From Rufibacter roseus (GTDB lineage Bacteria > Bacteroidota > Bacteroidia > Cytophagales > Hymenobacteraceae), in the NCBI RefSeq assembly GCF_001647285.1, contig NZ_LRML01000002.1, forward strand, positions 1 to 64,000: DNA of 64,000 nucleotides. Direction: 5' to 3'. The position numbers were made by a program, and so were the translations under genes. Positions 1-64,000 of this stretch are shown here, one piece after another. The first letter of the stretch is position 1. Every line of letters starts with the position of its first letter. A model generated the notes under the pieces. The model did no database searches. It saw only the letters and a program-made list of their open reading frames with translations, and had not been told where the DNA came from.

Positions 1-1
1 C

Positions 2-49
2 ATATAAAAAGAGGCGCACGTTTATTTACGTGCCGCCTCTTTTTATATG
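2..49. terminator. Bidirectional hairpin terminator
   Basis: A long stem of about 18 bp (2-19 with 29-49, GAGGCGCACG pairing with CGTGCCGCCTC with one bulge) is flanked by A and T runs on both sides. It can end transcripts in either direction and lies just beyond the stop of the E1 gene on the minus strand. Confidence 0.85.
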
Positions 50-61
50 TAATATTCAATT

Positions 62-2473
62 CTAGAACAGCGACGGGTATGTAACTGGGTCAGCTTCATT
101 CATGATAGCATAAACCGTTTCAAACACATCCTCTGCATTAGGCTTAGAAAAATAGTCTCCGTCAGTAGAATAGGAAGGCCGGTGGTCATGCGCCGACAGC
201 GTTGCTGGTTTTGAGTCCAAGAAGCGCCAAGCCTCCTGCTCGTCCACTACTTTCTGCATCATAAAGCCCGTGGCACCACCAGAAACATCTTCATCTGTAA
301 ACAAAACTCTATTTGTTTTTCTGATAGAATCTGTGATGGTATGCTCCACGTCAAATGGCAGCAGCGTCTGTACATCAATCACCTCAACAGAGATACCTAC
401 TTGATCTAGCTGCTCGGCGGCATCCATTACTATGCGGCACATAGAACCGTATGTAACCACAGTTATGTCCGTTCCTTTTCTTAGTACTTCTGGCTGCCCT
501 AGTGGCACGGTGAACTCACCTATGTTGGCAGGTAATTTTTCTTTTAAGCGGTAGCCGTTCAAACACTCCACTACCAATGCCGGCTCATCAGCCTTTAACA
601 GGGTATTGTAGAAGCCTGCCGCTTGGGTCATGTTGCGTGGTACTAACACATGCATGCCTCTAAGGCTATGCAAGATCATACCCATGGGTGAGCCAGAGTG
701 CCAAACCCCTTCTAAACGGTGACCACGCGTTCTTACAATAACTGGCGCTTTCTGTCCGCCTTTGGTGCGGTACTGCAAGCTGGCCAAATCATCACTAAGA
801 ATCTGAATGGCATATAAGAGATAATCTAAGTATTGTATTTCAGCAATAGGGCGTAAGCCTCTTAACGCAGCTCCTATTCCCTGCCCAATGATGGTACACT
901 CCCTTATGCCGGCATCAGTTACCCGTAGCTCTCCGTATTTATCTTGTAATCCGGCAAAAGCTTGGTTCACGTCACCTATTTTACCAACATCTTCCCCCAC
1001 TGCGAACAGGCGGGGCTCGCGTGCCAGAGCGGCGTCAAAGCATGCCTGCAGCACCTCGCGGCCGTCAACCAGTGGGCTGTCTTCATTGAATTCGGCTTTC
1101 ACCTCTTCCACCATCATCACCGACTCGTCTGACTGGCTGTACAGATAAGAGTTAAAGCGCTCGGTATTTTCTCCCTGCACAGTCTCTAACCACTCTATCA
1201 ACTCCCGCTTAGCTCTGCTCTTTTCCTGGCGCACGTATCGCAACGCTTTACGGGCAGCCCTGATGGAGTCTGAGCGTAAGGGATTCAAGGTTTTGCTTAA
1301 CTCTTCTCTGATAGAGGCAATTTCAGACGAATTGTTGTCTACAGACTGAGCCAAGTTCTCTAATAAGGCAAGGCACTGGTTATGGTCTGCTAAGATCCCT
1401 TCATTGAAGGCTTTCCAGGCATTGGCTCTTGAAACTTTTACGGCTTCCTTGGCTTCTGCCTCTATATGGTTTAGCTCTTCATGAGTGGCATACTCATTGT
1501 CCAGCAGCCATTTCCGCATTTGCTTAATGCAGTCATACTCTTCTTCCCAAGCCAGGCGCTCCTTTGATTTATAACGCTCATGCGACCCTGAGGTGGAATG
1601 ACCTTGGGGTTGCGTCATTTCCTCTACGTGAATTAATACCGGCACATGCTGCTCACGGCAGACCTGCGTTGCTTTGTGGTATACTTCGCACAGCCCCGCA
1701 TAATCCCAACCCTTTACTTTAAAGATCTCGTAGCCCTGTTCTCCTGGCGCATCACGCTGGAAACCCGCCAGTATTTCTGAGATACTGCTCTTGGTGGTCT
1801 GGTATTTGGCAGGAACCGAAATGCCGTACCCATCATCCCACACAGAAACCAGCATAGGAACCTGCAGTACTCCGCCGGCATTGATGGTTTCAAAAAATAC
1901 TCCTTCAGAGGTGGAGGCGTTACCAATAGTACCAAAGGCTATTTCGTTGCCCTTGATCGAAAAATCTTTGAACTGATGCAGCTCTGGGTTTTGGCGGTAA
2001 AGTTTAGAGGCATAAGCCAAGCCTAACAGGCGGGGCATCTGAGCTCCGGTAGGTGAAATATCAGCTGATGAGTTTTTGGCAGTTGTCTGAGGTTTCCATT
2101 TCCCTTCTTCGTCCAGCAAGCGGGTACCGAAGTGGCCGGTCATGCTACGCCCGGCAGTTGAGGGCTCCTGCTCCACATCGGCGTGGGCATATAATTGAGC
2201 GAAGAACTGTTGTACGGTCAGCTCCCCTATGGCCATCATAAATGTTTGGTCACGGTAATATCCCGAACGAAAATCGCCGTTGCGGAAGAACTTAGCCATG
2301 GCCAACTGCGCCACTTCTTTCCCATCACCGAATATCCCGAACTTGGCTTTCCCCATGAATACCTCCTTTCGGCCAGTAAGGCTGGCCTGCCGGCTTTCAC
2401 AGGCTATACGGTAATCCTGCAACATTTCTTCTTTGGTAAGGGAAAGCTTGTTTGTCCGTTCAAGGGTTTGCAT
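62..2473 (-). CDS. 2-oxoacid dehydrogenase E1, fused alpha and beta subunits
   Basis: This is the thiamine-diphosphate-dependent decarboxylating E1 component of a pyruvate or branched-chain 2-oxoacid dehydrogenase complex. At 803 residues it joins both E1 subunits. Residues about 30-340 are the alpha half (GTGHFGTR-like region, GNASTSEG at about 183-190, WDDGYGIS). Residues about 465-800 are the beta half (VGEDVG, QYLDYL, GHRLEGVWHSG). The usual alpha-subunit GDG...NN diphosphate motif reads GNA...DD here. From memory this variant is usual in the Bacteroidota fusion and need not mean loss of function. E2 and E3 are not in the window, so the substrate (pyruvate or branched-chain oxoacids) cannot be settled. 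Start is ATG at 2473, about 36 nt below the predicted transcription start; a consensus promoter lies upstream. Confidence 0.9.
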   Translation of the reverse strand: MQTLERTNKLSLTKEEMLQDYRIACESRQASLTGRKEVFMGKAKFGIFGDGKEVAQLAMAKFFRNGDFRSGYYRDQTFMMAIGELTVQQFFAQLYAHADVEQEPSTAGRSMTGHFGTRLLDEEGKWKPQTTAKNSSADISPTGAQMPRLLGLAYASKLYRQNPELHQFKDFSIKGNEIAFGTIGNASTSEGVFFETINAGGVLQVPMLVSVWDDGYGISVPAKYQTTKSSISEILAGFQRDAPGEQGYEIFKVKGWDYAGLCEVYHKATQVCREQHVPVLIHVEEMTQPQGHSTSGSHERYKSKERLAWEEEYDCIKQMRKWLLDNEYATHEELNHIEAEAKEAVKVSRANAWKAFNEGILADHNQCLALLENLAQSVDNNSSEIASIREELSKTLNPLRSDSIRAARKALRYVRQEKSRAKRELIEWLETVQGENTERFNSYLYSQSDESVMMVEEVKAEFNEDSPLVDGREVLQACFDAALAREPRLFAVGEDVGKIGDVNQAFAGLQDKYGELRVTDAGIRECTIIGQGIGAALRGLRPIAEIQYLDYLLYAIQILSDDLASLQYRTKGGQKAPVIVRTRGHRLEGVWHSGSPMGMILHSLRGMHVLVPRNMTQAAGFYNTLLKADEPALVVECLNGYRLKEKLPANIGEFTVPLGQPEVLRKGTDITVVTYGSMCRIVMDAAEQLDQVGISVEVIDVQTLLPFDVEHTITDSIRKTNRVLFTDEDVSGGATGFMMQKVVDEQEAWRFLDSKPATLSAHDHRPSYSTDGDYFSKPNAEDVFETVYAIMNEADPVTYPSLF

Positions 2474-2515
2474 GCGTTATAGGATATGGTAGGTTCAGAT
2501 TAGGATTTTTAAAGT

Positions 2516-2547
2516 CAAAACTACGCAGATTTTAGCCCATTTTCAAA
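2516..2547 (-). promoter_or_regulatory. Consensus Bacteroidota promoter of the E1 fusion gene
   Basis: On the minus strand a -33 TTTG (2544-2547) is separated by 20 bp from a -7 TAGTTTTG (2516-2523). This is an exact match to the Bacteroidota TTTG-N19-21-TAnnTTTG housekeeping promoter. The expected start point is about 2509. Confidence 0.7.
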
Positions 2548-2608
2548 TGAAAATGCCCCTGCCTCCATGTTGCTACATATTTTTATGGCAACTCGAACTA
2601 TTTTTATC

Positions 2609-2616
2609 TATTTTTG
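2609..2616 (+). promoter_or_regulatory. Probable -7 box for the DUF1573 gene
   Basis: TATTTTTG matches TAnnTTTG and lies about 50 bp before the start codon. No clear -33 TTTG is visible at the right distance. It is back to back with the E1 promoter. Confidence 0.45.
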
Positions 2617-2666
2617 TTTTGGCCTTAGAAGGGCCTTTTAAAAAGGATTAAACCTTAAAAAGAATT

Positions 2667-3446
2667 ATGAAAAAAATCTCTTTACTCCTGGTTTTGGCAT
2701 TGGTAATGCTGACGCAGGGATTTGTCTCAGCCCAAGGGGTGCTAACCTTTGAGAAAGAAGTACATGATTTTGGTACTATACCCCAAGGTGTGCCTGCTAC
2801 CTATGATTTTGTAGTGAAGAATACGGGAAATGAACCTGTTTTGATTTCTAATGTGCAAGCTTCTTGCGGCTGTACCACCCCTGAATGGTCTAAAGAGCCT
2901 ATTTTACCTGGTAAAACTGCTGTGATTAAGGCTGGTTACAACGCTGCAGCCATGGGTCAGTTCAACAAAGCCTTGACCGTTACCTCCAACGGAACCCCAG
3001 ATACTCAAATGCTGTTCATCAAAGGAACAGTGGTAGAGAAATCTGCCACTCCTGCCCCAACCAAAGCCCAATTGGAGAACTCGCCAAAAATTAATTTGGC
3101 CAGCTCTACCTATGATTTTGGTAAGGTGGAAAAAGGACAGAAAGTAACGGCTAAATTTTCCGTTAAAAATACGGGTAAAGAAGATTTAACGGTTTCTAAA
3201 TTACAGTCATCATGCAACTGTGTGGTTTATAAAATGTCCCCTTCTGTAGTAAAGCCAGGGCAATCAGCTAAATTGGAACTAACTTATAATCCGCAGGTGT
3301 TAAGCAATAGAATTGAAACTGTAAACTTAGTTTCTAATGATATCACTGGTTCTCCGGCCACCATCACGCTTAAAGCTAACGTTGTTGAGAGCCTGGCAAA
3401 ACAGAGTGCTGTTAAGGTGAACAAGGCCTCAGTGCCTTTCAAATAG
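2667..3446 (+). CDS. Exported protein with two DUF1573 domains
   Basis: A 259-residue protein with a clear Sec signal peptide (residues 1-22, cleavage near VSAQG) followed by two immunoglobulin-like DUF1573 repeats, about 27-115 and 143-240. Each repeat carries the family signature of a Cys-rich turn (SCGCTTPEW and SCNCVVYKM) after a stretch matching VKNTG. The role of DUF1573 proteins is not established; they are abundant periplasmic or cell-surface proteins in Bacteroidota. It is a single gene with its own promoter and terminator. Start is the only ATG that leaves an intact signal peptide. Confidence 0.85.
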   Translation: MKKISLLLVLALVMLTQGFVSAQGVLTFEKEVHDFGTIPQGVPATYDFVVKNTGNEPVLISNVQASCGCTTPEWSKEPILPGKTAVIKAGYNAAAMGQFNKALTVTSNGTPDTQMLFIKGTVVEKSATPAPTKAQLENSPKINLASSTYDFGKVEKGQKVTAKFSVKNTGKEDLTVSKLQSSCNCVVYKMSPSVVKPGQSAKLELTYNPQVLSNRIETVNLVSNDITGSPATITLKANVVESLAKQSAVKVNKASVPFK

Positions 3447-3474
3447 TTTTTTCATAGTTTTATTTTGTACTAAT

Positions 3475-3502
3475 GGCAGTAACTAAGTTACTGCCTTTTT
3501 TT
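3475..3502 (+). terminator. Rho-independent terminator after the DUF1573 gene
   Basis: A 9-bp perfect stem (GGCAGTAAC / GTTACTGCC) with a 3-nt loop is followed by seven T residues. Confidence 0.9.
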
Positions 3503-3518
3503 ATTTCCGGCTATTTCT

Positions 3519-3554
3519 GTTTTTGACCAGTTTTTAAAAAATAGGGCTAAAAAC
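3519..3554. repeat. 36-bp GTTTT...AAAAC palindrome, copy 1
   Basis: Degenerate copy of the dispersed intergenic palindrome, downstream of the DUF1573 terminator. It begins GTTTTTGACCAG and ends GGGCTAAAAAC. Confidence 0.55.
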
Positions 3555-3618
3555 AATCAACTTTGGCAATTATTTACATAAATCTTTTAAAGGGTAATAC
3601 TTTGATGGCAGGTTCATG

Positions 3619-3626
3619 TATATTTG
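3619..3626 (+). promoter_or_regulatory. Probable -7 box of alanine dehydrogenase
   Basis: TATATTTG fits TAnnTTTG and lies 35 bp before the ATG. A -33 TTTG at the standard spacing is not visible. Confidence 0.5.
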
Positions 3627-3661
3627 CGCACTTTTTCACCAACACCTAAAAAAATCAGAAA

Positions 3662-4777
3662 ATGATTATTGGTCTTCCTAAGGAGATAAAAAACAACGAG
3701 AACCGCGTAGCCATCACCCCGGGTGGCGTGGCCGAGTTTGTAAAAAACGGGCATACCGTTTTTGTTCAAACTACCGCCGGTGAAGGTAGTGGCTTCTCAG
3801 ACGAAGAGTATGTAGCCGCTGGCGCCACTATTCTTCCTTCCATTGAAGAAGTGTACAACATCGCGGAGATGATTGTAAAGGTAAAAGAGCCGATTGAGCA
3901 GGAGTATAACCTTATCAAGGAAGGCCAGTTATTGTTCACTTATTTCCACTTTGCCTCATATGAGCCGCTAACGCATGCTATGATTGAGCGCAAAGCTATC
4001 TGCCTTGCTTACGAGACAGTTGAGTTGAAAGACCGCTCACTTCCGTTGCTGGTGCCAATGAGCGAGGTTGCCGGACGTATGGCTCCTCAGGAAGGTGCTA
4101 AATACCTGGAGAAGCCTTTAAAAGGCCGTGGTATTTTACTAGGAGGTGTACCAGGCGTTTCCCCAGCCAATGTATTGGTGTTAGGTGGTGGTATAGTAGG
4201 AACCCAGGCTGCTAAAATTGCGGCTGGTTTCGGTGCCAACGTGACCATAATGGACATTAGCCTAAAGCGTCTGCGCGAACTGGACGACTTTATGCCTGCC
4301 AACGTGAGAACCGTTATGTCTAACCACTACAATATTAAAGAAGCTATTAAAACAGCTGATTTGATCATTGGAGCAGTGTTGATTCCGGGTGCCAAAGCCC
4401 CTCACCTCATCACCCGCGACATGCTGAAAGACATGCGCCCAGGTACGGTGTTGGTAGACGTTGCCGTAGATCAGGGAGGTTGCATTGAAACTTGCAAGCC
4501 TACTACCCACGAAAACCCTACTTACATCATTGACGATGTAGTTCACTACTGCGTTGCCAACATGCCAGGCGCGGTTCCTTATACTTCTACCCTAGCCCTT
4601 ACAAACGCTACTTTACCTTACGCTTTGCTTTTGGCAAACAAAGGCTGGAAGCAAGCTTGCCAGGAGCGTGAAGAGCTGAAATTAGGATTGAACGTGGTTG
4701 ACGGTAAAGTTGTGTACCCAGGCGTTGCCCAGGCTTTCAACCTTCCATATGTTAACGTAGCCGAAGTTTTGGCTTAA
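3662..4777 (+). CDS. ald: Alanine dehydrogenase
   Basis: Converts L-alanine, water and NAD+ to pyruvate, ammonium and NADH in the cytoplasm. The 371-residue length is standard. The N-terminal half starts with the family sequence [17 protein letters not shown] and has the catalytic Lys (VKVKEP, about residue 75) and His (YFHFA, about 96). The NAD-binding Rossmann loop [13 protein letters not shown] lies at about 174-186 and is followed by the ribose-binding Asp in MDIS. The C-terminal half resumes the catalytic domain ([11 protein letters not shown]). It is a monocistronic unit with a hairpin terminator 26 bp after the stop. Nothing looks abnormal. Confidence 0.97.
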
Positions 4778-4803
4778 ATCTAATAATTACATTAAAATTA
4801 TCG

Positions 4804-4832
4804 GCCTTCTGATTCTTCAGAAGGCGATTTTG
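4804..4832 (+). terminator. Terminator of alanine dehydrogenase
   Basis: An 8-bp stem (GCCTTCTG / CAGAAGGC) with a 6-nt loop is followed by a T-rich tail. Confidence 0.75.
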
Positions 4833-5012
4833 TTTGTGGGTGATTCTCCTAATAATATTGGAGTAACAGATTTTGTAAAGACTGAAAGCCTTTTATAAAG
4901 CTTAATCTTACCTTTTGGGTTTGAAGGAATTAACAAGAGCCGATCATACAGGTCAAAAGTGATAATATATAGCTTTCATTCATGAATACAGACAAGCTTT
5001 ATCATAAAAAAC

Positions 5013-5471
5013 TCAGTGCAGGTTGATCTGCTCAAAGGTAGGTAACTCTTGTAGTGGCTCAAGAGAAACACCGTCTGAGGCAACCCGCCAACAAAAATGA
5101 TGAATGCCGTTGGTCACCAAAAGGTAAGAAGCTTTTATGGTTTGATTGTACACCGCTGCCTGCTGAACCGTATTGTTGGTGATGCGTACATCAGGTGCTT
5201 TACATTCTATCAGCAACAAAGGAGTACCAGCTGAGCTGTAAACACAGATATCGGTTCGTTTCTGTAACTTATTGTAGGTGGTGCCTCGTTCCACGTTCAT
5301 GAGTGAGAGCGGAAACCCAAGGAAGTTGTGCAGAAAGTGCACCATGTGTTGGCGAACCCACTCCTCAGGAGTCAGCACAAGCCATTTCCGGCGGATAACA
5401 TCATGTATAAGAGTTTTCCCTTCAGATTCCTTAAGTTTGTAGGAAAATGACGGCAAAGAAAGCTGCTCCAT
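5013..5471 (-). CDS. Stand-alone HsdR N-terminal-like nuclease domain protein
   Basis: A 152-residue protein consisting only of a type I restriction HsdR N-terminal-like domain (HSDR_N_2 type). The PD-(D/E)xK nuclease residues are visible: Asp in KRTDICVY and Glu-x-Lys in LIECKAP. No HsdM, HsdS, helicase or other defence gene lies near it, so it is unlikely to be part of a restriction system. Similar solitary proteins are widely conserved in Bacteroidota and their function is unknown to me. It is divergent from the AMP nucleosidase gene. Start is ATG at 5471. Confidence 0.75.
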   Translation of the reverse strand: MEQLSLPSFSYKLKESEGKTLIHDVIRRKWLVLTPEEWVRQHMVHFLHNFLGFPLSLMNVERGTTYNKLQKRTDICVYSSAGTPLLLIECKAPDVRITNNTVQQAAVYNQTIKASYLLVTNGIHHFCWRVASDGVSLEPLQELPTFEQINLH

Positions 5472-5505
5472 CCCCCAAAGATAAGAAGTAACAAATGGCA
5501 GAGCC

Positions 5506-5541
5506 GTTTTACGGCCGTTTTTCTAAAATCAGATCAAAAAC
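5506..5541. repeat. 36-bp GTTTT...AAAAC palindrome, copy 2
   Basis: This copy lies 5 bp before the AMP nucleosidase start codon, so the arm AGATCAAAAAC would be in that gene's leader. It begins GTTTTACGGCCG. Confidence 0.55.
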
Positions 5542-5546
5542 AAACT

Positions 5547-6317
5547 ATGAAAACAAAACAGGAGATTGTAGAGAACTGGCTTCCGCGGTATACCGGGCGC
5601 CCGTTGAATGAATTTGGTGAATACATCTTGCTAACCAACTTCCTCAATTATGTGGTTATGTTCGCAGACCAGTTTGAGGTAGAAATAAAAGGCACCGACA
5701 AGCCTATGCAGACAGCCACCGCCGAGAACATTACCATCATCAACTTCGGAATGGGAAGTGCCATGGCCGCCACGGTAATGGATTTACTTTCTGCCATTAA
5801 ACCCAAAGCGGCCTTGTTCCTTGGTAAATGCGGAGGACTGAAAAAATCTAAGCTGGGAGACCTGATTTTACCTATAGCGGCAATACGGGGCGAGGGAACC
5901 TCTGATGATTATCTTCCACCAGAAATTCCGGCGTTGCCTTCTTTCCGCTTGCAGCGTGCCGTGTCTTCCATGATCAAGAAGCACGAGATGGACTATTGGA
6001 CAGGCACCGTCTACACCACCAACCGCCGTGTATGGGAGCATGACGAAGATTTCAAAGAATACCTTCGCTCCATCAGAGCCTTAGGTGTAGATATGGAAAC
6101 TGCCACTATCTTTGTAGTGGGCTTCATGAATGACATACCGCATGGAGCTCTGCTTTTGGTGTCTGACAATCCCATGACCCCAGACGGTGTGAAAACTGCC
6201 GAAAGTGATGTGCGGGTAACCGCTGACTATGTAACCAAACACCTTCAAATAGGCATTGACTCCCTCCTGGAACTTCGCGACTCAGGAGAATCAGTGAAGC
6301 ACTTACGCTATGATTAA
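5547..6317 (+). CDS. amn: AMP nucleosidase
   Basis: Cleaves AMP to adenine and ribose-5-phosphate, a purine salvage and energy-balance reaction in the cytoplasm. The 256-residue protein is the short form common in Bacteroidota, without the extra N-terminal domain of the Escherichia coli enzyme. It has the nucleoside phosphorylase fold: FGMGSAMAATV and FLGKCGGLKKSKLGD for the phosphate/ribose side, and LGVDMETATIF with the substrate-binding Met-Glu at about 189-190. Its 3' end overlaps the next gene by 8 bp, so the two are probably co-transcribed and translationally coupled. Confidence 0.92.
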   Translation: MKTKQEIVENWLPRYTGRPLNEFGEYILLTNFLNYVVMFADQFEVEIKGTDKPMQTATAENITIINFGMGSAMAATVMDLLSAIKPKAALFLGKCGGLKKSKLGDLILPIAAIRGEGTSDDYLPPEIPALPSFRLQRAVSSMIKKHEMDYWTGTVYTTNRRVWEHDEDFKEYLRSIRALGVDMETATIFVVGFMNDIPHGALLLVSDNPMTPDGVKTAESDVRVTADYVTKHLQIGIDSLLELRDSGESVKHLRYD

Positions 6318-7962
6318 AAGTTGGAGACAACTGGGAGCGGCCGCCCTATTGGGCCTGGCCCTTCTCTCCTCTTGCCAGAAAACTGAGCAGGCAGACCTTT
6401 TGGTATATAATGCCACCGTGTATACCGTGAACACAGCATTTGATAAAGCCCAGGCTTTTGCTGTGAAAGACGGCAAAATCATTGCCGTAGGTAGCACCTC
6501 TGACATAAAAGGAAAATATTCCGCCACTGAGGAAATAGATGCACAAGGCAAACCGGTATATCCAGGTTTGATTGATGCCCATGCCCATTACTATGGGTAT
6601 GCTCTGGGTTTAAGAGAGGCGGACCTTGTGGGTTCAACCTCTTTTTCTGAGGTGGTACAACGGCTGCAGAAGCACAGAAAAGAATATCCAGACGCGGAAT
6701 GGCTGACCGGGCGAGGTTGGGATCAAAATGATTGGGAAGTAAAGCAATTCCCCACTAAAGACACGCTGGACCAGCTGTTCCCCAATGTACCCGTTATTAT
6801 AGAACGGATAGATGGGCATGCTGCGTTAGCCAACCAAAAAGCATTAGACCTGGCTGGTATCACGCCACAGTCTAAAATGCAAGGGGGCTTGGTAGAGGTG
6901 AAAGACGGCAAGCTCACTGGCATCCTCATTGATCTGGCCTCTTCACCTGTTTACGCCCAAATACCCAATCCATCGGCTCAGGAAATGACAGATGCTCTGA
7001 AAGACGCGGAGCAGAATCTGTTTGCTGTTGGCTTAACTACCGTGGTAGACGCAGGTTTACCAAAAAGCGCCATTGATCTGATTGATTCGCTTCAGAAAAC
7101 TGGTGAATTGAAGATGCGGGTTTATGCAATGTTAAGCCCTACCCCAGAAAATAAGGCCCATTATTTTAAAAATGGTCCTTACACAACAGAAAGACTAAAT
7201 GTGCGGTCTTTTAAAGTGTACGGTGATGGAGCGCTAGGCTCAAGAGGCGCTAGCTTGCTTCAGCCATACTCTGACCGACCCAATGAATCTGGGTTTCTGC
7301 TGCAGGCGGTACAGGAGTACAAAGACCTGGCGAAGGAATTATACGAGCACAACTTCCAGATGAACACCCATGCCATTGGTGATTCATCTAACCGCCTGAT
7401 GCTTCAGATCTATGGTGATTTATTAAAAGGCAAAAACGACCGTCGGTGGCGAATTGAGCACGCGCAGGTGGTAAACCCTGAAGACGTGGCTCTTTTCGGC
7501 AAATACCAGATTTTGCCTTCTGTGCAGCCTACACATGCCACTTCTGATATGTACTGGGCCGGAGATAGATTGGGAAAAGAGCGAATCAAACACGCCTATA
7601 CCTTCAAAACCTTGCTGCAACAGAATGGTATGCTACCTCTAGGATCTGATTTTCCGGTAGAGGACATTAATCCGTTGTATGGATTCCATGCCGCCATAGC
7701 CAGGCAAGATGCCAAGAACTACCCAGACGGTGGCTTTCAGAAAGATGAAGCCCTTACAAGAGAACAAGCCTTAAGAGGTACTACCATTTGGGCTGCCTAC
7801 GCAAATTTTGAGGAAAAGCAGAAAGGAAGTATAGAAGTTGGAAAAGTAGCCGATTTCGTGATTTTGGATAAGGACATCATGACCATTCAACCAGAAGAAA
7901 TAAGAGCTTTGAAAGTATTTAGCACCTACATTAACGGCGAAAAACTGTACAGCCAAAAATAG
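6310..7962 (+). CDS. Amidohydrolase family lipoprotein (YtcJ-like)
   Basis: A 550-residue metal-dependent hydrolase of the amidohydrolase_3 group. The N-terminus is a lipoprotein signal with lipobox LLSSC (Cys22), so it is probably anchored in a membrane facing the periplasm. Metal-binding motifs are DAHAHYY at about 88, NTHAIGD in the middle and RIEHAQVV later; the C-terminus (GKVADFVILDKD) closes the small beta domain typical of the family. Natural substrates of YtcJ-like enzymes are mostly unknown, and the overlap with amn does not settle one. It ends 2 bp before a dispersed palindrome and a strong terminator. Confidence 0.88.
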   Translation: MIKSWRQLGAAALLGLALLSSCQKTEQADLLVYNATVYTVNTAFDKAQAFAVKDGKIIAVGSTSDIKGKYSATEEIDAQGKPVYPGLIDAHAHYYGYALGLREADLVGSTSFSEVVQRLQKHRKEYPDAEWLTGRGWDQNDWEVKQFPTKDTLDQLFPNVPVIIERIDGHAALANQKALDLAGITPQSKMQGGLVEVKDGKLTGILIDLASSPVYAQIPNPSAQEMTDALKDAEQNLFAVGLTTVVDAGLPKSAIDLIDSLQKTGELKMRVYAMLSPTPENKAHYFKNGPYTTERLNVRSFKVYGDGALGSRGASLLQPYSDRPNESGFLLQAVQEYKDLAKELYEHNFQMNTHAIGDSSNRLMLQIYGDLLKGKNDRRWRIEHAQVVNPEDVALFGKYQILPSVQPTHATSDMYWAGDRLGKERIKHAYTFKTLLQQNGMLPLGSDFPVEDINPLYGFHAAIARQDAKNYPDGGFQKDEALTREQALRGTTIWAAYANFEEKQKGSIEVGKVADFVILDKDIMTIQPEEIRALKVFSTYINGEKLYSQK

Positions 7963-7963
7963 C

Positions 7964-8000
7964 GTTTTAGGCCTACTTTTCTGAAAACAAAACTAAAAAC
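7964..8000. repeat. GTTTT...AAAAC palindrome, copy 3 (37 bp)
   Basis: Begins 2 bp after the amidohydrolase stop codon and overlaps the left arm of the terminator that follows. Confidence 0.55.
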
Positions 8001-8032
8001 GGCAACCAATAATGGTTGCCGTTTTTAGTTTT
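7989..8032. terminator. Bidirectional terminator between convergent genes
   Basis: A 19-bp perfect stem (AAAACTAAAAACGGCAACC and its complement) with a 6-nt loop has T runs on both strands. It serves the amidohydrolase gene and possibly the facing MFS gene. Confidence 0.9.
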
Positions 8033-8158
8033 AGTTGAAGCTATAAAGCTCACGAACTTAATAGTAAGTCACTAGCAAAACCGTACACTATTATCAACTA
8101 CATCTTTAACAAACATAGATTAATAACAAGGAAATAAACTAGTTACAATAACAAAACA

Positions 8159-9463
8159 CTAATCAGTAGTTGGAGCTAAACGTTTAGTACGAATAGAATA
8201 CAGCACCACTAAGCCAATCACAAAGAACACCAACAGAGTCAGAATACTGTTTCGCATAGACCCAAATATCTGCTCCGTAATTCCAAAGGCAAGAGTACCT
8301 AACGCCAAACCCACCTTATCACAAATATCATAAAAGCTGAAGAAGGATGCGTGATCAGTAGTTTCAGGAAGCAACTTGCTGTATGTTGAACGCGACAAGG
8401 ACTGTACTCCTCCCATCACTGCTCCCACCACAAAGGCCAATATGTAATACTGTGTTCCGGTATAGACAAAATACGCCCCAATGGTTATTCCCACCCACAC
8501 CAGAACTGCCCAGGCTAGTGCCTTCGTGTTACCTATGCGGCCAGATAACCAAGCAAAAAAGTATGCGCCGCCAATAGCTACTCCCTGTATAATAAGCAGT
8601 ACAGTTATTAGCGCCTGGGTTTCCAGCCCCAGTTCTTTTGACCCAAACAAAGAAGCCACATACATAACGGTTTGGACGCCCATGTTGTAAAAGAAGAAAG
8701 ACAGCAAGAACCGCTTCAGTAAAGGCAGGTGTTTAAGCATTACAAAAACCCTTGCCAACTCTTTGAAGCCATTGAGCAAGTAGTTACCCTCTGCCTTTTT
8801 ATGATAGGGGTTACTGGGCAGGTAAGCAAAAGAGTACTGAGAAAAGCCAAACCACCAGAGCCCGGTCATTAAAAAAGAGATTCTGGCCGGTAGAGCGTCA
8901 TTCTCAATGCCAAACACCTCCGGGAACAACACCAGCGCCAGAGAAAGTATCAATAGAATCATACTGCCAATATAACCCAAGGAGAAACCACGGGCACTGA
9001 GCTTGTCAAACTGATCTTCCGTAGCAATTTCTGGCAGGTAAGCGTTATAAAAAACGATACTGCCGCTAAATCCAATGGCTGCTATCATAAAAAGAAGTAC
9101 AGACACCGCAAATGTTTGCATAGTGAAGAAGAAAAGCCCCATGCAGGCAAGAGAACCCATATAGCAGAAAAAGCGCATAAACGCTTTCTTGTTACCACCG
9201 TAATCAGCAATAGCTGTAAGCAACGGACTCAGAAAGGCAATGGTCAAAAAAGCACCTGTAAGGGCATAACTGTAAAGCACCGAAGCCGAAATCTCCCAGC
9301 CAAAGAAGTTAACCATGTCTCCTTGGTCTGTTTTGGTGATGGCTACATAATAAATAGGGAAAATAGCAGTAGTAATCACCAGAGAATACACTGAATTAGC
9401 CCAGTCATAGAAACACCAGGCACGCAGCACCTTAGGGTCGTTTTTCAAAATTTCTTGCCTCAT
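8159..9463 (-). CDS. UMF1-family MFS transporter
   Basis: A membrane protein of 434 residues with about 12 hydrophobic segments, related to the Atg22/UMF1 branch of the major facilitator superfamily. The N-terminal WCFYDWANSVYSLVI is a hallmark of this branch, and GGVQSLSRSTYSKLLP marks the second half. Substrate is unknown; homologues have been linked to amino-acid or small-solute export. I chose the ATG at 9463 (MRQEILKNDPKVLRAW) because the longer frame would need a TTG start at 9496. It is monocistronic. Confidence 0.87.
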   Translation of the reverse strand: MRQEILKNDPKVLRAWCFYDWANSVYSLVITTAIFPIYYVAITKTDQGDMVNFFGWEISASVLYSYALTGAFLTIAFLSPLLTAIADYGGNKKAFMRFFCYMGSLACMGLFFFTMQTFAVSVLLFMIAAIGFSGSIVFYNAYLPEIATEDQFDKLSARGFSLGYIGSMILLILSLALVLFPEVFGIENDALPARISFLMTGLWWFGFSQYSFAYLPSNPYHKKAEGNYLLNGFKELARVFVMLKHLPLLKRFLLSFFFYNMGVQTVMYVASLFGSKELGLETQALITVLLIIQGVAIGGAYFFAWLSGRIGNTKALAWAVLVWVGITIGAYFVYTGTQYYILAFVVGAVMGGVQSLSRSTYSKLLPETTDHASFFSFYDICDKVGLALGTLAFGITEQIFGSMRNSILTLLVFFVIGLVVLYSIRTKRLAPTTD

Positions 9464-9582
9464 AGCAGATGTAGCACTGTGAACGTATTCTAACAAAAGT
9501 CATAGTTAAGCAAAAAATCGAAATATAAAGCCATTATCCCCTGATTTTAAGAAGAGGAATTAGGATGGTGAGAAGCTTCTTT

Positions 9583-9590
9583 TATCTTTG
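9583..9590 (+). promoter_or_regulatory. Probable -7 box of the sigma/FecR operon
   Basis: TATCTTTG fits TAnnTTTG and ends 23 bp before the sigma factor ATG. No matching -33 box is evident. Confidence 0.45.
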
Positions 9591-9613
9591 CATAACACTT
9601 AATATCAGTACCT

Positions 9614-10225
9614 ATGGCTGCACTTCTACCAGCCCTTGAGCAGGACCTGCACGAACTGCTCAAAATCAATGAGGCCAAATTTATGGAGGCGCTGTTTAAA
9701 CAGTACTATGGACTTCTTTGCCGTACCGCCGTGCGCTTCACCAAAGATACCGAGGCCGCAGAAGATCTAGTGCAGGAAGTCTTCTGTAAAATATGGCAGA
9801 ACCGAGAGGTGCTGGAGGTAAGCACCTCCTACAAAGCCTATTTAGTGCGTTCTGTCACCAACCAGGCCCTGAACTACATTGAAAAACAAAAAAGGCTGGT
9901 TTTAACAGAAGACTCTTCCTCATTCGAAAATACATTCACCGCCAACACCACCATGGAACTGCTGGAAGGCTCGGAAATGGAGGAAAGAGTGCACCAGGCA
10001 TTAGAGCAACTGCCCCCGCAATGCCGCATCATATTTGAAATGAGCAGGTTTGAAGAATTGACCTACAAAGAAATAGCTGAAACCTTGAACTTGTCCCCGA
10101 AAACGGTAGAAAACCAGATGGGAAAAGCACTTCGTATTCTGCGCGAGCGACTTTTATTATTGATCATAGGTGTTTCAATATCAAGTACTTTAGCAGAACT
10201 CAGCCAAACCAGCACATTACTTTAA
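9614..10225 (+). CDS. ECF sigma-70 family RNA polymerase sigma factor
   Basis: A 203-residue extracytoplasmic-function sigma factor. Region 2 spans about 25-92 (AAEDLVQEVFCKIWQNR) and region 4 about 127-180 (LPPQCRIIFEMSR, then the helix-turn-helix LTYKEIAETLNLSPKTVENQ). A short hydrophobic tail (LLLIIGVSIS, about 181-190) follows region 4, which is unusual for a cytoplasmic sigma factor and might aid membrane tethering. The FecR-type anti-sigma gene starts 56 bp downstream, so this is a cell-surface signalling pair; the likely third partner is the STN-bearing receptor at 12.6 kb. Confidence 0.93.
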   Translation: MAALLPALEQDLHELLKINEAKFMEALFKQYYGLLCRTAVRFTKDTEAAEDLVQEVFCKIWQNREVLEVSTSYKAYLVRSVTNQALNYIEKQKRLVLTEDSSSFENTFTANTTMELLEGSEMEERVHQALEQLPPQCRIIFEMSRFEELTYKEIAETLNLSPKTVENQMGKALRILRERLLLLIIGVSISSTLAELSQTSTLL

Positions 10226-10281
10226 GAAATAGTTAAAATAAGCGTAGGGGTAACACCCGTTTTACCTGTCTTATCGAGGAC

Positions 10282-11325
10282 ATGACACAAACAACATTAA
10301 ACTCCCGCGAAAATCCAGAGTGGGTACTGATGGCTAAAGCCCTTAAGGGTGAGATGTCAGCACAAGAGCAAGAGGAATTCAACCTTTGGCTCAATGCTGA
10401 CAGTAATCACGCTGAACAATGGGCTGAGGCCTTAGAAACCTGGGATGAAGTTGGCAGCATTCATGACAATTCTTTTGAACCAGATGCCCAGCTTGCCTGG
10501 GAAAAAGTCTGCAGCAAAGCCAACATTGCCCCTATTCATTCTGCACCTGAATCAACTCAGCAAGAAGCAGTTGTACGCCCTCTCTTCAACTGGAACCATG
10601 TGTACCGTTACGCTGCTGTTTTCATACTAGCTGCCGGGTTAGCTTGGGTAGGATATTTCAATTTTAATCAGTCTGCAGACTGGGCTCAGGTTGCCACTCT
10701 TTCCGGAGAGCGTAAAACTTTCTATCTGCCGGACAGCAGCCAGGTAATCTTGAATAGCAACTCAACCCTGCGCTACCAAACAGCTTTTAACGGCACAGAG
10801 AGAAAAGTTGAGTTAACCGGGGAAGGTTTCTTTGATATAAAGAAAAACCCTGATCAACCATTCATCATTGAAAGTGGTGACGCCAGAACCCAAGTGTTAG
10901 GTACTTCCTTCAATGTAAAGGCTCTTGAAAACTCTGACGAAGTAACAGTAGCAGTTGTCACCGGAAAAGTATCGCTTTCATCAGAAAGAAATGGAGAGGA
11001 AGTCATTCTGACCCCAGGTTACACCGGCACACTTCACGCTGACGGTAAGCTGGATAAAACAGAATCCGCTCTCCAATCTGCTAATTCTTGGAAAACACTT
11101 TCTTTTCAAGCAGCTACTGTTGAGGAAGTAACGCAGCAATTGTCAGCATTTTTTGGGGTAGCTGTAGAAACTTCTTCACCAGAACTACTAAAATGCACCT
11201 TCACTGGTACATTTGAAAATCCGAAACTGAGTGAAATACTACAGGTGTTAGCTATCTCCACTGACATGACTGTAAAACAAAAAGCTCCAAATACTTATTT
11301 TTTATCTGGCCAAGGCTGCCAATAA
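10282..11325 (+). CDS. FecR-type anti-sigma factor
   Basis: A 347-residue single-pass inner-membrane regulator of the preceding sigma factor. The N-terminal cytoplasmic part (about 10-80, containing MAKALKGEMSAQEQEEF) is the expected sigma-binding region, the membrane helix is about 109-127 (YAAVFILAAGLAWVGYF), the periplasmic FecR domain is about 140-240 (DSSQVILNSNSTLRY, GEGFFDIKK, VLGTSFNVKA), and a DUF4974 domain closes the protein (about 272-340). DUF4974 resembles the STN domain of TonB receptors, the usual contact partner. It is in an operon with the sigma factor and probably with the DUF2807 gene 29 bp downstream. Confidence 0.93.
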   Translation: MTQTTLNSRENPEWVLMAKALKGEMSAQEQEEFNLWLNADSNHAEQWAEALETWDEVGSIHDNSFEPDAQLAWEKVCSKANIAPIHSAPESTQQEAVVRPLFNWNHVYRYAAVFILAAGLAWVGYFNFNQSADWAQVATLSGERKTFYLPDSSQVILNSNSTLRYQTAFNGTERKVELTGEGFFDIKKNPDQPFIIESGDARTQVLGTSFNVKALENSDEVTVAVVTGKVSLSSERNGEEVILTPGYTGTLHADGKLDKTESALQSANSWKTLSFQAATVEEVTQQLSAFFGVAVETSSPELLKCTFTGTFENPKLSEILQVLAISTDMTVKQKAPNTYFLSGQGCQ

Positions 11326-11354
11326 TGGTTGGCTAAAGGTTTTTTTAACGTACC

Positions 11355-12086
11355 ATGAAAGCTAGTCGCATAATTCTTTTGTTTTGGATGCTGGCTTCTC
11401 TCAGCTTTTTCTCTGCCTGCGACATTCTTGGCTCTGGCCCCTGTTTAAGAGGCAAAGGAAATAACGCAACAGAAAGACGAGACCTTACTACTTTTACTGG
11501 AATAGATATTCGTTTGCCTGGGATGGTGTTTGTGACTACTGGGCCGCAACACGAAGTGAAAGTAAAAACGTTTGCTAACCTACACCCAGAAATCATTACT
11601 GAAGTGGTAGGTAATACATTAGTTATTCGTTCTGAGTCTTGTTTGGAGTATTTTAACGATGAAGCCACTTTCTATATTTCTATACCTGAACTTGAAAATG
11701 TAGAATTAAAAAGCTCAGCAGAAATAAGCCTGCAAAGTGTCTACTCCAGCAAAAAGTTGAGATTAATATTATCAGGCTCAGGCGCTATAAAGTATACAGG
11801 CAGTACGCCAGAAGTAAATATTCTACACTCAGGTTCAGGAGATATTGTATTGGTAGGCGAAGCTAAAACGTTAGAGACTACCTTGAGTGGCTCAGGAAGA
11901 GTACAAGGTTTTTCACTGGCTGCTGAATCGGCAAAAATCATTTTGGCAGGTTCAGGATACCAGCAGGTGTGGGCAAAAGACAATCTAGACGCCACTATTA
12001 CCGGCAGCGGGAACATCTATTACCGTGGTACCCCTACCATTACTAAGTACACCCCCAGCTCTGGTAAACTGATTGACAGCAACTAG
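11355..12086 (+). CDS. DUF2807 (head GIN domain) lipoprotein
   Basis: A 243-residue predicted lipoprotein (lipobox FFSAC, Cys22). The mature part is a repetitive beta structure of the DUF2807 / auto-transporter adhesin head GIN type. The repeated motif Ser-Gly-Ser-Gly (LSGSGAIKY, HSGSGDIVL, LSGSGRVQG, LAGSGYQQV, ITGSGNIYY) recurs roughly every 20 residues from about 135 to 225, which suggests a right-handed beta solenoid. Function is not established for the family. It starts 29 bp after the FecR gene with no terminator between, so it may belong to the sigma regulon or be co-transcribed. A strong terminator follows. Confidence 0.85.
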   Translation: MKASRIILLFWMLASLSFFSACDILGSGPCLRGKGNNATERRDLTTFTGIDIRLPGMVFVTTGPQHEVKVKTFANLHPEIITEVVGNTLVIRSESCLEYFNDEATFYISIPELENVELKSSAEISLQSVYSSKKLRLILSGSGAIKYTGSTPEVNILHSGSGDIVLVGEAKTLETTLSGSGRVQGFSLAAESAKIILAGSGYQQVWAKDNLDATITGSGNIYYRGTPTITKYTPSSGKLIDSN

Positions 12087-12114
12087 CTCTACAACATTCC
12101 TTCTATTTACTTTA

Positions 12115-12160
12115 GCATAAATGCCCGCCCTGATCAAAAGGCGGGCATTTATGCTTTATA
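12115..12160 (+). terminator. Terminator of the sigma/FecR/DUF2807 operon
   Basis: A 15-bp stem (GCATAAATGCCCGCC with its complement) and a 10-nt loop, with a moderately T-rich tail. Confidence 0.8.
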
Positions 12161-12555
12161 AGCCTATATAAAGCTTTTTGTGTCCTTAATCTTAAATACT
12201 AAAATTATTAAGCTGTAATTTCAAAAGTTACTGCCGTACTTCTGTTTTTGATCCACTTTTTGAAAATTAAGCTGAAAACAGGCCTCTCGCTTCCGACCAT
12301 TTTTCTCCATAATTTAAGGTAAATTCATAGTTCTATCTAAAGTGGCAGCTAATTCTCTATGCTGATACATCAGTAGCAAGGGGCTTAAAATAAAGGGTAA
12401 TTCTTTTGCTTTGGGCTTTATGTATAAGTCATTCAAAAATTATAATGTGCTGATTATTATAAATTTTAGATACATTTTTGTAATTATTCCTAATTTTCTG
12501 ATCTTAGCGTAGTTAACCTCTGAAAGTCTGCCGTCTGGCATTGTATCTAATTCAC
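12161..12555. other. AT-rich intergenic stretch before the TonB receptor
   Basis: About 395 bp with no credible ORF. It holds one dispersed palindrome (12244-12279) and then very AT-rich DNA in which the receptor promoter must lie. I see no clean TAnnTTTG box, which would fit control by the ECF sigma factor upstream, but no ECF-type motif can be assigned from a single site. Confidence 0.4.
12244..12279. repeat. 36-bp GTTTT...AAAAC palindrome, copy 4
   Basis: A degenerate copy beginning GTTTTTGATCCAC and ending GCTGAAAAC, in the long gap before the TonB receptor. Confidence 0.5.
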
Positions 12556-15228
12556 ATGGCCTTGCCAAAGACAGTAAAAGTATTCTTTTTCGCTATTGTC
12601 TTTTCGTTTTGCGGCGTTGGCTCATTTGCGCAACAGGCTCCAAAAGAGCAAACTCAAATCACCTTCAGTTACCAACATAGGCCTATCTCATTTATTCTGA
12701 AAGATCTGGAGCGGCGGTATTCTCTAAATTTTTCATACAGCAATGACAACCTTCCTTTAGCTAATAGAATCTCTTGCCGGGTTACGTCCGTTAGTCTCAG
12801 TAAAGCGCTTGAAAAGCTTTGTGAATGCTCTAATCTCAGTTACCAAATCGTAGGAGATCAAATAGTACTAAAGTCTAAAGAGCAAACCATTGTAGTCACG
12901 GCACATAAACCATATACTCAAACATTAAGAGGTGTGGTTTTAGATGCAGCTCTACAAACCCCACTGGTAGGCGCCACCGTCATTCTGTCTACTCAAGACC
13001 CCATGCAGGTAGTAAGCACAGGCATTGACGGGGCCTTTTCTTTTCACCAGATACCAATCGGGCGTCACTCCTTAAAAGTGACCTACTTAGGCTACCAAGA
13101 AACAGAAATAACCAATGTCATGGTAGTGGCAGGAAAAGAAATGGTACTCTCCATACCCATGGAAGAAAGCTTTATTCAACAATCTGAAGTAGTGGTTGTA
13201 TCTGAGAGCGATAAATCATTACCACAGAACATGTTAATCGCCTCATCTGTACATACTTTACGCACAGATGAAATCAACCGGTTTGCCGGTTCAAGGCAAG
13301 ACCCTAGCCGAATGGCCGCTAACTATGCGGGCGTACTAAGTGCTTCTGATCAAAGAAATGACTTGATAGTTCGTGGCAATTCTCCCTTGGGAGTTCTCTG
13401 GCGTCTGGAAGGGGTTGAAATTCCAAACCCTAACCACTTTACGTTTACTCCTAACAGCGGTGGCGCTTTTAGTCTACTGAACAATAACTTACTCGCTAAC
13501 TCTGATTTTCTTACAGGTGCTTTCCCGGCCGAATATGGGAACAGAATAGGCGCAGTAATGGATGTGAAGTTAAGAACAGGAAACAATAAGAAAGTTGAGA
13601 ACACCTTTCAATTAGGCTTGAATGGTTTAGAAGTTGTCACGGAGGGCCCTTTGGTGAAAAAGTGGGGAGGGTCTTTTTTGGGCAGTATGCGGCTTTTCAA
13701 TTTCAGACCACTTGAAAAACTAGGAGTTGATTTCGGGTACGAAGGGCTGCCTCAATTTCAAGATGCTGCTTTCAAACTGGAGTTACCTACACCAAAAGCC
13801 GGTAAATTTTCTCTGTGGGGCATTGGAGGCAGCAGCCATATTACGGTGCATGATATTGATCAAGACACAACCACCTGGGGCAAAGTCAGGTTCAGATTGG
13901 AACCTACGCTTGAAAACCAAATGTACGCGTTCGGGTTTCAGCATGTGCTCCCCATTACCCCAAAATTAAACTCCCAATTCATTCTTTCTACTTCTGGAAG
14001 CCAGGTGGAGGCTACCAGTATAGCTACTTACCGAAACCAGACATCCCGCCTCTCCTACTATTTACGTAATTATGAGCAGCAACTTATTGCTCGATATAAC
14101 CTTACCTTCAAGCCTTATAGTAACCTATTGCTGAAAGGTGGTGCCACTTGGCAGAAGATGTACTATAACAATCAGGAGATCATGTACCAAGACCAGCGTG
14201 ATGTATATGAAATCCCATTAGATGCCCAAGGATCAGCAGCTTTGATTCAAAGTTATGCCCTGGCAAAATTAGCGGTTAATGCAAGGCTTGATGTTCAGGC
14301 GGGGGTGTATACGCAGCAATTTTCTATAGGAGGCAAATCGGCCGTAGAACCAAGGGTATCTGTTAACTATTACCTAACTGATGCTCAACGAATTTATCTG
14401 GCTGCCGGCATGCACAGCCAGACCCAACCATTGGTTTATTATGAATACCGCTTCTTTTCACAGGAGCACGCAGAATTCAGTCAGCCTTACAACAAGCTTG
14501 ATTTCACCAGAAGTAAACAAGCCGTGTTAGGGTATAACTTTAATGTAAATTCTACTTGGCGCATGAAAGCCGAGACATATTACCAGCACCACTACCATGT
14601 ACCCGTCAGCAAAAGGTCAGGTGAAGAAGCTTTTTCAATGCTTAACTTAGGCACTGACTATTCATTCACTACGGTAGACAGTGTAGTGAGTGAAGGAACG
14701 GGCCGAAACTATGGAATAGAGTTGACCGCTGAAAGATTTTTAAAAAATGGATTTTACGCGCTTGGCAACTTAAGTTTAATGCAATCTATGTTTACTGGTG
14801 GCGACGGTGTTGAACGGCCAACAGCATTCAGTGTGGGGTTTGTTTCAAACTTACTTCTGGGGAAAGAAATAGAACTGGACAATGAACGCCGTCATTTACT
14901 TTCGCTTGATTTAAGGATTAATTACTCAGGCGGCCGCAGAATTATTCCAATAGACGTGGAGAGAACGATTAACGAACCCACTGACAAAATTTATTACGAC
15001 ACGCGTAATGCTTACATTCCGCAACTTAAGAATTACTTCAGATCAGATATTCGCTTTTCATACCAGTTGAATACCCGCAAAACCACTCACTGGATATTTG
15101 CAGCCGCAGACAACTTCATCAACACCCGTAATGAGCTGTACTATGGGTGGGATCTGGAGGAAAACAAAGCAAAAACCTACTATCAATTAGGAATTTATCC
15201 TTACCTGGGCTACCGTATTCAGTTCTAA
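12556..15228 (+). CDS. TonB-dependent receptor with STN signalling domain
   Basis: An outer-membrane TonB-dependent receptor of 890 residues. In order: signal peptide (about 1-25, ending SFAQQ), STN/secretin-like domain (about 35-105), carboxypeptidase-regulatory-like beta domain (about 118-200, LRGVVLDAALQTPLVGATV), TonB plug (about 225-345) and a 22-strand barrel ending in GYRIQF with the expected terminal Phe. The STN domain is the part that contacts FecR regulators, so this is probably the signal-transducing receptor of the sigma/FecR pair 1.2-3 kb upstream. There is no adjacent SusD, so the ligand is not obviously a glycan. I start at the ATG at 12556; the longer frame from TTG at 12541 would spoil the signal peptide. 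Confidence 0.9.
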   Translation: MALPKTVKVFFFAIVFSFCGVGSFAQQAPKEQTQITFSYQHRPISFILKDLERRYSLNFSYSNDNLPLANRISCRVTSVSLSKALEKLCECSNLSYQIVGDQIVLKSKEQTIVVTAHKPYTQTLRGVVLDAALQTPLVGATVILSTQDPMQVVSTGIDGAFSFHQIPIGRHSLKVTYLGYQETEITNVMVVAGKEMVLSIPMEESFIQQSEVVVVSESDKSLPQNMLIASSVHTLRTDEINRFAGSRQDPSRMAANYAGVLSASDQRNDLIVRGNSPLGVLWRLEGVEIPNPNHFTFTPNSGGAFSLLNNNLLANSDFLTGAFPAEYGNRIGAVMDVKLRTGNNKKVENTFQLGLNGLEVVTEGPLVKKWGGSFLGSMRLFNFRPLEKLGVDFGYEGLPQFQDAAFKLELPTPKAGKFSLWGIGGSSHITVHDIDQDTTTWGKVRFRLEPTLENQMYAFGFQHVLPITPKLNSQFILSTSGSQVEATSIATYRNQTSRLSYYLRNYEQQLIARYNLTFKPYSNLLLKGGATWQKMYYNNQEIMYQDQRDVYEIPLDAQGSAALIQSYALAKLAVNARLDVQAGVYTQQFSIGGKSAVEPRVSVNYYLTDAQRIYLAAGMHSQTQPLVYYEYRFFSQEHAEFSQPYNKLDFTRSKQAVLGYNFNVNSTWRMKAETYYQHHYHVPVSKRSGEEAFSMLNLGTDYSFTTVDSVVSEGTGRNYGIELTAERFLKNGFYALGNLSLMQSMFTGGDGVERPTAFSVGFVSNLLLGKEIELDNERRHLLSLDLRINYSGGRRIIPIDVERTINEPTDKIYYDTRNAYIPQLKNYFRSDIRFSYQLNTRKTTHWIFAAADNFINTRNELYYGWDLEENKAKTYYQLGIYPYLGYRIQF

Positions 15229-15248
15229 GAAATATAGAGTTTAAGAAT

Positions 15249-15310
15249 AAATATGCTGAGGCGTTTTGGGTCTAATTTTTCGAAAACAGCACCACGCCTC
15301 AGCATATTTT
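15249..15310. terminator. Bidirectional terminator with a palindrome copy in its loop
   Basis: A 15-bp stem (about 15249-15263 with 15295-15310, core TATGCTGAGGCG) flanked by A/T runs. Its loop is exactly the degenerate GTTTT-type element at 15263-15294. It separates the convergent receptor and TPR-like genes. Confidence 0.85.
15263..15294. repeat. GTTTT...-type palindrome, copy 5 (degenerate)
   Basis: The left arm GTTTTGGGTCTAATTTTTCG is intact; the right arm is decayed (CAGCACCA). It forms the loop of the surrounding terminator stem. Confidence 0.45.
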
Positions 15311-15344
15311 AAACGCATCTATTATCTACCAGCTTTCTCGTTAG

Positions 15345-16832
15345 CTACACATTAAGCTTTTTCTCCTTTAGCCTTTGGATAATCAATTCCCAAAGATGCT
15401 CATAGGGTATGATTTCAATTTCAGCATAGGCATCACCGGGCGGTGAAATACGCTGTAACTTTTGAAATAGGTATTGCCCTTTCCTTTGCATGACCATAGG
15501 CTGAAAGTCATTTTGCACCATAAGCGCCAAAAGCTTGAAAAATGTGCGGCTACGCTCACTAAAGCTATCTTTGAAATGCTTGTGCGCATATTTCTTAAGA
15601 GCCTCCATCCGGTAAATCAAAGACTCCGTGTCTCCGCTGTACAGGTAGTACATTACCTGTAAAATTAATATTGCTACGTTGTACCCTTCTTTGTCATTGC
15701 TATAGCTTGGAAGGTTTCTAAGCAGGTAATTGAATTTAAAGGTCTGTCCTTCCTGAGGAGAGACAAAATGTAAATAAGCGTAAAACAGATGCCACCTTTC
15801 CTGCGCCAGCTTATTGATCTTATTGAAAAAGGTGTTTCCAAAAATCTTCTGAAGCACCGTGTGCGCCACAAGATATTCTTTGGCATGCATAGCCAGCAGA
15901 TAGTAGTTCTCCATATAGGCAAACCAGTTATTGCTGGTAGGGTTGAATGCTGTTTCGTTTATACTCGCCAGCTTAAGACCCTCTTCTAATTTTTTGGCTC
16001 TTAAATGGGCATAAACTTGTATGTACTTATTGTATCTATGGTCAAAGAACTCAGAGTTGATGCTGTATTCTTTTAACAGTCTCTCAGAGTTTTCAGTTAG
16101 TTCTATTATTTGTTCAAAGTTCCCTTTAAGCTCCTGAGCCCAAATTGAGAGCTGATAATAATACCTAAAAGAGTTGAATGACTGCGCTTTACGCCACAGC
16201 TGTTCCATTCTTTCTAGAACATCGTCAACATTTGCCAAATATTGTTTTCTGGCTTTCACGCTTTGCCCCAACTGCACTTTAGACTCTAAATACAACTGCT
16301 CCACTTCATGGTCAGCGGCAAATAACTCTTGAAACTCCTGTATCTTCTGCTGGGTTTTATAGAAAAGGTTCTTTTCTCCCAAGTTCGTGTATACAAGCAA
16401 CAAGGTTTTTAAAGAGAAGAGCACCACATCATAGAAGCTAATCTGTTTGCCAAGGCTGATTACTTCTTTCAATACAGGTTCAGCTAAATCATAAGCCCCT
16501 AAATTCAGCAACACCCTTGCCTGATAAATTTTAGCAATACAAGCATGCTCCACTGAATGTGAAAGATTGTTGCCCGGACTAGAAAAGTCTAGAAAATACA
16601 GTTGATTTAACAGCTTCTTTCTCAACCGTGACTTCACCATTTTAAAGCCCCCGGAGGAAGATCCGCTGTACAATATCTCCAAAGCATCTTTTTCGGAAGT
16701 AATACTGCCTTGCGCTAAACCATTATAGAGCAGCCATTCCTTGCTTTGACTTTTTTTGCTCAAATCCAACAAAGGAGATTCAGCAGTTCCTTTCTTATTT
16801 ATAATCTGTACTAGCTTTTTTAACTCTTCCAC
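15345..16832 (-). CDS. Helical, TPR-like cytoplasmic protein of unknown function
   Basis: I do not recognise this 495-residue protein. It has no signal peptide or membrane segment and is rich in Leu, Lys, Glu, Tyr and aromatic residues in helical pairs, as in tetratricopeptide-like solenoids (for example IYQARVLLNLGAYDLAEPV at about 98-116). The first 80 residues look like a separate basic helical module (MVKSRLRKKLLNQLYFLDF) that could bind nucleic acid, but I see no certain helix-turn-helix. The start codon is GTG at 16832. It is divergent from a 73-codon Thr/Gly-rich small ORF and, beyond it, an oligopeptide-type ABC importer. A peptide-receptor role is possible but unproven. Confidence 0.75.
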   Translation of the reverse strand: MEELKKLVQIINKKGTAESPLLDLSKKSQSKEWLLYNGLAQGSITSEKDALEILYSGSSSGGFKMVKSRLRKKLLNQLYFLDFSSPGNNLSHSVEHACIAKIYQARVLLNLGAYDLAEPVLKEVISLGKQISFYDVVLFSLKTLLLVYTNLGEKNLFYKTQQKIQEFQELFAADHEVEQLYLESKVQLGQSVKARKQYLANVDDVLERMEQLWRKAQSFNSFRYYYQLSIWAQELKGNFEQIIELTENSERLLKEYSINSEFFDHRYNKYIQVYAHLRAKKLEEGLKLASINETAFNPTSNNWFAYMENYYLLAMHAKEYLVAHTVLQKIFGNTFFNKINKLAQERWHLFYAYLHFVSPQEGQTFKFNYLLRNLPSYSNDKEGYNVAILILQVMYYLYSGDTESLIYRMEALKKYAHKHFKDSFSERSRTFFKLLALMVQNDFQPMVMQRKGQYLFQKLQRISPPGDAYAEIEIIPYEHLWELIIQRLKEKKLNV

Positions 16833-17133
16833 TTTGAATTTAGCTTCTTATTCTTAAACTTCTATAACAGAAAGTAGTATGACGAGAGAGAGACAACTTG
16901 GTTCAAGCAATAAAGTAAACATTCATTATATTATCAAACTTTCTGTTACTAATTAGCTGGCACGCAACCTTTTTTTGTTAAGTATTAATACATAAGACAT
17001 CATGAATAGCTTTATAGTATTTAAATATTTATAGAATTCATTACTATAATCATAGTGATGAATGGCTATTATATTTCCTTTCCACGCTTTTAAATTTAAT
17101 TCATTTTTGTATAAACAATAAAAAAACAAAGTC
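16833..17133. other. AT-rich divergent intergenic region
   Basis: A 301-bp stretch between the TPR-like gene and the small ORF. It is strongly AT-rich with many short A/T runs. No perfect promoter box is visible; the nearest is CATTTTTG (17102-17109), one mismatch from TAnnTTTG, about 25 bp before the small ORF. Confidence 0.4.
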
Positions 17134-17355
17134 ATGGTAGAAATCATCATAGCCCTATTATTGCAGTTAGGTATAGTTAACAGCAACTCTACTAATACTA
17201 ACACGAGCAATGCCACCCTTAGCTCTACAACAACTTCTACTGACACCACCACTGGAGGAACAGCCACTGGCGACGGAACAACAGGAGACGGTACAGGAAC
17301 TGGATCAGGAGACGCTGGTTATGGTGGAACAGGCAACTGGGATACCAGAGACTAG
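17134..17355 (+). CDS. Small Thr/Gly/Asp-rich peptide, candidate gene
   Basis: A 73-codon ORF with a short hydrophobic N-terminus (VEIIIALLLQLGIV, residues 2-15) and then a low-complexity Asn/Thr/Ser then Gly/Thr/Asp tail (GDGTTGDGTGTGSGD), ending GNWDTRD. Base composition jumps from very AT-rich before the ATG to a balanced coding-like mix inside the frame, and the start follows an A-rich Bacteroidota-type leader. Both points support a real gene. The N-terminus could be a signal or membrane anchor, although it lacks the usual positive residues at the front. Function is unknown. It lies between the divergent TPR-like gene and the peptide-type ABC importer. It could also be a fortuitous ORF. 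Confidence 0.5.
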   Translation: MVEIIIALLLQLGIVNSNSTNTNTSNATLSSTTTSTDTTTGGTATGDGTTGDGTGTGSGDAGYGGTGNWDTRD

Positions 17356-17442
17356 AGTCTAAAGTATAAGGTAGCACATTCTACTACTGGTTTCAAGAAA
17401 TACAGTGGTACGCTAAGGAGCCCCCACCTTGGCTTCACTACT

Positions 17443-17450
17443 TTTATCTT
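17443..17450 (+). promoter_or_regulatory. Probable -7 box of the ABC transporter operon
   Basis: TATCTTTG fits TAnnTTTG and is the same octamer as before the ECF sigma gene. It lies 71 bp before the chosen ATG at 17522 and inside the longer frame, which argues against the upstream start. Confidence 0.5.
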
Positions 17451-17521
17451 TGCAATCCAAGGCTTATACAAGCAAGTTTTGTAATATTGGGCAGTGCAAT
17501 TGCTTGTACCCGCTTAATTCT

Positions 17522-19246
17522 ATGAAAAAACTTTCTTTGTTGAGCCTTGGATTGCTTTTGCTTTTTCAGGTTTCTTGTAATAGGCTTTCCCCTGATTCAA
17601 CCGTTAGAATAAGACTGGCTCAAGATCCTGAATCTTTACACCCGCTTACCTACGGCAACGCTCCGGCTCTTCAAATCTTAAATCTGGTTTACCAAAGCCT
17701 GCTCACTGTAAATCTGGAAGATCGTGCCATACAGCCCTTGCTTGCGGCTGAGTTACCATCTGTTAGAATCACAGATTCCCTCTCCTACTTTACTTATGCC
17801 ATCAGGCCACAGGCTCGTTGGGACAATGGTACCCCCATTACCGCCCATGATGTTGCTTTTTCTTTGAAGATTTTACACAGTCCATTATTAGAAAACGAGA
17901 GATGGCGGGCACAGTATGACTTCATACAGGACATTGTTTACTCCAAAGACTCACTTCTAAACTTTACATTGGTCTGCTCTGGTTACACACCTGAGATGAA
18001 ACTGTTGACCGGCGACTTTTTTGTACTGCCAGCTCATCAGTTTGATCCAAATTCATTAATTAGCGATATTTCTTACAAAACCATCAGGGGCAAGTATGAT
18101 TCTCTTTCACAAAGCCCCTCTTTTAAAAATTTAGCCCAAAACGTTAACCAAAGCTTTTTTGCGCGTGATACCGCTGGCGTGAAAGGAAGCGGACCTTATA
18201 GACTTGCGTCTTGGAAGACCGGTCAGCATGTGGTTTTAGAGAAAAAAAAGGGCTGGTGGGGATCTAACATCTCCCCTACTCCTGAGCAGTTACGTTTTGC
18301 ACCTGAACGTATTTCCTACCAAATTATACCTGACAATGCCGCCGCTGTTTTAGCTTTAAAAGCACAGCAACTAGACCTAATGGATAATATACCATTAGTT
18401 TCATTTAAGGAAATGCGGCAAGACCCAAAGTTTCAGGAGAAGTTCAACTTTTTCTCTCCAGCCACTTATGACATTGTTTTTTTAGGAATGAACGGGGCCA
18501 GCCCACTGCTGCAAGATAGACTTACGCGGCAAGCCATCACTCATCTAATTAATATTCCTCAAGTAATTGCAACATTGCAGGGCGGGTTCGCCACTCCTAC
18601 AGTGGGTCTGGTGCATCCTCTTGAAAAAGATTATTATAATAAAGGCTTACAACCTGTAACTTTTGATACTACAGCTGCCAAGAATTTGCTGAGGCAAGCG
18701 GGCTGGAAAAAAGCAGATAACAGCGGCTGGACCAGAAACCAGAATGGCCAACAGCAGAAGCTCGTGCTGAACTTAATGCATAGAGCCGGCAATTCAGAAT
18801 TTGAAAACATGAGCTTACTTCTTCAGCAAAATGCCATGCTTCTGGGTATACCCATTGAAGTAACTAGTTTAGAAAGTAGCCAGATCAGCGAAAAACTGCA
18901 AAACCGTAATTACCATCTTTATTTCAGAACATTAACCGGTAATCCTTTTTCATATAACCTACTATCCATACTGCATAGCTCCAGTGCACAGGGAACTGGA
19001 GGAAATGTAACTAACTTCGGTACACCTGAGACCGATAAAATATTGGAGCAAATTGCAACGGTAGAAAAAGAGGAGCAAAAAGCAATTTTGCTAAAGGACC
19101 TTCAGGCTCAAATGCAGAAAGAAAGCAATCTGGTTTTCCTGTATTTCCTTCAAAATAAAATGGCCATAGCCAAACGCGTGAAATCTCCTGTAGTTTCAAG
19201 CCTGAAACCAAATTATGACATTTCAACTTTTGAAATAACTGAGTAA
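17522..19246 (+). CDS. Oligopeptide-type ABC transporter substrate-binding lipoprotein
   Basis: A 574-residue family 5 extracellular solute-binding protein (Opp/Dpp class). It has a lipoprotein signal with lipobox at FQVSC (Cys19). The SBP_bac_5 signatures are present: ESLHPLTYGNAP near the start, RWDNGTPITAHDVAFSLK at about 102-119, and the closing part (KQITHLINIPQVI-like region about 335-350). Likely ligands are di- or oligopeptides, but the family also binds nickel and sugars. I start at 17522 because only this ATG gives a clean lipoprotein signal; the frame is open from 17429. The two permease genes follow with 3-bp and overlapping spacing. No ATPase gene is in the cluster. Confidence 0.88.
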   Translation: MKKLSLLSLGLLLLFQVSCNRLSPDSTVRIRLAQDPESLHPLTYGNAPALQILNLVYQSLLTVNLEDRAIQPLLAAELPSVRITDSLSYFTYAIRPQARWDNGTPITAHDVAFSLKILHSPLLENERWRAQYDFIQDIVYSKDSLLNFTLVCSGYTPEMKLLTGDFFVLPAHQFDPNSLISDISYKTIRGKYDSLSQSPSFKNLAQNVNQSFFARDTAGVKGSGPYRLASWKTGQHVVLEKKKGWWGSNISPTPEQLRFAPERISYQIIPDNAAAVLALKAQQLDLMDNIPLVSFKEMRQDPKFQEKFNFFSPATYDIVFLGMNGASPLLQDRLTRQAITHLINIPQVIATLQGGFATPTVGLVHPLEKDYYNKGLQPVTFDTTAAKNLLRQAGWKKADNSGWTRNQNGQQQKLVLNLMHRAGNSEFENMSLLLQQNAMLLGIPIEVTSLESSQISEKLQNRNYHLYFRTLTGNPFSYNLLSILHSSSAQGTGGNVTNFGTPETDKILEQIATVEKEEQKAILLKDLQAQMQKESNLVFLYFLQNKMAIAKRVKSPVVSSLKPNYDISTFEITE

Positions 19247-19249
19247 GAA

Positions 19250-20602
19250 ATGCTTTGGCGAAAACTTTGCTTTAAGCTGGTCCAGCTTGTATTTACCCTT
19301 TGGGCAATGGCCTCCATAGTTTTTCTTTTAAGCAGATTTTTACCAGGCTTGTCCTCACCAAAAGGAATGAATGACCCTGATGTCAACATTTTAAGTCATA
19401 CTTCTCCAGAAGCAGTTTTAAGAATAAAAGAGGCGTACCTGCAAAAACATGGTCTCCATCTGCCAAAGTTTTACCTGAGCTTTTCGTTAAAAGGAGAAAA
19501 AAATGCCGGACAAATTAGCTCAGCATCAGTTGACGAAGCCTGGGTCCGCAAATCGGTTTTATGGCATGGACTTGAAACAACTTCAAGTTTTTATAGGCAA
19601 TGGCAACAAGCATATTCTAATGCTGATCTAGCTGACCAATCAACGGCTTTAAAGAGCCTAATCAAATGGTCTAACAGTAACTCTCCAACTGAAAGACAGT
19701 TAAATGTCGCGCAGTTTGAAGCCGTTTTAAAAAAAATAGATCGAAAACAACGTTTACAGCTTACAAAGGAGTGGCAACACCTGACTTTGTCTTCTTCACC
19801 CTGGTATTTCTTTTTACCTAGCCTAGAATGGCACGGCACCAACTCTCAGTATCACCTTTGGCTTCAAAACATTCTTTCTGGCAATCTAGGAGTTTCTAAC
19901 TCTGATTATGAACCTGTTTTAGATAAGCTAAGTGAAGCATTGAAGAATTCAGCCATTTTAGGTGCTATTGCTTTACTTATAGCCTCTGCCATAGCTTACT
20001 CATTAGGCCTTTGGCTGGCGGAGTCACAAAATAAGCCCTTCTGCATTGCTGTCAGGCAAACCTTGTACCTCTTAGACAGTATTCCCGTTTTCCTGCTGGT
20101 GTTGGGTCTGTTGTTTCTTTACTTACTTTTTGGGGGCACCCTTTCAGGTAACGATATTCCATCAGAAGGTACCTTTTCTATATTATTCCAAAGCTCCTTT
20201 CTGCTATCTACTATTAGTGTTGTTCTCCTGCTGCTGCCTTATCTATGTTTGCAGTTTTATCAAGGTCTTAACCATGAAGCTGATAGCATGTATATGCGCA
20301 CTGCAAGAGCTAAGGGGCTAAGCATTAACAATAGCCTTAGGAAGCACGCACTCCCTAATTCTTTTGGCCCATCTTTAACTATTCTTAGTGAAGCGGTAAT
20401 AGGGTTGATAGCTGGAGTGCTGGTAGTAGAAGTCACATTTTCGTTGCCTGGAGTAGGCTCTCTTCTGACTCGTTCTATTTTATCTTCAGATTATCCGGTA
20501 CTTATTGCTTCCACTTTATTTTTATTGTTGTTCAGAATTGTGGTAGTATGGATCACTGATCTTCTTCTCGCTTTTGTAGACCCTAGAATCAGGCTTTCAT
20601 GA
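19250..20602 (+). CDS. ABC transporter permease, DppB-like, with large insertion
   Basis: A 450-residue inner-membrane permease. The first membrane helix is about 10-32. About 170 mostly polar residues then follow (about 35-205) before the core helices from about 225 to 440. Typical DppB/OppB proteins are about 310-340 residues, so this extra periplasmic segment is unusual. The permease signature (EAA-type loop) RTARAKGLSINNSLRKHAL is at about 346-364, and VEVTFSLPGVGSLL at about 392-405 is the classic family end motif. It begins 3 bp after the binding protein and overlaps the next gene by 4 bp. Confidence 0.87.
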   Translation: MLWRKLCFKLVQLVFTLWAMASIVFLLSRFLPGLSSPKGMNDPDVNILSHTSPEAVLRIKEAYLQKHGLHLPKFYLSFSLKGEKNAGQISSASVDEAWVRKSVLWHGLETTSSFYRQWQQAYSNADLADQSTALKSLIKWSNSNSPTERQLNVAQFEAVLKKIDRKQRLQLTKEWQHLTLSSSPWYFFLPSLEWHGTNSQYHLWLQNILSGNLGVSNSDYEPVLDKLSEALKNSAILGAIALLIASAIAYSLGLWLAESQNKPFCIAVRQTLYLLDSIPVFLLVLGLLFLYLLFGGTLSGNDIPSEGTFSILFQSSFLLSTISVVLLLLPYLCLQFYQGLNHEADSMYMRTARAKGLSINNSLRKHALPNSFGPSLTILSEAVIGLIAGVLVVEVTFSLPGVGSLLTRSILSSDYPVLIASTLFLLLFRIVVVWITDLLLAFVDPRIRLS

Positions 20603-21663
20603 AAGTGATGAGCTATAAAAAATCTGCTAAAAGGAGAAGGCGTTTAGGTATTATAGATTCCCTTGCCGTGGCATGGCTACTACTTTTCACAAGTGTAGCA
20701 TTATTTTATCCACTGTTGCCACAGGCTGACTTGCACTTAGTGCTAAACCCATCGGATGCCTACATGCCACCCTTTCAGGCACAAAATCATTTTTTGGGTA
20801 CTGATCATCTAGGCAGAGACCTGTTCTATTATTTGTTGCATTCTTGTCATACCGCGTGGTTTCTCACCTTTCCTCCGCTATTCTTTGCCACTTCAATTGG
20901 GTGTATTTTAGGGGCTATGGCAGCTTACTGGGGAGACAATGGGCTTAAAGTAAAAGTTTATTCATTTCTTTCATTGGTGATAGTATTAGCCCTTGCTGTA
21001 CTTTTTGCTCCTTATATCAAATGGGTAGTAATACCAAATTCTCAACTGCCATCTTTAGTATCAATCACTGTATTGAGCATCTTAGTTGCATTTTATTTTA
21101 CACTAACTTGGACTTTGAAACGGTTCTTTGGTCGGTTCAGAAAAAGAACCGTCTCTGTTCCAATTGATTTTTTTGTTAAAAAATCAATAGAATTATGGTC
21201 TACATTGCCTAAGCTCTTGCTCTTGTTGTTACTTAGTACACTGGCACCAAATTCCATTGCTATCATGATGGTTTGGATTTCTCTTTCGTACTGGGTTTTA
21301 CCTTGTAGAATTACTAGATCAAAAGTCTTGACAACGAAAGGCTTTCTATATGTTGACTCTGCTCATGTTCTAGGGGTTCCGACAAAAAAAGTTATATGGT
21401 CCTATATCTTCCCCTCAATTAAAGGGCCAGTACTCATTAACTTTTGCTTTAGCGCCTCAGGCCTTTTAGGAATTGGTTCAACATTGGCTTTTTTAGGAGT
21501 GGGACTTCCTGCCGAGACACCCTCATGGGGTAAATTATTGGCAACCTCCAGATTTTCTTTTGATGCTTGGTGGTTATTTCTTTTTCCAGCCGTGTTTCTT
21601 GTGTTCAGTATATTAAGTATGCAAGCCATCGGAAATAAAATTACCTCCAACAAAAGGATATAA
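20599..21663 (+). CDS. ABC transporter permease, DppC-like
   Basis: The second permease of the importer, 354 residues. The N-terminus is basic (KKSAKRRRR) followed by a first helix (about 17-40). The DppC signature HFLGTDHLGRDLF lies at about 62-74, and the EAA-type loop SAHVLGVPTKKVIWSYIFP is near 253-271. FLGVGLPAETPSWGKLL towards the end is diagnostic for the DppC/OppC branch. Its ATGA overlap with the DppB-like gene implies translational coupling. The cognate ATPase must be encoded elsewhere. Confidence 0.88.
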   Translation: MKVMSYKKSAKRRRRLGIIDSLAVAWLLLFTSVALFYPLLPQADLHLVLNPSDAYMPPFQAQNHFLGTDHLGRDLFYYLLHSCHTAWFLTFPPLFFATSIGCILGAMAAYWGDNGLKVKVYSFLSLVIVLALAVLFAPYIKWVVIPNSQLPSLVSITVLSILVAFYFTLTWTLKRFFGRFRKRTVSVPIDFFVKKSIELWSTLPKLLLLLLLSTLAPNSIAIMMVWISLSYWVLPCRITRSKVLTTKGFLYVDSAHVLGVPTKKVIWSYIFPSIKGPVLINFCFSASGLLGIGSTLAFLGVGLPAETPSWGKLLATSRFSFDAWWLFLFPAVFLVFSILSMQAIGNKITSNKRI

Positions 21664-21781
21664 ATGTTACATAAGCTTACTTAATCACGTATTATTATAA
21701 TAAAGGCAAACCTCATCCTTTAAAAGTGAGCTATATTGCAAAGTTTATATAATAATATTTAAATTATATATTTTAAAAGTT

Positions 21782-21960
21782 TTAGTTACGTTTAATATCG
21801 ATGTTTCCTGGCTCACCCTCTGCTGTTATTGTAAATTTGTTCCATTGTAGTTGTTAAGAAATAAACCTACTGGAGTGTATTGTGAGTTCTGACCTACATT
21901 TTGTTTACAACAGGATGGAGAAAGTGAAAAGATCAAGCTTACAAGGAGGATAAGTTGTCT
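21782..21960 (-). pseudogene. Possible decayed small lipoprotein gene
   Basis: Reading the minus strand from 21960 gives a lipoprotein-like start without an initiator (LILLVSLIFSLSPSCC, a hydrophobic run with lipobox) and continues QNSQYTPVGLFLNNYNG before a stop. A neighbouring frame then supplies a protein-like end (WNKFTITAEGEPGNIDIKRN) up to a stop at 21782-21784. A TGA sits directly before the first readable codon. The pattern fits a small lipoprotein broken by a frameshift and loss of its start. The family is not recognised, and a chance reading in AT-rich DNA cannot be excluded. Confidence 0.3.
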
Positions 21961-22190
21961 TCAAAATTCAACTTCCAGTAGTGAAGCTATTATTCAGCTA
22001 TACAAATTCACCTATTGTGTTTTAATCGGGATTTATACCTAAAGGTATTTACGTAGATATTCCCTTATTCGCAGTGATAAGTGGAATTTTTAAACTGCTT
22101 ATTCAAGTATAAAATATTAGAATTTAAAATCTTCCGTGCTTCCTAACACGGTCTAATTAAATATTTTAGTTTTTTTGTTGTTTGTCTGTT

Positions 22191-22222
22191 GCCTGCCGGC
22201 TTGTCACCGGCAGGCTTTTTTT
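22191..22222 (+). terminator. Strong orphan terminator
   Basis: A 9-bp GC-rich stem (GCCTGCCGG / CCGGCAGGC) with a 7-nt loop is followed by seven T residues. It is more than 500 bp from the end of the nearest plus-strand gene. Confidence 0.85.
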
Positions 22223-22385
22223 GTTCCCAGTTAATGTTATATCTAAAATAAATCTTAAATTAGCTTCAAATAAGACAATAACAAAGTAGATATGCCCCTC
22301 CCCCGTTCACTCAATGTTCAGTCAATAGATTGAGTGCTTTTCCTCTGACTCCACCTGAAAATCCTGTACCCACCATTCAATTACA

Positions 22386-22808
22386 ATGAAAAAACTTTTT
22401 ACTTTTCTATTACTACTGCCCTTATTTACCTTGGCAGCAGGCAACTCCCCCATCAATAAAGACAACATCATTACAGTTACTTCTAATGTGCCAGCTTCTA
22501 TAGCTCTATCGCACATCAAAAGTCTTCTTGAAAAACAAGGTTACACAATAAAAGAGCTAAATGAAGAGGCAGGCACGCTATCTACAGAGCCGAAGCAAAA
22601 TAACTTTGGTGCCACAGCAATTTTGGTATCCATCAAAAAAATGGACTGGACCCAAATCAATATATCCGGTTCTTTTGCGAAAGAAAATGACACTACCCCT
22701 GCTAGCCCTGTAGAATTCGGCAACAAAGACTGTGAAGGAGCTTGGACCGAGTTTGAAGACATAGCCAAAGCTCTGAAAGGAATCAAAGTCAGCTACAGCA
22801 GAAAGTAA
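22386..22808 (+). CDS. Small exported protein of unknown function
   Basis: A 140-residue protein that I do not recognise. It has a clear signal peptide (about 1-19, FLLLLPLFTLAAG) and an alpha/beta mature part in which ASIALSHIKSLLEKQGYTI and IKELNEEAGTLSTEP suggest a compact BON- or lipoprotein-like domain. One Cys (NKDCEGAW, about 115) is present without a partner in the mature chain. It is a single gene between the orphan terminator and a hairpin terminator. Probably periplasmic. Confidence 0.7.
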   Translation: MKKLFTFLLLLPLFTLAAGNSPINKDNIITVTSNVPASIALSHIKSLLEKQGYTIKELNEEAGTLSTEPKQNNFGATAILVSIKKMDWTQINISGSFAKENDTTPASPVEFGNKDCEGAWTEFEDIAKALKGIKVSYSRK

Positions 22809-22916
22809 CAGTTAATAATATCTACTTTCTTAGTTAATTATTCAAATTTACACTAGCTATCCGCCAAATAGAGACTACCACCCATGTCAGTTTTAGTCTC
22901 TATAGACATAAAAAGC

Positions 22917-22952
22917 ATAAAGCCCTGCAAATAAATATTTGCAGGGCTTTAT
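22917..22952. terminator. Bidirectional terminator
   Basis: A long stem (ATAAAGCCCTGCAAAT with its complement, minimal loop) with A/T flanks separates the small exported protein gene from the tRNA on the other strand. Confidence 0.85.
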
Positions 22953-22959
22953 TAAGTTG

Positions 22960-23046
22960 CGGAGAGGGAGGGATTCGAACCCTCGATACCGTTTCCAGTA
23001 TACACACTTTCCAGGCGTGCTCGTTCGACCACTCTGACACCTCTCC
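22960..23046 (-). tRNA. tRNA-Ser (anticodon GGA)
   Basis: An 87-nt cloverleaf on the minus strand. The acceptor stem GGAGAGG/CCTCTCC closes it, the anticodon loop reads CTGGAAA (anticodon GGA, for UCC/UCU codons), the long variable arm expected of tRNA-Ser is present, and the T arm has GGTTCGAATCC. CCA is not encoded. Confidence 0.95.
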
Positions 23047-23065
23047 GGAGGTTATTTTGGGAATG

Positions 23066-23097
23066 CAAAGTAAACCAGATCCTTTTGCTTTTGCAAG
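23066..23097 (-). promoter_or_regulatory. Probable promoter of tRNA-Ser
   Basis: On the minus strand CTTG (23094-23097), a 20-bp spacer and TTACTTTG (23066-23073) match the Bacteroidota promoter with one mismatch in each box. The predicted start is about 12 nt before the mature tRNA 5' end. Confidence 0.5.
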
Positions 23098-23110
23098 TAT
23101 CTTTCCCCTA

Positions 23111-24190
23111 TTACCCGTATTTATGCCCGCTTATTTCTCCTCTCAGGTTTTCCTGCAAAAGCTGTCGGGTTTCTTCTATCGGTAAACCCTGAGCTAGAAT
23201 AAACATGAGTTTAGTCACCGCTGCCTCAGTACTGATATCAGTCCCACCAATCACCCCCATTTCCTTTAGGTACTTACTTGTTTCATACTCGCCTTGTCTT
23301 ACCTCCCCTTCTTCACATTGAGATACATTTAGAATAGTAATACCCCTGTCAATGGCGTCACGCAGCAGGTCCAGAAACCAAGGATAAGTAGGTGCGTTAC
23401 CAGCCCCAAATGTTTCCATTACCAACCCTTTCAACCCTGGGGCATTAAGGATGGATTGTACTAATACAGGGCTGATACCTGGGAAGATTTTAAGGATGGC
23501 AACCTGACTTTCCAGTTCCTGGTGCACTCTCAGAGGGCCAGATGGAGGCGGCAACACTACACCTTCATTGAATTCTATGTCTATACCCGCCTTGGCCAAT
23601 GGAGCATACTTTCCAGAGTGGAAGGCGTTAAAGTGACGGCTCTCTACTTTAGTGGAACGGTTACCTCTTAAAAGTACGGTGTTAAAGTAAATGCAAACTT
23701 CCGGAACCAGCGGTTTACCCATTCGGTGGGCAGAAGCAATCTCAAGGGCAGTAATTAAATTACGGCGGGCGTCGGTTCGCAAACGGCCAATAGGCACCTG
23801 AGCACCGGTGAATATGACAGGCTTGCCTAAGTTCTCTAATAAAAAGCTTAATGCTGAAGCACTATAGGCCATCGTATCGGTACCGTGCAAAATCACAAAT
23901 CCATCGTATTGATGGTAGTTTACCTGAATCACCTGAGCCAGCTTTATCCAGTGCTCTACCCCTATGTTAGAAGAGTCAATTGGCGGATCAAGACTTAAGA
24001 CCGTCATCAACACCTTAAACTGGCGCATTTCCGGCACTCGGTGAATTACTTCGCTAAAGTCAAAGGGCACAAGGCTTTCGTCTTGCTTATCAGATACCAT
24101 CCCGATGGTACCACCTGTATAAATAATCAATATGGAGGCCTCGGTGTCACGGGGTGCCGCCGTATTGATATCTACCTTAAAAAATTTCAT
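23111..24190 (-). CDS. ansA: L-asparaginase, type I
   Basis: Hydrolyses L-asparagine to aspartate and ammonia; the type I enzyme is cytoplasmic and no signal peptide is seen here. The two catalytic Thr motifs are present: YTGGTIGM at about 24-31 and [13 protein letters not shown] at about 103-115. [16 protein letters not shown] follows, as in bacterial asparaginases. Length, 359 residues, is normal. It begins 7 bp after the tatD stop and is probably co-transcribed with it. Confidence 0.93.
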
Positions 24191-24197
24191 AGCGTGG

Positions 24198-24959
24198 TTA
24201 AGCGAATACTCTTAAAGCGTTGGCGGAAGTTTTTGCCGCTACCTCTTCTAAAGGTAACGATTTTATATCGGCTATTCGTTGGGCAACCAAGGGCAAGTAG
24301 GCCGGCTCATTGCGCTTACCGCGTTTAGGCACTGGGGCTAAGTAGGGGCTATCTGTTTCCAGCACCAAATGTTCAAGTGAGACATTCTGTATCACTGGCT
24401 CAAGACCTCCATTCTTAAAGGTACTGACCCCGCCAATTCCAAGAAGGAAATTTGCTTCTATTACCTCTTCTGCCTCCTCTAAGGTTCCAGAAAAGCAATG
24501 GAAGATACCGCGAAGAGTACCGTCCTGCTGCTCTTTAATGATTTCCAGTGTTTCCTTGAATGCGTCCCGGGTATGAAGCACAATAGGAATTTTATACTTC
24601 TTTGCCCAACCACACTGCACCCGCAGCGTCTCTTGCTGTTCTTTAAAAAAGGTTTTATCCCAATACAAGTCAATGCCAGACTCTCCAATTCCCCTGAACT
24701 TCCGATTCTCTAACCACTCTTCCATTTGGTGCAGTACCTCCAGGTAATTTTCTTTCACATAGCTGGGGTGCAAGCCCATAAGGGAATGGCACCATGGGTT
24801 CTGCTCTTCCAATTGTAACATAGCCTCAATAGAAGTGTGGTCTATGTTCGGCATGAAGATCTCAGTGACTCCTGCTTCCTGGGCACGAGCCAACATATCA
24901 GAGCGGTCTTGGTCAAACTCTGGTGAGAAAATGTGGGCGTGGGTATCTATGTACGTCAT
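24198..24959 (-). CDS. TatD family metal-dependent DNase
   Basis: A 253-residue TIM-barrel hydrolase of the TatD family, which has 3'-5' exonuclease or deacylase activity in other bacteria. Metal ligands are visible: DTHAHIF at 5-11, Glu in GESGID at about 95, VLHTRDAF (about 130), IFHCFSG (about 154) and VLETDSPYLAPVP near 202. It is the first gene of a likely two-gene unit with asparaginase. Start is ATG at 24959. Confidence 0.92.
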   Translation of the reverse strand: MTYIDTHAHIFSPEFDQDRSDMLARAQEAGVTEIFMPNIDHTSIEAMLQLEEQNPWCHSLMGLHPSYVKENYLEVLHQMEEWLENRKFRGIGESGIDLYWDKTFFKEQQETLRVQCGWAKKYKIPIVLHTRDAFKETLEIIKEQQDGTLRGIFHCFSGTLEEAEEVIEANFLLGIGGVSTFKNGGLEPVIQNVSLEHLVLETDSPYLAPVPKRGKRNEPAYLPLVAQRIADIKSLPLEEVAAKTSANALRVFA

Positions 24960-24978
24960 GAAAAATCAATGCCATTCT

Positions 24979-25014
24979 GTTTTAAGCGTGTTTTCAGAAA
25001 AACAAGCCTGAAAC
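24979..25014. repeat. 36-bp GTTTT...AAAC palindrome, copy 6
   Basis: Lies between the glycosyltransferase stop and the TatD start on the minus strand; begins GTTTTAAGCGTG and ends GCCTGAAAC. Confidence 0.6.
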
Positions 25015-25042
25015 GGCAAAGATAAGGTTTTATTAGCGCGTA

Positions 25043-26134
25043 TTAATATTGACGGCCCTTCCAGCGGATGCGAAGGGGTATAAAAAAGTAAACGATCAAA
25101 ATAAGGGAGGTACTCAGCAGGTACAATTCAAAGAAAATTAAATCCCGCACATTCGTTTTCCAATTCACTCTCTTGGCACATACCCACACAAATACGCTTT
25201 GCAATGTCAGCTTTACCAAGAACACCAGCAAAGCAGCTACCCAAGTAGTGTGCAAGAAGAAAGGCAACCAAATGGGATAGTAAGATGAATGGATGACAAA
25301 AAGCAACAGCATGTACCAAGGCAAAGACACAGAGCCCCTCATCCAGCGACGGCGTTGTTGCAAAAAGGTAGAAAAATCAGGTGCGGGCATAGACAGAGCC
25401 AACACCTCTGCTTCATACACATTAGCTGTGGTGAAGCCTTTTTTTATAACCTCCTTAAATATCTGAACATCTTCAGTTATAGAAAAAGGAATGCCGGCAA
25501 AACCACCTACCGCCTCATAAGCTTCACGGGTAATAAGCATATTATTACCCATGGTAGATACCGGTACTCCTCTGTCCGCCACCACCTGCATTAGCCCAAG
25601 TGAGAAAAGCCAATCCAGGGCCTGCATACGGTCAAACAGCTTACTGCCTTTGGTGGTGGTGATGCCTGTGACAATGCCTGTACCTTGCTTCACTTGCCCC
25701 ATCAGGCTGGTTAGCCATTGAGGTGGCACTTCTATATCAGCATCAGTGATAAAAAAAAAGTCTGAAGTGGCTTTTTGCGCCAGTTGCGCCAGCACATTGG
25801 CTTTCCCTTTGGTGCCTGGCAAATTATCCGTAATAGAAACACATGTTAAATAAGGCCGCTGAGGAAGTAATGATTGTACCAAAGTGAAAGTAGCATCAGA
25901 AGAACGATCATCTCCTACCAACACTTCCAGCCTATCTTTGGGATAATTCAGTCTTTCAATGGCTGCCAGGCAGGCTAGGATATTAGCTTCTTCATTACGG
26001 GCAGCAATTAGAATGCTAACTTTAGGAAAGCTGGAAAGGGAGTAAGCCGGCTTCTTTTTCCTGAAAACCCAAAGCCCCAGCAGCACTCCGAACAAAATAA
26101 AGTAGAAGCAGAAAAAGCCGACGGAGAAGAGCAT
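25043..26134 (-). CDS. Membrane glycosyltransferase, family 2
   Basis: A 363-residue processive-type GT2 enzyme with an N-terminal membrane helix (about 3-24), a cytoplasmic GT-A domain (SILIAARNEEANILACL at about 41-57, VGDDRSSDAT for nucleotide binding, ITDADIEVP for the DxD, QQRRRWMRGS for the acceptor-site motif) and three to four C-terminal membrane helices. The Q-x-x-R-R-W motif is typical of transferases that extend or secrete polysaccharides or modify lipids. The polysaccharide deacetylase gene sits 3 bp upstream, so the pair probably acts on the same glycan. The product is not known. Confidence 0.88.
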   Translation of the reverse strand: MLFSVGFFCFYFILFGVLLGLWVFRKKKPAYSLSSFPKVSILIAARNEEANILACLAAIERLNYPKDRLEVLVGDDRSSDATFTLVQSLLPQRPYLTCVSITDNLPGTKGKANVLAQLAQKATSDFFFITDADIEVPPQWLTSLMGQVKQGTGIVTGITTTKGSKLFDRMQALDWLFSLGLMQVVADRGVPVSTMGNNMLITREAYEAVGGFAGIPFSITEDVQIFKEVIKKGFTTANVYEAEVLALSMPAPDFSTFLQQRRRWMRGSVSLPWYMLLLFVIHSSYYPIWLPFFLHTTWVAALLVFLVKLTLQSVFVWVCAKRVNWKTNVRDLIFFELYLLSTSLILIVYFFIPLRIRWKGRQY

Positions 26135-26137
26135 GCG

Positions 26138-26773
26138 CTATAGCGTTTTAAAAGAATAGCCCAGCGCAGAGAAATACTCCAAAAAACGGGGTAAAACGTA
26201 TTTAAGAGTTTTTTCTGCTTTCAAGCTGTCGTGCATTACTACTATGGAACCTGGGCCCGATACTGCTATGGTTTTTTGCAGGCTTTCTTCTGGAGCCAGC
26301 GAAGCGTCAAAATCATAGCTGAGACTGCTCCACATTACTACCTGGTACTTGTGTTTCAGCTTACGCAGATGCCCCCAGGTCAGTTGGCCGTGTGGTGGAC
26401 GGAATAATTTTTTATCTGGTGCTGACCCGACTATACTTTCCAGAGCGGCCTGGCATTGCTCCACTTCTGCAAAGTATTTCTGCGGCGAATGTTGCCACGC
26501 TTTTACATGATGAAAGGTATGGTTTGCCAGCAAATGGCCTTGCTCCAGCACTTGTTGCGCTATGGCTGGGTGGCGCTGCACATTGTCTCCCACGCAGAAA
26601 AAGGTGGCCTTGGCGTTGTACTGCTGTAGTTGGTCAAGTACAAAAGGGGTCACCTCCGGAATAGGCCCATCATCAAAGGTCAGGAACAAGGTTTTCTCCC
26701 GCATCTTCTTTTTCCAAACCACCCCCGGAAATGCCCAGGTAAGTACAGATGGTGTTTTGAAGAATCGAGGCAC
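26138..26773 (-). CDS. Polysaccharide deacetylase (NodB homology)
   Basis: A 211-residue carbohydrate esterase family 4 protein that would remove N-acetyl groups from a glycan or peptidoglycan. Motif 1 is TFDDGP (about 33-38), the metal-binding HxxxH reads HTFHH (about 88-92), and the arginine motif is RPPHGQLTWG (about 125-134). The C-terminal motif IVVMHDS supplies the His. No signal peptide is visible; the N-terminus has one short hydrophobic stretch. The start is GTG at 26773, since no ATG lies before the first motif. Translationally linked to the GT2 gene. Confidence 0.87.
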   Translation of the reverse strand: MPRFFKTPSVLTWAFPGVVWKKKMREKTLFLTFDDGPIPEVTPFVLDQLQQYNAKATFFCVGDNVQRHPAIAQQVLEQGHLLANHTFHHVKAWQHSPQKYFAEVEQCQAALESIVGSAPDKKLFRPPHGQLTWGHLRKLKHKYQVVMWSSLSYDFDASLAPEESLQKTIAVSGPGSIVVMHDSLKAEKTLKYVLPRFLEYFSALGYSFKTL

Positions 26774-26801
26774 AGGATCTGATTTAATGAAGGTGGTTTC
26801 T

Positions 26802-26837
26802 GTTTTGAGCCTGTTTTACGAAAAGCAGGCCTAAAAC
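26802..26837. repeat. 36-bp GTTTT...AAAAC palindrome, copy 7
   Basis: A well-preserved copy with arms GTTTTGAGCCTG and CAGGCCTAAAAC, between the phosphatase and deacetylase genes. Confidence 0.65.
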
Positions 26838-26850
26838 GTGACGAGGCAGC

Positions 26851-28074
26851 TTATTTAAACCGGCAGGAAAGCAGCGTGATATCATCGCTGAAGGTGTTGC
26901 CGCTGTTAAAGGCGTCTATCTCCTGCAGCAGTTGCGCATGTATGTTTCGGGAACTCACGTAACGGCAGCATTTCAGGAAGTTGATGGTATTTTCTACGCC
27001 GTATTCGTCTTCGTCCTTGTTGAATACTTCGGTGAGGCCATCGGTGTAGCAAAGCACAAACGAACGCGGCGGTACCACTACTTTTGTCACCGACAGGAAA
27101 GGAAGCTCATCGAATATTCCCAACATGGTGCAGCCTTCCTCCAACAAACGGTAGGTGTTGTTCTCGTACAGCAGAATGGAAGCGTTATGTCCAGCGTTTA
27201 CGTAGCTAAGCTCTTTGGTCTGCCGGTTGTAAATTCCCAGAAAGCAGGTGATGAACTTCTCAGCTATCGCATTACGGTAGATCAGGTCGTTCAGCTCGGT
27301 GACAATAGTGTTCAGGTTAGTAGTTTGACGCAAAATGGTACGCAGGCCCGCCTGAAAGTTAGACATCAGCAAAGAGGCAGGTACACCTTTTCCAGACACA
27401 TCTGCCACGCAAAACAGGAATTGGTCTTTGTCTATCTGAATAAAATCGTAGTAGTCACCCCCGATAGATGAATGCGGAATATAGGTGGCGTGAATGGATA
27501 CATCTTGGTTGTTGGGCAAAGACTTAGGAAACAGCATGTTTTGCACCTCACGCGCAATTTCTATCTCCTTCCGCATGGCCTCTTGGGTTAACCGGTGCCG
27601 CTCTAACCTTCGGTTTTCCATGGCCACCAGAATAATATTGCTCAAGGTTTGCACAAAACTTAGCGCTCCCAGCGTAGTATAGTACGCATGCACATTCCCG
27701 ATCATGACGAAGGCCAGAATACGGTTGTTGTGCATGATGGGAATCACCGTCTCGAAATCTTGCCAACGGCGGTCTATGTTCAGTTTGGCAAGAGAAGTAA
27801 TCTCCCGGAGTTCAGTGATTGCCTCCGGCAGCTCAATTTCTCTAAAGTTATGTTCTGTCCCGAAACAGACTTTGCACTCCCATTGCTCATCTATGAGAAA
27901 GAGCGAAAGGCGCCTGATGTTCAACTGGGCGAGGAGTGTGAAGTGATAGATTTTATATAGTGCCTCCTCTGGCAGGTTGTTGTTAATGGCTTTCGTAATT
28001 TCCAGCAGAGCAGCTAATTCCAGCTTCTTCAGGTTCAGTTCTTGCTCAATGGTAGGAAATTTCAGTTCTGACAT
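26851..28074 (-). CDS. PP2C-type SpoIIE phosphatase with GAF-like sensor domain
   Basis: A 407-residue protein serine/threonine phosphatase of the SpoIIE/RsbU class. The N-terminal 20-165 region looks like a GAF sensor domain (LAALLEITKAINN, then a helix-sheet pattern). A linker helix leads to the catalytic domain from about 175: AREVQNMLFPK, IGGDYYDFI with the metal Asp pair, ADVSGKGVPASLLMS, and LCYTDGLTEVFN near the end. Such enzymes usually reset partner-switching anti-sigma antagonists or STAS proteins; none is adjacent. It is a single-gene unit. Confidence 0.9.
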   Translation of the reverse strand: MSELKFPTIEQELNLKKLELAALLEITKAINNNLPEEALYKIYHFTLLAQLNIRRLSLFLIDEQWECKVCFGTEHNFREIELPEAITELREITSLAKLNIDRRWQDFETVIPIMHNNRILAFVMIGNVHAYYTTLGALSFVQTLSNIILVAMENRRLERHRLTQEAMRKEIEIAREVQNMLFPKSLPNNQDVSIHATYIPHSSIGGDYYDFIQIDKDQFLFCVADVSGKGVPASLLMSNFQAGLRTILRQTTNLNTIVTELNDLIYRNAIAEKFITCFLGIYNRQTKELSYVNAGHNASILLYENNTYRLLEEGCTMLGIFDELPFLSVTKVVVPPRSFVLCYTDGLTEVFNKDEDEYGVENTINFLKCCRYVSSRNIHAQLLQEIDAFNSGNTFSDDITLLSCRFK

Positions 28075-28281
28075 TTGCTGTTAATGTTTAGGATAGTCTT
28101 TTTACAAGCCATTCCTAATTGTGAGACTTTAGTTTTTGACCGCTGCAGACAAAAGGCAAATTAACAAAAAAAATCCACTGGCGCTTCTTATAGCGGGCAT
28201 AGTAAAGATAATTTTATACTATAAGAGTTGAATGCTCTAACGAAGCCACAGCTCTCACCTGTACTGTATCCTTAGCAAGCA

Positions 28282-28539
28282 CTACTTTGAATTGTGGTTC
28301 AACAATCCTGCTTTAGTGGCCAGAAAATAATATTTTTCAGCTTCTTTGGTAAAATGCTCCGGATCAAAAGGCACTTCTGTGTCTTGGTCGGGGTATAAGC
28401 ATTTTATATAGTTCATGCTAATGAGCCCCCTTAGCGCTTCCTGCAGCTCGTGGTCGGGCAGGTCAAGTTTCTCTTTTAGCTCCAGGTAAGGAGTTACAAA
28501 ATAAAGCTCATCTAAGATGTCGAATTCCTGATCTGTCAT
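28282..28539 (-). CDS. Small conserved protein coupled to a glycosyltransferase
   Basis: An 85-residue protein I cannot name. It has helical, winged-helix-like features (EFDILDELYFVTPYLELKE, then HELQEALRGLISMNYIKCL), an acidic loop and a C-terminal helix pair. No signal or membrane segment. The ATG at 28539 overlaps the glycosyltransferase stop in an ATGA arrangement, which shows translational coupling. The longer frame would start at a TTG (28566) inside the glycosyltransferase and is less likely. Confidence 0.7.
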   Translation of the reverse strand: MTDQEFDILDELYFVTPYLELKEKLDLPDHELQEALRGLISMNYIKCLYPDQDTEVPFDPEHFTKEAEKYYFLATKAGLLNHNSK

Positions 28540-29672
28540 GGGGTAGAATGGTTGCGGCCTTTCCAATTGTAACTTCCTTTAAGACCTAATACTGCTGTCA
28601 GCAATACATACGGGAAGTAGACGAATTGGAGTAGCACTATATATGAAAGTAGCCTCTTTTTCCGAAAAAAGCCTAATACGGCTCCTAATAGAATTAAATC
28701 TGGCAAAAGCTTTAGTAACAAAACCGCTAGAAAGTAACCCCAACAAAGCCACTGAAATACGGCTCCCAAAAAAGAGCAGAACACAATAGCGTTAGCCCCT
28801 ACCACCAGCACTGCCAATAGCCTTGACAGTTTTGAGTCATAATGAGACCATTTACTTGCCCATCGTACCCTTTGTTGTAGCAGCTTACTTAAACTTGCCG
28901 TAGGTCTTGTAGAAACCACTGCTTCTTCAGATTTAGCAAAAGCAATTTGACCAGGAAACACCCGGTGTATTTTGTGGAGGAGGAATTCGTCATCACCGGA
29001 GGCAATCTGCTCATTGCCTGCAAAACCGTTTACGGCATAGAACGCTGCTCTCTCATACGCTATATTCGCCCCGTTGCACATGGTGGCCTGCCCAAGCTGG
29101 ATAGTCGCCGCCCCTACTCCAATCAATGCCGAGAACTCCAGCACTTGTAATCGTTCAAACGTATTTTTAGCAGGTGACAATATCACGGGTCCGCTGATCA
29201 GTTTAGGGTTCAGTTGATGCCGAACCTGATTTAAAGTCAGGAGCCAGTCAGGGTTTACTCGGCAGTCTCCATCGGTACAGGCAATCCATTCGCCTTGGGC
29301 GGCAGCTACTCCTGTTTCTATGGCTGCCTTTTTCTGCCTCTTTTCCGGAAAAGAGGCCAAAAACAGAAGCCTGATGTTCAACTCACTCCTTTGCTGGTAC
29401 TGTTCTACTAGTTGAGGGGTGTTGTCTTCTGAATGATCATCAACGACCAATACTTCAAAGCCAGATTTAGGGTAACGCTGCTTTTCTAAATCAGACAATA
29501 ATTCAACAATGGTAGATGCTTCGTTACGGACTGGAACAATGACAGTAAAAAATGCTTGATCAGCCTCAGAGGAATTGATAATACAAGGAATGTTGTTCCA
29601 GGCCAGCCAATACCGCAGAATGTAAAAAGCGTAAACCAGCAGCGGCAGAAAAAGCAAAGACTGCAGTATCAA
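28536..29672 (-). CDS. Membrane glycosyltransferase, family 2
   Basis: A 378-residue GT2 enzyme with an N-terminal membrane helix (about 3-22), a GT-A domain (TVIVPVRNEASTIVELL at about 43-59, VVDDHSEDNT, CTDGDCRVNPDW, QQRVRWASKW) and C-terminal helices at about 285-365. It resembles the other GT2 gene at 25 kb in architecture but is clearly diverged. The start appears to be TTG at 29672, overlapping the TGA of the upstream flippase-like gene (TTGA), so translation is likely coupled; no ATG is suitably placed. Confidence 0.85.
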   Translation of the reverse strand: MILQSLLFLPLLVYAFYILRYWLAWNNIPCIINSSEADQAFFTVIVPVRNEASTIVELLSDLEKQRYPKSGFEVLVVDDHSEDNTPQLVEQYQQRSELNIRLLFLASFPEKRQKKAAIETGVAAAQGEWIACTDGDCRVNPDWLLTLNQVRHQLNPKLISGPVILSPAKNTFERLQVLEFSALIGVGAATIQLGQATMCNGANIAYERAAFYAVNGFAGNEQIASGDDEFLLHKIHRVFPGQIAFAKSEEAVVSTRPTASLSKLLQQRVRWASKWSHYDSKLSRLLAVLVVGANAIVFCSFLGAVFQWLCWGYFLAVLLLKLLPDLILLGAVLGFFRKKRLLSYIVLLQFVYFPYVLLTAVLGLKGSYNWKGRNHSTP

Positions 29673-30679
29673 CGGGTATTGGAAAGTTTTAGCGGTAGCA
29701 CAAATACCAGCCCCAGTACACTGGGTAGCGCAATGTTAATGGCCCACAATGACAAACTAGCCCCCAACACTAGAAGTGTGTCTTGCCCCATCAGCCCGAA
29801 AAAGAACATAGCCGAAAGCTCACGCATGCCTATATCAGCCAAAGCGTTGATTGACGGCACCACCGATTTCAGCAGAAAAGTACCTGCCACGCCCCACACG
29901 TAAAGGTCAAGTGAAAGATTTACGCCAAAAGCCCAAAGCAGCAAAATAAACTGGAACATAAACACCGCATACCTCAACCCCGACAGCATTAACACATACA
30001 TTAATTCAGCAGCACTGAACTGCCCCACCACCGCAAAATAATGCACCCATCGCCTCAGGTACGGCACTTTCTCCAGCAAAGCAACGGCCCACTGAAAACT
30101 GAACAACAAGGCAAGGGCCCAGCCGTTTAGCATCAGCAGGCCAACGGCTACTGAGAAACCCACTGGCGTGGCTAGCGGCATGTAATAACTGTAAAAGAAA
30201 AAGGCCAGCGCACCGGAGCCTACCAGTAAGGTAGCGTACAGTTGGCAGAGCCTACCCAATAAAATGGCTCCAATAGCGTCGGCTCTGTTTTTTTTATGCA
30301 AAGTCAGAATTCTGCCGGCATAATCACCTACACGGTTTGGGGTTATAAAGCCCAATGACAAACCAACCAATACCGCTTTGTAAGCGCTCCAAAACGAGAG
30401 TTTCTCTATTTTCCCGGAAAGGTATTGCCACTTAAAAGCTTCAACCCCCCAATTAAGCGGGAGCAGCAATAAAGCCATTATCACTGCAACTTTTTCCTGG
30501 GCCCATACCTTTAGAAGAGTCTGGCTAGAAAATGCGGAATGGGTGCTGGCGTCTAAAACTGCTTCGCGGAGGTAGTACAACGTTAAACCCAGCACCGCCA
30601 GCTTCCCCACCCACACCAAAAGGCGCAGAGGTAGCCGCACATTGCCAGATTGTTCGTATTTTTGTACTTTATGATTCAT
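29669..30679 (-). CDS. Flippase-like membrane protein (LPG synthase TM family)
   Basis: A 336-residue integral membrane protein of the lysylphosphatidylglycerol synthase transmembrane-domain family, with about eight hydrophobic segments. The family motif GLSLGFITPNRVGDYAGR is at about 104-121, and SVVPSINALADIGMRELSA near 286-304 is a second conserved part. It lacks the aminoacyl-transferase domain of MprF, so a lipid-flippase role is inferred. With the GT2 and 85-residue genes it forms a three-gene coupled unit. The ATG at 30679 overlaps the start codon region of ruvC on the other strand by 9 bp; a GTG 13 codons later (30640) is an alternative start. Confidence 0.85.
   Translation of the reverse strand: MNHKVQKYEQSGNVRLPLRLLVWVGKLAVLGLTLYYLREAVLDASTHSAFSSQTLLKVWAQEKVAVIMALLLLPLNWGVEAFKWQYLSGKIEKLSFWSAYKAVLVGLSLGFITPNRVGDYAGRILTLHKKNRADAIGAILLGRLCQLYATLLVGSGALAFFFYSYYMPLATPVGFSVAVGLLMLNGWALALLFSFQWAVALLEKVPYLRRWVHYFAVVGQFSAAELMYVLMLSGLRYAVFMFQFILLLWAFGVNLSLDLYVWGVAGTFLLKSVVPSINALADIGMRELSAMFFFGLMGQDTLLVLGASLSLWAINIALPSVLGLVFVLPLKLSNTR
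30657..30664 (+). promoter_or_regulatory. -7 box of ruvC, inside the flippase-like gene
   Basis: TATTTTTG fits TAnnTTTG and ends 6 bp before the ruvC ATG. Transcription would then begin at or next to the start codon. It lies in the opposing coding sequence. Confidence 0.5.
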
Positions 30680-31240
30680 TCCACCGCTGTTCTTCCTAAC
30701 AATAAGTTAATTCTTGGAGTTGACCCAGGCACCAACGTAATGGGCTACGGCCTTATTGAGGTGAATGGCTCCAAAATCACCGTGCTCCAGTATGGGGTTC
30801 TGCAACTGAAGAGTTACGCGAACCACGCCGTAAAACTGAAGAAAATTTTTGACAGTACCTTACGTTTAATTACTGAATACCTTCCGGACGAGATGGCCAT
30901 TGAGGCCCCGTTCTATGGCACTAACGTACAGTCAATGTTAAAGTTGGGTCGAGCACAGGGTGTAGCCATAGCCGCTGCTTTGTCAAGAGACATTCCGTAC
31001 GTGGAATATGCTCCTAAAAAAATTAAGCAGTCAGTAACGGGAAACGGAAACGCTTCTAAGGAACAGGTGGCCGCCATGTTGTTGCAAATCCTTAAAATAA
31101 AAGAAGCCCCTAAGTTTTTAGATGCTACCGACGCTCTGGCAGTTGCCCTATGCCACCACTACGCCCAAGGAGGAAACCAGAAAGCCGGCGGTAAATCTTG
31201 GAAAGCCTTTCTTACTGAAAATCCTGATAGGGTGAGATAG
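30671..31240 (+). CDS. ruvC: Holliday junction resolvase RuvC
   Basis: Cuts Holliday junctions together with RuvAB in recombinational repair. The protein is 189 residues. Acidic catalytic residues are seen in LGVDPGTNVMGYG (Asp18), MAIEAPF (Glu about 77) and the C-terminal DATDALAVALCHH. I use the ATG at 30671; the open frame extends to 30650 only through a weak TTG. The start lies within the first codons of the divergent flippase-like gene, so the mRNA may have little or no leader. Confidence 0.93.
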   Translation: MIHSTAVLPNNKLILGVDPGTNVMGYGLIEVNGSKITVLQYGVLQLKSYANHAVKLKKIFDSTLRLITEYLPDEMAIEAPFYGTNVQSMLKLGRAQGVAIAAALSRDIPYVEYAPKKIKQSVTGNGNASKEQVAAMLLQILKIKEAPKFLDATDALAVALCHHYAQGGNQKAGGKSWKAFLTENPDRVR

Positions 31241-31242
31241 TT

Positions 31243-31384
31243 TTCGTTGCTCGTTATTTGTTGATCGATTCAATTGGGTGGTATAAATTAAGAGAGGTGT
31301 TTTCGGCCTGTTTTTCAGGAAACAGACCAAAAACACCTCATTTTTTTGAACTCGAATAACGAGCAACGAATAACGAACAACGAT
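31243..31384. repeat. Inverted repeat with TCGTTGCTCGTTAT units flanking a palindrome copy
   Basis: The 16-bp arm TTCGTTGCTCGTTATT at 31243-31258 recurs exactly in inverse orientation at 31355-31370. The right arm continues with a second 14-bp unit (TCGTTGTTCGTTAT on the minus strand). Copy 8 of the GTTTT palindrome sits between the arms. The element lies directly after the ruvC stop and before the HIT gene. Confidence 0.7.
31299..31334. repeat. 36-bp GTTTT...AAAAC palindrome, copy 8
   Basis: Arms GTTTTCGGCCTG and CAGACCAAAAAC, with the stem extended outward (AGGT / ACCT) and a T run after it. It probably acts as the ruvC terminator. Confidence 0.65.
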
Positions 31385-31777
31385 CTAAAGCTCTCTTCTG
31401 ATCTGCTCCGCTATCTGCTCCATTTCAGCTGACTCTAACTTTTGCTTGGGGTTGCTAAAGTTCATATCAGAGATTGAATTGATAGGCACCAAATGTATAT
31501 GAGCGTGTGGTACTTCAAGCCCCACAACCGCCACACCAACTCTCGCACAGGGTACTGCTTTTTCTATAGCTTTGGCTACTTTCTGAGAGAACTTATGCAA
31601 ATCCGCCAGCGTATCCGGTTCTAAGTCAAATATATAATCTACTGGTTCTTTAGGTATCACTAATGTGTGGCCCTTTACCAGAGGGATCACATCTAAAAAA
31701 GCGAGGAAACGGTCATCCTCTAAAACCTTATAGGCAGGTATTTCGCCTTTTACAATCTTTGAGAAGATAGTTTCCAT
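31385..31777 (-). CDS. HIT family nucleotide-binding protein
   Basis: A 130-residue histidine-triad protein (Hint/HinT branch), a hydrolase of nucleotide phosphoramidates and related conjugates. The N-terminus IFSKIVKGEIPAYKVLEDD is characteristic and the triad reads PHAHIHLVP at about 99-107. It begins 4 bp after greA and is co-transcribed with it, a common pairing in Bacteroidota. Confidence 0.94.
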   Translation of the reverse strand: METIFSKIVKGEIPAYKVLEDDRFLAFLDVIPLVKGHTLVIPKEPVDYIFDLEPDTLADLHKFSQKVAKAIEKAVPCARVGVAVVGLEVPHAHIHLVPINSISDMNFSNPKQKLESAEMEQIAEQIRREL

Positions 31778-31781
31778 ACGC

Positions 31782-32255
31782 TTACCGTGAAATATCCAGA
31801 ATTTCGAAGCGTAGTTTTCCGGCCGGTACGGTGATCTCAGCGATATCTCCCACTGATTTACCCAATAATCCTTTACCGATTGGCGACTTCACTGATATCT
31901 TGCCGGCAGCCAGATTGGCTTCTTCCTCGGCTACCAGCGTGTACACCATCTCCATGTTATTGTTCAGGTTCTTCAGCTTTACTTTAGAGAGAATCAGAGC
32001 CTTTGAAAGGTCAAGGTTTGACTCATCAATCAAGCGTGCGTTACCTACCGCCTCCTCCAGTTTAGAAATTTTCAATTCTAAGTGTCCTTGAGCGTCTTTG
32101 GCGGCGTCATACTCAGCGTTCTCGCTTAAGTCTCCTTTATCACGGGCCTCGGCTAATTGCCGAGCCACCTCTGCACGTCCTTTTGTCTTCAGCTCATGCA
32201 ACTCATCTTTGAGTTTCTGTAATCCTTCTGGGGTGTAATAAGATACTGAGGCCAT
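31782..32255 (-). CDS. greA: Transcription elongation factor GreA
   Basis: A 157-residue GreA. It rescues backtracked RNA polymerase by stimulating transcript cleavage. The N-terminal coiled coil (about 1-75, with RGDLSENAEYDAAKDAQGH-type tip, here DKGDLSENAEYDAAK) carries the acidic tip residues, and the C-terminal globular FKBP-like domain (about 80-157) has SVGDIAEITVPAGKLRFEI. First gene of a greA-HIT unit. Its leader has a hairpin followed by a T run (see 32288-32318). Confidence 0.95.
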   Translation of the reverse strand: MASVSYYTPEGLQKLKDELHELKTKGRAEVARQLAEARDKGDLSENAEYDAAKDAQGHLELKISKLEEAVGNARLIDESNLDLSKALILSKVKLKNLNNNMEMVYTLVAEEEANLAAGKISVKSPIGKGLLGKSVGDIAEITVPAGKLRFEILDISR

Positions 32256-32287
32256 ATTTTAATGGGTTAGTATAATGAGTAAAAAAG

Positions 32288-32318
32288 AAGAACGGCCTTC
32301 CGTCTGGAGACCGTTCTT
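32288..32318 (-). terminator. Terminator-like hairpin in the greA leader
   Basis: On the minus strand AAGAACGG pairs with CCGTTCTT around a 15-nt loop and is followed by CTTTTTT. It is about 33 nt before the greA start codon with no gene upstream on that strand, so it could attenuate greA or end a short leader RNA. Confidence 0.6.
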
Positions 32319-32441
32319 TTGCTAAGGTAGTACTTATTTTCAAAAAGACCATTCCACCAGCTCTTTTTTTAACCTTACCCAACAGGCAACATACGTACAA
32401 CAGCAACAGGTAAACCAGCAGCCATCATTATCTAATTTTCT

Positions 32442-32477
32442 GTTTTGGGGCTCTTTTCTCAAAACTGAATTAAAAAC
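32442..32477. repeat. 36-bp GTTTT...AAAAC palindrome, copy 9
   Basis: A degenerate copy beginning GTTTTGGGGCTC and ending AATTAAAAAC, upstream of the ppx promoter. Confidence 0.5.
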
Positions 32478-32512
32478 AGAAGGCTTTCTTTACCCCTTTT
32501 TGAATTAAGGAC

Positions 32513-32520
32513 TATATTTG
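32513..32520 (+). promoter_or_regulatory. -7 box of ppx, 6 bp before the ATG
   Basis: TATATTTG fits TAnnTTTG. A weak -33 (TTTA at 32489-32492, 20-bp spacer) precedes it. The start of transcription would fall at the start codon. Confidence 0.5.
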
Positions 32521-32526
32521 TTTTAC

Positions 32527-33456
32527 ATGATATTATCAGATTCCACTAAACCCCTGCTGAAGCTTGCCGCCGTTGATATTGGGTCTAACGCTGTGCGCTG
32601 CCAGATTTCCAATGTGTTCAGGTTCGCTGACCATACCCTCTTCAAAAGAGTAGAGTACATACGGTACCCCATGCGCCTGGGCGAAGACGTATTTGCTTCC
32701 GGTATTATCTCCAGACCTAAGGCTGAGAAATTCATTAAGTTCCTGCACGCCTTACAGTTACTTATGCAGGTGCACGAAGTCAATGATTATATGATTTGTG
32801 CCACCTCTGCCATGCGCTCCGCCCACAACGCCCCAGAGATACTGGCCGAGGTACATAAAAAACTGGGCTTGCAAATTCAGGTGATCGACGGAACTACCGA
32901 AGCTGATCTTATCAACATGGTGATAAGGCAGCAGCTGGATGACCGAAATTACCTGCACATAGACGTTGGTGGCGGTAGCACTGAATTTAACATATATGTA
33001 AACCGTCTTAAAGTAGCCTCGCGTTCCTTTGAACAGGGTTCTATCAGGCATATGCAAGGCGATGAATCTCTGGAAATCTGGCAAGGCATGCAAACCTGGG
33101 TAACGGAAAATGCACGTTTACACCACGTTACCCGCGCCATTGGCACCGGAGGTAACATAAATAAGATATATGACCTTGCCCGTAAAACAGCAGGTAAGCC
33201 AATATTTAGAAAACAGATAGAGGAAGTGGTGGAACATATTTCCAGCCTTACCATGGAAGAGCGGGTGAAGGTACTGCTCCTGAACGCCGACCGTGCCGAC
33301 GTGATAGTGCCCGCTGCTGAGATCTATCTTTCTGCCATGAAGTGGGCACATATTGAAAGCATGTTGGTTCCGCAGGTAGGTCTAAAAGATGGGATGCTGC
33401 AAATGCTTTTTGAACGGCACCAAGGCGCTACCCAACACCATTTTAAGATGGAGTAG
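32527..33456 (+). CDS. ppx: Ppx/GppA family phosphatase (exopolyphosphatase)
   Basis: A 309-residue member of the Ppx/GppA family, which removes terminal phosphates from polyphosphate or hydrolyses pppGpp. The ASKHA-fold phosphate loops are AAVDIGSNAVRCQI near 15-28 and HIDVGGGSTEFNI near 140-152; GTGGNINKI at about 205 completes the site. It ends facing ppk, and the pairing supports a role in polyphosphate turnover. I use the ATG at 32527 rather than the TTG at 32518, which is itself the end of a -7 box. Confidence 0.9.
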   Translation: MILSDSTKPLLKLAAVDIGSNAVRCQISNVFRFADHTLFKRVEYIRYPMRLGEDVFASGIISRPKAEKFIKFLHALQLLMQVHEVNDYMICATSAMRSAHNAPEILAEVHKKLGLQIQVIDGTTEADLINMVIRQQLDDRNYLHIDVGGGSTEFNIYVNRLKVASRSFEQGSIRHMQGDESLEIWQGMQTWVTENARLHHVTRAIGTGGNINKIYDLARKTAGKPIFRKQIEEVVEHISSLTMEERVKVLLLNADRADVIVPAAEIYLSAMKWAHIESMLVPQVGLKDGMLQMLFERHQGATQHHFKME

Positions 33457-33459
33457 AAA

Positions 33460-33523
33460 AAGGTCAGGCTTCTGTTTTAGGCTTAGTTTCCTTAAAAGAA
33501 GCCTAAAACAGAAGCCTGACCTT
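33460..33523. terminator. Bidirectional terminator with 25-bp perfect stem
   Basis: 33460-33484 and 33499-33523 are exact inverted repeats of 25 bp around a 14-nt loop. The inner part is copy 10 of the GTTTT palindrome; the outer part (AAGGTCAGGCTTCT) is extra. It separates ppx and ppk. Confidence 0.85.
33474..33509. repeat. 36-bp GTTTT...AAAAC palindrome, copy 10
   Basis: Perfect arms (GTTTTAGGCTT / AAGCCTAAAAC) nested inside the longer 25-bp inverted repeat. Confidence 0.65.
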
Positions 33524-33639
33524 GAAGTAGCTTGCGTACAGTTGCAAGAGGTAGGCACAAAAGGTAGGTGCTTTACATTTACCTGACATCTAATCAGAAG
33601 CAGCACCTTCCTGTTTCTAATGGCTACGGCTACTGGCGC

Positions 33640-33676
33640 AGACACTAGCAGGTCTGAAAGACACTGCTAGGTCTTT
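33640..33676. repeat. Imperfect palindrome containing CTAGCAG / CTGCTAG
   Basis: AGACACTAGCAGGTCT is followed, after a 2-nt gap, by AAGACACTGCTAGGTCTT. The two halves read as an imperfect inverted repeat and also share AGACACT in direct orientation. It lies downstream of ppk and is unrelated to the GTTTT family. Confidence 0.5.
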
Positions 33677-33722
33677 AGAGCAGGTAATTTAAAACCCTTG
33701 ATTACCTTCACTCCTTCTCTCA

Positions 33723-35819
33723 CTAAAAAAGACACACCTCTTCGGTCACGTTCATGTCGTAAAACTCGCGGTGCATGTTAAAAGGCTCTTCACCTTCGGA
33801 AGGCTGGCGTTTTATGTAGGAACCGTCTTCACGCATGATATATGAGTTCTGGTTATCTAATAAGTTATAGCGCAGAATGTTGATGGCTTGCTTTTTTAGG
33901 TCCTCGTGCACAATGTAAAACAAAGCTTCTATTCTTCGCTCAAAGCTACGAACCATTATATCGGCACTGCCGCCCAAAACGACAGGATCTCCGTTGTTAT
34001 GGAAATAGAAAAGGCGAGCATGCTCCAGGTAATCACCCACTATAGAACTTACCTGTATATTTTCACTCAACCCTTCTCTGCCCGGCCGCAGGCAGCATAT
34101 TCCTCTTACAATCAGTCTAATTCTCACCCCAGCTTGTGAGGCTTGGTAGAACTCATCAATCACCTCCTTATCTTCCAGAGAATTGATTTTTATAACAATT
34201 CCAGCTGGAAGGCCTTGCTCTGCGTTTTCGGTTTCTTTCCGGATGAGCGCGATCAACTGCTGCCGCATATCTTTGGGCGCTGTAATCAGATATTCATAAT
34301 TCTCCGGATAAGAATGACCGGTAATTACATTAAAGAACTCTGAAACATCATGTGCATATACCTCATCAGTAGTCAAAAGACTTATATCAGTGTACATGCG
34401 GCTAGTTTGCTCATTGTAGTTGCCGCTGCCAATATGAATGTACCGCGTCACCTTCTCCCCTTCTTTGCGGATGATCATCATCATTTTGGTGTGCGTCTTG
34501 TACTTGCTGATACCGTAAATGACAAAGCAACCGGCTTTCTCCAGTTTCTCCCCTTCCCGTATGTTCTTTTCCTCGTCGAAACGGGCTTTCACCTCAAACA
34601 AAGCCGAAACGTGTTTCCCGTTCTCGGCGGCTTTGAGCAGAGCGGCAGTTACTCTGGAATTATCAGCTAACCGGTAAATAGTTTGCTTTATACCCAACAC
34701 ATACGGGTCTTCAGCGGCTTTTTCCAATAAACTGACTACCGGTTCAATGCTGTTGTACGGGTGGTGCAGCAACACATCGTGCTCTTTCAGGTACTCAAAT
34801 AAATTATCACTAGCCCCCATAGGTAGGCTTGGTGACGGCACCGGAGCTGGTGCCCGCTGAATTTTATTACTGAATTGCGGATGTTTGATCACCTGCCACA
34901 ATGACTTTAGGTCAAGCAAATTATCTACTTGAAAAACATTGGAGTTATCAATTGTCCAGCGCTCTTTCAAAACCTTCATCATGTAATGGGAAGGCGTTCG
35001 CTCTACCTCAATACGCACGACACGTCCTTTTTTGCGGGTCTTCAGTTTCTGCTTGACCTCTTGAACGAAATCCTGGTCCATATCATCGCTTTCCTCAAGC
35101 GTAAAGTCGCCGTTCCGGGTAATCCGGAAAAGGTTTACCGACTCTATGTCTACATTCTTGAAAAGCTTGTCAATAAAGAACCTTATGATTTCTTCAATAG
35201 GAACAAAGATGATTTTGTTTTTGCGCTGAATTTCCAGAAACCGGTTTAAATTGTTTGGTATCTGTACAAAAGTGATACGGTTCTGGTGCTTTTCTTCCTC
35301 TGAGGTACGCGTTACCACCCCGAATATAAGCAGCTGATTCATCATGAGCGGAAAGCCATGGTAGCTGTCATACACCATTGGGGTCAGCAACGGATAAATG
35401 GTGTTTCTGAAATACTTCTCAGCCTTCTGCTTCTCAGACTCAGATAGATTTTCAACCTTACATATTTGCAGGCCCTGCTTATCAAACTCAAGCCGAAGCT
35501 CGTCATACGCCTGGTACTGTTCGGCTACAAACTTATGGGCCAGATCTAACAGCTTTTTTTTAAAGGGCAGCTCACGCAAACCTGAGTAATCTATTCGTTC
35601 TTTGCCATAGTCTATGTAGTTGTACAAGCTTCCCACCCTAATCATGAAAAACTCATCTAAATTAGAAGCGGTAATGGCCAAAAACTTCAACCGGTCAAAC
35701 AAAGGGGTCTCTTTGTTGCGCACTAAGTCAAGTACGCGGTAATTAAACCTAAGCCAGCTAAGGTCTCGGCTTATATAATTACTTCTCCGAATTTGTTCTG
35801 AAGCTTTTATCGTGTTCAT
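33723..35819 (-). CDS. ppk1: Polyphosphate kinase 1
   Basis: Reversibly makes polyphosphate from ATP at the membrane. The 698-residue protein has the four PPK1 domains in order: N (about 12-115, FNYRVLDLV), head (about 120-300), C1 and C2. The phosphorylated His is in KTHTKMMMI at about 437-445, and HPYNSIEPVVSLLEKAA (about 353-369) and IHIGSGNYNEQTSRMYTDISL are family blocks. Convergent with ppx, so the synthesising and degrading enzymes end at the same terminator. Normal length and intact. Confidence 0.95.
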   Translation of the reverse strand: MNTIKASEQIRRSNYISRDLSWLRFNYRVLDLVRNKETPLFDRLKFLAITASNLDEFFMIRVGSLYNYIDYGKERIDYSGLRELPFKKKLLDLAHKFVAEQYQAYDELRLEFDKQGLQICKVENLSESEKQKAEKYFRNTIYPLLTPMVYDSYHGFPLMMNQLLIFGVVTRTSEEEKHQNRITFVQIPNNLNRFLEIQRKNKIIFVPIEEIIRFFIDKLFKNVDIESVNLFRITRNGDFTLEESDDMDQDFVQEVKQKLKTRKKGRVVRIEVERTPSHYMMKVLKERWTIDNSNVFQVDNLLDLKSLWQVIKHPQFSNKIQRAPAPVPSPSLPMGASDNLFEYLKEHDVLLHHPYNSIEPVVSLLEKAAEDPYVLGIKQTIYRLADNSRVTAALLKAAENGKHVSALFEVKARFDEEKNIREGEKLEKAGCFVIYGISKYKTHTKMMMIIRKEGEKVTRYIHIGSGNYNEQTSRMYTDISLLTTDEVYAHDVSEFFNVITGHSYPENYEYLITAPKDMRQQLIALIRKETENAEQGLPAGIVIKINSLEDKEVIDEFYQASQAGVRIRLIVRGICCLRPGREGLSENIQVSSIVGDYLEHARLFYFHNNGDPVVLGGSADIMVRSFERRIEALFYIVHEDLKKQAINILRYNLLDNQNSYIMREDGSYIKRQPSEGEEPFNMHREFYDMNVTEEVCLF

Positions 35820-35944
35820 AGAATCTATGGTTCTTTCTGCCTTTCTCCGGGTTTAAACTCCCTAAGAAACTCCATCCTCTCAATGCTGTCAATACAGCTG
35901 AAAGAATGCACTAATTAACATTTTTTGCTTGGCTGCACAAAAAG

Positions 35945-35969
35945 AAAAGCCTGCTTTAGGCAGGCTTTT
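35945..35969 (-). terminator. Terminator of gyrB
   Basis: A 10-bp stem (AAAAGCCTGC / GCAGGCTTTT) with a 5-nt loop; on the minus strand it is followed by CTTTTTG. Confidence 0.8.
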
Positions 35970-36005
35970 CCAATATAAAATCATGCAGGTGCCTGCCGCA
36001 CCCGA

Positions 36006-38447
<2,442 letters not shown>

Positions 38448-39413
38448 ATGAAGGATGTAATTTTAGGAATTGACATTGGGGGCACCAATACCAAGTATGG
38501 TTTCCTGGACCGCGATGGAATAAGTTTAGCTCACGGAGAAATCTCCACCACCAGTGGAGATACCGTACATGATTTTTTGAGAGATTTCTATCAAGAGGTA
38601 CACGCTAAGTTTAGAAAAATTGAAGACGAGGCCCGCCTGATAGGGATTGGCGTTGGCGCCCCTAACGGCAACTTCTATACCGGCACCATTGAGAATGCCC
38701 CTAACCTTAAATGGCACGGCTCTGTTCCGCTGGCCGAACTGCTACAGACTTACTTCAAGGTGCCTGTGTATCTAACTAATGACGCGAACGCCGCTGCTAT
38801 TGGTGAAATGATTTACGGTGGTGCCAAAAACATGAAAAACTTTGTGGTGGTTACCTTGGGCACCGGGTTGGGGAGCGGTATTGTGGTGAATGGAGATTTG
38901 GTTTACGGTGATGACGGCAACGCCGGAGAGCTTGGACACACCCTGACTAACGTGAAGGGCACCGGACGTGTGTGTGGCTGCGGCCGCAGAGGTTGCTTAG
39001 AAACCTACGTGTCTGCCACCGGTATCAAAAGAACCATCTACAAACTGTTAGCCGACTCAATAGACTACAGCGAGCTGCGTGGGGTAAGCTTCAACGACCT
39101 GACCGCCGAAATGGTGACTCAAGCCGCCAAACGTGGTGACAAAATAGCTATTGACGCCTTTGAATACACCGGTAAAGTACTGGGCGTTAAACTAGCCGAC
39201 ACAGTGGCTCACCTAAGCCCAGAGGCTATTTTCTTGTTTGGCGGATTGGTGCGGGCCGAGGAGTTTTTGTTTGACCCTGTGCGTTACCACCTTGAAAAGA
39301 ACTTGCTCCCAATCTTCAAGGGCAAAGTGAAAGTTTTACCTTCTGGCTTAGGCCTGAACAACACTGCTGTTATGGGCGCTGCCGCTCTTGCCTGGAAAGA
39401 ACTGGAACGCTAA
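38448..39413 (+). CDS. ROK family glucokinase
   Basis: A 321-residue sugar kinase, most likely phosphorylating glucose to glucose-6-phosphate. The ATP-binding loop GIDIGGTNTKYGF is at about 5-17, catalytic Asp in LTNDANAAAIGE near 105, phosphate loop VTLGTGLGSGIVVN near 134, and the ROK zinc-binding block GRVCGCGRRGCLETYVS near 173-189. It has no helix-turn-helix, so it is an enzyme rather than a ROK repressor. Start is ATG at 38448; the frame is open from a TTG at 38418. It lies close to the maltose locus and would use the glucose released there. Confidence 0.9.
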   Translation: MKDVILGIDIGGTNTKYGFLDRDGISLAHGEISTTSGDTVHDFLRDFYQEVHAKFRKIEDEARLIGIGVGAPNGNFYTGTIENAPNLKWHGSVPLAELLQTYFKVPVYLTNDANAAAIGEMIYGGAKNMKNFVVVTLGTGLGSGIVVNGDLVYGDDGNAGELGHTLTNVKGTGRVCGCGRRGCLETYVSATGIKRTIYKLLADSIDYSELRGVSFNDLTAEMVTQAAKRGDKIAIDAFEYTGKVLGVKLADTVAHLSPEAIFLFGGLVRAEEFLFDPVRYHLEKNLLPIFKGKVKVLPSGLGLNNTAVMGAAALAWKELER

Positions 39414-39429
39414 TTTCAGTCTATTCATA

Positions 39430-39470
39430 AAAACAGAAAGCCAGCAGATTCTCTGCTGGCTTTCTGTTTT
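39430..39470 (+). terminator. Terminator of the glucokinase gene
   Basis: A 19-bp perfect stem (AAAACAGAAAGCCAGCAGA with its complement) and a 3-nt loop, ending in a T run. Its last bases are shared with palindrome copy 11. Confidence 0.9.
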
Positions 39471-39503
39471 CAGGCAGTTTTTAAAAAAAAACAGCCTGAA
39501 AAC
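39466..39503. repeat. GTTTT...AAAAC palindrome, copy 11 (38 bp)
   Basis: Arms GTTTTCAGGC and GCCTGAAAAC around an A/T-rich centre, fused to the end of the glucokinase terminator. Confidence 0.6.
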
Positions 39504-39583
39504 ACACAGTTTCAAGTACGGCTGCATCATTTTGCTGGCACCCATTCAATAAAATAACTGGCAGTGGCTGCCATTGAAAGCAG

Positions 39584-40738
39584 TTATTTACCAAACAGCC
39601 AGCTGATTACTTGCCCAAACTCGCGTTGCCAGAACCACCCCTTGTGCTCTCCGTCTTGATGCACCCGGTAAGTCAGATTTATTGTTTTCACTCCGCGTTT
39701 TAGAAGCAGGTCACGCATTTTCTACATATCCGGCACCATCTGCTCTCCTTCTCTGGCACCGGCCATGAGGTACAGCTTTGTAGACGGAAGCAAATCACAT
39801 TGTTCTACATATTGATATAGTTCAGGTGACAACCAAAATGCCGGTGAAAAGACACCTACTCTCCCATAAACCTCAGGGTATTTCACAGCAGCATATAAAG
39901 AAATAAGGCCTCCCATAGAACTGCCAGCCACTCCTGTGGTAGTTTTCCCCGGCAGGGTACGGTAGTGACTGTCAATGTACGGCTTCAGTGTTTGCACCAG
40001 AAAGTCCACATACGCATCTCCTTTTCCGCCGCCGTATTGTTTGTTGTGCCAAGGAGTGTACTCATTTATACGCTCCTCGCCGCCGTTTTCAATGCCCACT
40101 ACCACTATTTCCAGCTTCTTTCTTCGGGCGAGCTGATCCAGTGTTTCATCTACCTCCCACTCGCCACTATAACTGTAAAAAGAATCAAACAGGTTTTGCC
40201 CGTCGTGCATGTACAGCACAGGGTATCTTTTCTTTGACAAATGGTAACCGGATGGCAGGTAAAGCCATATTCTTCTAGACTTGTTTAACTGGGGCATCCA
40301 AAACGTGTGGCTTAAGAACTGAACATTGGCGCTGGCCGTATGCGGTTTAGTGGATGCAGAGAAATTGTCTTGCCAGTTTTCAACTTCAATATAAAGGGAA
40401 TCAGCAGCAGTTGCGGTTGAGAAACCGCGGTTGCCACGGGCGGCTCCGTTAGCCAGTATTTCACCCTTAGCCCAGCTGCCGCGGGTAATTTTGAACTCAA
40501 GTACCTCGGTTAGCTCTGGCACTGTCAGGTAATACTGCTGATTAGCAGCCCTGACAAACATATGCGCCGAGCTTCTGTGGTTCCAGTTGTTAATGTTGCC
40601 CGCCAGGAATAGAGTGTCAGACGCCGGCGTGCCTATAGGTACTTTTTTCAATACCAGTGTTACCTGCCCTAAAGCTGTTTGCCATGCCAGAACCAGCAAA
40701 ACAACCATGCATACCACTCCGGCAGAAAATGATTTCAT
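39584..40738 (-). pseudogene. Putative esterase interrupted by an in-frame TAG
   Basis: An exported alpha/beta-hydrolase (esterase D/Fes-like) of the starch locus. The signal peptide is residues 1-24, followed by a CBM20/48-like beta domain (about 25-120, LFLAGNINNWN) and the hydrolase domain. The nucleophile is Ser274 in AGSSMGG. Codon 339 (39722-39724) is TAG, so the ORF proper is 338 residues. The same frame then stays open for 45 more codons to TAA at 39584-39586, and this tail reads RVHQDGEHKGWFWQRE, the family end with the predicted catalytic His (residue 365). The stop therefore removes the His. One base change from a Tyr codon would explain it. Options are a recent pseudogene, readthrough or a sequencing error. 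Confidence 0.8.
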
Positions 40739-40760
40739 ATTTTAGCAGCAAAAAATTAGG

Positions 40761-40802
40761 GAAATCGATTTCGTAATCAAAAAAAGTCGTATTTTCGACT
40801 TT
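40761..40802. promoter_or_regulatory. Two palindromes, probable repressor operators
   Basis: GAAATCGATTTC (40761-40772) is a perfect 12-bp palindrome. AAAGTCG (40783-40789) and CGACTTT (40796-40802) form a second inverted repeat with a 6-bp spacer. Both lie between divergent genes, and the second directly follows the predicted start point of the esterase promoter. The CG-centred form resembles LacI-family operators; no such regulator is in the window. Confidence 0.45.
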
Positions 40803-40809
40803 GATTTTA

Positions 40810-40840
40810 CAAAAATAACAATCTCCCGAACACCGTCAAC
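40810..40840 (-). promoter_or_regulatory. Promoter of the interrupted esterase gene
   Basis: On the minus strand GTTG (40837-40840), a 19-bp spacer and TATTTTTG (40810-40817) fit the Bacteroidota promoter with one mismatch. The expected start is about 40803, leaving a 65-nt leader that contains the palindromes. Confidence 0.6.
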
Positions 40841-40857
40841 CATAAGAGAGACAGGTA

Positions 40858-43560
40858 ATGAATAGAAGCTCGGTGTACTTTGCGCTTATCTGCTGGATGT
40901 TTTTCACTTGCTGTAAATCTTCCACTTCAAATAAAAATGAAGCTATGTACACTTCTGATGCTTTTCAACTTTTTCATAACCGTGTAGTGCAGGGCAATTT
41001 TGTAGCCGAGGCACTTTCACCTACCCACCTGCGCTCTTCTTACCAAAGCCCAGCTAATCAAACTTTTAGCCGACTTTTAGAGTACAAATTCAGCCTGAAC
41101 GGCAAAGACAATGAGTTGCCCATGGGTGTAAATCACCGCTTGGTGCTACAACCTGAACAAGGAAAGATAGAAACGCCTGTGGTAGTTTTTGGCAAAGCAA
41201 CCGGACAGAACATCACCAAGGCACCAGATGATTTTTTGGAGCCCAATGTAGAGGTTACCTTTCGGGTAGACCTCAGGCCCGTATTGCAAGCATTTGAGAA
41301 AGAAGGTTACTACACCGCTTTCAATGGGGAGAAACTTTACGAAACCGATTTCAAGGGTGTATTTATTGCCGGAGGTTCTGAGCCACTCACCTGGGATTTT
41401 GAGAACCTGCCCAACCGGCAACACCTACAGCTCACTGACTCTGACAAAGACGGTATTTACACCGTCACGCTCACTTTCAACGCCTACAACCCAGAGAATT
41501 TCACCGCTTCTGAATGGAAACTGGAACGTGATCTGAGCAAACTGCCGCAGTATAGCTCAGATCAGGTGCTGCTAGATGCTTTATATAATATGTCACTGGA
41601 GGAAATGCTGCTCGACATCAGGCCGGACAGCACCTTTATGGCCGGTGAAAAATGGGACGGCGTCTGGACCCGCGATATTTCCTATAGTATCCTGCTTTCC
41701 CTGGCAGCAATTGAGCCTCAGCTCTGCCTGAACAGTTTAAGGCGAAAAGTAAAAGACGGGAGAATTGTACAAGATACCGGTACTGGTGGCTCCTGGCCAA
41801 TCTCATCAGACCGTACTACCTGGGCACTGGCCGCCTGGGAAGTATACAAAGTTACCGGTGATAAGGAGTGGCTTCGGGAAGCGTACTCTATAATTAAAAA
41901 AACAGCTGAGGAAGATTTAGCCACTGTGGTAGACCACGGCACTGGTTTGTTTAGAGGAGAATCATCTTTTCTGGATTGGCGCAAGCAAACCTACCCTGCC
42001 TGGATGGAACCAGTGGATATCTACTTGTCGCTGAATTTGGGCACCAATGTCGTTCACTACCAGACGTACCAGATACTAGCGCAAATGGCAGAACTGCTGG
42101 AAGAGCCTGCAAATGTGTACCGTCAAACAGCAGAGCACATTAACAAGGGGATCAATCAGCTCCTGTGGGTGCCAGAGAAGAAGTATTACGGGCAGTTTTT
42201 ATACGGAAGGCAGAACCTTACCCTCTCCCCACGTTCTGAAGCGTTAGGTGAAGCTTTAGCTATTCTATTTAATGTGGCGAATAAGGAGCGAAAAGAGGAG
42301 GTGTTGGCAAACTCTCCGCAGACACCGTTTGGCACTCCTTCCATTTACCCGTACATCCCCGAGATTCCGCCCTACCACAACAACAGCATGTGGCCCTTTG
42401 TGCAGGCGTATTGGACCTGGGCCGCCGCTCAGGAAGGACATACCCAGGTAGTGAGCCAGAGCATGGCGGCCCTGTACAGAGCTGCTGCACTCTTTCTCAC
42501 AAACAAAGAGAATCTGGTAGCCGAAACCGGTGACTATAAAGGAACCGAGATAAACTCTGACCGCCAGCTCTGGAGCGTGGCAGGCAACTTAGCCATGGTG
42601 TACCGGGTGTTCTTCGGGATGCAGTATGAACAAAACAAGCTGGTTTTCAACCCAGTGGTGCCGGAGTCATACGCCGGTAACAAAAAACTTCAGAATTTCC
42701 CTTACCGGAATGCCACCCTTACATTGGAGCTTGAAGGCTACGGTACCAAGCTGGAAAAAATCTATTTAGACGGTAAATCACTGGCTAAAGCTGAAATTCC
42801 GGCTAACCTGACCGGACATCATACTCTCAAAATGGTACTGGCCAATGACAAAGGAGTTACCACTGCCCCTAATTTGGTACAGAACGCCTTCAGCCCTATT
42901 ACGCCTGTGGTTACTTACACCAACGGCACGCTCAATTGGTCGCCTGTGAAAGGAGCTGCTAGTTACAACGTGTATCGTAACGGAAAGGCAGTTTCTAAAG
43001 TGACAACTAACTCATTCAAAGTAGCTGTTCCAGCCAAAGGGACGGAGGAATACCAGATAAGCACCATCGGCTCAGAAAATTCAGAATCGTTCCTGAGTGA
43101 GCCTGTTTTAGTAACAGCTCCTACCTCAGTACAACTAATAGAATCAGAAGTTGCAGGTAACAGCAAAGCGCACAATGCCGCTGGCTTTACTGGCTCGGGT
43201 TATATCCAGATTGCGAAAGGCAGCCCTACTCCTATCTCTTGGAAAGTGTCAGCACCGCAAGATGGTCTGTATTCCGTTGACTTCCGGTACGCAAACGGCA
43301 ATGGCCCTATCAATACAGATAACAAGGCGGCTATCAGAACTCTTACCTTAGACAAACAACGGGTAGGTGCCGTGGTATTTCCGCAAAGAGGCTTTGAGGA
43401 ATGGTCTAACTGGGGCTATAGCAACCATTGGCAAGTATACCTGACGAAAGGGGAACATACGTTTTCGCTCAGTTTTGAACCATCAGACGAAAACATGAAC
43501 GGTGAAATAAACGAGGCTCTACTGGATCACTTAAGATTGATTTATATAAAAGAGAAATAG
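40858..43560 (+). CDS. Six-hairpin glycosidase lipoprotein with carbohydrate-binding ends
   Basis: A 900-residue predicted lipoprotein (Cys18/19 in FFTCCKSS). A beta-rich N-terminal part contains a CBM20-like stretch (about 120-210, VEVTFRVDLR...TWDFENLPNR). The catalytic part, about 235-640, is an (alpha/alpha)6 barrel of the trehalase/glycogen-debranching/MGH type (KWDGVWTRDISYSILLSLA near 262-280, WPISSDRTTWALAAW, SMWPFVQAYWTWAAAQ). A fibronectin-III-like segment (about 675-755) and a CBM35/CBM6-like end (about 760-895) follow. Substrate is inferred to be an alpha-glucan or oligosaccharide from the locus; the exact GH family cannot be set by eye. First gene of the plus-strand maltose cluster. 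Confidence 0.8.
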   Translation: MNRSSVYFALICWMFFTCCKSSTSNKNEAMYTSDAFQLFHNRVVQGNFVAEALSPTHLRSSYQSPANQTFSRLLEYKFSLNGKDNELPMGVNHRLVLQPEQGKIETPVVVFGKATGQNITKAPDDFLEPNVEVTFRVDLRPVLQAFEKEGYYTAFNGEKLYETDFKGVFIAGGSEPLTWDFENLPNRQHLQLTDSDKDGIYTVTLTFNAYNPENFTASEWKLERDLSKLPQYSSDQVLLDALYNMSLEEMLLDIRPDSTFMAGEKWDGVWTRDISYSILLSLAAIEPQLCLNSLRRKVKDGRIVQDTGTGGSWPISSDRTTWALAAWEVYKVTGDKEWLREAYSIIKKTAEEDLATVVDHGTGLFRGESSFLDWRKQTYPAWMEPVDIYLSLNLGTNVVHYQTYQILAQMAELLEEPANVYRQTAEHINKGINQLLWVPEKKYYGQFLYGRQNLTLSPRSEALGEALAILFNVANKERKEEVLANSPQTPFGTPSIYPYIPEIPPYHNNSMWPFVQAYWTWAAAQEGHTQVVSQSMAALYRAAALFLTNKENLVAETGDYKGTEINSDRQLWSVAGNLAMVYRVFFGMQYEQNKLVFNPVVPESYAGNKKLQNFPYRNATLTLELEGYGTKLEKIYLDGKSLAKAEIPANLTGHHTLKMVLANDKGVTTAPNLVQNAFSPITPVVTYTNGTLNWSPVKGAASYNVYRNGKAVSKVTTNSFKVAVPAKGTEEYQISTIGSENSESFLSEPVLVTAPTSVQLIESEVAGNSKAHNAAGFTGSGYIQIAKGSPTPISWKVSAPQDGLYSVDFRYANGNGPINTDNKAAIRTLTLDKQRVGAVVFPQRGFEEWSNWGYSNHWQVYLTKGEHTFSLSFEPSDENMNGEINEALLDHLRLIYIKEK

Positions 43561-43569
43561 CTGAATGAC

Positions 43570-43605
43570 GTTTTGGGCCTGTTTTTGAAAAATGAGGCCC
43601 AAAAC
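43570..43605. repeat. 36-bp GTTTT...AAAAC palindrome, copy 12
   Basis: Arms GTTTTGGGCCTG and GGCCCAAAAC are nearly perfect, 10 bp after the six-hairpin glycosidase stop. Confidence 0.65.
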
Positions 43606-43697
43606 AGCCTGTACAGAGCTGAAACAAAAAGCATTGGCACAGGAATCAAAAAGAGGAACCAATTTTAACTTCCTCTACCAGACCAGATAAAAGGAAA

Positions 43698-45590
43698 ATG
43701 ATGAGACAACAGACAATAAACAAACTTTTCCTGTTTCTATGCTTTTGGGCGATTGCCTTTCAGGGGTCGGCGCAAAAGGTAAAAGATGCGGTAACCAGAG
43801 TAAACCCTACATTCTGGTGGGTGGGCATGAAAGACCAGAACCTGCAGTTGTTGGTGTATGGCCCTAACGCGGGAGCTTATTCTTACTCGGTAGATTACCC
43901 TGGCGTGTCCATGGTGAAAGAACACAAGGTAGAGAACCTTAATTATGCTTTTCTGGACCTGAGCATTGCCCCCGACACCAAACCCGGTTCCTTCACCATC
44001 AGGGGGAAAAATGGCCGAAAGAAGCTGGATTATAAATACGAACTGAAGGCGCGTACCCAGGAAACCAAAGCCCAAGGCGTAGATGCCTCAGACTTCATTT
44101 ATTTGGTACTGCCCGACCGTTTCGCCAATGCTGATCCGAAGAACGACAAGTTCAAAGACATGGCCGATCCAAATGCTGACCGTAGCAATCCGTTTTACCG
44201 GCACGGCGGAGATATTCAGGGCATTCAGAACCAACTAGATTACTTTCAGGAGTTAGGGGTAACGGCGCTTTGGCTCAACCCAGTCATTGAAAACAACCAG
44301 CCCCTCACCGACGAAGGCGGAGCCATGCGCAGCGCCTACCACGGCTATGCCTTCACTGATCATTACAACGTTGACCGTCGGTTAGGCGGAAACGAGGCTT
44401 ACAAGAAACTGATTGAGGCGGCTCACGCCCGAGGCTTGAAAATAGTGCAGGATGCCGTGTACAATCATGTGGGAATCAACCATTGGTTTATTAAAGACAT
44501 GCCTTCCAAAGATTGGGTGCACCAGTGGCCGTCCTACACCAACACCTCGCATAAGTTCCAGGCAATAATGGACCCGCATGCCGCACAGAAAGACATTTAT
44601 GTCATGATGAACGGCTGGTTCGTGCCCCACATGCCCGACCTGAACCATGACAATCCGTTTGTGGCAAAATTCCTGATTCAGCACGCCCTGTGGACGGTAG
44701 AGTACTTCGGCATTGACGCCTGGCGCATTGACACCTACATGTACAATGAACTGGAGTTCATCAACCGCTGCAACCAGGCGCTACTGAACGAATACCCTAA
44801 CATCCACATTTTCGGGGAATCATGGGTGAACAACGTTCCCTCGCAGGCCTATTTCGTGCGCAACAATCTGAATGTACCTTACAAGAGCAACCAGCCCGGC
44901 ACTTTGGATTTTGTGCTTTGGACGGCCATGAACGATGCCCTGAACCAGAAGTTTGGTTGGGATGAAGGCGTAAGCAAAGTGCATCAGGTGCTGGCTCAGG
45001 ATTTCGTGTATGAAGACCCCATGAAACTGGTGAACTTCCTGGACAACCACGACATGAACCGTTACTTCTCCGTCATCGGCGAAGACTTTGACAAGTATAA
45101 GATTGGCCTCACCTGGCTCCTGACCACCCGCGGGATTCCCTCCCTCTACTACGGCACTGAGATTCTCATGAAGAATTTCAAAGACCCGTCAGACGCCGAG
45201 GTGCGCAAAGATTTCCCGGGCGGCTTCCCGGGAGACAAGGATAATAAATTCACCGCCGCAGGTCGTACAGAGCGTGAAAACGAGGCCTTTGATTTTGTCA
45301 AGAAACTGGCGAACTACCGCAAGAACACGCCTGCGCTGCATTCAGGAAAACTAACGCAGTTTGTGCCGCAGGAAGGTATATACGTGTACTTCCGGCACGA
45401 CCAAACCAAGACCATTATGGTGGCCACCAACAGCAACGAGAAAGAAACAGACCTGAAAACGGAACGGTATGCGGAGCGTCTACAAGACTTCACCAAAGCA
45501 CGAAATGTCTTAACAGATCAAATCATTAACAGCCTAAACAGCATAAAAATACCGGCTAAAACTGCGCTGGTATTGGAGCTGCAGAAGTAA
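43698..45590 (+). CDS. GH13 neopullulanase / cyclomaltodextrinase-like enzyme (SusA-like)
   Basis: A 630-residue exported alpha-glucan hydrolase. Signal peptide about 1-24 (FQGSAQK), N-terminal cyclomaltodextrinase beta domain (about 30-115), catalytic (beta/alpha)8 barrel from about 130, and a C-terminal beta domain (about 545-630). Catalytic residues are visible as Asp in AWRIDTYMY, Glu in IFGESWV and Asp in FLDNHDMNR. This organisation matches periplasmic neopullulanases such as SusA, which cut pullulan and maltooligosaccharides to short sugars. Start is ATG at 43698 (a second ATG follows directly) behind AAAAGG. Palindrome copies lie on both sides. Confidence 0.9.
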   Translation: MMRQQTINKLFLFLCFWAIAFQGSAQKVKDAVTRVNPTFWWVGMKDQNLQLLVYGPNAGAYSYSVDYPGVSMVKEHKVENLNYAFLDLSIAPDTKPGSFTIRGKNGRKKLDYKYELKARTQETKAQGVDASDFIYLVLPDRFANADPKNDKFKDMADPNADRSNPFYRHGGDIQGIQNQLDYFQELGVTALWLNPVIENNQPLTDEGGAMRSAYHGYAFTDHYNVDRRLGGNEAYKKLIEAAHARGLKIVQDAVYNHVGINHWFIKDMPSKDWVHQWPSYTNTSHKFQAIMDPHAAQKDIYVMMNGWFVPHMPDLNHDNPFVAKFLIQHALWTVEYFGIDAWRIDTYMYNELEFINRCNQALLNEYPNIHIFGESWVNNVPSQAYFVRNNLNVPYKSNQPGTLDFVLWTAMNDALNQKFGWDEGVSKVHQVLAQDFVYEDPMKLVNFLDNHDMNRYFSVIGEDFDKYKIGLTWLLTTRGIPSLYYGTEILMKNFKDPSDAEVRKDFPGGFPGDKDNKFTAAGRTERENEAFDFVKKLANYRKNTPALHSGKLTQFVPQEGIYVYFRHDQTKTIMVATNSNEKETDLKTERYAERLQDFTKARNVLTDQIINSLNSIKIPAKTALVLELQK

Positions 45591-45593
45591 CCT

Positions 45594-45629
45594 ATTTTGA
45601 ACCTGATTTCGCAAAAACAGCGGAAAAAC
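45594..45629. repeat. 36-bp (A)TTTT...AAAAC palindrome, copy 13
   Basis: A degenerate copy filling nearly the whole gap between the GH13 stop and the beta-PGM start. Confidence 0.5.
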
Positions 45630-45637
45630 ACAACCAT

Positions 45638-46297
45638 ATGAGCACAATCAAAGCATGCCTTTTCGATTTAGACGGAGTACTGGTAGACACGGCGGTTTAC
45701 CATTTTAAAGCGTGGCATCAACTGGCCCAAACGATGGGGATTGAATTTACCGAGCACGATAACGAACGCTTGAAGGGCGTCAGCCGGGTAAGATCACTGG
45801 AGATCATACTGGAGATTGGCGGCAAAACCATGGCGCAAGAGCAGATGCTGGCCCTTTGTGAGCAAAAGAACAAAGAGTATCTGGAGGATGTGGCTAAAAT
45901 GACCCCAGAGGAGATACTTCCCGGCGTAGTTGATTTCCTGAAAGCTTTGAAAGCAGAAGGATATAAAATAGCCTTAGGATCTGCCAGCAAAAACGCCCAA
46001 CTCATTCTGGAACGCACAGAGCTTCTGCCCTACTTTGATGCCATTATTGACGGCAGGCACGTGGTAAACGGGAAACCAGACCCAGAAGTATTCTTAAAAG
46101 GCGCTGAAGCATTGGGTGTGCAGCCGCAGGAATGTTTGGTTTTTGAAGATGCCGTGGCCGGTGTAGAAGCTGCCAAAAACGGTGGCATGCGTTGCGTAGG
46201 GGTAGGTCAGCCAGACGTGCTTTCTCAGGCGGATGTGGTGGTAAAGGACCTGACGGAGATGAGCATCTCGCGCCTGAAAGAATTGGAACAAATCTAG
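45638..46297 (+). CDS. pgmB: Beta-phosphoglucomutase
   Basis: Converts beta-glucose-1-phosphate to glucose-6-phosphate in the cytoplasm. This 219-residue HAD-family enzyme has the nucleophile and acid Asp residues in LFDLDGVLVDT (Asp10, Asp12), the cap-domain region with LKGVSRVRSLEIIL (about 47-60), ALGSASKNAQLILE (HAD motif II) and LVFEDAVAGVEAAKNGG (motif IV). The adjacent GH65 phosphorylase supplies its substrate, and the pair is a standard maltose-phosphorolysis unit. Confidence 0.95.
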   Translation: MSTIKACLFDLDGVLVDTAVYHFKAWHQLAQTMGIEFTEHDNERLKGVSRVRSLEIILEIGGKTMAQEQMLALCEQKNKEYLEDVAKMTPEEILPGVVDFLKALKAEGYKIALGSASKNAQLILERTELLPYFDAIIDGRHVVNGKPDPEVFLKGAEALGVQPQECLVFEDAVAGVEAAKNGGMRCVGVGQPDVLSQADVVVKDLTEMSISRLKELEQI

Positions 46298-46303
46298 TCA
46301 GGC

Positions 46304-46338
46304 GTTTTTCACCTCTTTTTCAGAAAACAGCCCAAAAC
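46304..46338. repeat. GTTTT...AAAAC palindrome, copy 14 (35 bp)
   Basis: Starts 6 bp after the beta-PGM stop; begins GTTTTTCACCTC and ends CAGCCCAAAAC. Confidence 0.55.
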
Positions 46339-46398
46339 CAGAGAGTGTATTAATTGAAAAAATCTAGATACTAATATCTAGCTTCTAATAGCTAAAAA

Positions 46399-48717
46399 AT
46401 GAAACAATACCTGACCGTAGATGAGTGGTCTATCATTGAAGAAGGCTTCCATCCGAAATACAACCAAATATCAGAAAGTGTGTTCAGCTTGGGCAACGGC
46501 CGCATGGGCCAGCGTGCCAACTTTGAAGAGGCATTTTCAGGCGAAACCCTGCAAGGAAATTACGTGGCCGGAGTTTATTACCCAGACAAAACCCGCGTGG
46601 GCTGGTGGAAAAACGGCTATCCAGAATATTTCGCCAAAGTACTCAACGCCGCCAACTGGATCGGGATTGACGTGAAAGTTGAAGGCGAAACACTAGACTT
46701 GCACAAGTGCCAGGTCCTGGACTTCCGCCGGGAATTGAACATGCGCGAAGGGTGGCTGGAACGAACTTATACCGCCTTACTGCCAACCGGACAGCAGGTG
46801 CGCGTGAAGTCTAAAAGGTTTACCAGCATTGTAGATGATGAAGTGGGTGTTATCCAATACAGCATCACCCCTATCAACTTCAGCGGTACCCTTACCCTCA
46901 CTCCTTACATTGACGCCGATATCAAAAACGCCGACTCTAACTATAATGAGAAGTTCTGGAATGAAGTGCATCAGGAGGCGTTAGCTACAGAGGGGTATGT
47001 AGTGGCCGAAACCAAAAAGACATTTTTCCATGTCTGCACGGGGCAAAAAATTGTAGTCACGCAAAATGGTCAGCCAGTAGAGGTAAAAGCAAAACCTACT
47101 CAAAAGGCTAAGTACATTGCCTCTACATTTGATTTGGCAGTAGAGCAAGATCAGGAAACGGTGCTATACAAGTACGCCGCCAACCTGTCTTCACAGAACC
47201 ATGCAAAAGAAGATTTGTTGGCCAATACAAAAAAAGTAGTAGCCGCCGCCGCCCAAAAAGGTTTTGAGCAGATGCTGCAGCAACAAGCACAAGCCTGGGC
47301 AGCCAAGTGGGAAGAAAGTGATATTGTCATTGAAGGCGATGCCGCCGCGCAGCAAGGTATCCGTTTCAACATCTTCCAACTAAACCAAACCTACACCGGC
47401 GAAGACGAGCGCCTGAACATTGGCCCTAAAGGCTTTACCGGTGAGAAATACGGCGGAACTACGTACTGGGACACGGAAGCTTATTGTTTGCCGTTCTACT
47501 TGGCGACCGCAGATCCGCAAATACCCCGCAACCTGCTCATTTACCGCTACAAGCACCTGCAAAAGGCCATTGAGAATGCTGAAAAGCTGGGCTTTACCGG
47601 CGGCGCGGCCTTGTACCCAATGGTGACCATGAACGGTGAAGAGTGCCACAACGAGTGGGAAATAACCTTTGAGGAAATTCACCGCAACGGCGCTATCGCC
47701 CACGCCATTCATGACTACATCCGCTATACCGGTGACGATAGCTATCTGCAGGAATATGGCATAGAAGTGCTGGTGGGCATTTCCCGTTTCTGGGCGCAAC
47801 GAGTGAATTGGTCAGCGGCTAAAAATCAGTACGTGATGCTGGGCGTTACCGGTCCTAATGAGTACGAGAACAACGTAAATAACAACTGGTACACCAGCAC
47901 CATTGCCACTTGGACGCTGGAATACACGATCAAAGCCCTGCAGCACGTGCAGGCTAATTGGCCGGAGCGGTACCAGGAACTGGTGCAAAAGCTAAACCTT
48001 CAGGTTGAAAAGGAAACAGGTCAGTGGCAGCACGTGATTGACCATATGTACTACCCTGAGGATAAAGAACTGGGTATTTTCCTGCAACAAGATGGCTTCT
48101 TAGACAAAGAGCAAACACTGGTAAAAGACCTGCCGGAGAGTGAGCGGCCGTTAAACCAGAAATGGTCATGGGACCGAATTCTTCGTTCGGTGTTCATCAA
48201 GCAGGCGGATGTGCTGCAAGGCATTTACCTGTTTGAGGACCGCTATGACCTAGACACCATCCGGAGAAACTATGATTTCTATGAGCCGAGAACGGTACAT
48301 GAGTCCTCTCTCTCGCCGTGTGTGCACTCTATTCTGGCAGCAAAATTAGGGGATGAGGAACGGGCGTATGAGTTCTATCTCCGCACCGCCCGCTTGGACC
48401 TGGACGACTACAATAACGACACCGAAGACGGTTGCCACATCACCAGTATGGCCGGCACCTGGATGAGCGTGGTTCAAGGGTTTGGAGGAATGCGGGTGCG
48501 TGATAACCAGCTGCACTTCAATCCGTTCATCCCCGCCGGCTGGAGTTCTTATTCATTTAAAATCCGCTTCAGAGGCCACTTGCTCAACATCAAGGTGACG
48601 AAAGAAAACGTTCAAATCGAGAACCAACATACCAACGCCATTACCTTGAATGTGTTCGGGCAACCGCAAACCATTGAGGCCAATGCCAAAGGAGAATTTG
48701 CGCACCAGTTGGTGTAG
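46399..48717 (+). CDS. Maltose phosphorylase, GH65
   Basis: Phosphorolyses maltose to glucose and beta-glucose-1-phosphate. The protein is 772 residues with the GH65 N-terminal beta-sandwich (about 10-270), (alpha/alpha)6 barrel (about 320-690) and small C-terminal domain. The general acid is Glu488 in VTGPNEYENNVNNNW, matching the position known for maltose phosphorylases. GGTTYWDTEAYCLPFY and PRTVHESSLSPCVHS are further GH65 blocks. No signal peptide, so cytoplasmic. Kojibiose or trehalose phosphorylase activity cannot be ruled out, but the locus favours maltose. Confidence 0.92.
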   Translation: MKQYLTVDEWSIIEEGFHPKYNQISESVFSLGNGRMGQRANFEEAFSGETLQGNYVAGVYYPDKTRVGWWKNGYPEYFAKVLNAANWIGIDVKVEGETLDLHKCQVLDFRRELNMREGWLERTYTALLPTGQQVRVKSKRFTSIVDDEVGVIQYSITPINFSGTLTLTPYIDADIKNADSNYNEKFWNEVHQEALATEGYVVAETKKTFFHVCTGQKIVVTQNGQPVEVKAKPTQKAKYIASTFDLAVEQDQETVLYKYAANLSSQNHAKEDLLANTKKVVAAAAQKGFEQMLQQQAQAWAAKWEESDIVIEGDAAAQQGIRFNIFQLNQTYTGEDERLNIGPKGFTGEKYGGTTYWDTEAYCLPFYLATADPQIPRNLLIYRYKHLQKAIENAEKLGFTGGAALYPMVTMNGEECHNEWEITFEEIHRNGAIAHAIHDYIRYTGDDSYLQEYGIEVLVGISRFWAQRVNWSAAKNQYVMLGVTGPNEYENNVNNNWYTSTIATWTLEYTIKALQHVQANWPERYQELVQKLNLQVEKETGQWQHVIDHMYYPEDKELGIFLQQDGFLDKEQTLVKDLPESERPLNQKWSWDRILRSVFIKQADVLQGIYLFEDRYDLDTIRRNYDFYEPRTVHESSLSPCVHSILAAKLGDEERAYEFYLRTARLDLDDYNNDTEDGCHITSMAGTWMSVVQGFGGMRVRDNQLHFNPFIPAGWSSYSFKIRFRGHLLNIKVTKENVQIENQHTNAITLNVFGQPQTIEANAKGEFAHQLV

Positions 48718-48750
48718 AGCCACTCCCACGGTAAGACATTCTGCCTCCGT

Positions 48751-48786
48751 GTTTTAGGGCTGTTTTTCAGAAAGCAAGTCCAAAAC
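48751..48786. repeat. 36-bp GTTTT...AAAAC palindrome, copy 15
   Basis: Begins GTTTTAGGGCTG and ends GTCCAAAAC, directly in front of the longer hairpin element at 48790. Confidence 0.6.
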
Positions 48787-48789
48787 ACC

Positions 48790-48879
48790 AATTTTTCTGG
48801 CGTAAGTGTCCGCTTGTGTCCTCAAGTGTTTCAGATTCACAAGGCGTGCGGACACAAGCGGACGCTTGCGCCAGAAATT
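48790..48879. repeat. 90-bp hairpin element with near-perfect 30-bp arms (MITE-like)
   Basis: 48790-48821 and 48850-48879 are inverted repeats (TTTCTGGCG, GTGTCCGCTTGTGTCC and complements) with two mismatches and one length difference, around a 28-nt loop. No ORF and no clear target-site duplication. It lies between the GH65 and GH13 lipoprotein genes. Confidence 0.7.
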
Positions 48880-48940
48880 TATATATACAGCACATAACTC
48901 TACCATAGATAGGTGCTACTTGATACGAAAGACACAAATC

Positions 48941-50824
48941 ATGCTACAAACAAAGTCTTCCAGCCTCTCGTTTTCCTTTGCGTTGCTTGCTGTCTTGGCC
49001 AGTGCCTGTACCTCCACTGCGCCTAGCCAAACCGACAGCCAGCCCACCTCTAATTCGGCTACCGTTATGACCACTACTGCGCCAGACCCCAACACCACCG
49101 AGGAAGAACCACAGGACAACAAGTTCGTCATTTACCAGATGATGACCCGCCTGTTCGGGAACAAGAAAACGCAGAACAAAACCTACGGCACCCTAGAGGA
49201 AAACGGTGTGGGCAAGTTCAATGACATCACGGACAAGGCGCTGCAGGAAATCAAAAAGCTAGGGGTAACGCACGTGTGGTACACTGGTATCATTGAACAC
49301 GCCACCATGACGGACTACTCAAAATTCGGAATTCACTTAGACGATGCCGACGTGGTGAAAGGACGGGCTGGTTCACCGTATGCCATCAAAGATTACTATG
49401 ACGTGAACCCAGACCTGGCCGTAGACGTGCGAAAAAGAATGGCAGAGTTTGAGGCTTTGGTTCAGCGCACACACACTAATGACTTAAAGGTTCTTATTGA
49501 CTTTGTGCCTAATCATGTAGCCCGTTACTATCAATCAGATGCCAAACCTTCGAGTATAGAAGACTTTGGCAATCAAGACGATAAAACGGTTTCATTCAAG
49601 CCTAACAATAACTTTTATTACATACCCGGCCAAACCTTACAAGTTCCGGTCACTTACAATCCGTTGAGCGATAAGCACCGAGGTCCCAATGAGAACAGCA
49701 AGTTTGATGAAACACCGGCCAAGGTAACTGGTAATGATGTCTTCAGCGCTACGCCAAGTGAGAACGACTGGTTTGAGACGGTAAAGCTGAATTACGGAGT
49801 AGACATCCAGAACAACCGTACCAAGCACTTCTCACCTACTCCAGATACCTGGTTGAAGATGCGCGACATTCTGTTATACTGGGCAGGCAAAGGCGTGGAT
49901 GGCTTCCGGTGCGACATGGCTGAAATGGTACCGGTGGAGTTCTGGGCTTGGGTTATACCGCAGGTAAAGGAAAAGTACCCAAACCTGGTGTTCATTGCCG
50001 AAATATACAACCCCGCCGAGTACAACAATTACATCCACACTGGCCGCTTTGATTACCTCTATGACAAAGTAGGTTTGTATGATGCCCTGCGCCGCCTAAT
50101 GGAAAACAGAGGACAGGGCAATACCGCTGAAATCACCAAAGTTTGGCACCAGGAAAGCCGCGGCATCTCCAACCACATGCTCCGGTTTCTGGAGAATCAT
50201 GATGAACAGCGCGTTGCTTCACAGGAATTTGCCGGCACTCCTTGGGCCGCTGTGCCAGCCATGACCGTGAGCGCCACCCTTGGTACCGGTCCAATTCTCA
50301 TTTACTTTAGTCAGGAAGTAGGCGAACCCGGCAAAGGCCACGAAGGTTTCCAAGGAGAAGACGGGCGAACCACCATCTTTGACTACTGGGGTGTTCCGGC
50401 GCACCAAGCCTGGATGAACGACGGCAAATTTGATGGCGGAAAGCTGAATGAAGACCAGCAGCGGTTACGTGAATTTTACAGCAAATTGCTTAATATCAGC
50501 CTGAGCCGTAATTCCATTCGGAAAGGAAAATTCTATGCCCTCACCGCACAGGAAGGCTCTGCTCCGGCGGGCGTGTATGCCTACCTAAGGTATACGGAGA
50601 ACGAGCGGGCATTGGTGCTGGTGAACTTTAACCGTGAAACCGCCAACTATGGCCTTACCTTACCACCGGCTGCCCTGGCAGCTATGGGTCTTGACGGCAA
50701 AGGCACGTTTATTCTTCAGGATTTGCTGACGGATATGCCGCCACTGTTCTTCCAGCCTGCTGTAAAAACCAGCATCACACTTGCTCCCATGAGCGCGCAT
50801 GTGTTCCTGCTTCAGAATAAGTAG
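48941..50824 (+). CDS. GH13 alpha-amylase family lipoprotein
   Basis: A 627-residue predicted lipoprotein (lipobox LASAC, Cys23) with a Thr/Ser/Pro-rich linker to about residue 55 and then a GH13 barrel. Catalytic residues are Asp in GVDGFRCDMAEM, Glu in FIAEIYNPA and Asp in FLENHDEQR. Lipid anchoring suggests a periplasmic or outer-membrane-facing amylase acting on maltooligosaccharides, as SusG does at the surface. I start at the ATG at 48941 because it alone gives a lipoprotein signal; the frame is open from 48806 but runs across the hairpin element. Confidence 0.88.
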   Translation: MLQTKSSSLSFSFALLAVLASACTSTAPSQTDSQPTSNSATVMTTTAPDPNTTEEEPQDNKFVIYQMMTRLFGNKKTQNKTYGTLEENGVGKFNDITDKALQEIKKLGVTHVWYTGIIEHATMTDYSKFGIHLDDADVVKGRAGSPYAIKDYYDVNPDLAVDVRKRMAEFEALVQRTHTNDLKVLIDFVPNHVARYYQSDAKPSSIEDFGNQDDKTVSFKPNNNFYYIPGQTLQVPVTYNPLSDKHRGPNENSKFDETPAKVTGNDVFSATPSENDWFETVKLNYGVDIQNNRTKHFSPTPDTWLKMRDILLYWAGKGVDGFRCDMAEMVPVEFWAWVIPQVKEKYPNLVFIAEIYNPAEYNNYIHTGRFDYLYDKVGLYDALRRLMENRGQGNTAEITKVWHQESRGISNHMLRFLENHDEQRVASQEFAGTPWAAVPAMTVSATLGTGPILIYFSQEVGEPGKGHEGFQGEDGRTTIFDYWGVPAHQAWMNDGKFDGGKLNEDQQRLREFYSKLLNISLSRNSIRKGKFYALTAQEGSAPAGVYAYLRYTENERALVLVNFNRETANYGLTLPPAALAAMGLDGKGTFILQDLLTDMPPLFFQPAVKTSITLAPMSAHVFLLQNK

Positions 50825-50864
50825 CATACTTAGCAGGCTCTGAACATTGTGCTTTTCAAGCTCT

Positions 50865-50900
50865 GTTTTCGGCCTGTTTTCTTAAAACTAGCTCCAAAAC
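50865..50900. repeat. 36-bp GTTTT...AAAAC palindrome, copy 16
   Basis: Arms GTTTTCGGCCTG and AGCTCCAAAAC, between the GH13 lipoprotein and the MFS gene. Confidence 0.6.
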
Positions 50901-50927
50901 AAACTATCACCTCAAACCAAACTGCCC

Positions 50928-52253
50928 ATGGCACAAACAATACAGACGCCCGTTAAACCGCGTCTATCTTTCTGGCAAATCTGGAACATGAGTTTCGGGT
51001 TTCTAGGAATACAGTTCGGATTTGCGTTGCAGAACGCCAACGTGAGCCGGATTTTCGAAACTTTAGGCGGTACTGAAATAGCGCTGTACTGGCTGGCCGC
51101 CCCCGTAACCGGACTGGTGGTGCAGCCTATCGTCGGGTACCTGAGCGACCGTACCTGGAGCCCGAAGTACGGACGGCGCAAACCGTTCTTCATGATTGGG
51201 GCCATTTTGGCTTCCATCTCACTGTTCATCATGCCTAATTCATCAGTGCTCTGGATGGCGGTGGGTATGCTCTGGATTTTAGATACTTCTATCAACGTAT
51301 CCATGGAGCCGTTCCGAGCTTTGGTAGGGGACTTATTGCCGTCGGAACAGCGTACTACTGGTTTTGCCGCTCAAACTTTTTTTATTGGTGTGGGTGCGGT
51401 AGTTGCCTCTTCCCTTCCCTGGATTTTCAATAACTGGATTGGAGTTCCAAACACCGCACCGGCCGGTGAAATACCTCCTTCGGTGAAATGGGCTTTTTAC
51501 TCTGGGGGCATTGTGTTCTTTCTAGCCGTGCTTTGGACGGTGCTTAAAACGAAAGAATATCCACCCGAGGATTTAGAGGAATTTGAGCGGGAAAAGAAAG
51601 AAACCACTTTCTGGCAAGGAGTGCTGGAAACCTTCTTCGGTATTTTCAAAATGCCGAAAACCATGCTGCAGCTGGCGTTGGTGCAGTTTTTCACCTGGTT
51701 TGCCCTGTTTGCCATGTGGATCTTTACTACTCCCGCCATTACAAGCCATGTGTACGGTACTTCAGACACTACCTCTAAACTGTACAACGAAGGCGCTGAC
51801 TGGGTAGGAATTTGCTTTGCTGTTTACAATGGCGTATCTGCCGTTTTCGCGTTTGTGTTACCAGTACTGGCTAAGAAAACCAGCCGAAAGGTTACGCACC
51901 TCATTTGCCTTACCATTGGCGGTCTGGGCCTTATCTCTATATACTTTATCTCAGATCCTAACATGCTGGTGTTGTCTATGGTGGGCGTTGGTATTGCCTG
52001 GGCCAGTATTCTGACCATGCCTTACGCTATTCTGGCTGGTTCATTGCCCGCCAAACGGATGGGCTATTACATGGGTGTTTTCAACTTTTTCATTGTTATA
52101 CCACAGATTGTAGCTGGCTCCCTGCTGGACTTCTTCAACAAGAACCTATTTGACGGCCAATCTATTTATGTACTGGTGTTAGGCGGCTGCTCCATGATTT
52201 TTGCAGGCTTGCTGACCTTAATGGTGCGTGATGTAGACGAGCATGTAGCTTAA
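50928..52253 (+). CDS. MFS transporter, probable maltose/oligosaccharide carrier
   Basis: A 441-residue inner-membrane carrier with 12 predicted membrane segments, of the SLC45/GPH-like group found next to maltose genes in Bacteroidota. Visible motifs are FGIQFGFALQNANVSRIF-type first helix (here FLGIQFGFALQNANVSRIF), PIVGYLSDRTWSPKYGRRKPF between helices 2 and 3 (the MFS basic loop) and NVSMEPFRALVGDLLPSEQR. Likely imports maltose and short maltooligosaccharides from periplasm to cytoplasm for the GH65 phosphorylase. Last gene of the plus-strand cluster and convergent with the GH97 gene. Confidence 0.85.
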   Translation: MAQTIQTPVKPRLSFWQIWNMSFGFLGIQFGFALQNANVSRIFETLGGTEIALYWLAAPVTGLVVQPIVGYLSDRTWSPKYGRRKPFFMIGAILASISLFIMPNSSVLWMAVGMLWILDTSINVSMEPFRALVGDLLPSEQRTTGFAAQTFFIGVGAVVASSLPWIFNNWIGVPNTAPAGEIPPSVKWAFYSGGIVFFLAVLWTVLKTKEYPPEDLEEFEREKKETTFWQGVLETFFGIFKMPKTMLQLALVQFFTWFALFAMWIFTTPAITSHVYGTSDTTSKLYNEGADWVGICFAVYNGVSAVFAFVLPVLAKKTSRKVTHLICLTIGGLGLISIYFISDPNMLVLSMVGVGIAWASILTMPYAILAGSLPAKRMGYYMGVFNFFIVIPQIVAGSLLDFFNKNLFDGQSIYVLVLGGCSMIFAGLLTLMVRDVDEHVA

Positions 52254-52268
52254 ATACCATGTACCTTT

Positions 52269-52312
52269 AAAACAGAAGAGCCCAAGGAAACTCCTTGGGC
52301 TCTTCTGTTTTT
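52269..52312. terminator. Strong terminator after the MFS gene
   Basis: A 20-bp perfect stem (AAAACAGAAGAGCCCAAGGA with its complement) with a 3-nt loop and T run. It merges into palindrome copy 17 and separates the two halves of the starch locus. Confidence 0.92.
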
Positions 52313-52341
52313 GACCTGTTTTTCTAAAAGTAGCTCTAAAA

Positions 52342-52342
<1 letters not shown>
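52307..52342. repeat. 36-bp GTTTT...AAAAC palindrome, copy 17
   Basis: Begins in the terminator tail and ends on the last base of the GH97 stop codon; GTTTTTGACCTG to GCTCTAAAAC. Confidence 0.6.
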
Positions 52343-54516
<2,174 letters not shown>

Positions 54517-54527
54517 TTAACAAATGC

Positions 54528-54563
54528 GTTTTGGAGCTGTTTTCTGAATAACAGCTCCAAAAC
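54528..54563. repeat. 36-bp GTTTT...AAAAC palindrome, copy 18
   Basis: The most regular copy: 14-bp perfect arms (GTTTTGGAGCTGTT / AACAGCTCCAAAAC) around an 8-nt loop, between the GH97 and GH13 genes. Confidence 0.7.
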
Positions 54564-54573
54564 AGATAACATT

Positions 54574-56133
54574 CTAATTCTTCTCCAGAATCAAGCTACT
54601 TGAGCCGGGTATTGTTACAGTGCCTTTGTTCACTTTGCCGCCTTTGGTTTTAAAATGAACACGGTTAAACTGTGTTGCTTCCTGTGGCAGATCTAGGGTT
54701 ACTTCCTCTTTAGAAAGGTTGTGCAGTACCAGCAGGGTTTGGTCTTGGTGCTGCCGCAGAAAAGCGCTCACGTTTTTGGGTGCTACATTCAGGGGCACCA
54801 ATTCACCATAGGTTAGGGCGGGGCTGTTGTTTCGCAACTTTACCAGCGTTTTGTAATGGTTGAACAACGAATTCTTGTCTTTTTGCTGGGCAGCAAGCGG
54901 AACAACTGTACTTTCTGTACTGTAGTTGGGTTGTACCCACGTTGTACGGCTTTTGTCTTTGGTTTTCATGTCCCACAAGAACGGCTCCCGAATGTACTCA
55001 TCAGGCTTTTTACCGTTCATTCCAATTTCTTCGCCATAGTACAGGTAAGGTGAGCCCGGCAAAGTGAGCAAAAGAGCCGCCGCCATTTTGGCTTTTTTCA
55101 TGTCACCATTGACAGCGCTCATGATCCGGTTCTGGTCATGGTTTGTCAAAAAGGTGGCATCAATGTAATCTGGGTTAACGCTTGCGTAGAAGTCTCTGAT
55201 TTTCTTGTGGTTCTTTACCAGGTCTCCCGCCTGCTCTTCGTTTACCGCTTTGGTAATAGCATACCCCATGTCAAAGTTGAAAAGTGCGGGTAAGCCTTTC
55301 AGATAAGGCCCCACAATGTCGGCAGGCGCCCAAACCTCCCCTACCAGGTATACATCTTTCTTTGCTTTCTGCATCTCGTTCCGGAAATACACCCACCATT
55401 GGTGGTTATCTTGGGGTCGCTCATCGGGGAATATATGACGGGCTGCGTCCAGCCTAAACCCGTCTACGTCCATTTCTGTAAGCCAGTAACGGCCAATTTT
55501 AAATACCTCCTGCCGCAGCTTGGGACTGTCATAATTCAGATCGGGCATACCCCCGTAGAAATAGCCGTAGTAGAGGTAATCGCTATCCTTCACTTTGTGC
55601 CAATGCGTGGTGTTGTCAGAGTCGGCACCGGTAGGTTTCCCATCTTTCTGGGTCTGCGGATCGTCTTTATGGGTCCAGACGTAATATTCACGGTAGGGGC
55701 TATTCTCGTTTCTAACGGCTTCCTGAAACCACGGGTGACTGCTGGAGGAGTGGTTGATCACCAGGTCTATCACCACTTTAATATTGCGCTTATGTGCCTC
55801 ACGGGTAAATTCTTTAAAATCTTCTATGGTGCCGTAGTCGGGGTGAATGCCGTAATAATCCGTAACATCATATTTATGGTAAGACGGCGAGGGGTTGATG
55901 GGCATCAGCCAAACGGCTTCCACGCCTAAATTCTTCAGGTAATCTAATTTAGAGGTCATGCCTTTGATATCCCCTATTCCGTCTCCGTTAGAATCGGCGA
56001 AGGATTGCACAAAGATTTCATAGGTAATACCGCGTGGCCATTGGCTTACATTGTTTTTCTGGTTTTGCGCAAATACTGCTGTTGCAGAGAAAATGCAAAG
56101 GGAGGCCAGGATTAGGAATGTATGTTTATTCAT
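54574..56133 (-). CDS. GH13 alpha-amylase / alpha-glucosidase, exported
   Basis: A 519-residue GH13 enzyme with a signal peptide (about 1-22, ATAVFAQN). The barrel starts with WPRGITYEIFVQSFADSNGDG; catalytic residues are Asp in DVDGFRLDAARHIF, Glu in YLVGEVWAP and Asp in FLTNHDQNR. The insertion after barrel strand 3 and the terminal beta domain are of normal size for small maltooligosaccharide-acting enzymes. Periplasmic or surface location is inferred. Start is ATG at 56133; the longer frame would need TTG at 56142. Confidence 0.9.
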   Translation of the reverse strand: MNKHTFLILASLCIFSATAVFAQNQKNNVSQWPRGITYEIFVQSFADSNGDGIGDIKGMTSKLDYLKNLGVEAVWLMPINPSPSYHKYDVTDYYGIHPDYGTIEDFKEFTREAHKRNIKVVIDLVINHSSSSHPWFQEAVRNENSPYREYYVWTHKDDPQTQKDGKPTGADSDNTTHWHKVKDSDYLYYGYFYGGMPDLNYDSPKLRQEVFKIGRYWLTEMDVDGFRLDAARHIFPDERPQDNHQWWVYFRNEMQKAKKDVYLVGEVWAPADIVGPYLKGLPALFNFDMGYAITKAVNEEQAGDLVKNHKKIRDFYASVNPDYIDATFLTNHDQNRIMSAVNGDMKKAKMAAALLLTLPGSPYLYYGEEIGMNGKKPDEYIREPFLWDMKTKDKSRTTWVQPNYSTESTVVPLAAQQKDKNSLFNHYKTLVKLRNNSPALTYGELVPLNVAPKNVSAFLRQHQDQTLLVLHNLSKEEVTLDLPQEATQFNRVHFKTKGGKVNKGTVTIPGSSSLILEKN

Positions 56134-56233
56134 GTAGTTCAAATTGTGATGGTAAAAAGGCTTTCGTATCTAGCTTAGTGGACTAAATAACTGTACTTTC
56201 TGAACATAATAATTAATGTCAAGCTGTTTCAGA

Positions 56234-58480
56234 TTAATGGTTCACCACTAACCTTTTCATGAATTGTTTTCCATGGTTTTGCACCTGAATAAAATATGTA
56301 CCGTTCGCTAAATCACTAGTGTCTAGTAGAAAAGAGGAATCTGTAAACTCTGCCGTGTACAATACTTTACCAGTCAAGTCATAAACTTTTAGGCTATTCT
56401 TCTTTTTCCCTAAGGCTTCACCTGAAACAGTAACCATACCGGCAGCAGGATTAGGATAAACGTTGACTTCCAGAGCGTTTGCTTCTGGGTTGATGCCGGT
56501 AGTTGTAGCACTAGACAATTTCAAAATCCAGGTATGATCAGAACCCAGCGAAGCTCCGGCAAAGGAATGATGACTGAATCCGCCTTGTTCATTTATCGTG
56601 ACAGTTCCCATGGGTTGGTTCGTGTAAAGTTCAGTGACAGCATAGTTTCCGGCTGGCAAAGAGGAAACAGCCACCGAGAAGGAAGGCGATGATAAAGCAT
56701 CCGCGCCAAAGTTTGAAACCACCAGAACCGCCTCTTTCTCAAACACCCGCGCAAAGCTTAACACTGAAGCGTTACCAGCCGACACTTCCAGATGATACCC
56801 CTTTCTTAAAGCTGGCTGGGCATTACGTAGGGTAATTAGCTTTTTATAGTGACTTAAGAGAGATGCCGGATCTGCAGACATTACCTGCACATTATACTGA
56901 GTAGAGTTACTGTTTACGCTTCGCCAGGGAGTACCCGTTGTAAAGCCCGCCTTAACCTCAGGGTTCCACTGCATCGGTTTCCGCTTATCTTCATCTGCTC
57001 CAGAACCTAGCATGCCCACTTCCTCACCATAGTACAGGAAAGGAACACCAGGCATGGCGAGGTAAAGAGCCGCAGCTTGCTTCATGTGCTCCATGTTTCC
57101 GTATAACTCTCCCATTACCCTGTTCTGGTCATGGTTTGTCAGGAAAGTGGCGTACTGTAGTTTAGGGTAAAGGCGGTTTACAAGGTTCAACTGATTATTT
57201 AGGGCAGAAGGATTGTTGTTGCGCACCGAATTTATGATAGCCGAAGAAAGGTCAAATTCAAAAGCTAAATCCAAGCGGTCATTTTGCACATAAGGCACCA
57301 CTGATGGTGTACTAGACCAGGCCTCGCCGACTGTAACAGCATTAGGGTTAGCCATTTTCACCACTTGGTTAAACTCTTCCAGTATTCGGAAATTCTCTTC
57401 GGTATTCTCTAACTGTGAGCCTGTTTCATCCAGATATTTTACAGCGTCTATGCGATAACCATCTACTCCTTTATTCAACCAGAAGCGGGTAATGTCCCAC
57501 ATAGAAGCTTTTAGTTCTGCATTTTCCCAGTTCAGGTCGGGCATGCCGCCCCAGAAAAGACCGTAGTAATATTTCCCGTTCCGGAGATGCCACACGTTCT
57601 GCCCCCAAGGCCCATTGTAACCAGGGTGGGTATCAGACCACCGGTACCAGTTGCGCTTTGGGTTGGTGAGGTTGCTCGCTGATTCTATAAACCAAGGATG
57701 CTGGTCAGAAGAGTGGTTCATGACAAAGTCAATAATCACTTTGATGCCCCTGGCATGTGCCGCCGCCAGAAAAGCCTCAAAATCAGCCATGGAACCGTAG
57801 TCGGGCTCAGTGGCGTAATAGTTCGTGACATCATAGCCATGGTAGCTCGGTGATTCTTTCATGGGCATCAGCCAGATACCAGTTATACCCAAATCGGTGG
57901 TAGTAGCGGGGTCACCATCGTTCAGGTAATCCAGCTTTTGCATCATTCCCTTAAAATCTCCCTGGCCGTCTCCGTTACTGTCATAAAAACTGCGCACAAA
58001 GATCTGGTAAAACACAGCATCGTTCCACCAGTGGGTGGCATAGTCAGTAGTGGGAGGTTCTGGGGTACCACCCTCACAAGACCCAAAACCATTGGCCGGA
58101 GTGGTAGTGGTAGAGGAAATTGCGTTTACAGTCCGGTTAATATTACCGCTGCCGTCGTTCACCCCGCATTCCGCAGGTACTAATTCAGCGCCTGCCCAGC
58201 TGTTCCCATTAACGAATTTATATTGGAAAAGCCCGCCAGTGGGCAAGGAAACCGTCACCTCATAAATTTTGTCGCCGTCTGGATCCGTTAACTGAGTTGT
58301 TCCTGGATTCCAGTTGGACCCGTAACCAGCTAGGTTTTGGAAATTTCCAGCCACGTGCACTCCGTTGGATGACACCGTCTGCCCCCGCATGTCTACCTTA
58401 AACGTGAGCTGAACCTGTTGGGCAAACAGATGGCTATTGAAAATCAGTAATAAGAGAATAGGTAAGAAAAAACGAATCAT
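56234..58480 (-). CDS. GH13 amylase with starch-binding domain and T9SS sorting signal
   Basis: A 748-residue secreted alpha-amylase. In order: signal peptide (about 1-21), a starch-binding beta domain of the CBM20/48 sort (about 22-120, FKVDMRGQTV, HVAGNFQNLAGYG), GH13 barrel (about 155-560; FYQIFVRSFYDSNGDG, Asp in GVDGYRIDAVKYL, Glu in TVGEAWS, Asp in FLTNHDQNR), amylase C domain, and a type IX secretion C-terminal domain (about 672-748, NVYPNPAAGMVTVSG ... NGTYFIQVQNHGKQFMKRLVV). This makes it the likely surface or secreted enzyme that first attacks starch. The upstream gap suggests its own promoter. Confidence 0.93.
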   Translation of the reverse strand: MIRFFLPILLLLIFNSHLFAQQVQLTFKVDMRGQTVSSNGVHVAGNFQNLAGYGSNWNPGTTQLTDPDGDKIYEVTVSLPTGGLFQYKFVNGNSWAGAELVPAECGVNDGSGNINRTVNAISSTTTTPANGFGSCEGGTPEPPTTDYATHWWNDAVFYQIFVRSFYDSNGDGQGDFKGMMQKLDYLNDGDPATTTDLGITGIWLMPMKESPSYHGYDVTNYYATEPDYGSMADFEAFLAAAHARGIKVIIDFVMNHSSDQHPWFIESASNLTNPKRNWYRWSDTHPGYNGPWGQNVWHLRNGKYYYGLFWGGMPDLNWENAELKASMWDITRFWLNKGVDGYRIDAVKYLDETGSQLENTEENFRILEEFNQVVKMANPNAVTVGEAWSSTPSVVPYVQNDRLDLAFEFDLSSAIINSVRNNNPSALNNQLNLVNRLYPKLQYATFLTNHDQNRVMGELYGNMEHMKQAAALYLAMPGVPFLYYGEEVGMLGSGADEDKRKPMQWNPEVKAGFTTGTPWRSVNSNSTQYNVQVMSADPASLLSHYKKLITLRNAQPALRKGYHLEVSAGNASVLSFARVFEKEAVLVVSNFGADALSSPSFSVAVSSLPAGNYAVTELYTNQPMGTVTINEQGGFSHHSFAGASLGSDHTWILKLSSATTTGINPEANALEVNVYPNPAAGMVTVSGEALGKKKNSLKVYDLTGKVLYTAEFTDSSFLLDTSDLANGTYFIQVQNHGKQFMKRLVVNH

Positions 58481-58857
58481 GTACTCTGATAAATACTTAA
58501 ATGGAAGGGCATTTTATATTGTCCGTTGTTTGTCCTCCTTTTTATTTTACAAACAATATTTTTTGAGGTCATTGAATTACACCTAAAGCTTCTTTCAATT
58601 TAAACCTCCCCTCAGCTTACATCAATATCTAGCTGAAGAGAGGAAGCAAAGCCAAGTGCTGCTGATATGCCGTTTAATGGTCTCTGGTAAATACCCTATT
58701 AAGAAAATGAGAAAGGGGAACCATTGCCGTTGCTGGGTTCTTTTGGCCTAACTTAAATAACCTAAAAGAGCTGATAAAATTGGTGTATTCGATATTTGCA
58801 AACAAACCCGGCTGTTTTGGCCGGGTTTGTTTGCAATAGTTAAGCAACTAAAACAAG
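58481..58857. other. Intergenic stretch between amylase and susE
   Basis: 377 bp without an ORF. It holds the susE terminator (58796-58836) and AT-rich DNA expected to carry the promoter of the T9SS amylase gene, though no full TAnnTTTG box is visible. Confidence 0.4.
58796..58836 (-). terminator. Terminator of the susCDE operon
   Basis: A 17-bp perfect stem (TTGCAAACAAACCCGGC with its complement) and a 7-nt loop, 22 bp after the susE stop. Confidence 0.85.
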
Positions 58858-59973
58858 TTACTGTTTTATAAACACATAGTTGCCGGTAAGATCATTAAAC
58901 TGCACATTGTAAGTACCAGCCGTCATTTGAATGTTGGCTGAACCAAAGTTTCCTTTACCATACCTTTTGGCAGGATCTACCCCAGCTCCCCAGTTGGTAT
59001 TCCAGTCTTGGTTTACTCTGAATTTTACCTCTGAGTCATTTGCCAAGGTCAGGGTGCCATACCAAATGTGTGGGTTAAAGGTAGAGTTGGTCATCATAAC
59101 ATCTGGGTTATTTCCCCAGTCACTGAAGGCTCCTACTATACCAATGGAGTTGTAGGTGGGCGCTGTTGCTCCCTGCGGATAAGGCTCTACCGTAATTGTG
59201 TTAGTTCTTAAACTAACTCTAATGGTATAATACCCTTCTGAAGGAACAAGTCCAGAGAAGTTTGGTACATCAGGAGCACTTTCTTCAGGACGGAATGCCA
59301 GGTTCACGCTACCGTCGCTGTTAGCAGCCCCCATACCCCAAGCTGTATTCCAGTTTCCACGAAAAGCAAGCAACTTGAAGTCACCCGGTCTTAAGCGCGT
59401 GGTCAGGGTATACACAAATGGGTCTTCTTCATCGCGGAAGAACGGAACTGCTCTTGAAGCATCCCAATCATTCTCAGATGCGGCACCAACCAAGAAGATT
59501 ACAGGCCACTCCGGTTCTGCCAGGTAAGGTGTTACGGTTACCTCTAAAGGAGCTGAAACAACTGGTTCATAAAAGTCACTTACGCTGGCTTTCAACCTTA
59601 CTTCCATTACACCTGGTTGAAAACCAGGCAATCCTAAATTGTCGGCTATGTTATTTAGTTCAGATACCTTAAAGGTTCTCACCAGAGCATTTTCAACGTT
59701 TACCACTACTGGCTCGGCAAACTCACTACCCGCTACACCAAATTCAAGGGAATAATTTGGGGCCGCATTGAATCCGAAATTAGGCCTTGTCCAGGTGAAG
59801 GTGATGGCATCTTTGTCTTTATCTTCCACCGTAAGCACCAAATTAGACTGTGAGGCAGAAAGAATGCCTGGCTCACCTTCCTTGATGATGATTCTGTCTT
59901 CATCTTTCTCACAAGAACTCAAAGCCAGTGCAACGACAAAGAGGGATAATATCCTGTTTAAATATGTTTTCAT
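58858..59973 (-). CDS. susE: SusE-type outer-membrane starch-binding lipoprotein
   Basis: A 371-residue lipoprotein (lipobox ALSSC, Cys21) with a SusE N-terminal domain (about 20-150, SNLVLTVEDKDKDAITFTW) and two C-terminal starch-binding modules (about 160-260, VGAASENDWDASRAVPFFRD, and about 275-370, IGIVGAFSDWGNNPD). SusE/SusF proteins bind starch on the outside of the outer membrane and do not cut it. The two-module size matches SusE more than the three-module SusF. Third gene of the susCDE operon, 17 bp after susD. ATG at 59973 is preferred over the ATG two codons earlier. Confidence 0.88.
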   Translation of the reverse strand: MKTYLNRILSLFVVALALSSCEKDEDRIIIKEGEPGILSASQSNLVLTVEDKDKDAITFTWTRPNFGFNAAPNYSLEFGVAGSEFAEPVVVNVENALVRTFKVSELNNIADNLGLPGFQPGVMEVRLKASVSDFYEPVVSAPLEVTVTPYLAEPEWPVIFLVGAASENDWDASRAVPFFRDEEDPFVYTLTTRLRPGDFKLLAFRGNWNTAWGMGAANSDGSVNLAFRPEESAPDVPNFSGLVPSEGYYTIRVSLRTNTITVEPYPQGATAPTYNSIGIVGAFSDWGNNPDVMMTNSTFNPHIWYGTLTLANDSEVKFRVNQDWNTNWGAGVDPAKRYGKGNFGSANIQMTAGTYNVQFNDLTGNYVFIKQ

Positions 59974-59996
59974 ATACATGATTTTTTTGCCGATGA

Positions 59997-61589
59997 TTAA
60001 TAACCTGTGTTCTGCTTTAGGTTCGGATTGGCAGCCAAGTCAGAAGCCGGGATTGGATACAACCTACGGTAATCTGCTACACCTCTACCAGCTGGTACGC
60101 CCCCTTTCCAAGCCCATAAGTAGTTACTGCTGGTAAACAGTCCATACCGGATTAAGTCAGTACGGCGGTGTCCTTCCCAGTGCAGTTCTCTGGCTCTCTC
60201 GTTCAAGATAAAATTAAGGGTTAACTGCGCATCAGAAATGCTCCCGGCACCGTTGAAGGCTCTGTTTCTTAGCATGTTTACATAACCCAAAGCAGTAGCT
60301 CTATCTCCACCGGTTCCACCTCTCAACACTGCTTCGGCATACATTAAATAGGCGTCAGCCAAACGGAAAAGTGGAAAGTCTGTGTCTGGGAAGTTCAAGC
60401 CTGGGTCTGAACCTGGTGCACCGGTAGAAGTAATGTTGGTGTATTTGTTTAGAGGGTAACCGTTAGCAAAATTACTGATGGCTTCAATCTCTTTCGTATG
60501 ACCTTCAGTATGGTAAATGGCGCGTTCGTCAGATGTGTTGAACAAATCAATCACCTCTGGTGTAGCCCTTAAACCGCCCCATCCTCCGTTCATACCAAAA
60601 GCAGCCGCATTATGCTCAGGCCCCAGTGAGGCATGAATCAGGAAAGTAGTTCCTCCCCATGAGGTGGTTCTTCTGCCGTCAAAGGCTACCGGTAAGATTA
60701 TTTCCTGAGGTACGCCACCAGTTGTACGCGCATATCTGTCGTTATCAGCCATGAACAATTCTGGATATTCTGGCGCGAGTGTATACCCTGCGTCAATTAC
60801 TTTTTTGGAATAGGTAATGGCATCTGTGTAGCGAGCCTGCCCCGTGTAAACCTCTGCATTCAGGTACAGTTTGGCCAATACCATCCAGGCAGCGGCTTTG
60901 TCAGCTCGTGGGTATTCGTTCTGGCGCGCCGGAACCAACTCAGCTTCCACTGCCAACAGCTCAGACTCCACCCATGCGAATAATTCGGCGCGGGAAATCT
61001 GGGGAGGATTAAAAAAACCTATTGGGTCTGTCTCTGTCACAAAAGGTACGTTTCCATACAGATCAAGCGCATGCCAATAGGTCATGGCTCTTAAGAAACG
61101 GGCTTCGGCACGGTAATTTCTTGCCTCTTCCAGGTTAGCACCGGTAATACCGTTCTCAGCTAGTCTAGCGTCTGTAGTATTCCGGATAAACTCATTGGTC
61201 AGAGCAACCTGGTAGAATATACGATCATACATCATACGCACAGCCTCTGTGCCAGAATTCCAATTCATGTTATGAATAGGAAACACATCACTCCAGGCAA
61301 TGACGGCTTCATCGGTAGATAGCTCCTGTAACGTCCAGTAGGCTCTGATGTAATTTGATTTTCCCTCGTCAAAACCAGAAAGGTCTGGGGCTCCGTCTGT
61401 TTTAAGACCAGTCAAAGCATATCCGCCGTATATCTTCGCCAATACAGATTTGTAGTTCGCAAAGTCTTTGTAGAGACTGGCAGATGTCACCTCGTATTGA
61501 GGTGCTAGATTAAGGTCATCGGTACAAGCGGTCATCGATAAAGCGATTCCCCCTGCCACTACCATTTTCTTTATAATATTACTTGTCAT
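59997..61589 (-). CDS. susD: SusD/RagB family starch-binding lipoprotein
   Basis: A 530-residue outer-membrane lipoprotein (lipobox SMTAC, Cys22) forming the lid over SusC. TPR-type helices cover the N-terminal half (ARNYRAEARFLRAMTYWHAL at about 146-165 is a SusD signature). The C-terminal FPLFRLADAYLMYAEAVLRGG and LNEARELHWEGHRRTDLIRYG-type block (here NERARELHWEGHRRTDL) are also diagnostic. It lies 17 bp after the SusC gene. Starch specificity is inferred from the surrounding genes. Confidence 0.94.
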   Translation of the reverse strand: MTSNIIKKMVVAGGIALSMTACTDDLNLAPQYEVTSASLYKDFANYKSVLAKIYGGYALTGLKTDGAPDLSGFDEGKSNYIRAYWTLQELSTDEAVIAWSDVFPIHNMNWNSGTEAVRMMYDRIFYQVALTNEFIRNTTDARLAENGITGANLEEARNYRAEARFLRAMTYWHALDLYGNVPFVTETDPIGFFNPPQISRAELFAWVESELLAVEAELVPARQNEYPRADKAAAWMVLAKLYLNAEVYTGQARYTDAITYSKKVIDAGYTLAPEYPELFMADNDRYARTTGGVPQEIILPVAFDGRRTTSWGGTTFLIHASLGPEHNAAAFGMNGGWGGLRATPEVIDLFNTSDERAIYHTEGHTKEIEAISNFANGYPLNKYTNITSTGAPGSDPGLNFPDTDFPLFRLADAYLMYAEAVLRGGTGGDRATALGYVNMLRNRAFNGAGSISDAQLTLNFILNERARELHWEGHRRTDLIRYGLFTSSNYLWAWKGGVPAGRGVADYRRLYPIPASDLAANPNLKQNTGY

Positions 61590-61606
61590 TTCTCTCTCTT
61601 TAAATT

Positions 61607-64000
61607 TTAGAAATCAAGGTTAGCGCCTAAGGAAAACACTCTGGCTCTAGGGTAAAGATTGTTATCTATACCACCGCCCACTTCTGGATCAAGACCCTCA
61701 TACTTTGTGATGACAAAGGCGTTTTGCACAGTACCTGACAAACGAAGATTTACTCTGTCTCTGGCTATTTTTCCAAAATTGTAAGACAGGGTGATATTAT
61801 CCATCCGCAGGAAAGAAGCGTTTTGGATATAGTAGTCAGACAAGAGGCGTGGCTGCTCTGCGCTTAAACCGGTAAAGTTTGTCTCCAGCACATTTCTAGA
61901 CATGTTCGTCAGGAAATCGGTGCGGTTAATGTTCTGGTAAGTGCCGTTATTGGAGAACACGTTGTTATAAACGTAGTTTCCTAGGTTAGCCCGTAGCACA
62001 AAGTTCAGATTCCAGTTTTTAACGGTAAGGTCATTGCTGAAACCTAAGTATACGGGTGACATAGGTGCCTTATAACGGTAGAGGTCATTCTGGTTAATGA
62101 TACCATCGTTGTTCAAATCAGCATACACACCTTCTACAGGCTTGCCTTCTTCGTTATACACCTGTTTGTATACATAGAAAGCAAATGGGGTATATCCCAC
62201 CGTATGCACCTGAACAGTATTACCTGTACCGCCAGAGATACCACCTTGAGGGCTTCCTACGCTGTTTGTTTCGTCCACATTAGTCAGGCGGGTAATGGTG
62301 ACATCTGTATAAGTACCATTTACGCTAAAGTTCCAGTTGACATTTTCAAGGTTAATTGGGTTGAAGTTCAACGTTACCTCAACCCCTTCAGACTCCAAGC
62401 TTCCAACGTTAGTGAAGAGTCTGTTAGATAGGTTAGAACCAGCCGCTGGAATGATAGTACCCAACAGGTCTTTGGTTTCTTTACGGTAATAATCAATGGT
62501 ACCAGTAAACTTATCGTTGAACAAGCCGAAGTCTAATCCTACGTTGTACTGCTTGGTTTCTTCCCACTTAATATTTCTGTCATATTCGGCAGGACGTAGT
62601 GTGTTGTAGTATTGGTTCCCGAAAGGATACATGGCTGTGTTCTCACTGAAAGTATAGCGAGCCAGGTAAGGATAGCTTTGACCAAAGTCCTGCTGACCAG
62701 TTAAGCCATAACCCAATCTCAGTTTCAAGTCAGTGATGGCAGTGGCATTTCTCAAGAAACTTTCCTGATTAATTCTCCAGGCAAAGGCCAACGCTGGGAA
62801 AGTACCCCAACGGGTGTCTGGCGAGAATCTTGAAGAACCGTCTCTGCGGATATTGGCAGTTAATACGTAGCGGTCGTTAAAGGTATAGTTCACACGCCCA
62901 AAGAAGCCGATCAGTGCATTTTCAACTTCAAAAGGAAAAGGAGCAGCTTGGGTTAACTCTACCGTACCCGCTTCATTGAAGGTGGCAAAAGAAGGGCTGT
63001 AGGTTTTAAAATACTGGTAAGAATAGCCTACAGTAGCATCAACACGGCTTTTAAGTGCTGTAATTTCTTTTGCATAGTTGAAGTAGAAATCCATTAAGCG
63101 GCTGTCTCTCTCCTGCTCGTATTGGCTACGGCTACCTGCTGTTGAGAAACCTGAAGCCAACGTTGGCGCCACTACCACCCCGCCTTCGCTTCTGGAAAGG
63201 TCATAACCCACATTCAGGTTAGCCCGCAGATCTGGCAGGAAATGGAAGCGGTAATCTAACTGCATGCTTCCTATGCTTCTGAATACCTCACCCTGATCAC
63301 GTCTTTGCTCCAGCATGCTCAAAGGGTTTCTTGGAGACAGCAGAAGCGGTCCGTTTGCATTGGCCCACTCATAATAGCCTCCAAAACGGGAATCGTCTGA
63401 ATAAACAGGTTGAGTAGGGTCAAACGCTACCGCTGAACCAATTGCTCCCTCATCTGCAAATCTGCTTTTAGAGAGCGTTCCTCTAACATTCAGGTTCACG
63501 CGCAGGTGATCATCTAAAAAGCTTGGCGTCAGGTTTATAGCCGCAGAACTCCTTTTCAAGTGTCCTGTTTTCAACGTGCCCTGTTGATCTAAATATCCTA
63601 ATGACACCCGGTATGGCAGGCTTTTCACTGAGCCACTGAACACAAGGTTATTGTCAATACCAAAAGCGTCTCTAAAAATCTGATCTTGCCAATTGGTCCT
63701 GGCATCTCCTAACAATGCTTCCTGGCTTGGCCCTTTTTCACGAAGCACCGCCTCACGAAACTCATCGGCAGAAAGAACATCTACCTGATCAGTTAATCTA
63801 TAGATAGAGGCAATGGTGTTAAAATTCACCTTGAAAGGTGCATCAGCCAAACCCTTTTTAGTAGTGATGATGATTACCCCGTTAGATGCTCTGGAACCAT
63901 AAATAGCAGTAGCAGACGCATCTTTCAAAATATTGAAAGATTCAATATCATTAGGGTTGATAAGACTAAGAGGGTTAGGTGAACCGGAGATTGTTCCGTT
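61607..64000 (-). CDS. susC: SusC/RagA TonB-dependent receptor, 5' end outside the window
   Basis: The C-terminal 798 codons of a SusC outer-membrane receptor that imports maltooligosaccharides with SusD. The frame stays open to the window edge, and the first visible residues include [20 protein letters not shown] and then [21 protein letters not shown], the SusC/RagA plug signature. The barrel follows ([33 protein letters not shown]) and ends LGANLDF. Signal peptide, carboxypeptidase-like domain and promoter are not in the window. First gene of the operon seen here. Confidence 0.95.

Follow-up and report, generated by a model that had tools for sequence, protein, structure and literature searches.

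The window analysed here, a stretch of 64,000 nucleotides from Rufibacter roseus (contig NZ_LRML01000002.1), contains on its reverse strand an esterase gene placed between a convergent ROK-family gene and a divergent gene encoding a glycoside-hydrolase-like protein (Table 1). Translation from 40738 down to 39584 yielded 338 codons, an in-frame TAG (39724..39722), 45 sense codons and a TAA (39586..39584), in agreement with an earlier, sequence-only reading, which had placed the TAG after codon 338 with the frame continuing for 45 codons, found DGEHKGWFW in the tail and numbered Ser274 and His365 as we do. The hydrophobic N-terminus resembles a signal peptide, as judged by eye, and in a Pfam search the tail displayed no family of its own. 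In the divergent intergenic stretch, TATTTTTG, located 72-79 bases 5' of the ATG, fits the Bacteroidetes -7 motif TAnnTTTG and is a putative promoter element.

Table 1. Position of the esterase gene, its parts and its neighbors in the window.
Feature	Positions	Strand	Evidence
Esterase gene, probably broken; 384 codons including the TAG (codon 339), then TAA	39584..40738	-	translation; genus orthologues
In-frame TAG, codon 339, within predicted helix 334-347	39722..39724	-	sense codon in 13/13 same-genus orthologues
Segment up to the stop (338 residues), with a signal-peptide-like N-terminus, a CBM48-like domain and most of the CE1 domain, including Ser274 and Glu330	39725..40738	-	PF00756; 7b5v profile alignment; model
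Tail after the stop, 45 codons: predicted strand 355-360, His365, predicted helix 367-382; Gly367 where relatives have Glu	39587..39721	-	alignments; model
ROK-family protein (sugar kinase type), convergent neighbor	38418..39413	+	Pfam search; genus comparison
Glycoside-hydrolase-like protein, divergent neighbor	40858..43560	+	Pfam search; genus comparison
Divergent intergenic stretch, 119 bases, with TATTTTTG	40739..40857	.	motif match

An open frame beyond a stop codon is not evidence of interruption by itself, since such openness is common among the ORFs of the window. In a set of 42 gene-like ORFs chosen by the analyst from 61, the esterase included, nine of the 41 others stay open for at least 35 codons past their own stop, five of which reach the next gene, and seven stay open for at least 45 codons, five of them through reaching the next gene. 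The esterase tail goes beyond chance because of its homology, as both the orthologues and the distinct relatives described below carry it. Another ORF of the window (31385-31777, reverse strand) is also terminated by TAG and followed by 78 open codons; it does not look interrupted, since its homologue in L203 of genome G005 has the same length of 130 residues. A codon-usage scan of 304 kb of the contig for other interrupted genes had too weak a bias to work with short tails, and its six candidates, with at least 211 codons on either side of the stop, are most likely neighboring genes in the same frame.

Catalytic residues and fold

The protein matches PF00756 over residues 150-307 (E 2e-34, 119.9 bits against a cut-off of 22), and its assignment to the esterase superfamily is firm. 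Alignment to 7b5v, the C-terminal part of DmCE1B, for which a triad Ser542-His638-Glu606 is given in the published account (PMC8040265), indicates a triad Ser274-Glu330-His365, with Glu330 and His365 paired with the corresponding Glu and His of that structure. The earlier proposals that His365 is the catalytic histidine cut off by the stop, and that Ser274, located upstream of it, is intact, are thus borne out, both by this alignment and by the conservation of Ser274, Glu330, His365 and Trp370, each found in 102 of 102 distinct relatives. As encoded, the product lacks a complete triad, keeping Ser274 and Glu330 while His365 lies past the stop. Judged from its sequence, the ancestral gene is a member of the CE1/PF00756 family and the present product an incomplete member.

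In an AlphaFold2 model of the read-through protein, built from a 30-sequence alignment (mean pLDDT 88.9, pTM 0.71), codon 339 falls inside a helix, and the elements that follow in the model and the alignment, and would hence be lost, are the last beta-strand of the hydrolase fold, His365 and the last helix. A CBM-like domain had also been proposed; it is upheld by fold, as Foldseek ranks 1-12 of the 50 listed are CBM48-CE1 chains aligned over 370-397 columns, but not by a Pfam search for CBM48 at E 0.001, which gave no match. The CBM48-CE1 esterases, such as 7b5v, wtsFae1A (6rzo) and Bacint_01039 (6ne9), share an N-terminal CBM48-like beta-sandwich and a CE1 alpha/beta-hydrolase domain, an architecture that the model of the window protein displays by fold, whereas the window gene ends ahead of the histidine. 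Identity to these chains is 17-20%, with a whole-chain TM of about 0.5 and an rmsd of 9-11.5, and therefore the placement of the domains either differs from theirs or is ill predicted. The enterobactin/enterochelin esterase Fes (3c8d, 3c87, 2b20 and 3mga) is a two-domain esterase too, and its chains, found from Foldseek rank 16 onwards, align over 378-393 columns with a TM (query) of 0.50-0.54, on par with the CBM48-CE1 chains. Nevertheless, even the best of their E-values is weaker (8e-16, compared with 1.8e-17), their identity is 15-17%, and the NCBIfam enterochelin esterase model, although matching residues 143-382, scores 51.9, far under its cut-off of 222. The CBM48-CE1 assignment is accordingly given as the best match, and the predicted placement of the domains is uncertain.

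Conservation of the C-terminal tail

Sixteen genomes of the genus, that of the window included, were searched at an orthologue threshold of E 1e-60, and 14 of them, again counting that of the window, gave an orthologue. All 13 others are free of internal stops and align up to residue 382-384 of 384, with a tail identity to the window gene of 47-67%. The best 80 of at least 587 relatives detected in a wider scan of contigs all extend at least 43 residues beyond position 338, and among these 80 the nearest named loci are those of Rufibacter sediminis (L046), R. hautae (L048) and Sabulibacter ruber (L047), intact orthologues that are 62-66% identical to the window gene and differ from it in having Ala at position 339 and a full tail. 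An alignment was made of the window protein with 102 distinct relatives, consisting of 26 sequences (13 from the genus, 13 from elsewhere) and 76 of those 80 named loci; a paralogue from the same genome (L002), three weaker matches (L029-L031) and the duplicates L046, L047, L048 and L053 were left out. The tail with its histidine is present in all 102. A natural shorter form, in which relatives stop at the same codon and lack the tail, was the observation that had been named as fatal to the idea of an interruption; a stop at codon 339 was found in none of the 13 genus orthologues and in none of the 102 relatives, the short form being likewise absent from all 102, and TAG at this codon is confined to the window gene, one of the 14 orthologues of the genus.

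The same reading had expected relatives to carry Tyr at codon 339, and this expectation failed. The residue at this site varies among the 102 relatives (Q 22, A 16, N 12, L 10, R 9, K 8, E 5, D 4, Y 4, with others besides), and the 13 genus orthologues have Ala in ten cases, Lys in two and Thr in one, so that Tyr, with 0 of 13 in the genus and 4 of 102 overall, is not the residue to be expected. Two sets of apparent exceptions among the relatives were rejected: a TAA in L023 falls in the signal region ahead of the likely start, and L062, L083, L099 and L102, which a rough text pattern had marked as devoid of the histidine, have it in the alignment.

Age of the stop codon

The tail of the window gene has diverged about as much as that of its intact counterparts. 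Its tail/body divergence ratio is 1.19, against 0.88-1.24 in the 13 orthologues, and its tail/body pN ratio is 1.18, against 0.95-1.42; since both lie within the range of the orthologues and the median pN of the tail (0.27) is well below a pS that is close to saturation (0.85), the tail was under selection until recently. Residue 367, a single site chosen after looking, is Gly in the window gene and Glu in 101 of the 102 relatives. Considering all sites at which at most one relative differs, the window gene is changed at one of four in the tail and at none of 38 in the body, and 2 of the 102 relatives also deviate at tail sites of this kind; at the strictly invariant sites no change was found (0 of 2 in the tail, 0 of 25 in the body). 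Among columns invariant in the genus, three of 16 are changed in the tail and five of 121 in the body, a difference that is only suggestive (Fisher p = 0.051), and for orthologue L015 the corresponding figures are three of 19 and 11 of 132. Taken as they stand in the alignment, these changes give a slight hint that drift of the tail may have begun, which would be more in line with a genuine stop than with either efficient readthrough or an error of sequencing. Relaxation of the body was not seen when tip lengths in the esterase tree were compared with those in a tree of the ROK neighbor: the esterase tip of the window genome (0.39) is the second longest, after L015 (0.44), but nothing peculiar to the esterase follows from this, because the ROK tip of the same genome is also long, the longest of 16.

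Origin and consequences of the stop codon

A pseudogene has been defined as an otherwise intact gene with a premature stop (PMC11078800), and the window gene is like ordinary bacterial nonsense pseudogenes in this respect, with no essential difference: its stop is absent from the relatives, and a needed part of the enzyme lies behind it. We consider it likely that a recent nonsense mutation turned this CBM48-like/CE1-type esterase gene into a pseudogene, the ancestral enzyme having probably been secreted. A point mutation would have created the TAG at codon 339, and translation, if it still occurs, would halt there and release a 338-residue protein devoid of the last beta-strand, His365 and the last helix, which should be inactive and is probably unstable. 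Recent inactivation, programmed readthrough and a base-calling error had been offered side by side by the sequence-only reading; the first is the best supported, the second found no support, and the third is less likely than the first.

A base-calling or assembly error, or a variant acquired in culture by the sequenced clone, would mean that the natural gene is intact. This explanation is unlikely, though it draws on real features of the data: the stop is alone in an otherwise open frame, the divergence of the tail is inside the range of intact orthologues, and the assembly is a draft of 39 contigs. On the other hand, Gly at the near-invariant position 367 suggests that constraint on the tail is already lowered, and consensus substitution errors are rare in isolate assemblies of high coverage. 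The coarse census of open frames in the window gives no strong argument in either direction. We infer that the stop is a real mutation rather than an assembly error.

Even with a real stop the gene might not be dead, if the truncated body were still produced, exported and used as a CBM48-like protein that binds sugars without catalytic activity, or if leaky reading of the TAG supplied a little full-length enzyme, but this we regard as improbable. Programmed or efficient readthrough, giving some full-length enzyme, is more improbable still. The frame beyond the TAG is open and the decay of the tail is mild, and bacterial pseudogenes can reportedly be expressed at a low level; however, our checks of tRNA genes, RF1, PylS and TAG usage revealed no recoding signal. 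RF1 (prfA) is present, above its cut-off, and none of the 38 tRNA genes, all of which were read by ARAGORN, has a CTA anticodon, in a search that scored 150 of its 256 first-look candidates and might miss an unusual tRNA-Pyl. PylS gave only a 21-bit match, below the cut-off, in a 647-residue frame, as it likewise stayed below the cut-off in 12 of 14 control genomes. Moreover, of 154 long open segments counted over 304 kb of the contig, 50 end in TAG, which is thus an ordinary stop here, the stop in the esterase is shared by none of the 102 relatives, and residue 367 is altered. A literature search for bacterial pseudogenes with readthrough gave no match.

The order of codons at the site, ATG TAG AAA ATG, also invites the idea that translation stops and restarts at the in-frame ATG two codons past the TAG, yielding a fragment of 44 residues which then associates with the truncated body. 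We give this very little credence: a Met occupies that site in all 13 genus orthologues and hence did not arise together with the stop, the arrangement is unseen in relatives, and the two products would end up in different compartments, since the fragment would lack a signal peptide such as the one with which the body, by eye, seems to begin. Equally hard to credit is that the short protein is a natural form, either an esterase or a protein that only binds, and has taken on a new role. Even though none of the 38 near-invariant family sites in the 338-residue part is changed, no relative among the 102 has the short form, and in the model the cut falls mid-helix within the hydrolase fold.

The preferred reading, a recent nonsense pseudogene, bears mainly on annotation, where the entry ought to read nonsense-disrupted esterase rather than 338-residue enzyme; a young pseudogene is an ordinary kind of find, and the wider import is little. 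The case looks like the beginning of the loss of a gene for which two other genomes of the genus gave no orthologue.

Genomic context and dispensability

The genome of the window strain (G000; 5.1 Mb in 39 contigs, 99.99% complete) has no second close copy of the esterase, as its next match is just 32% identical over residues 158-304. Of the 15 other genomes of the genus, two, G001 and G005, gave no orthologue at E 1e-60, and consequently the gene is, as far as its distribution among these genomes tells, dispensable. Both are draft assemblies, one in about 170 contigs and the other in about 20. In the ROK tree G001 adjoins the pair formed by G000 and G012 with a weak support of 0.50, the pair itself having 0.97. 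In G005, both the ROK gene and a homologue of the ORF at 43698-45590 are present, with no esterase match between them (tblastn, E 1e-8); the stretch between the two (L203, 6600-9550) holds other ORFs of 150-292 residues. The esterase is convergent with the ROK gene, in the same neighborhood, in G012 (about 1.1 kb away), G008 (about 0.8 kb) and G013 (about 6 kb). Altogether the esterase looks like an old gene, presumably kept by vertical descent and lost now and then.

A TAA inside the glycosidase homologue of G014 was rejected as an interruption, being the end of its match. Homologues of the divergent hydrolase gene occur, at E 1e-60, in 7 of the 15 other genomes of the genus, in six of them away from the esterase, and in G013 the esterase and the glycoside-hydrolase-like gene also form a divergent pair.
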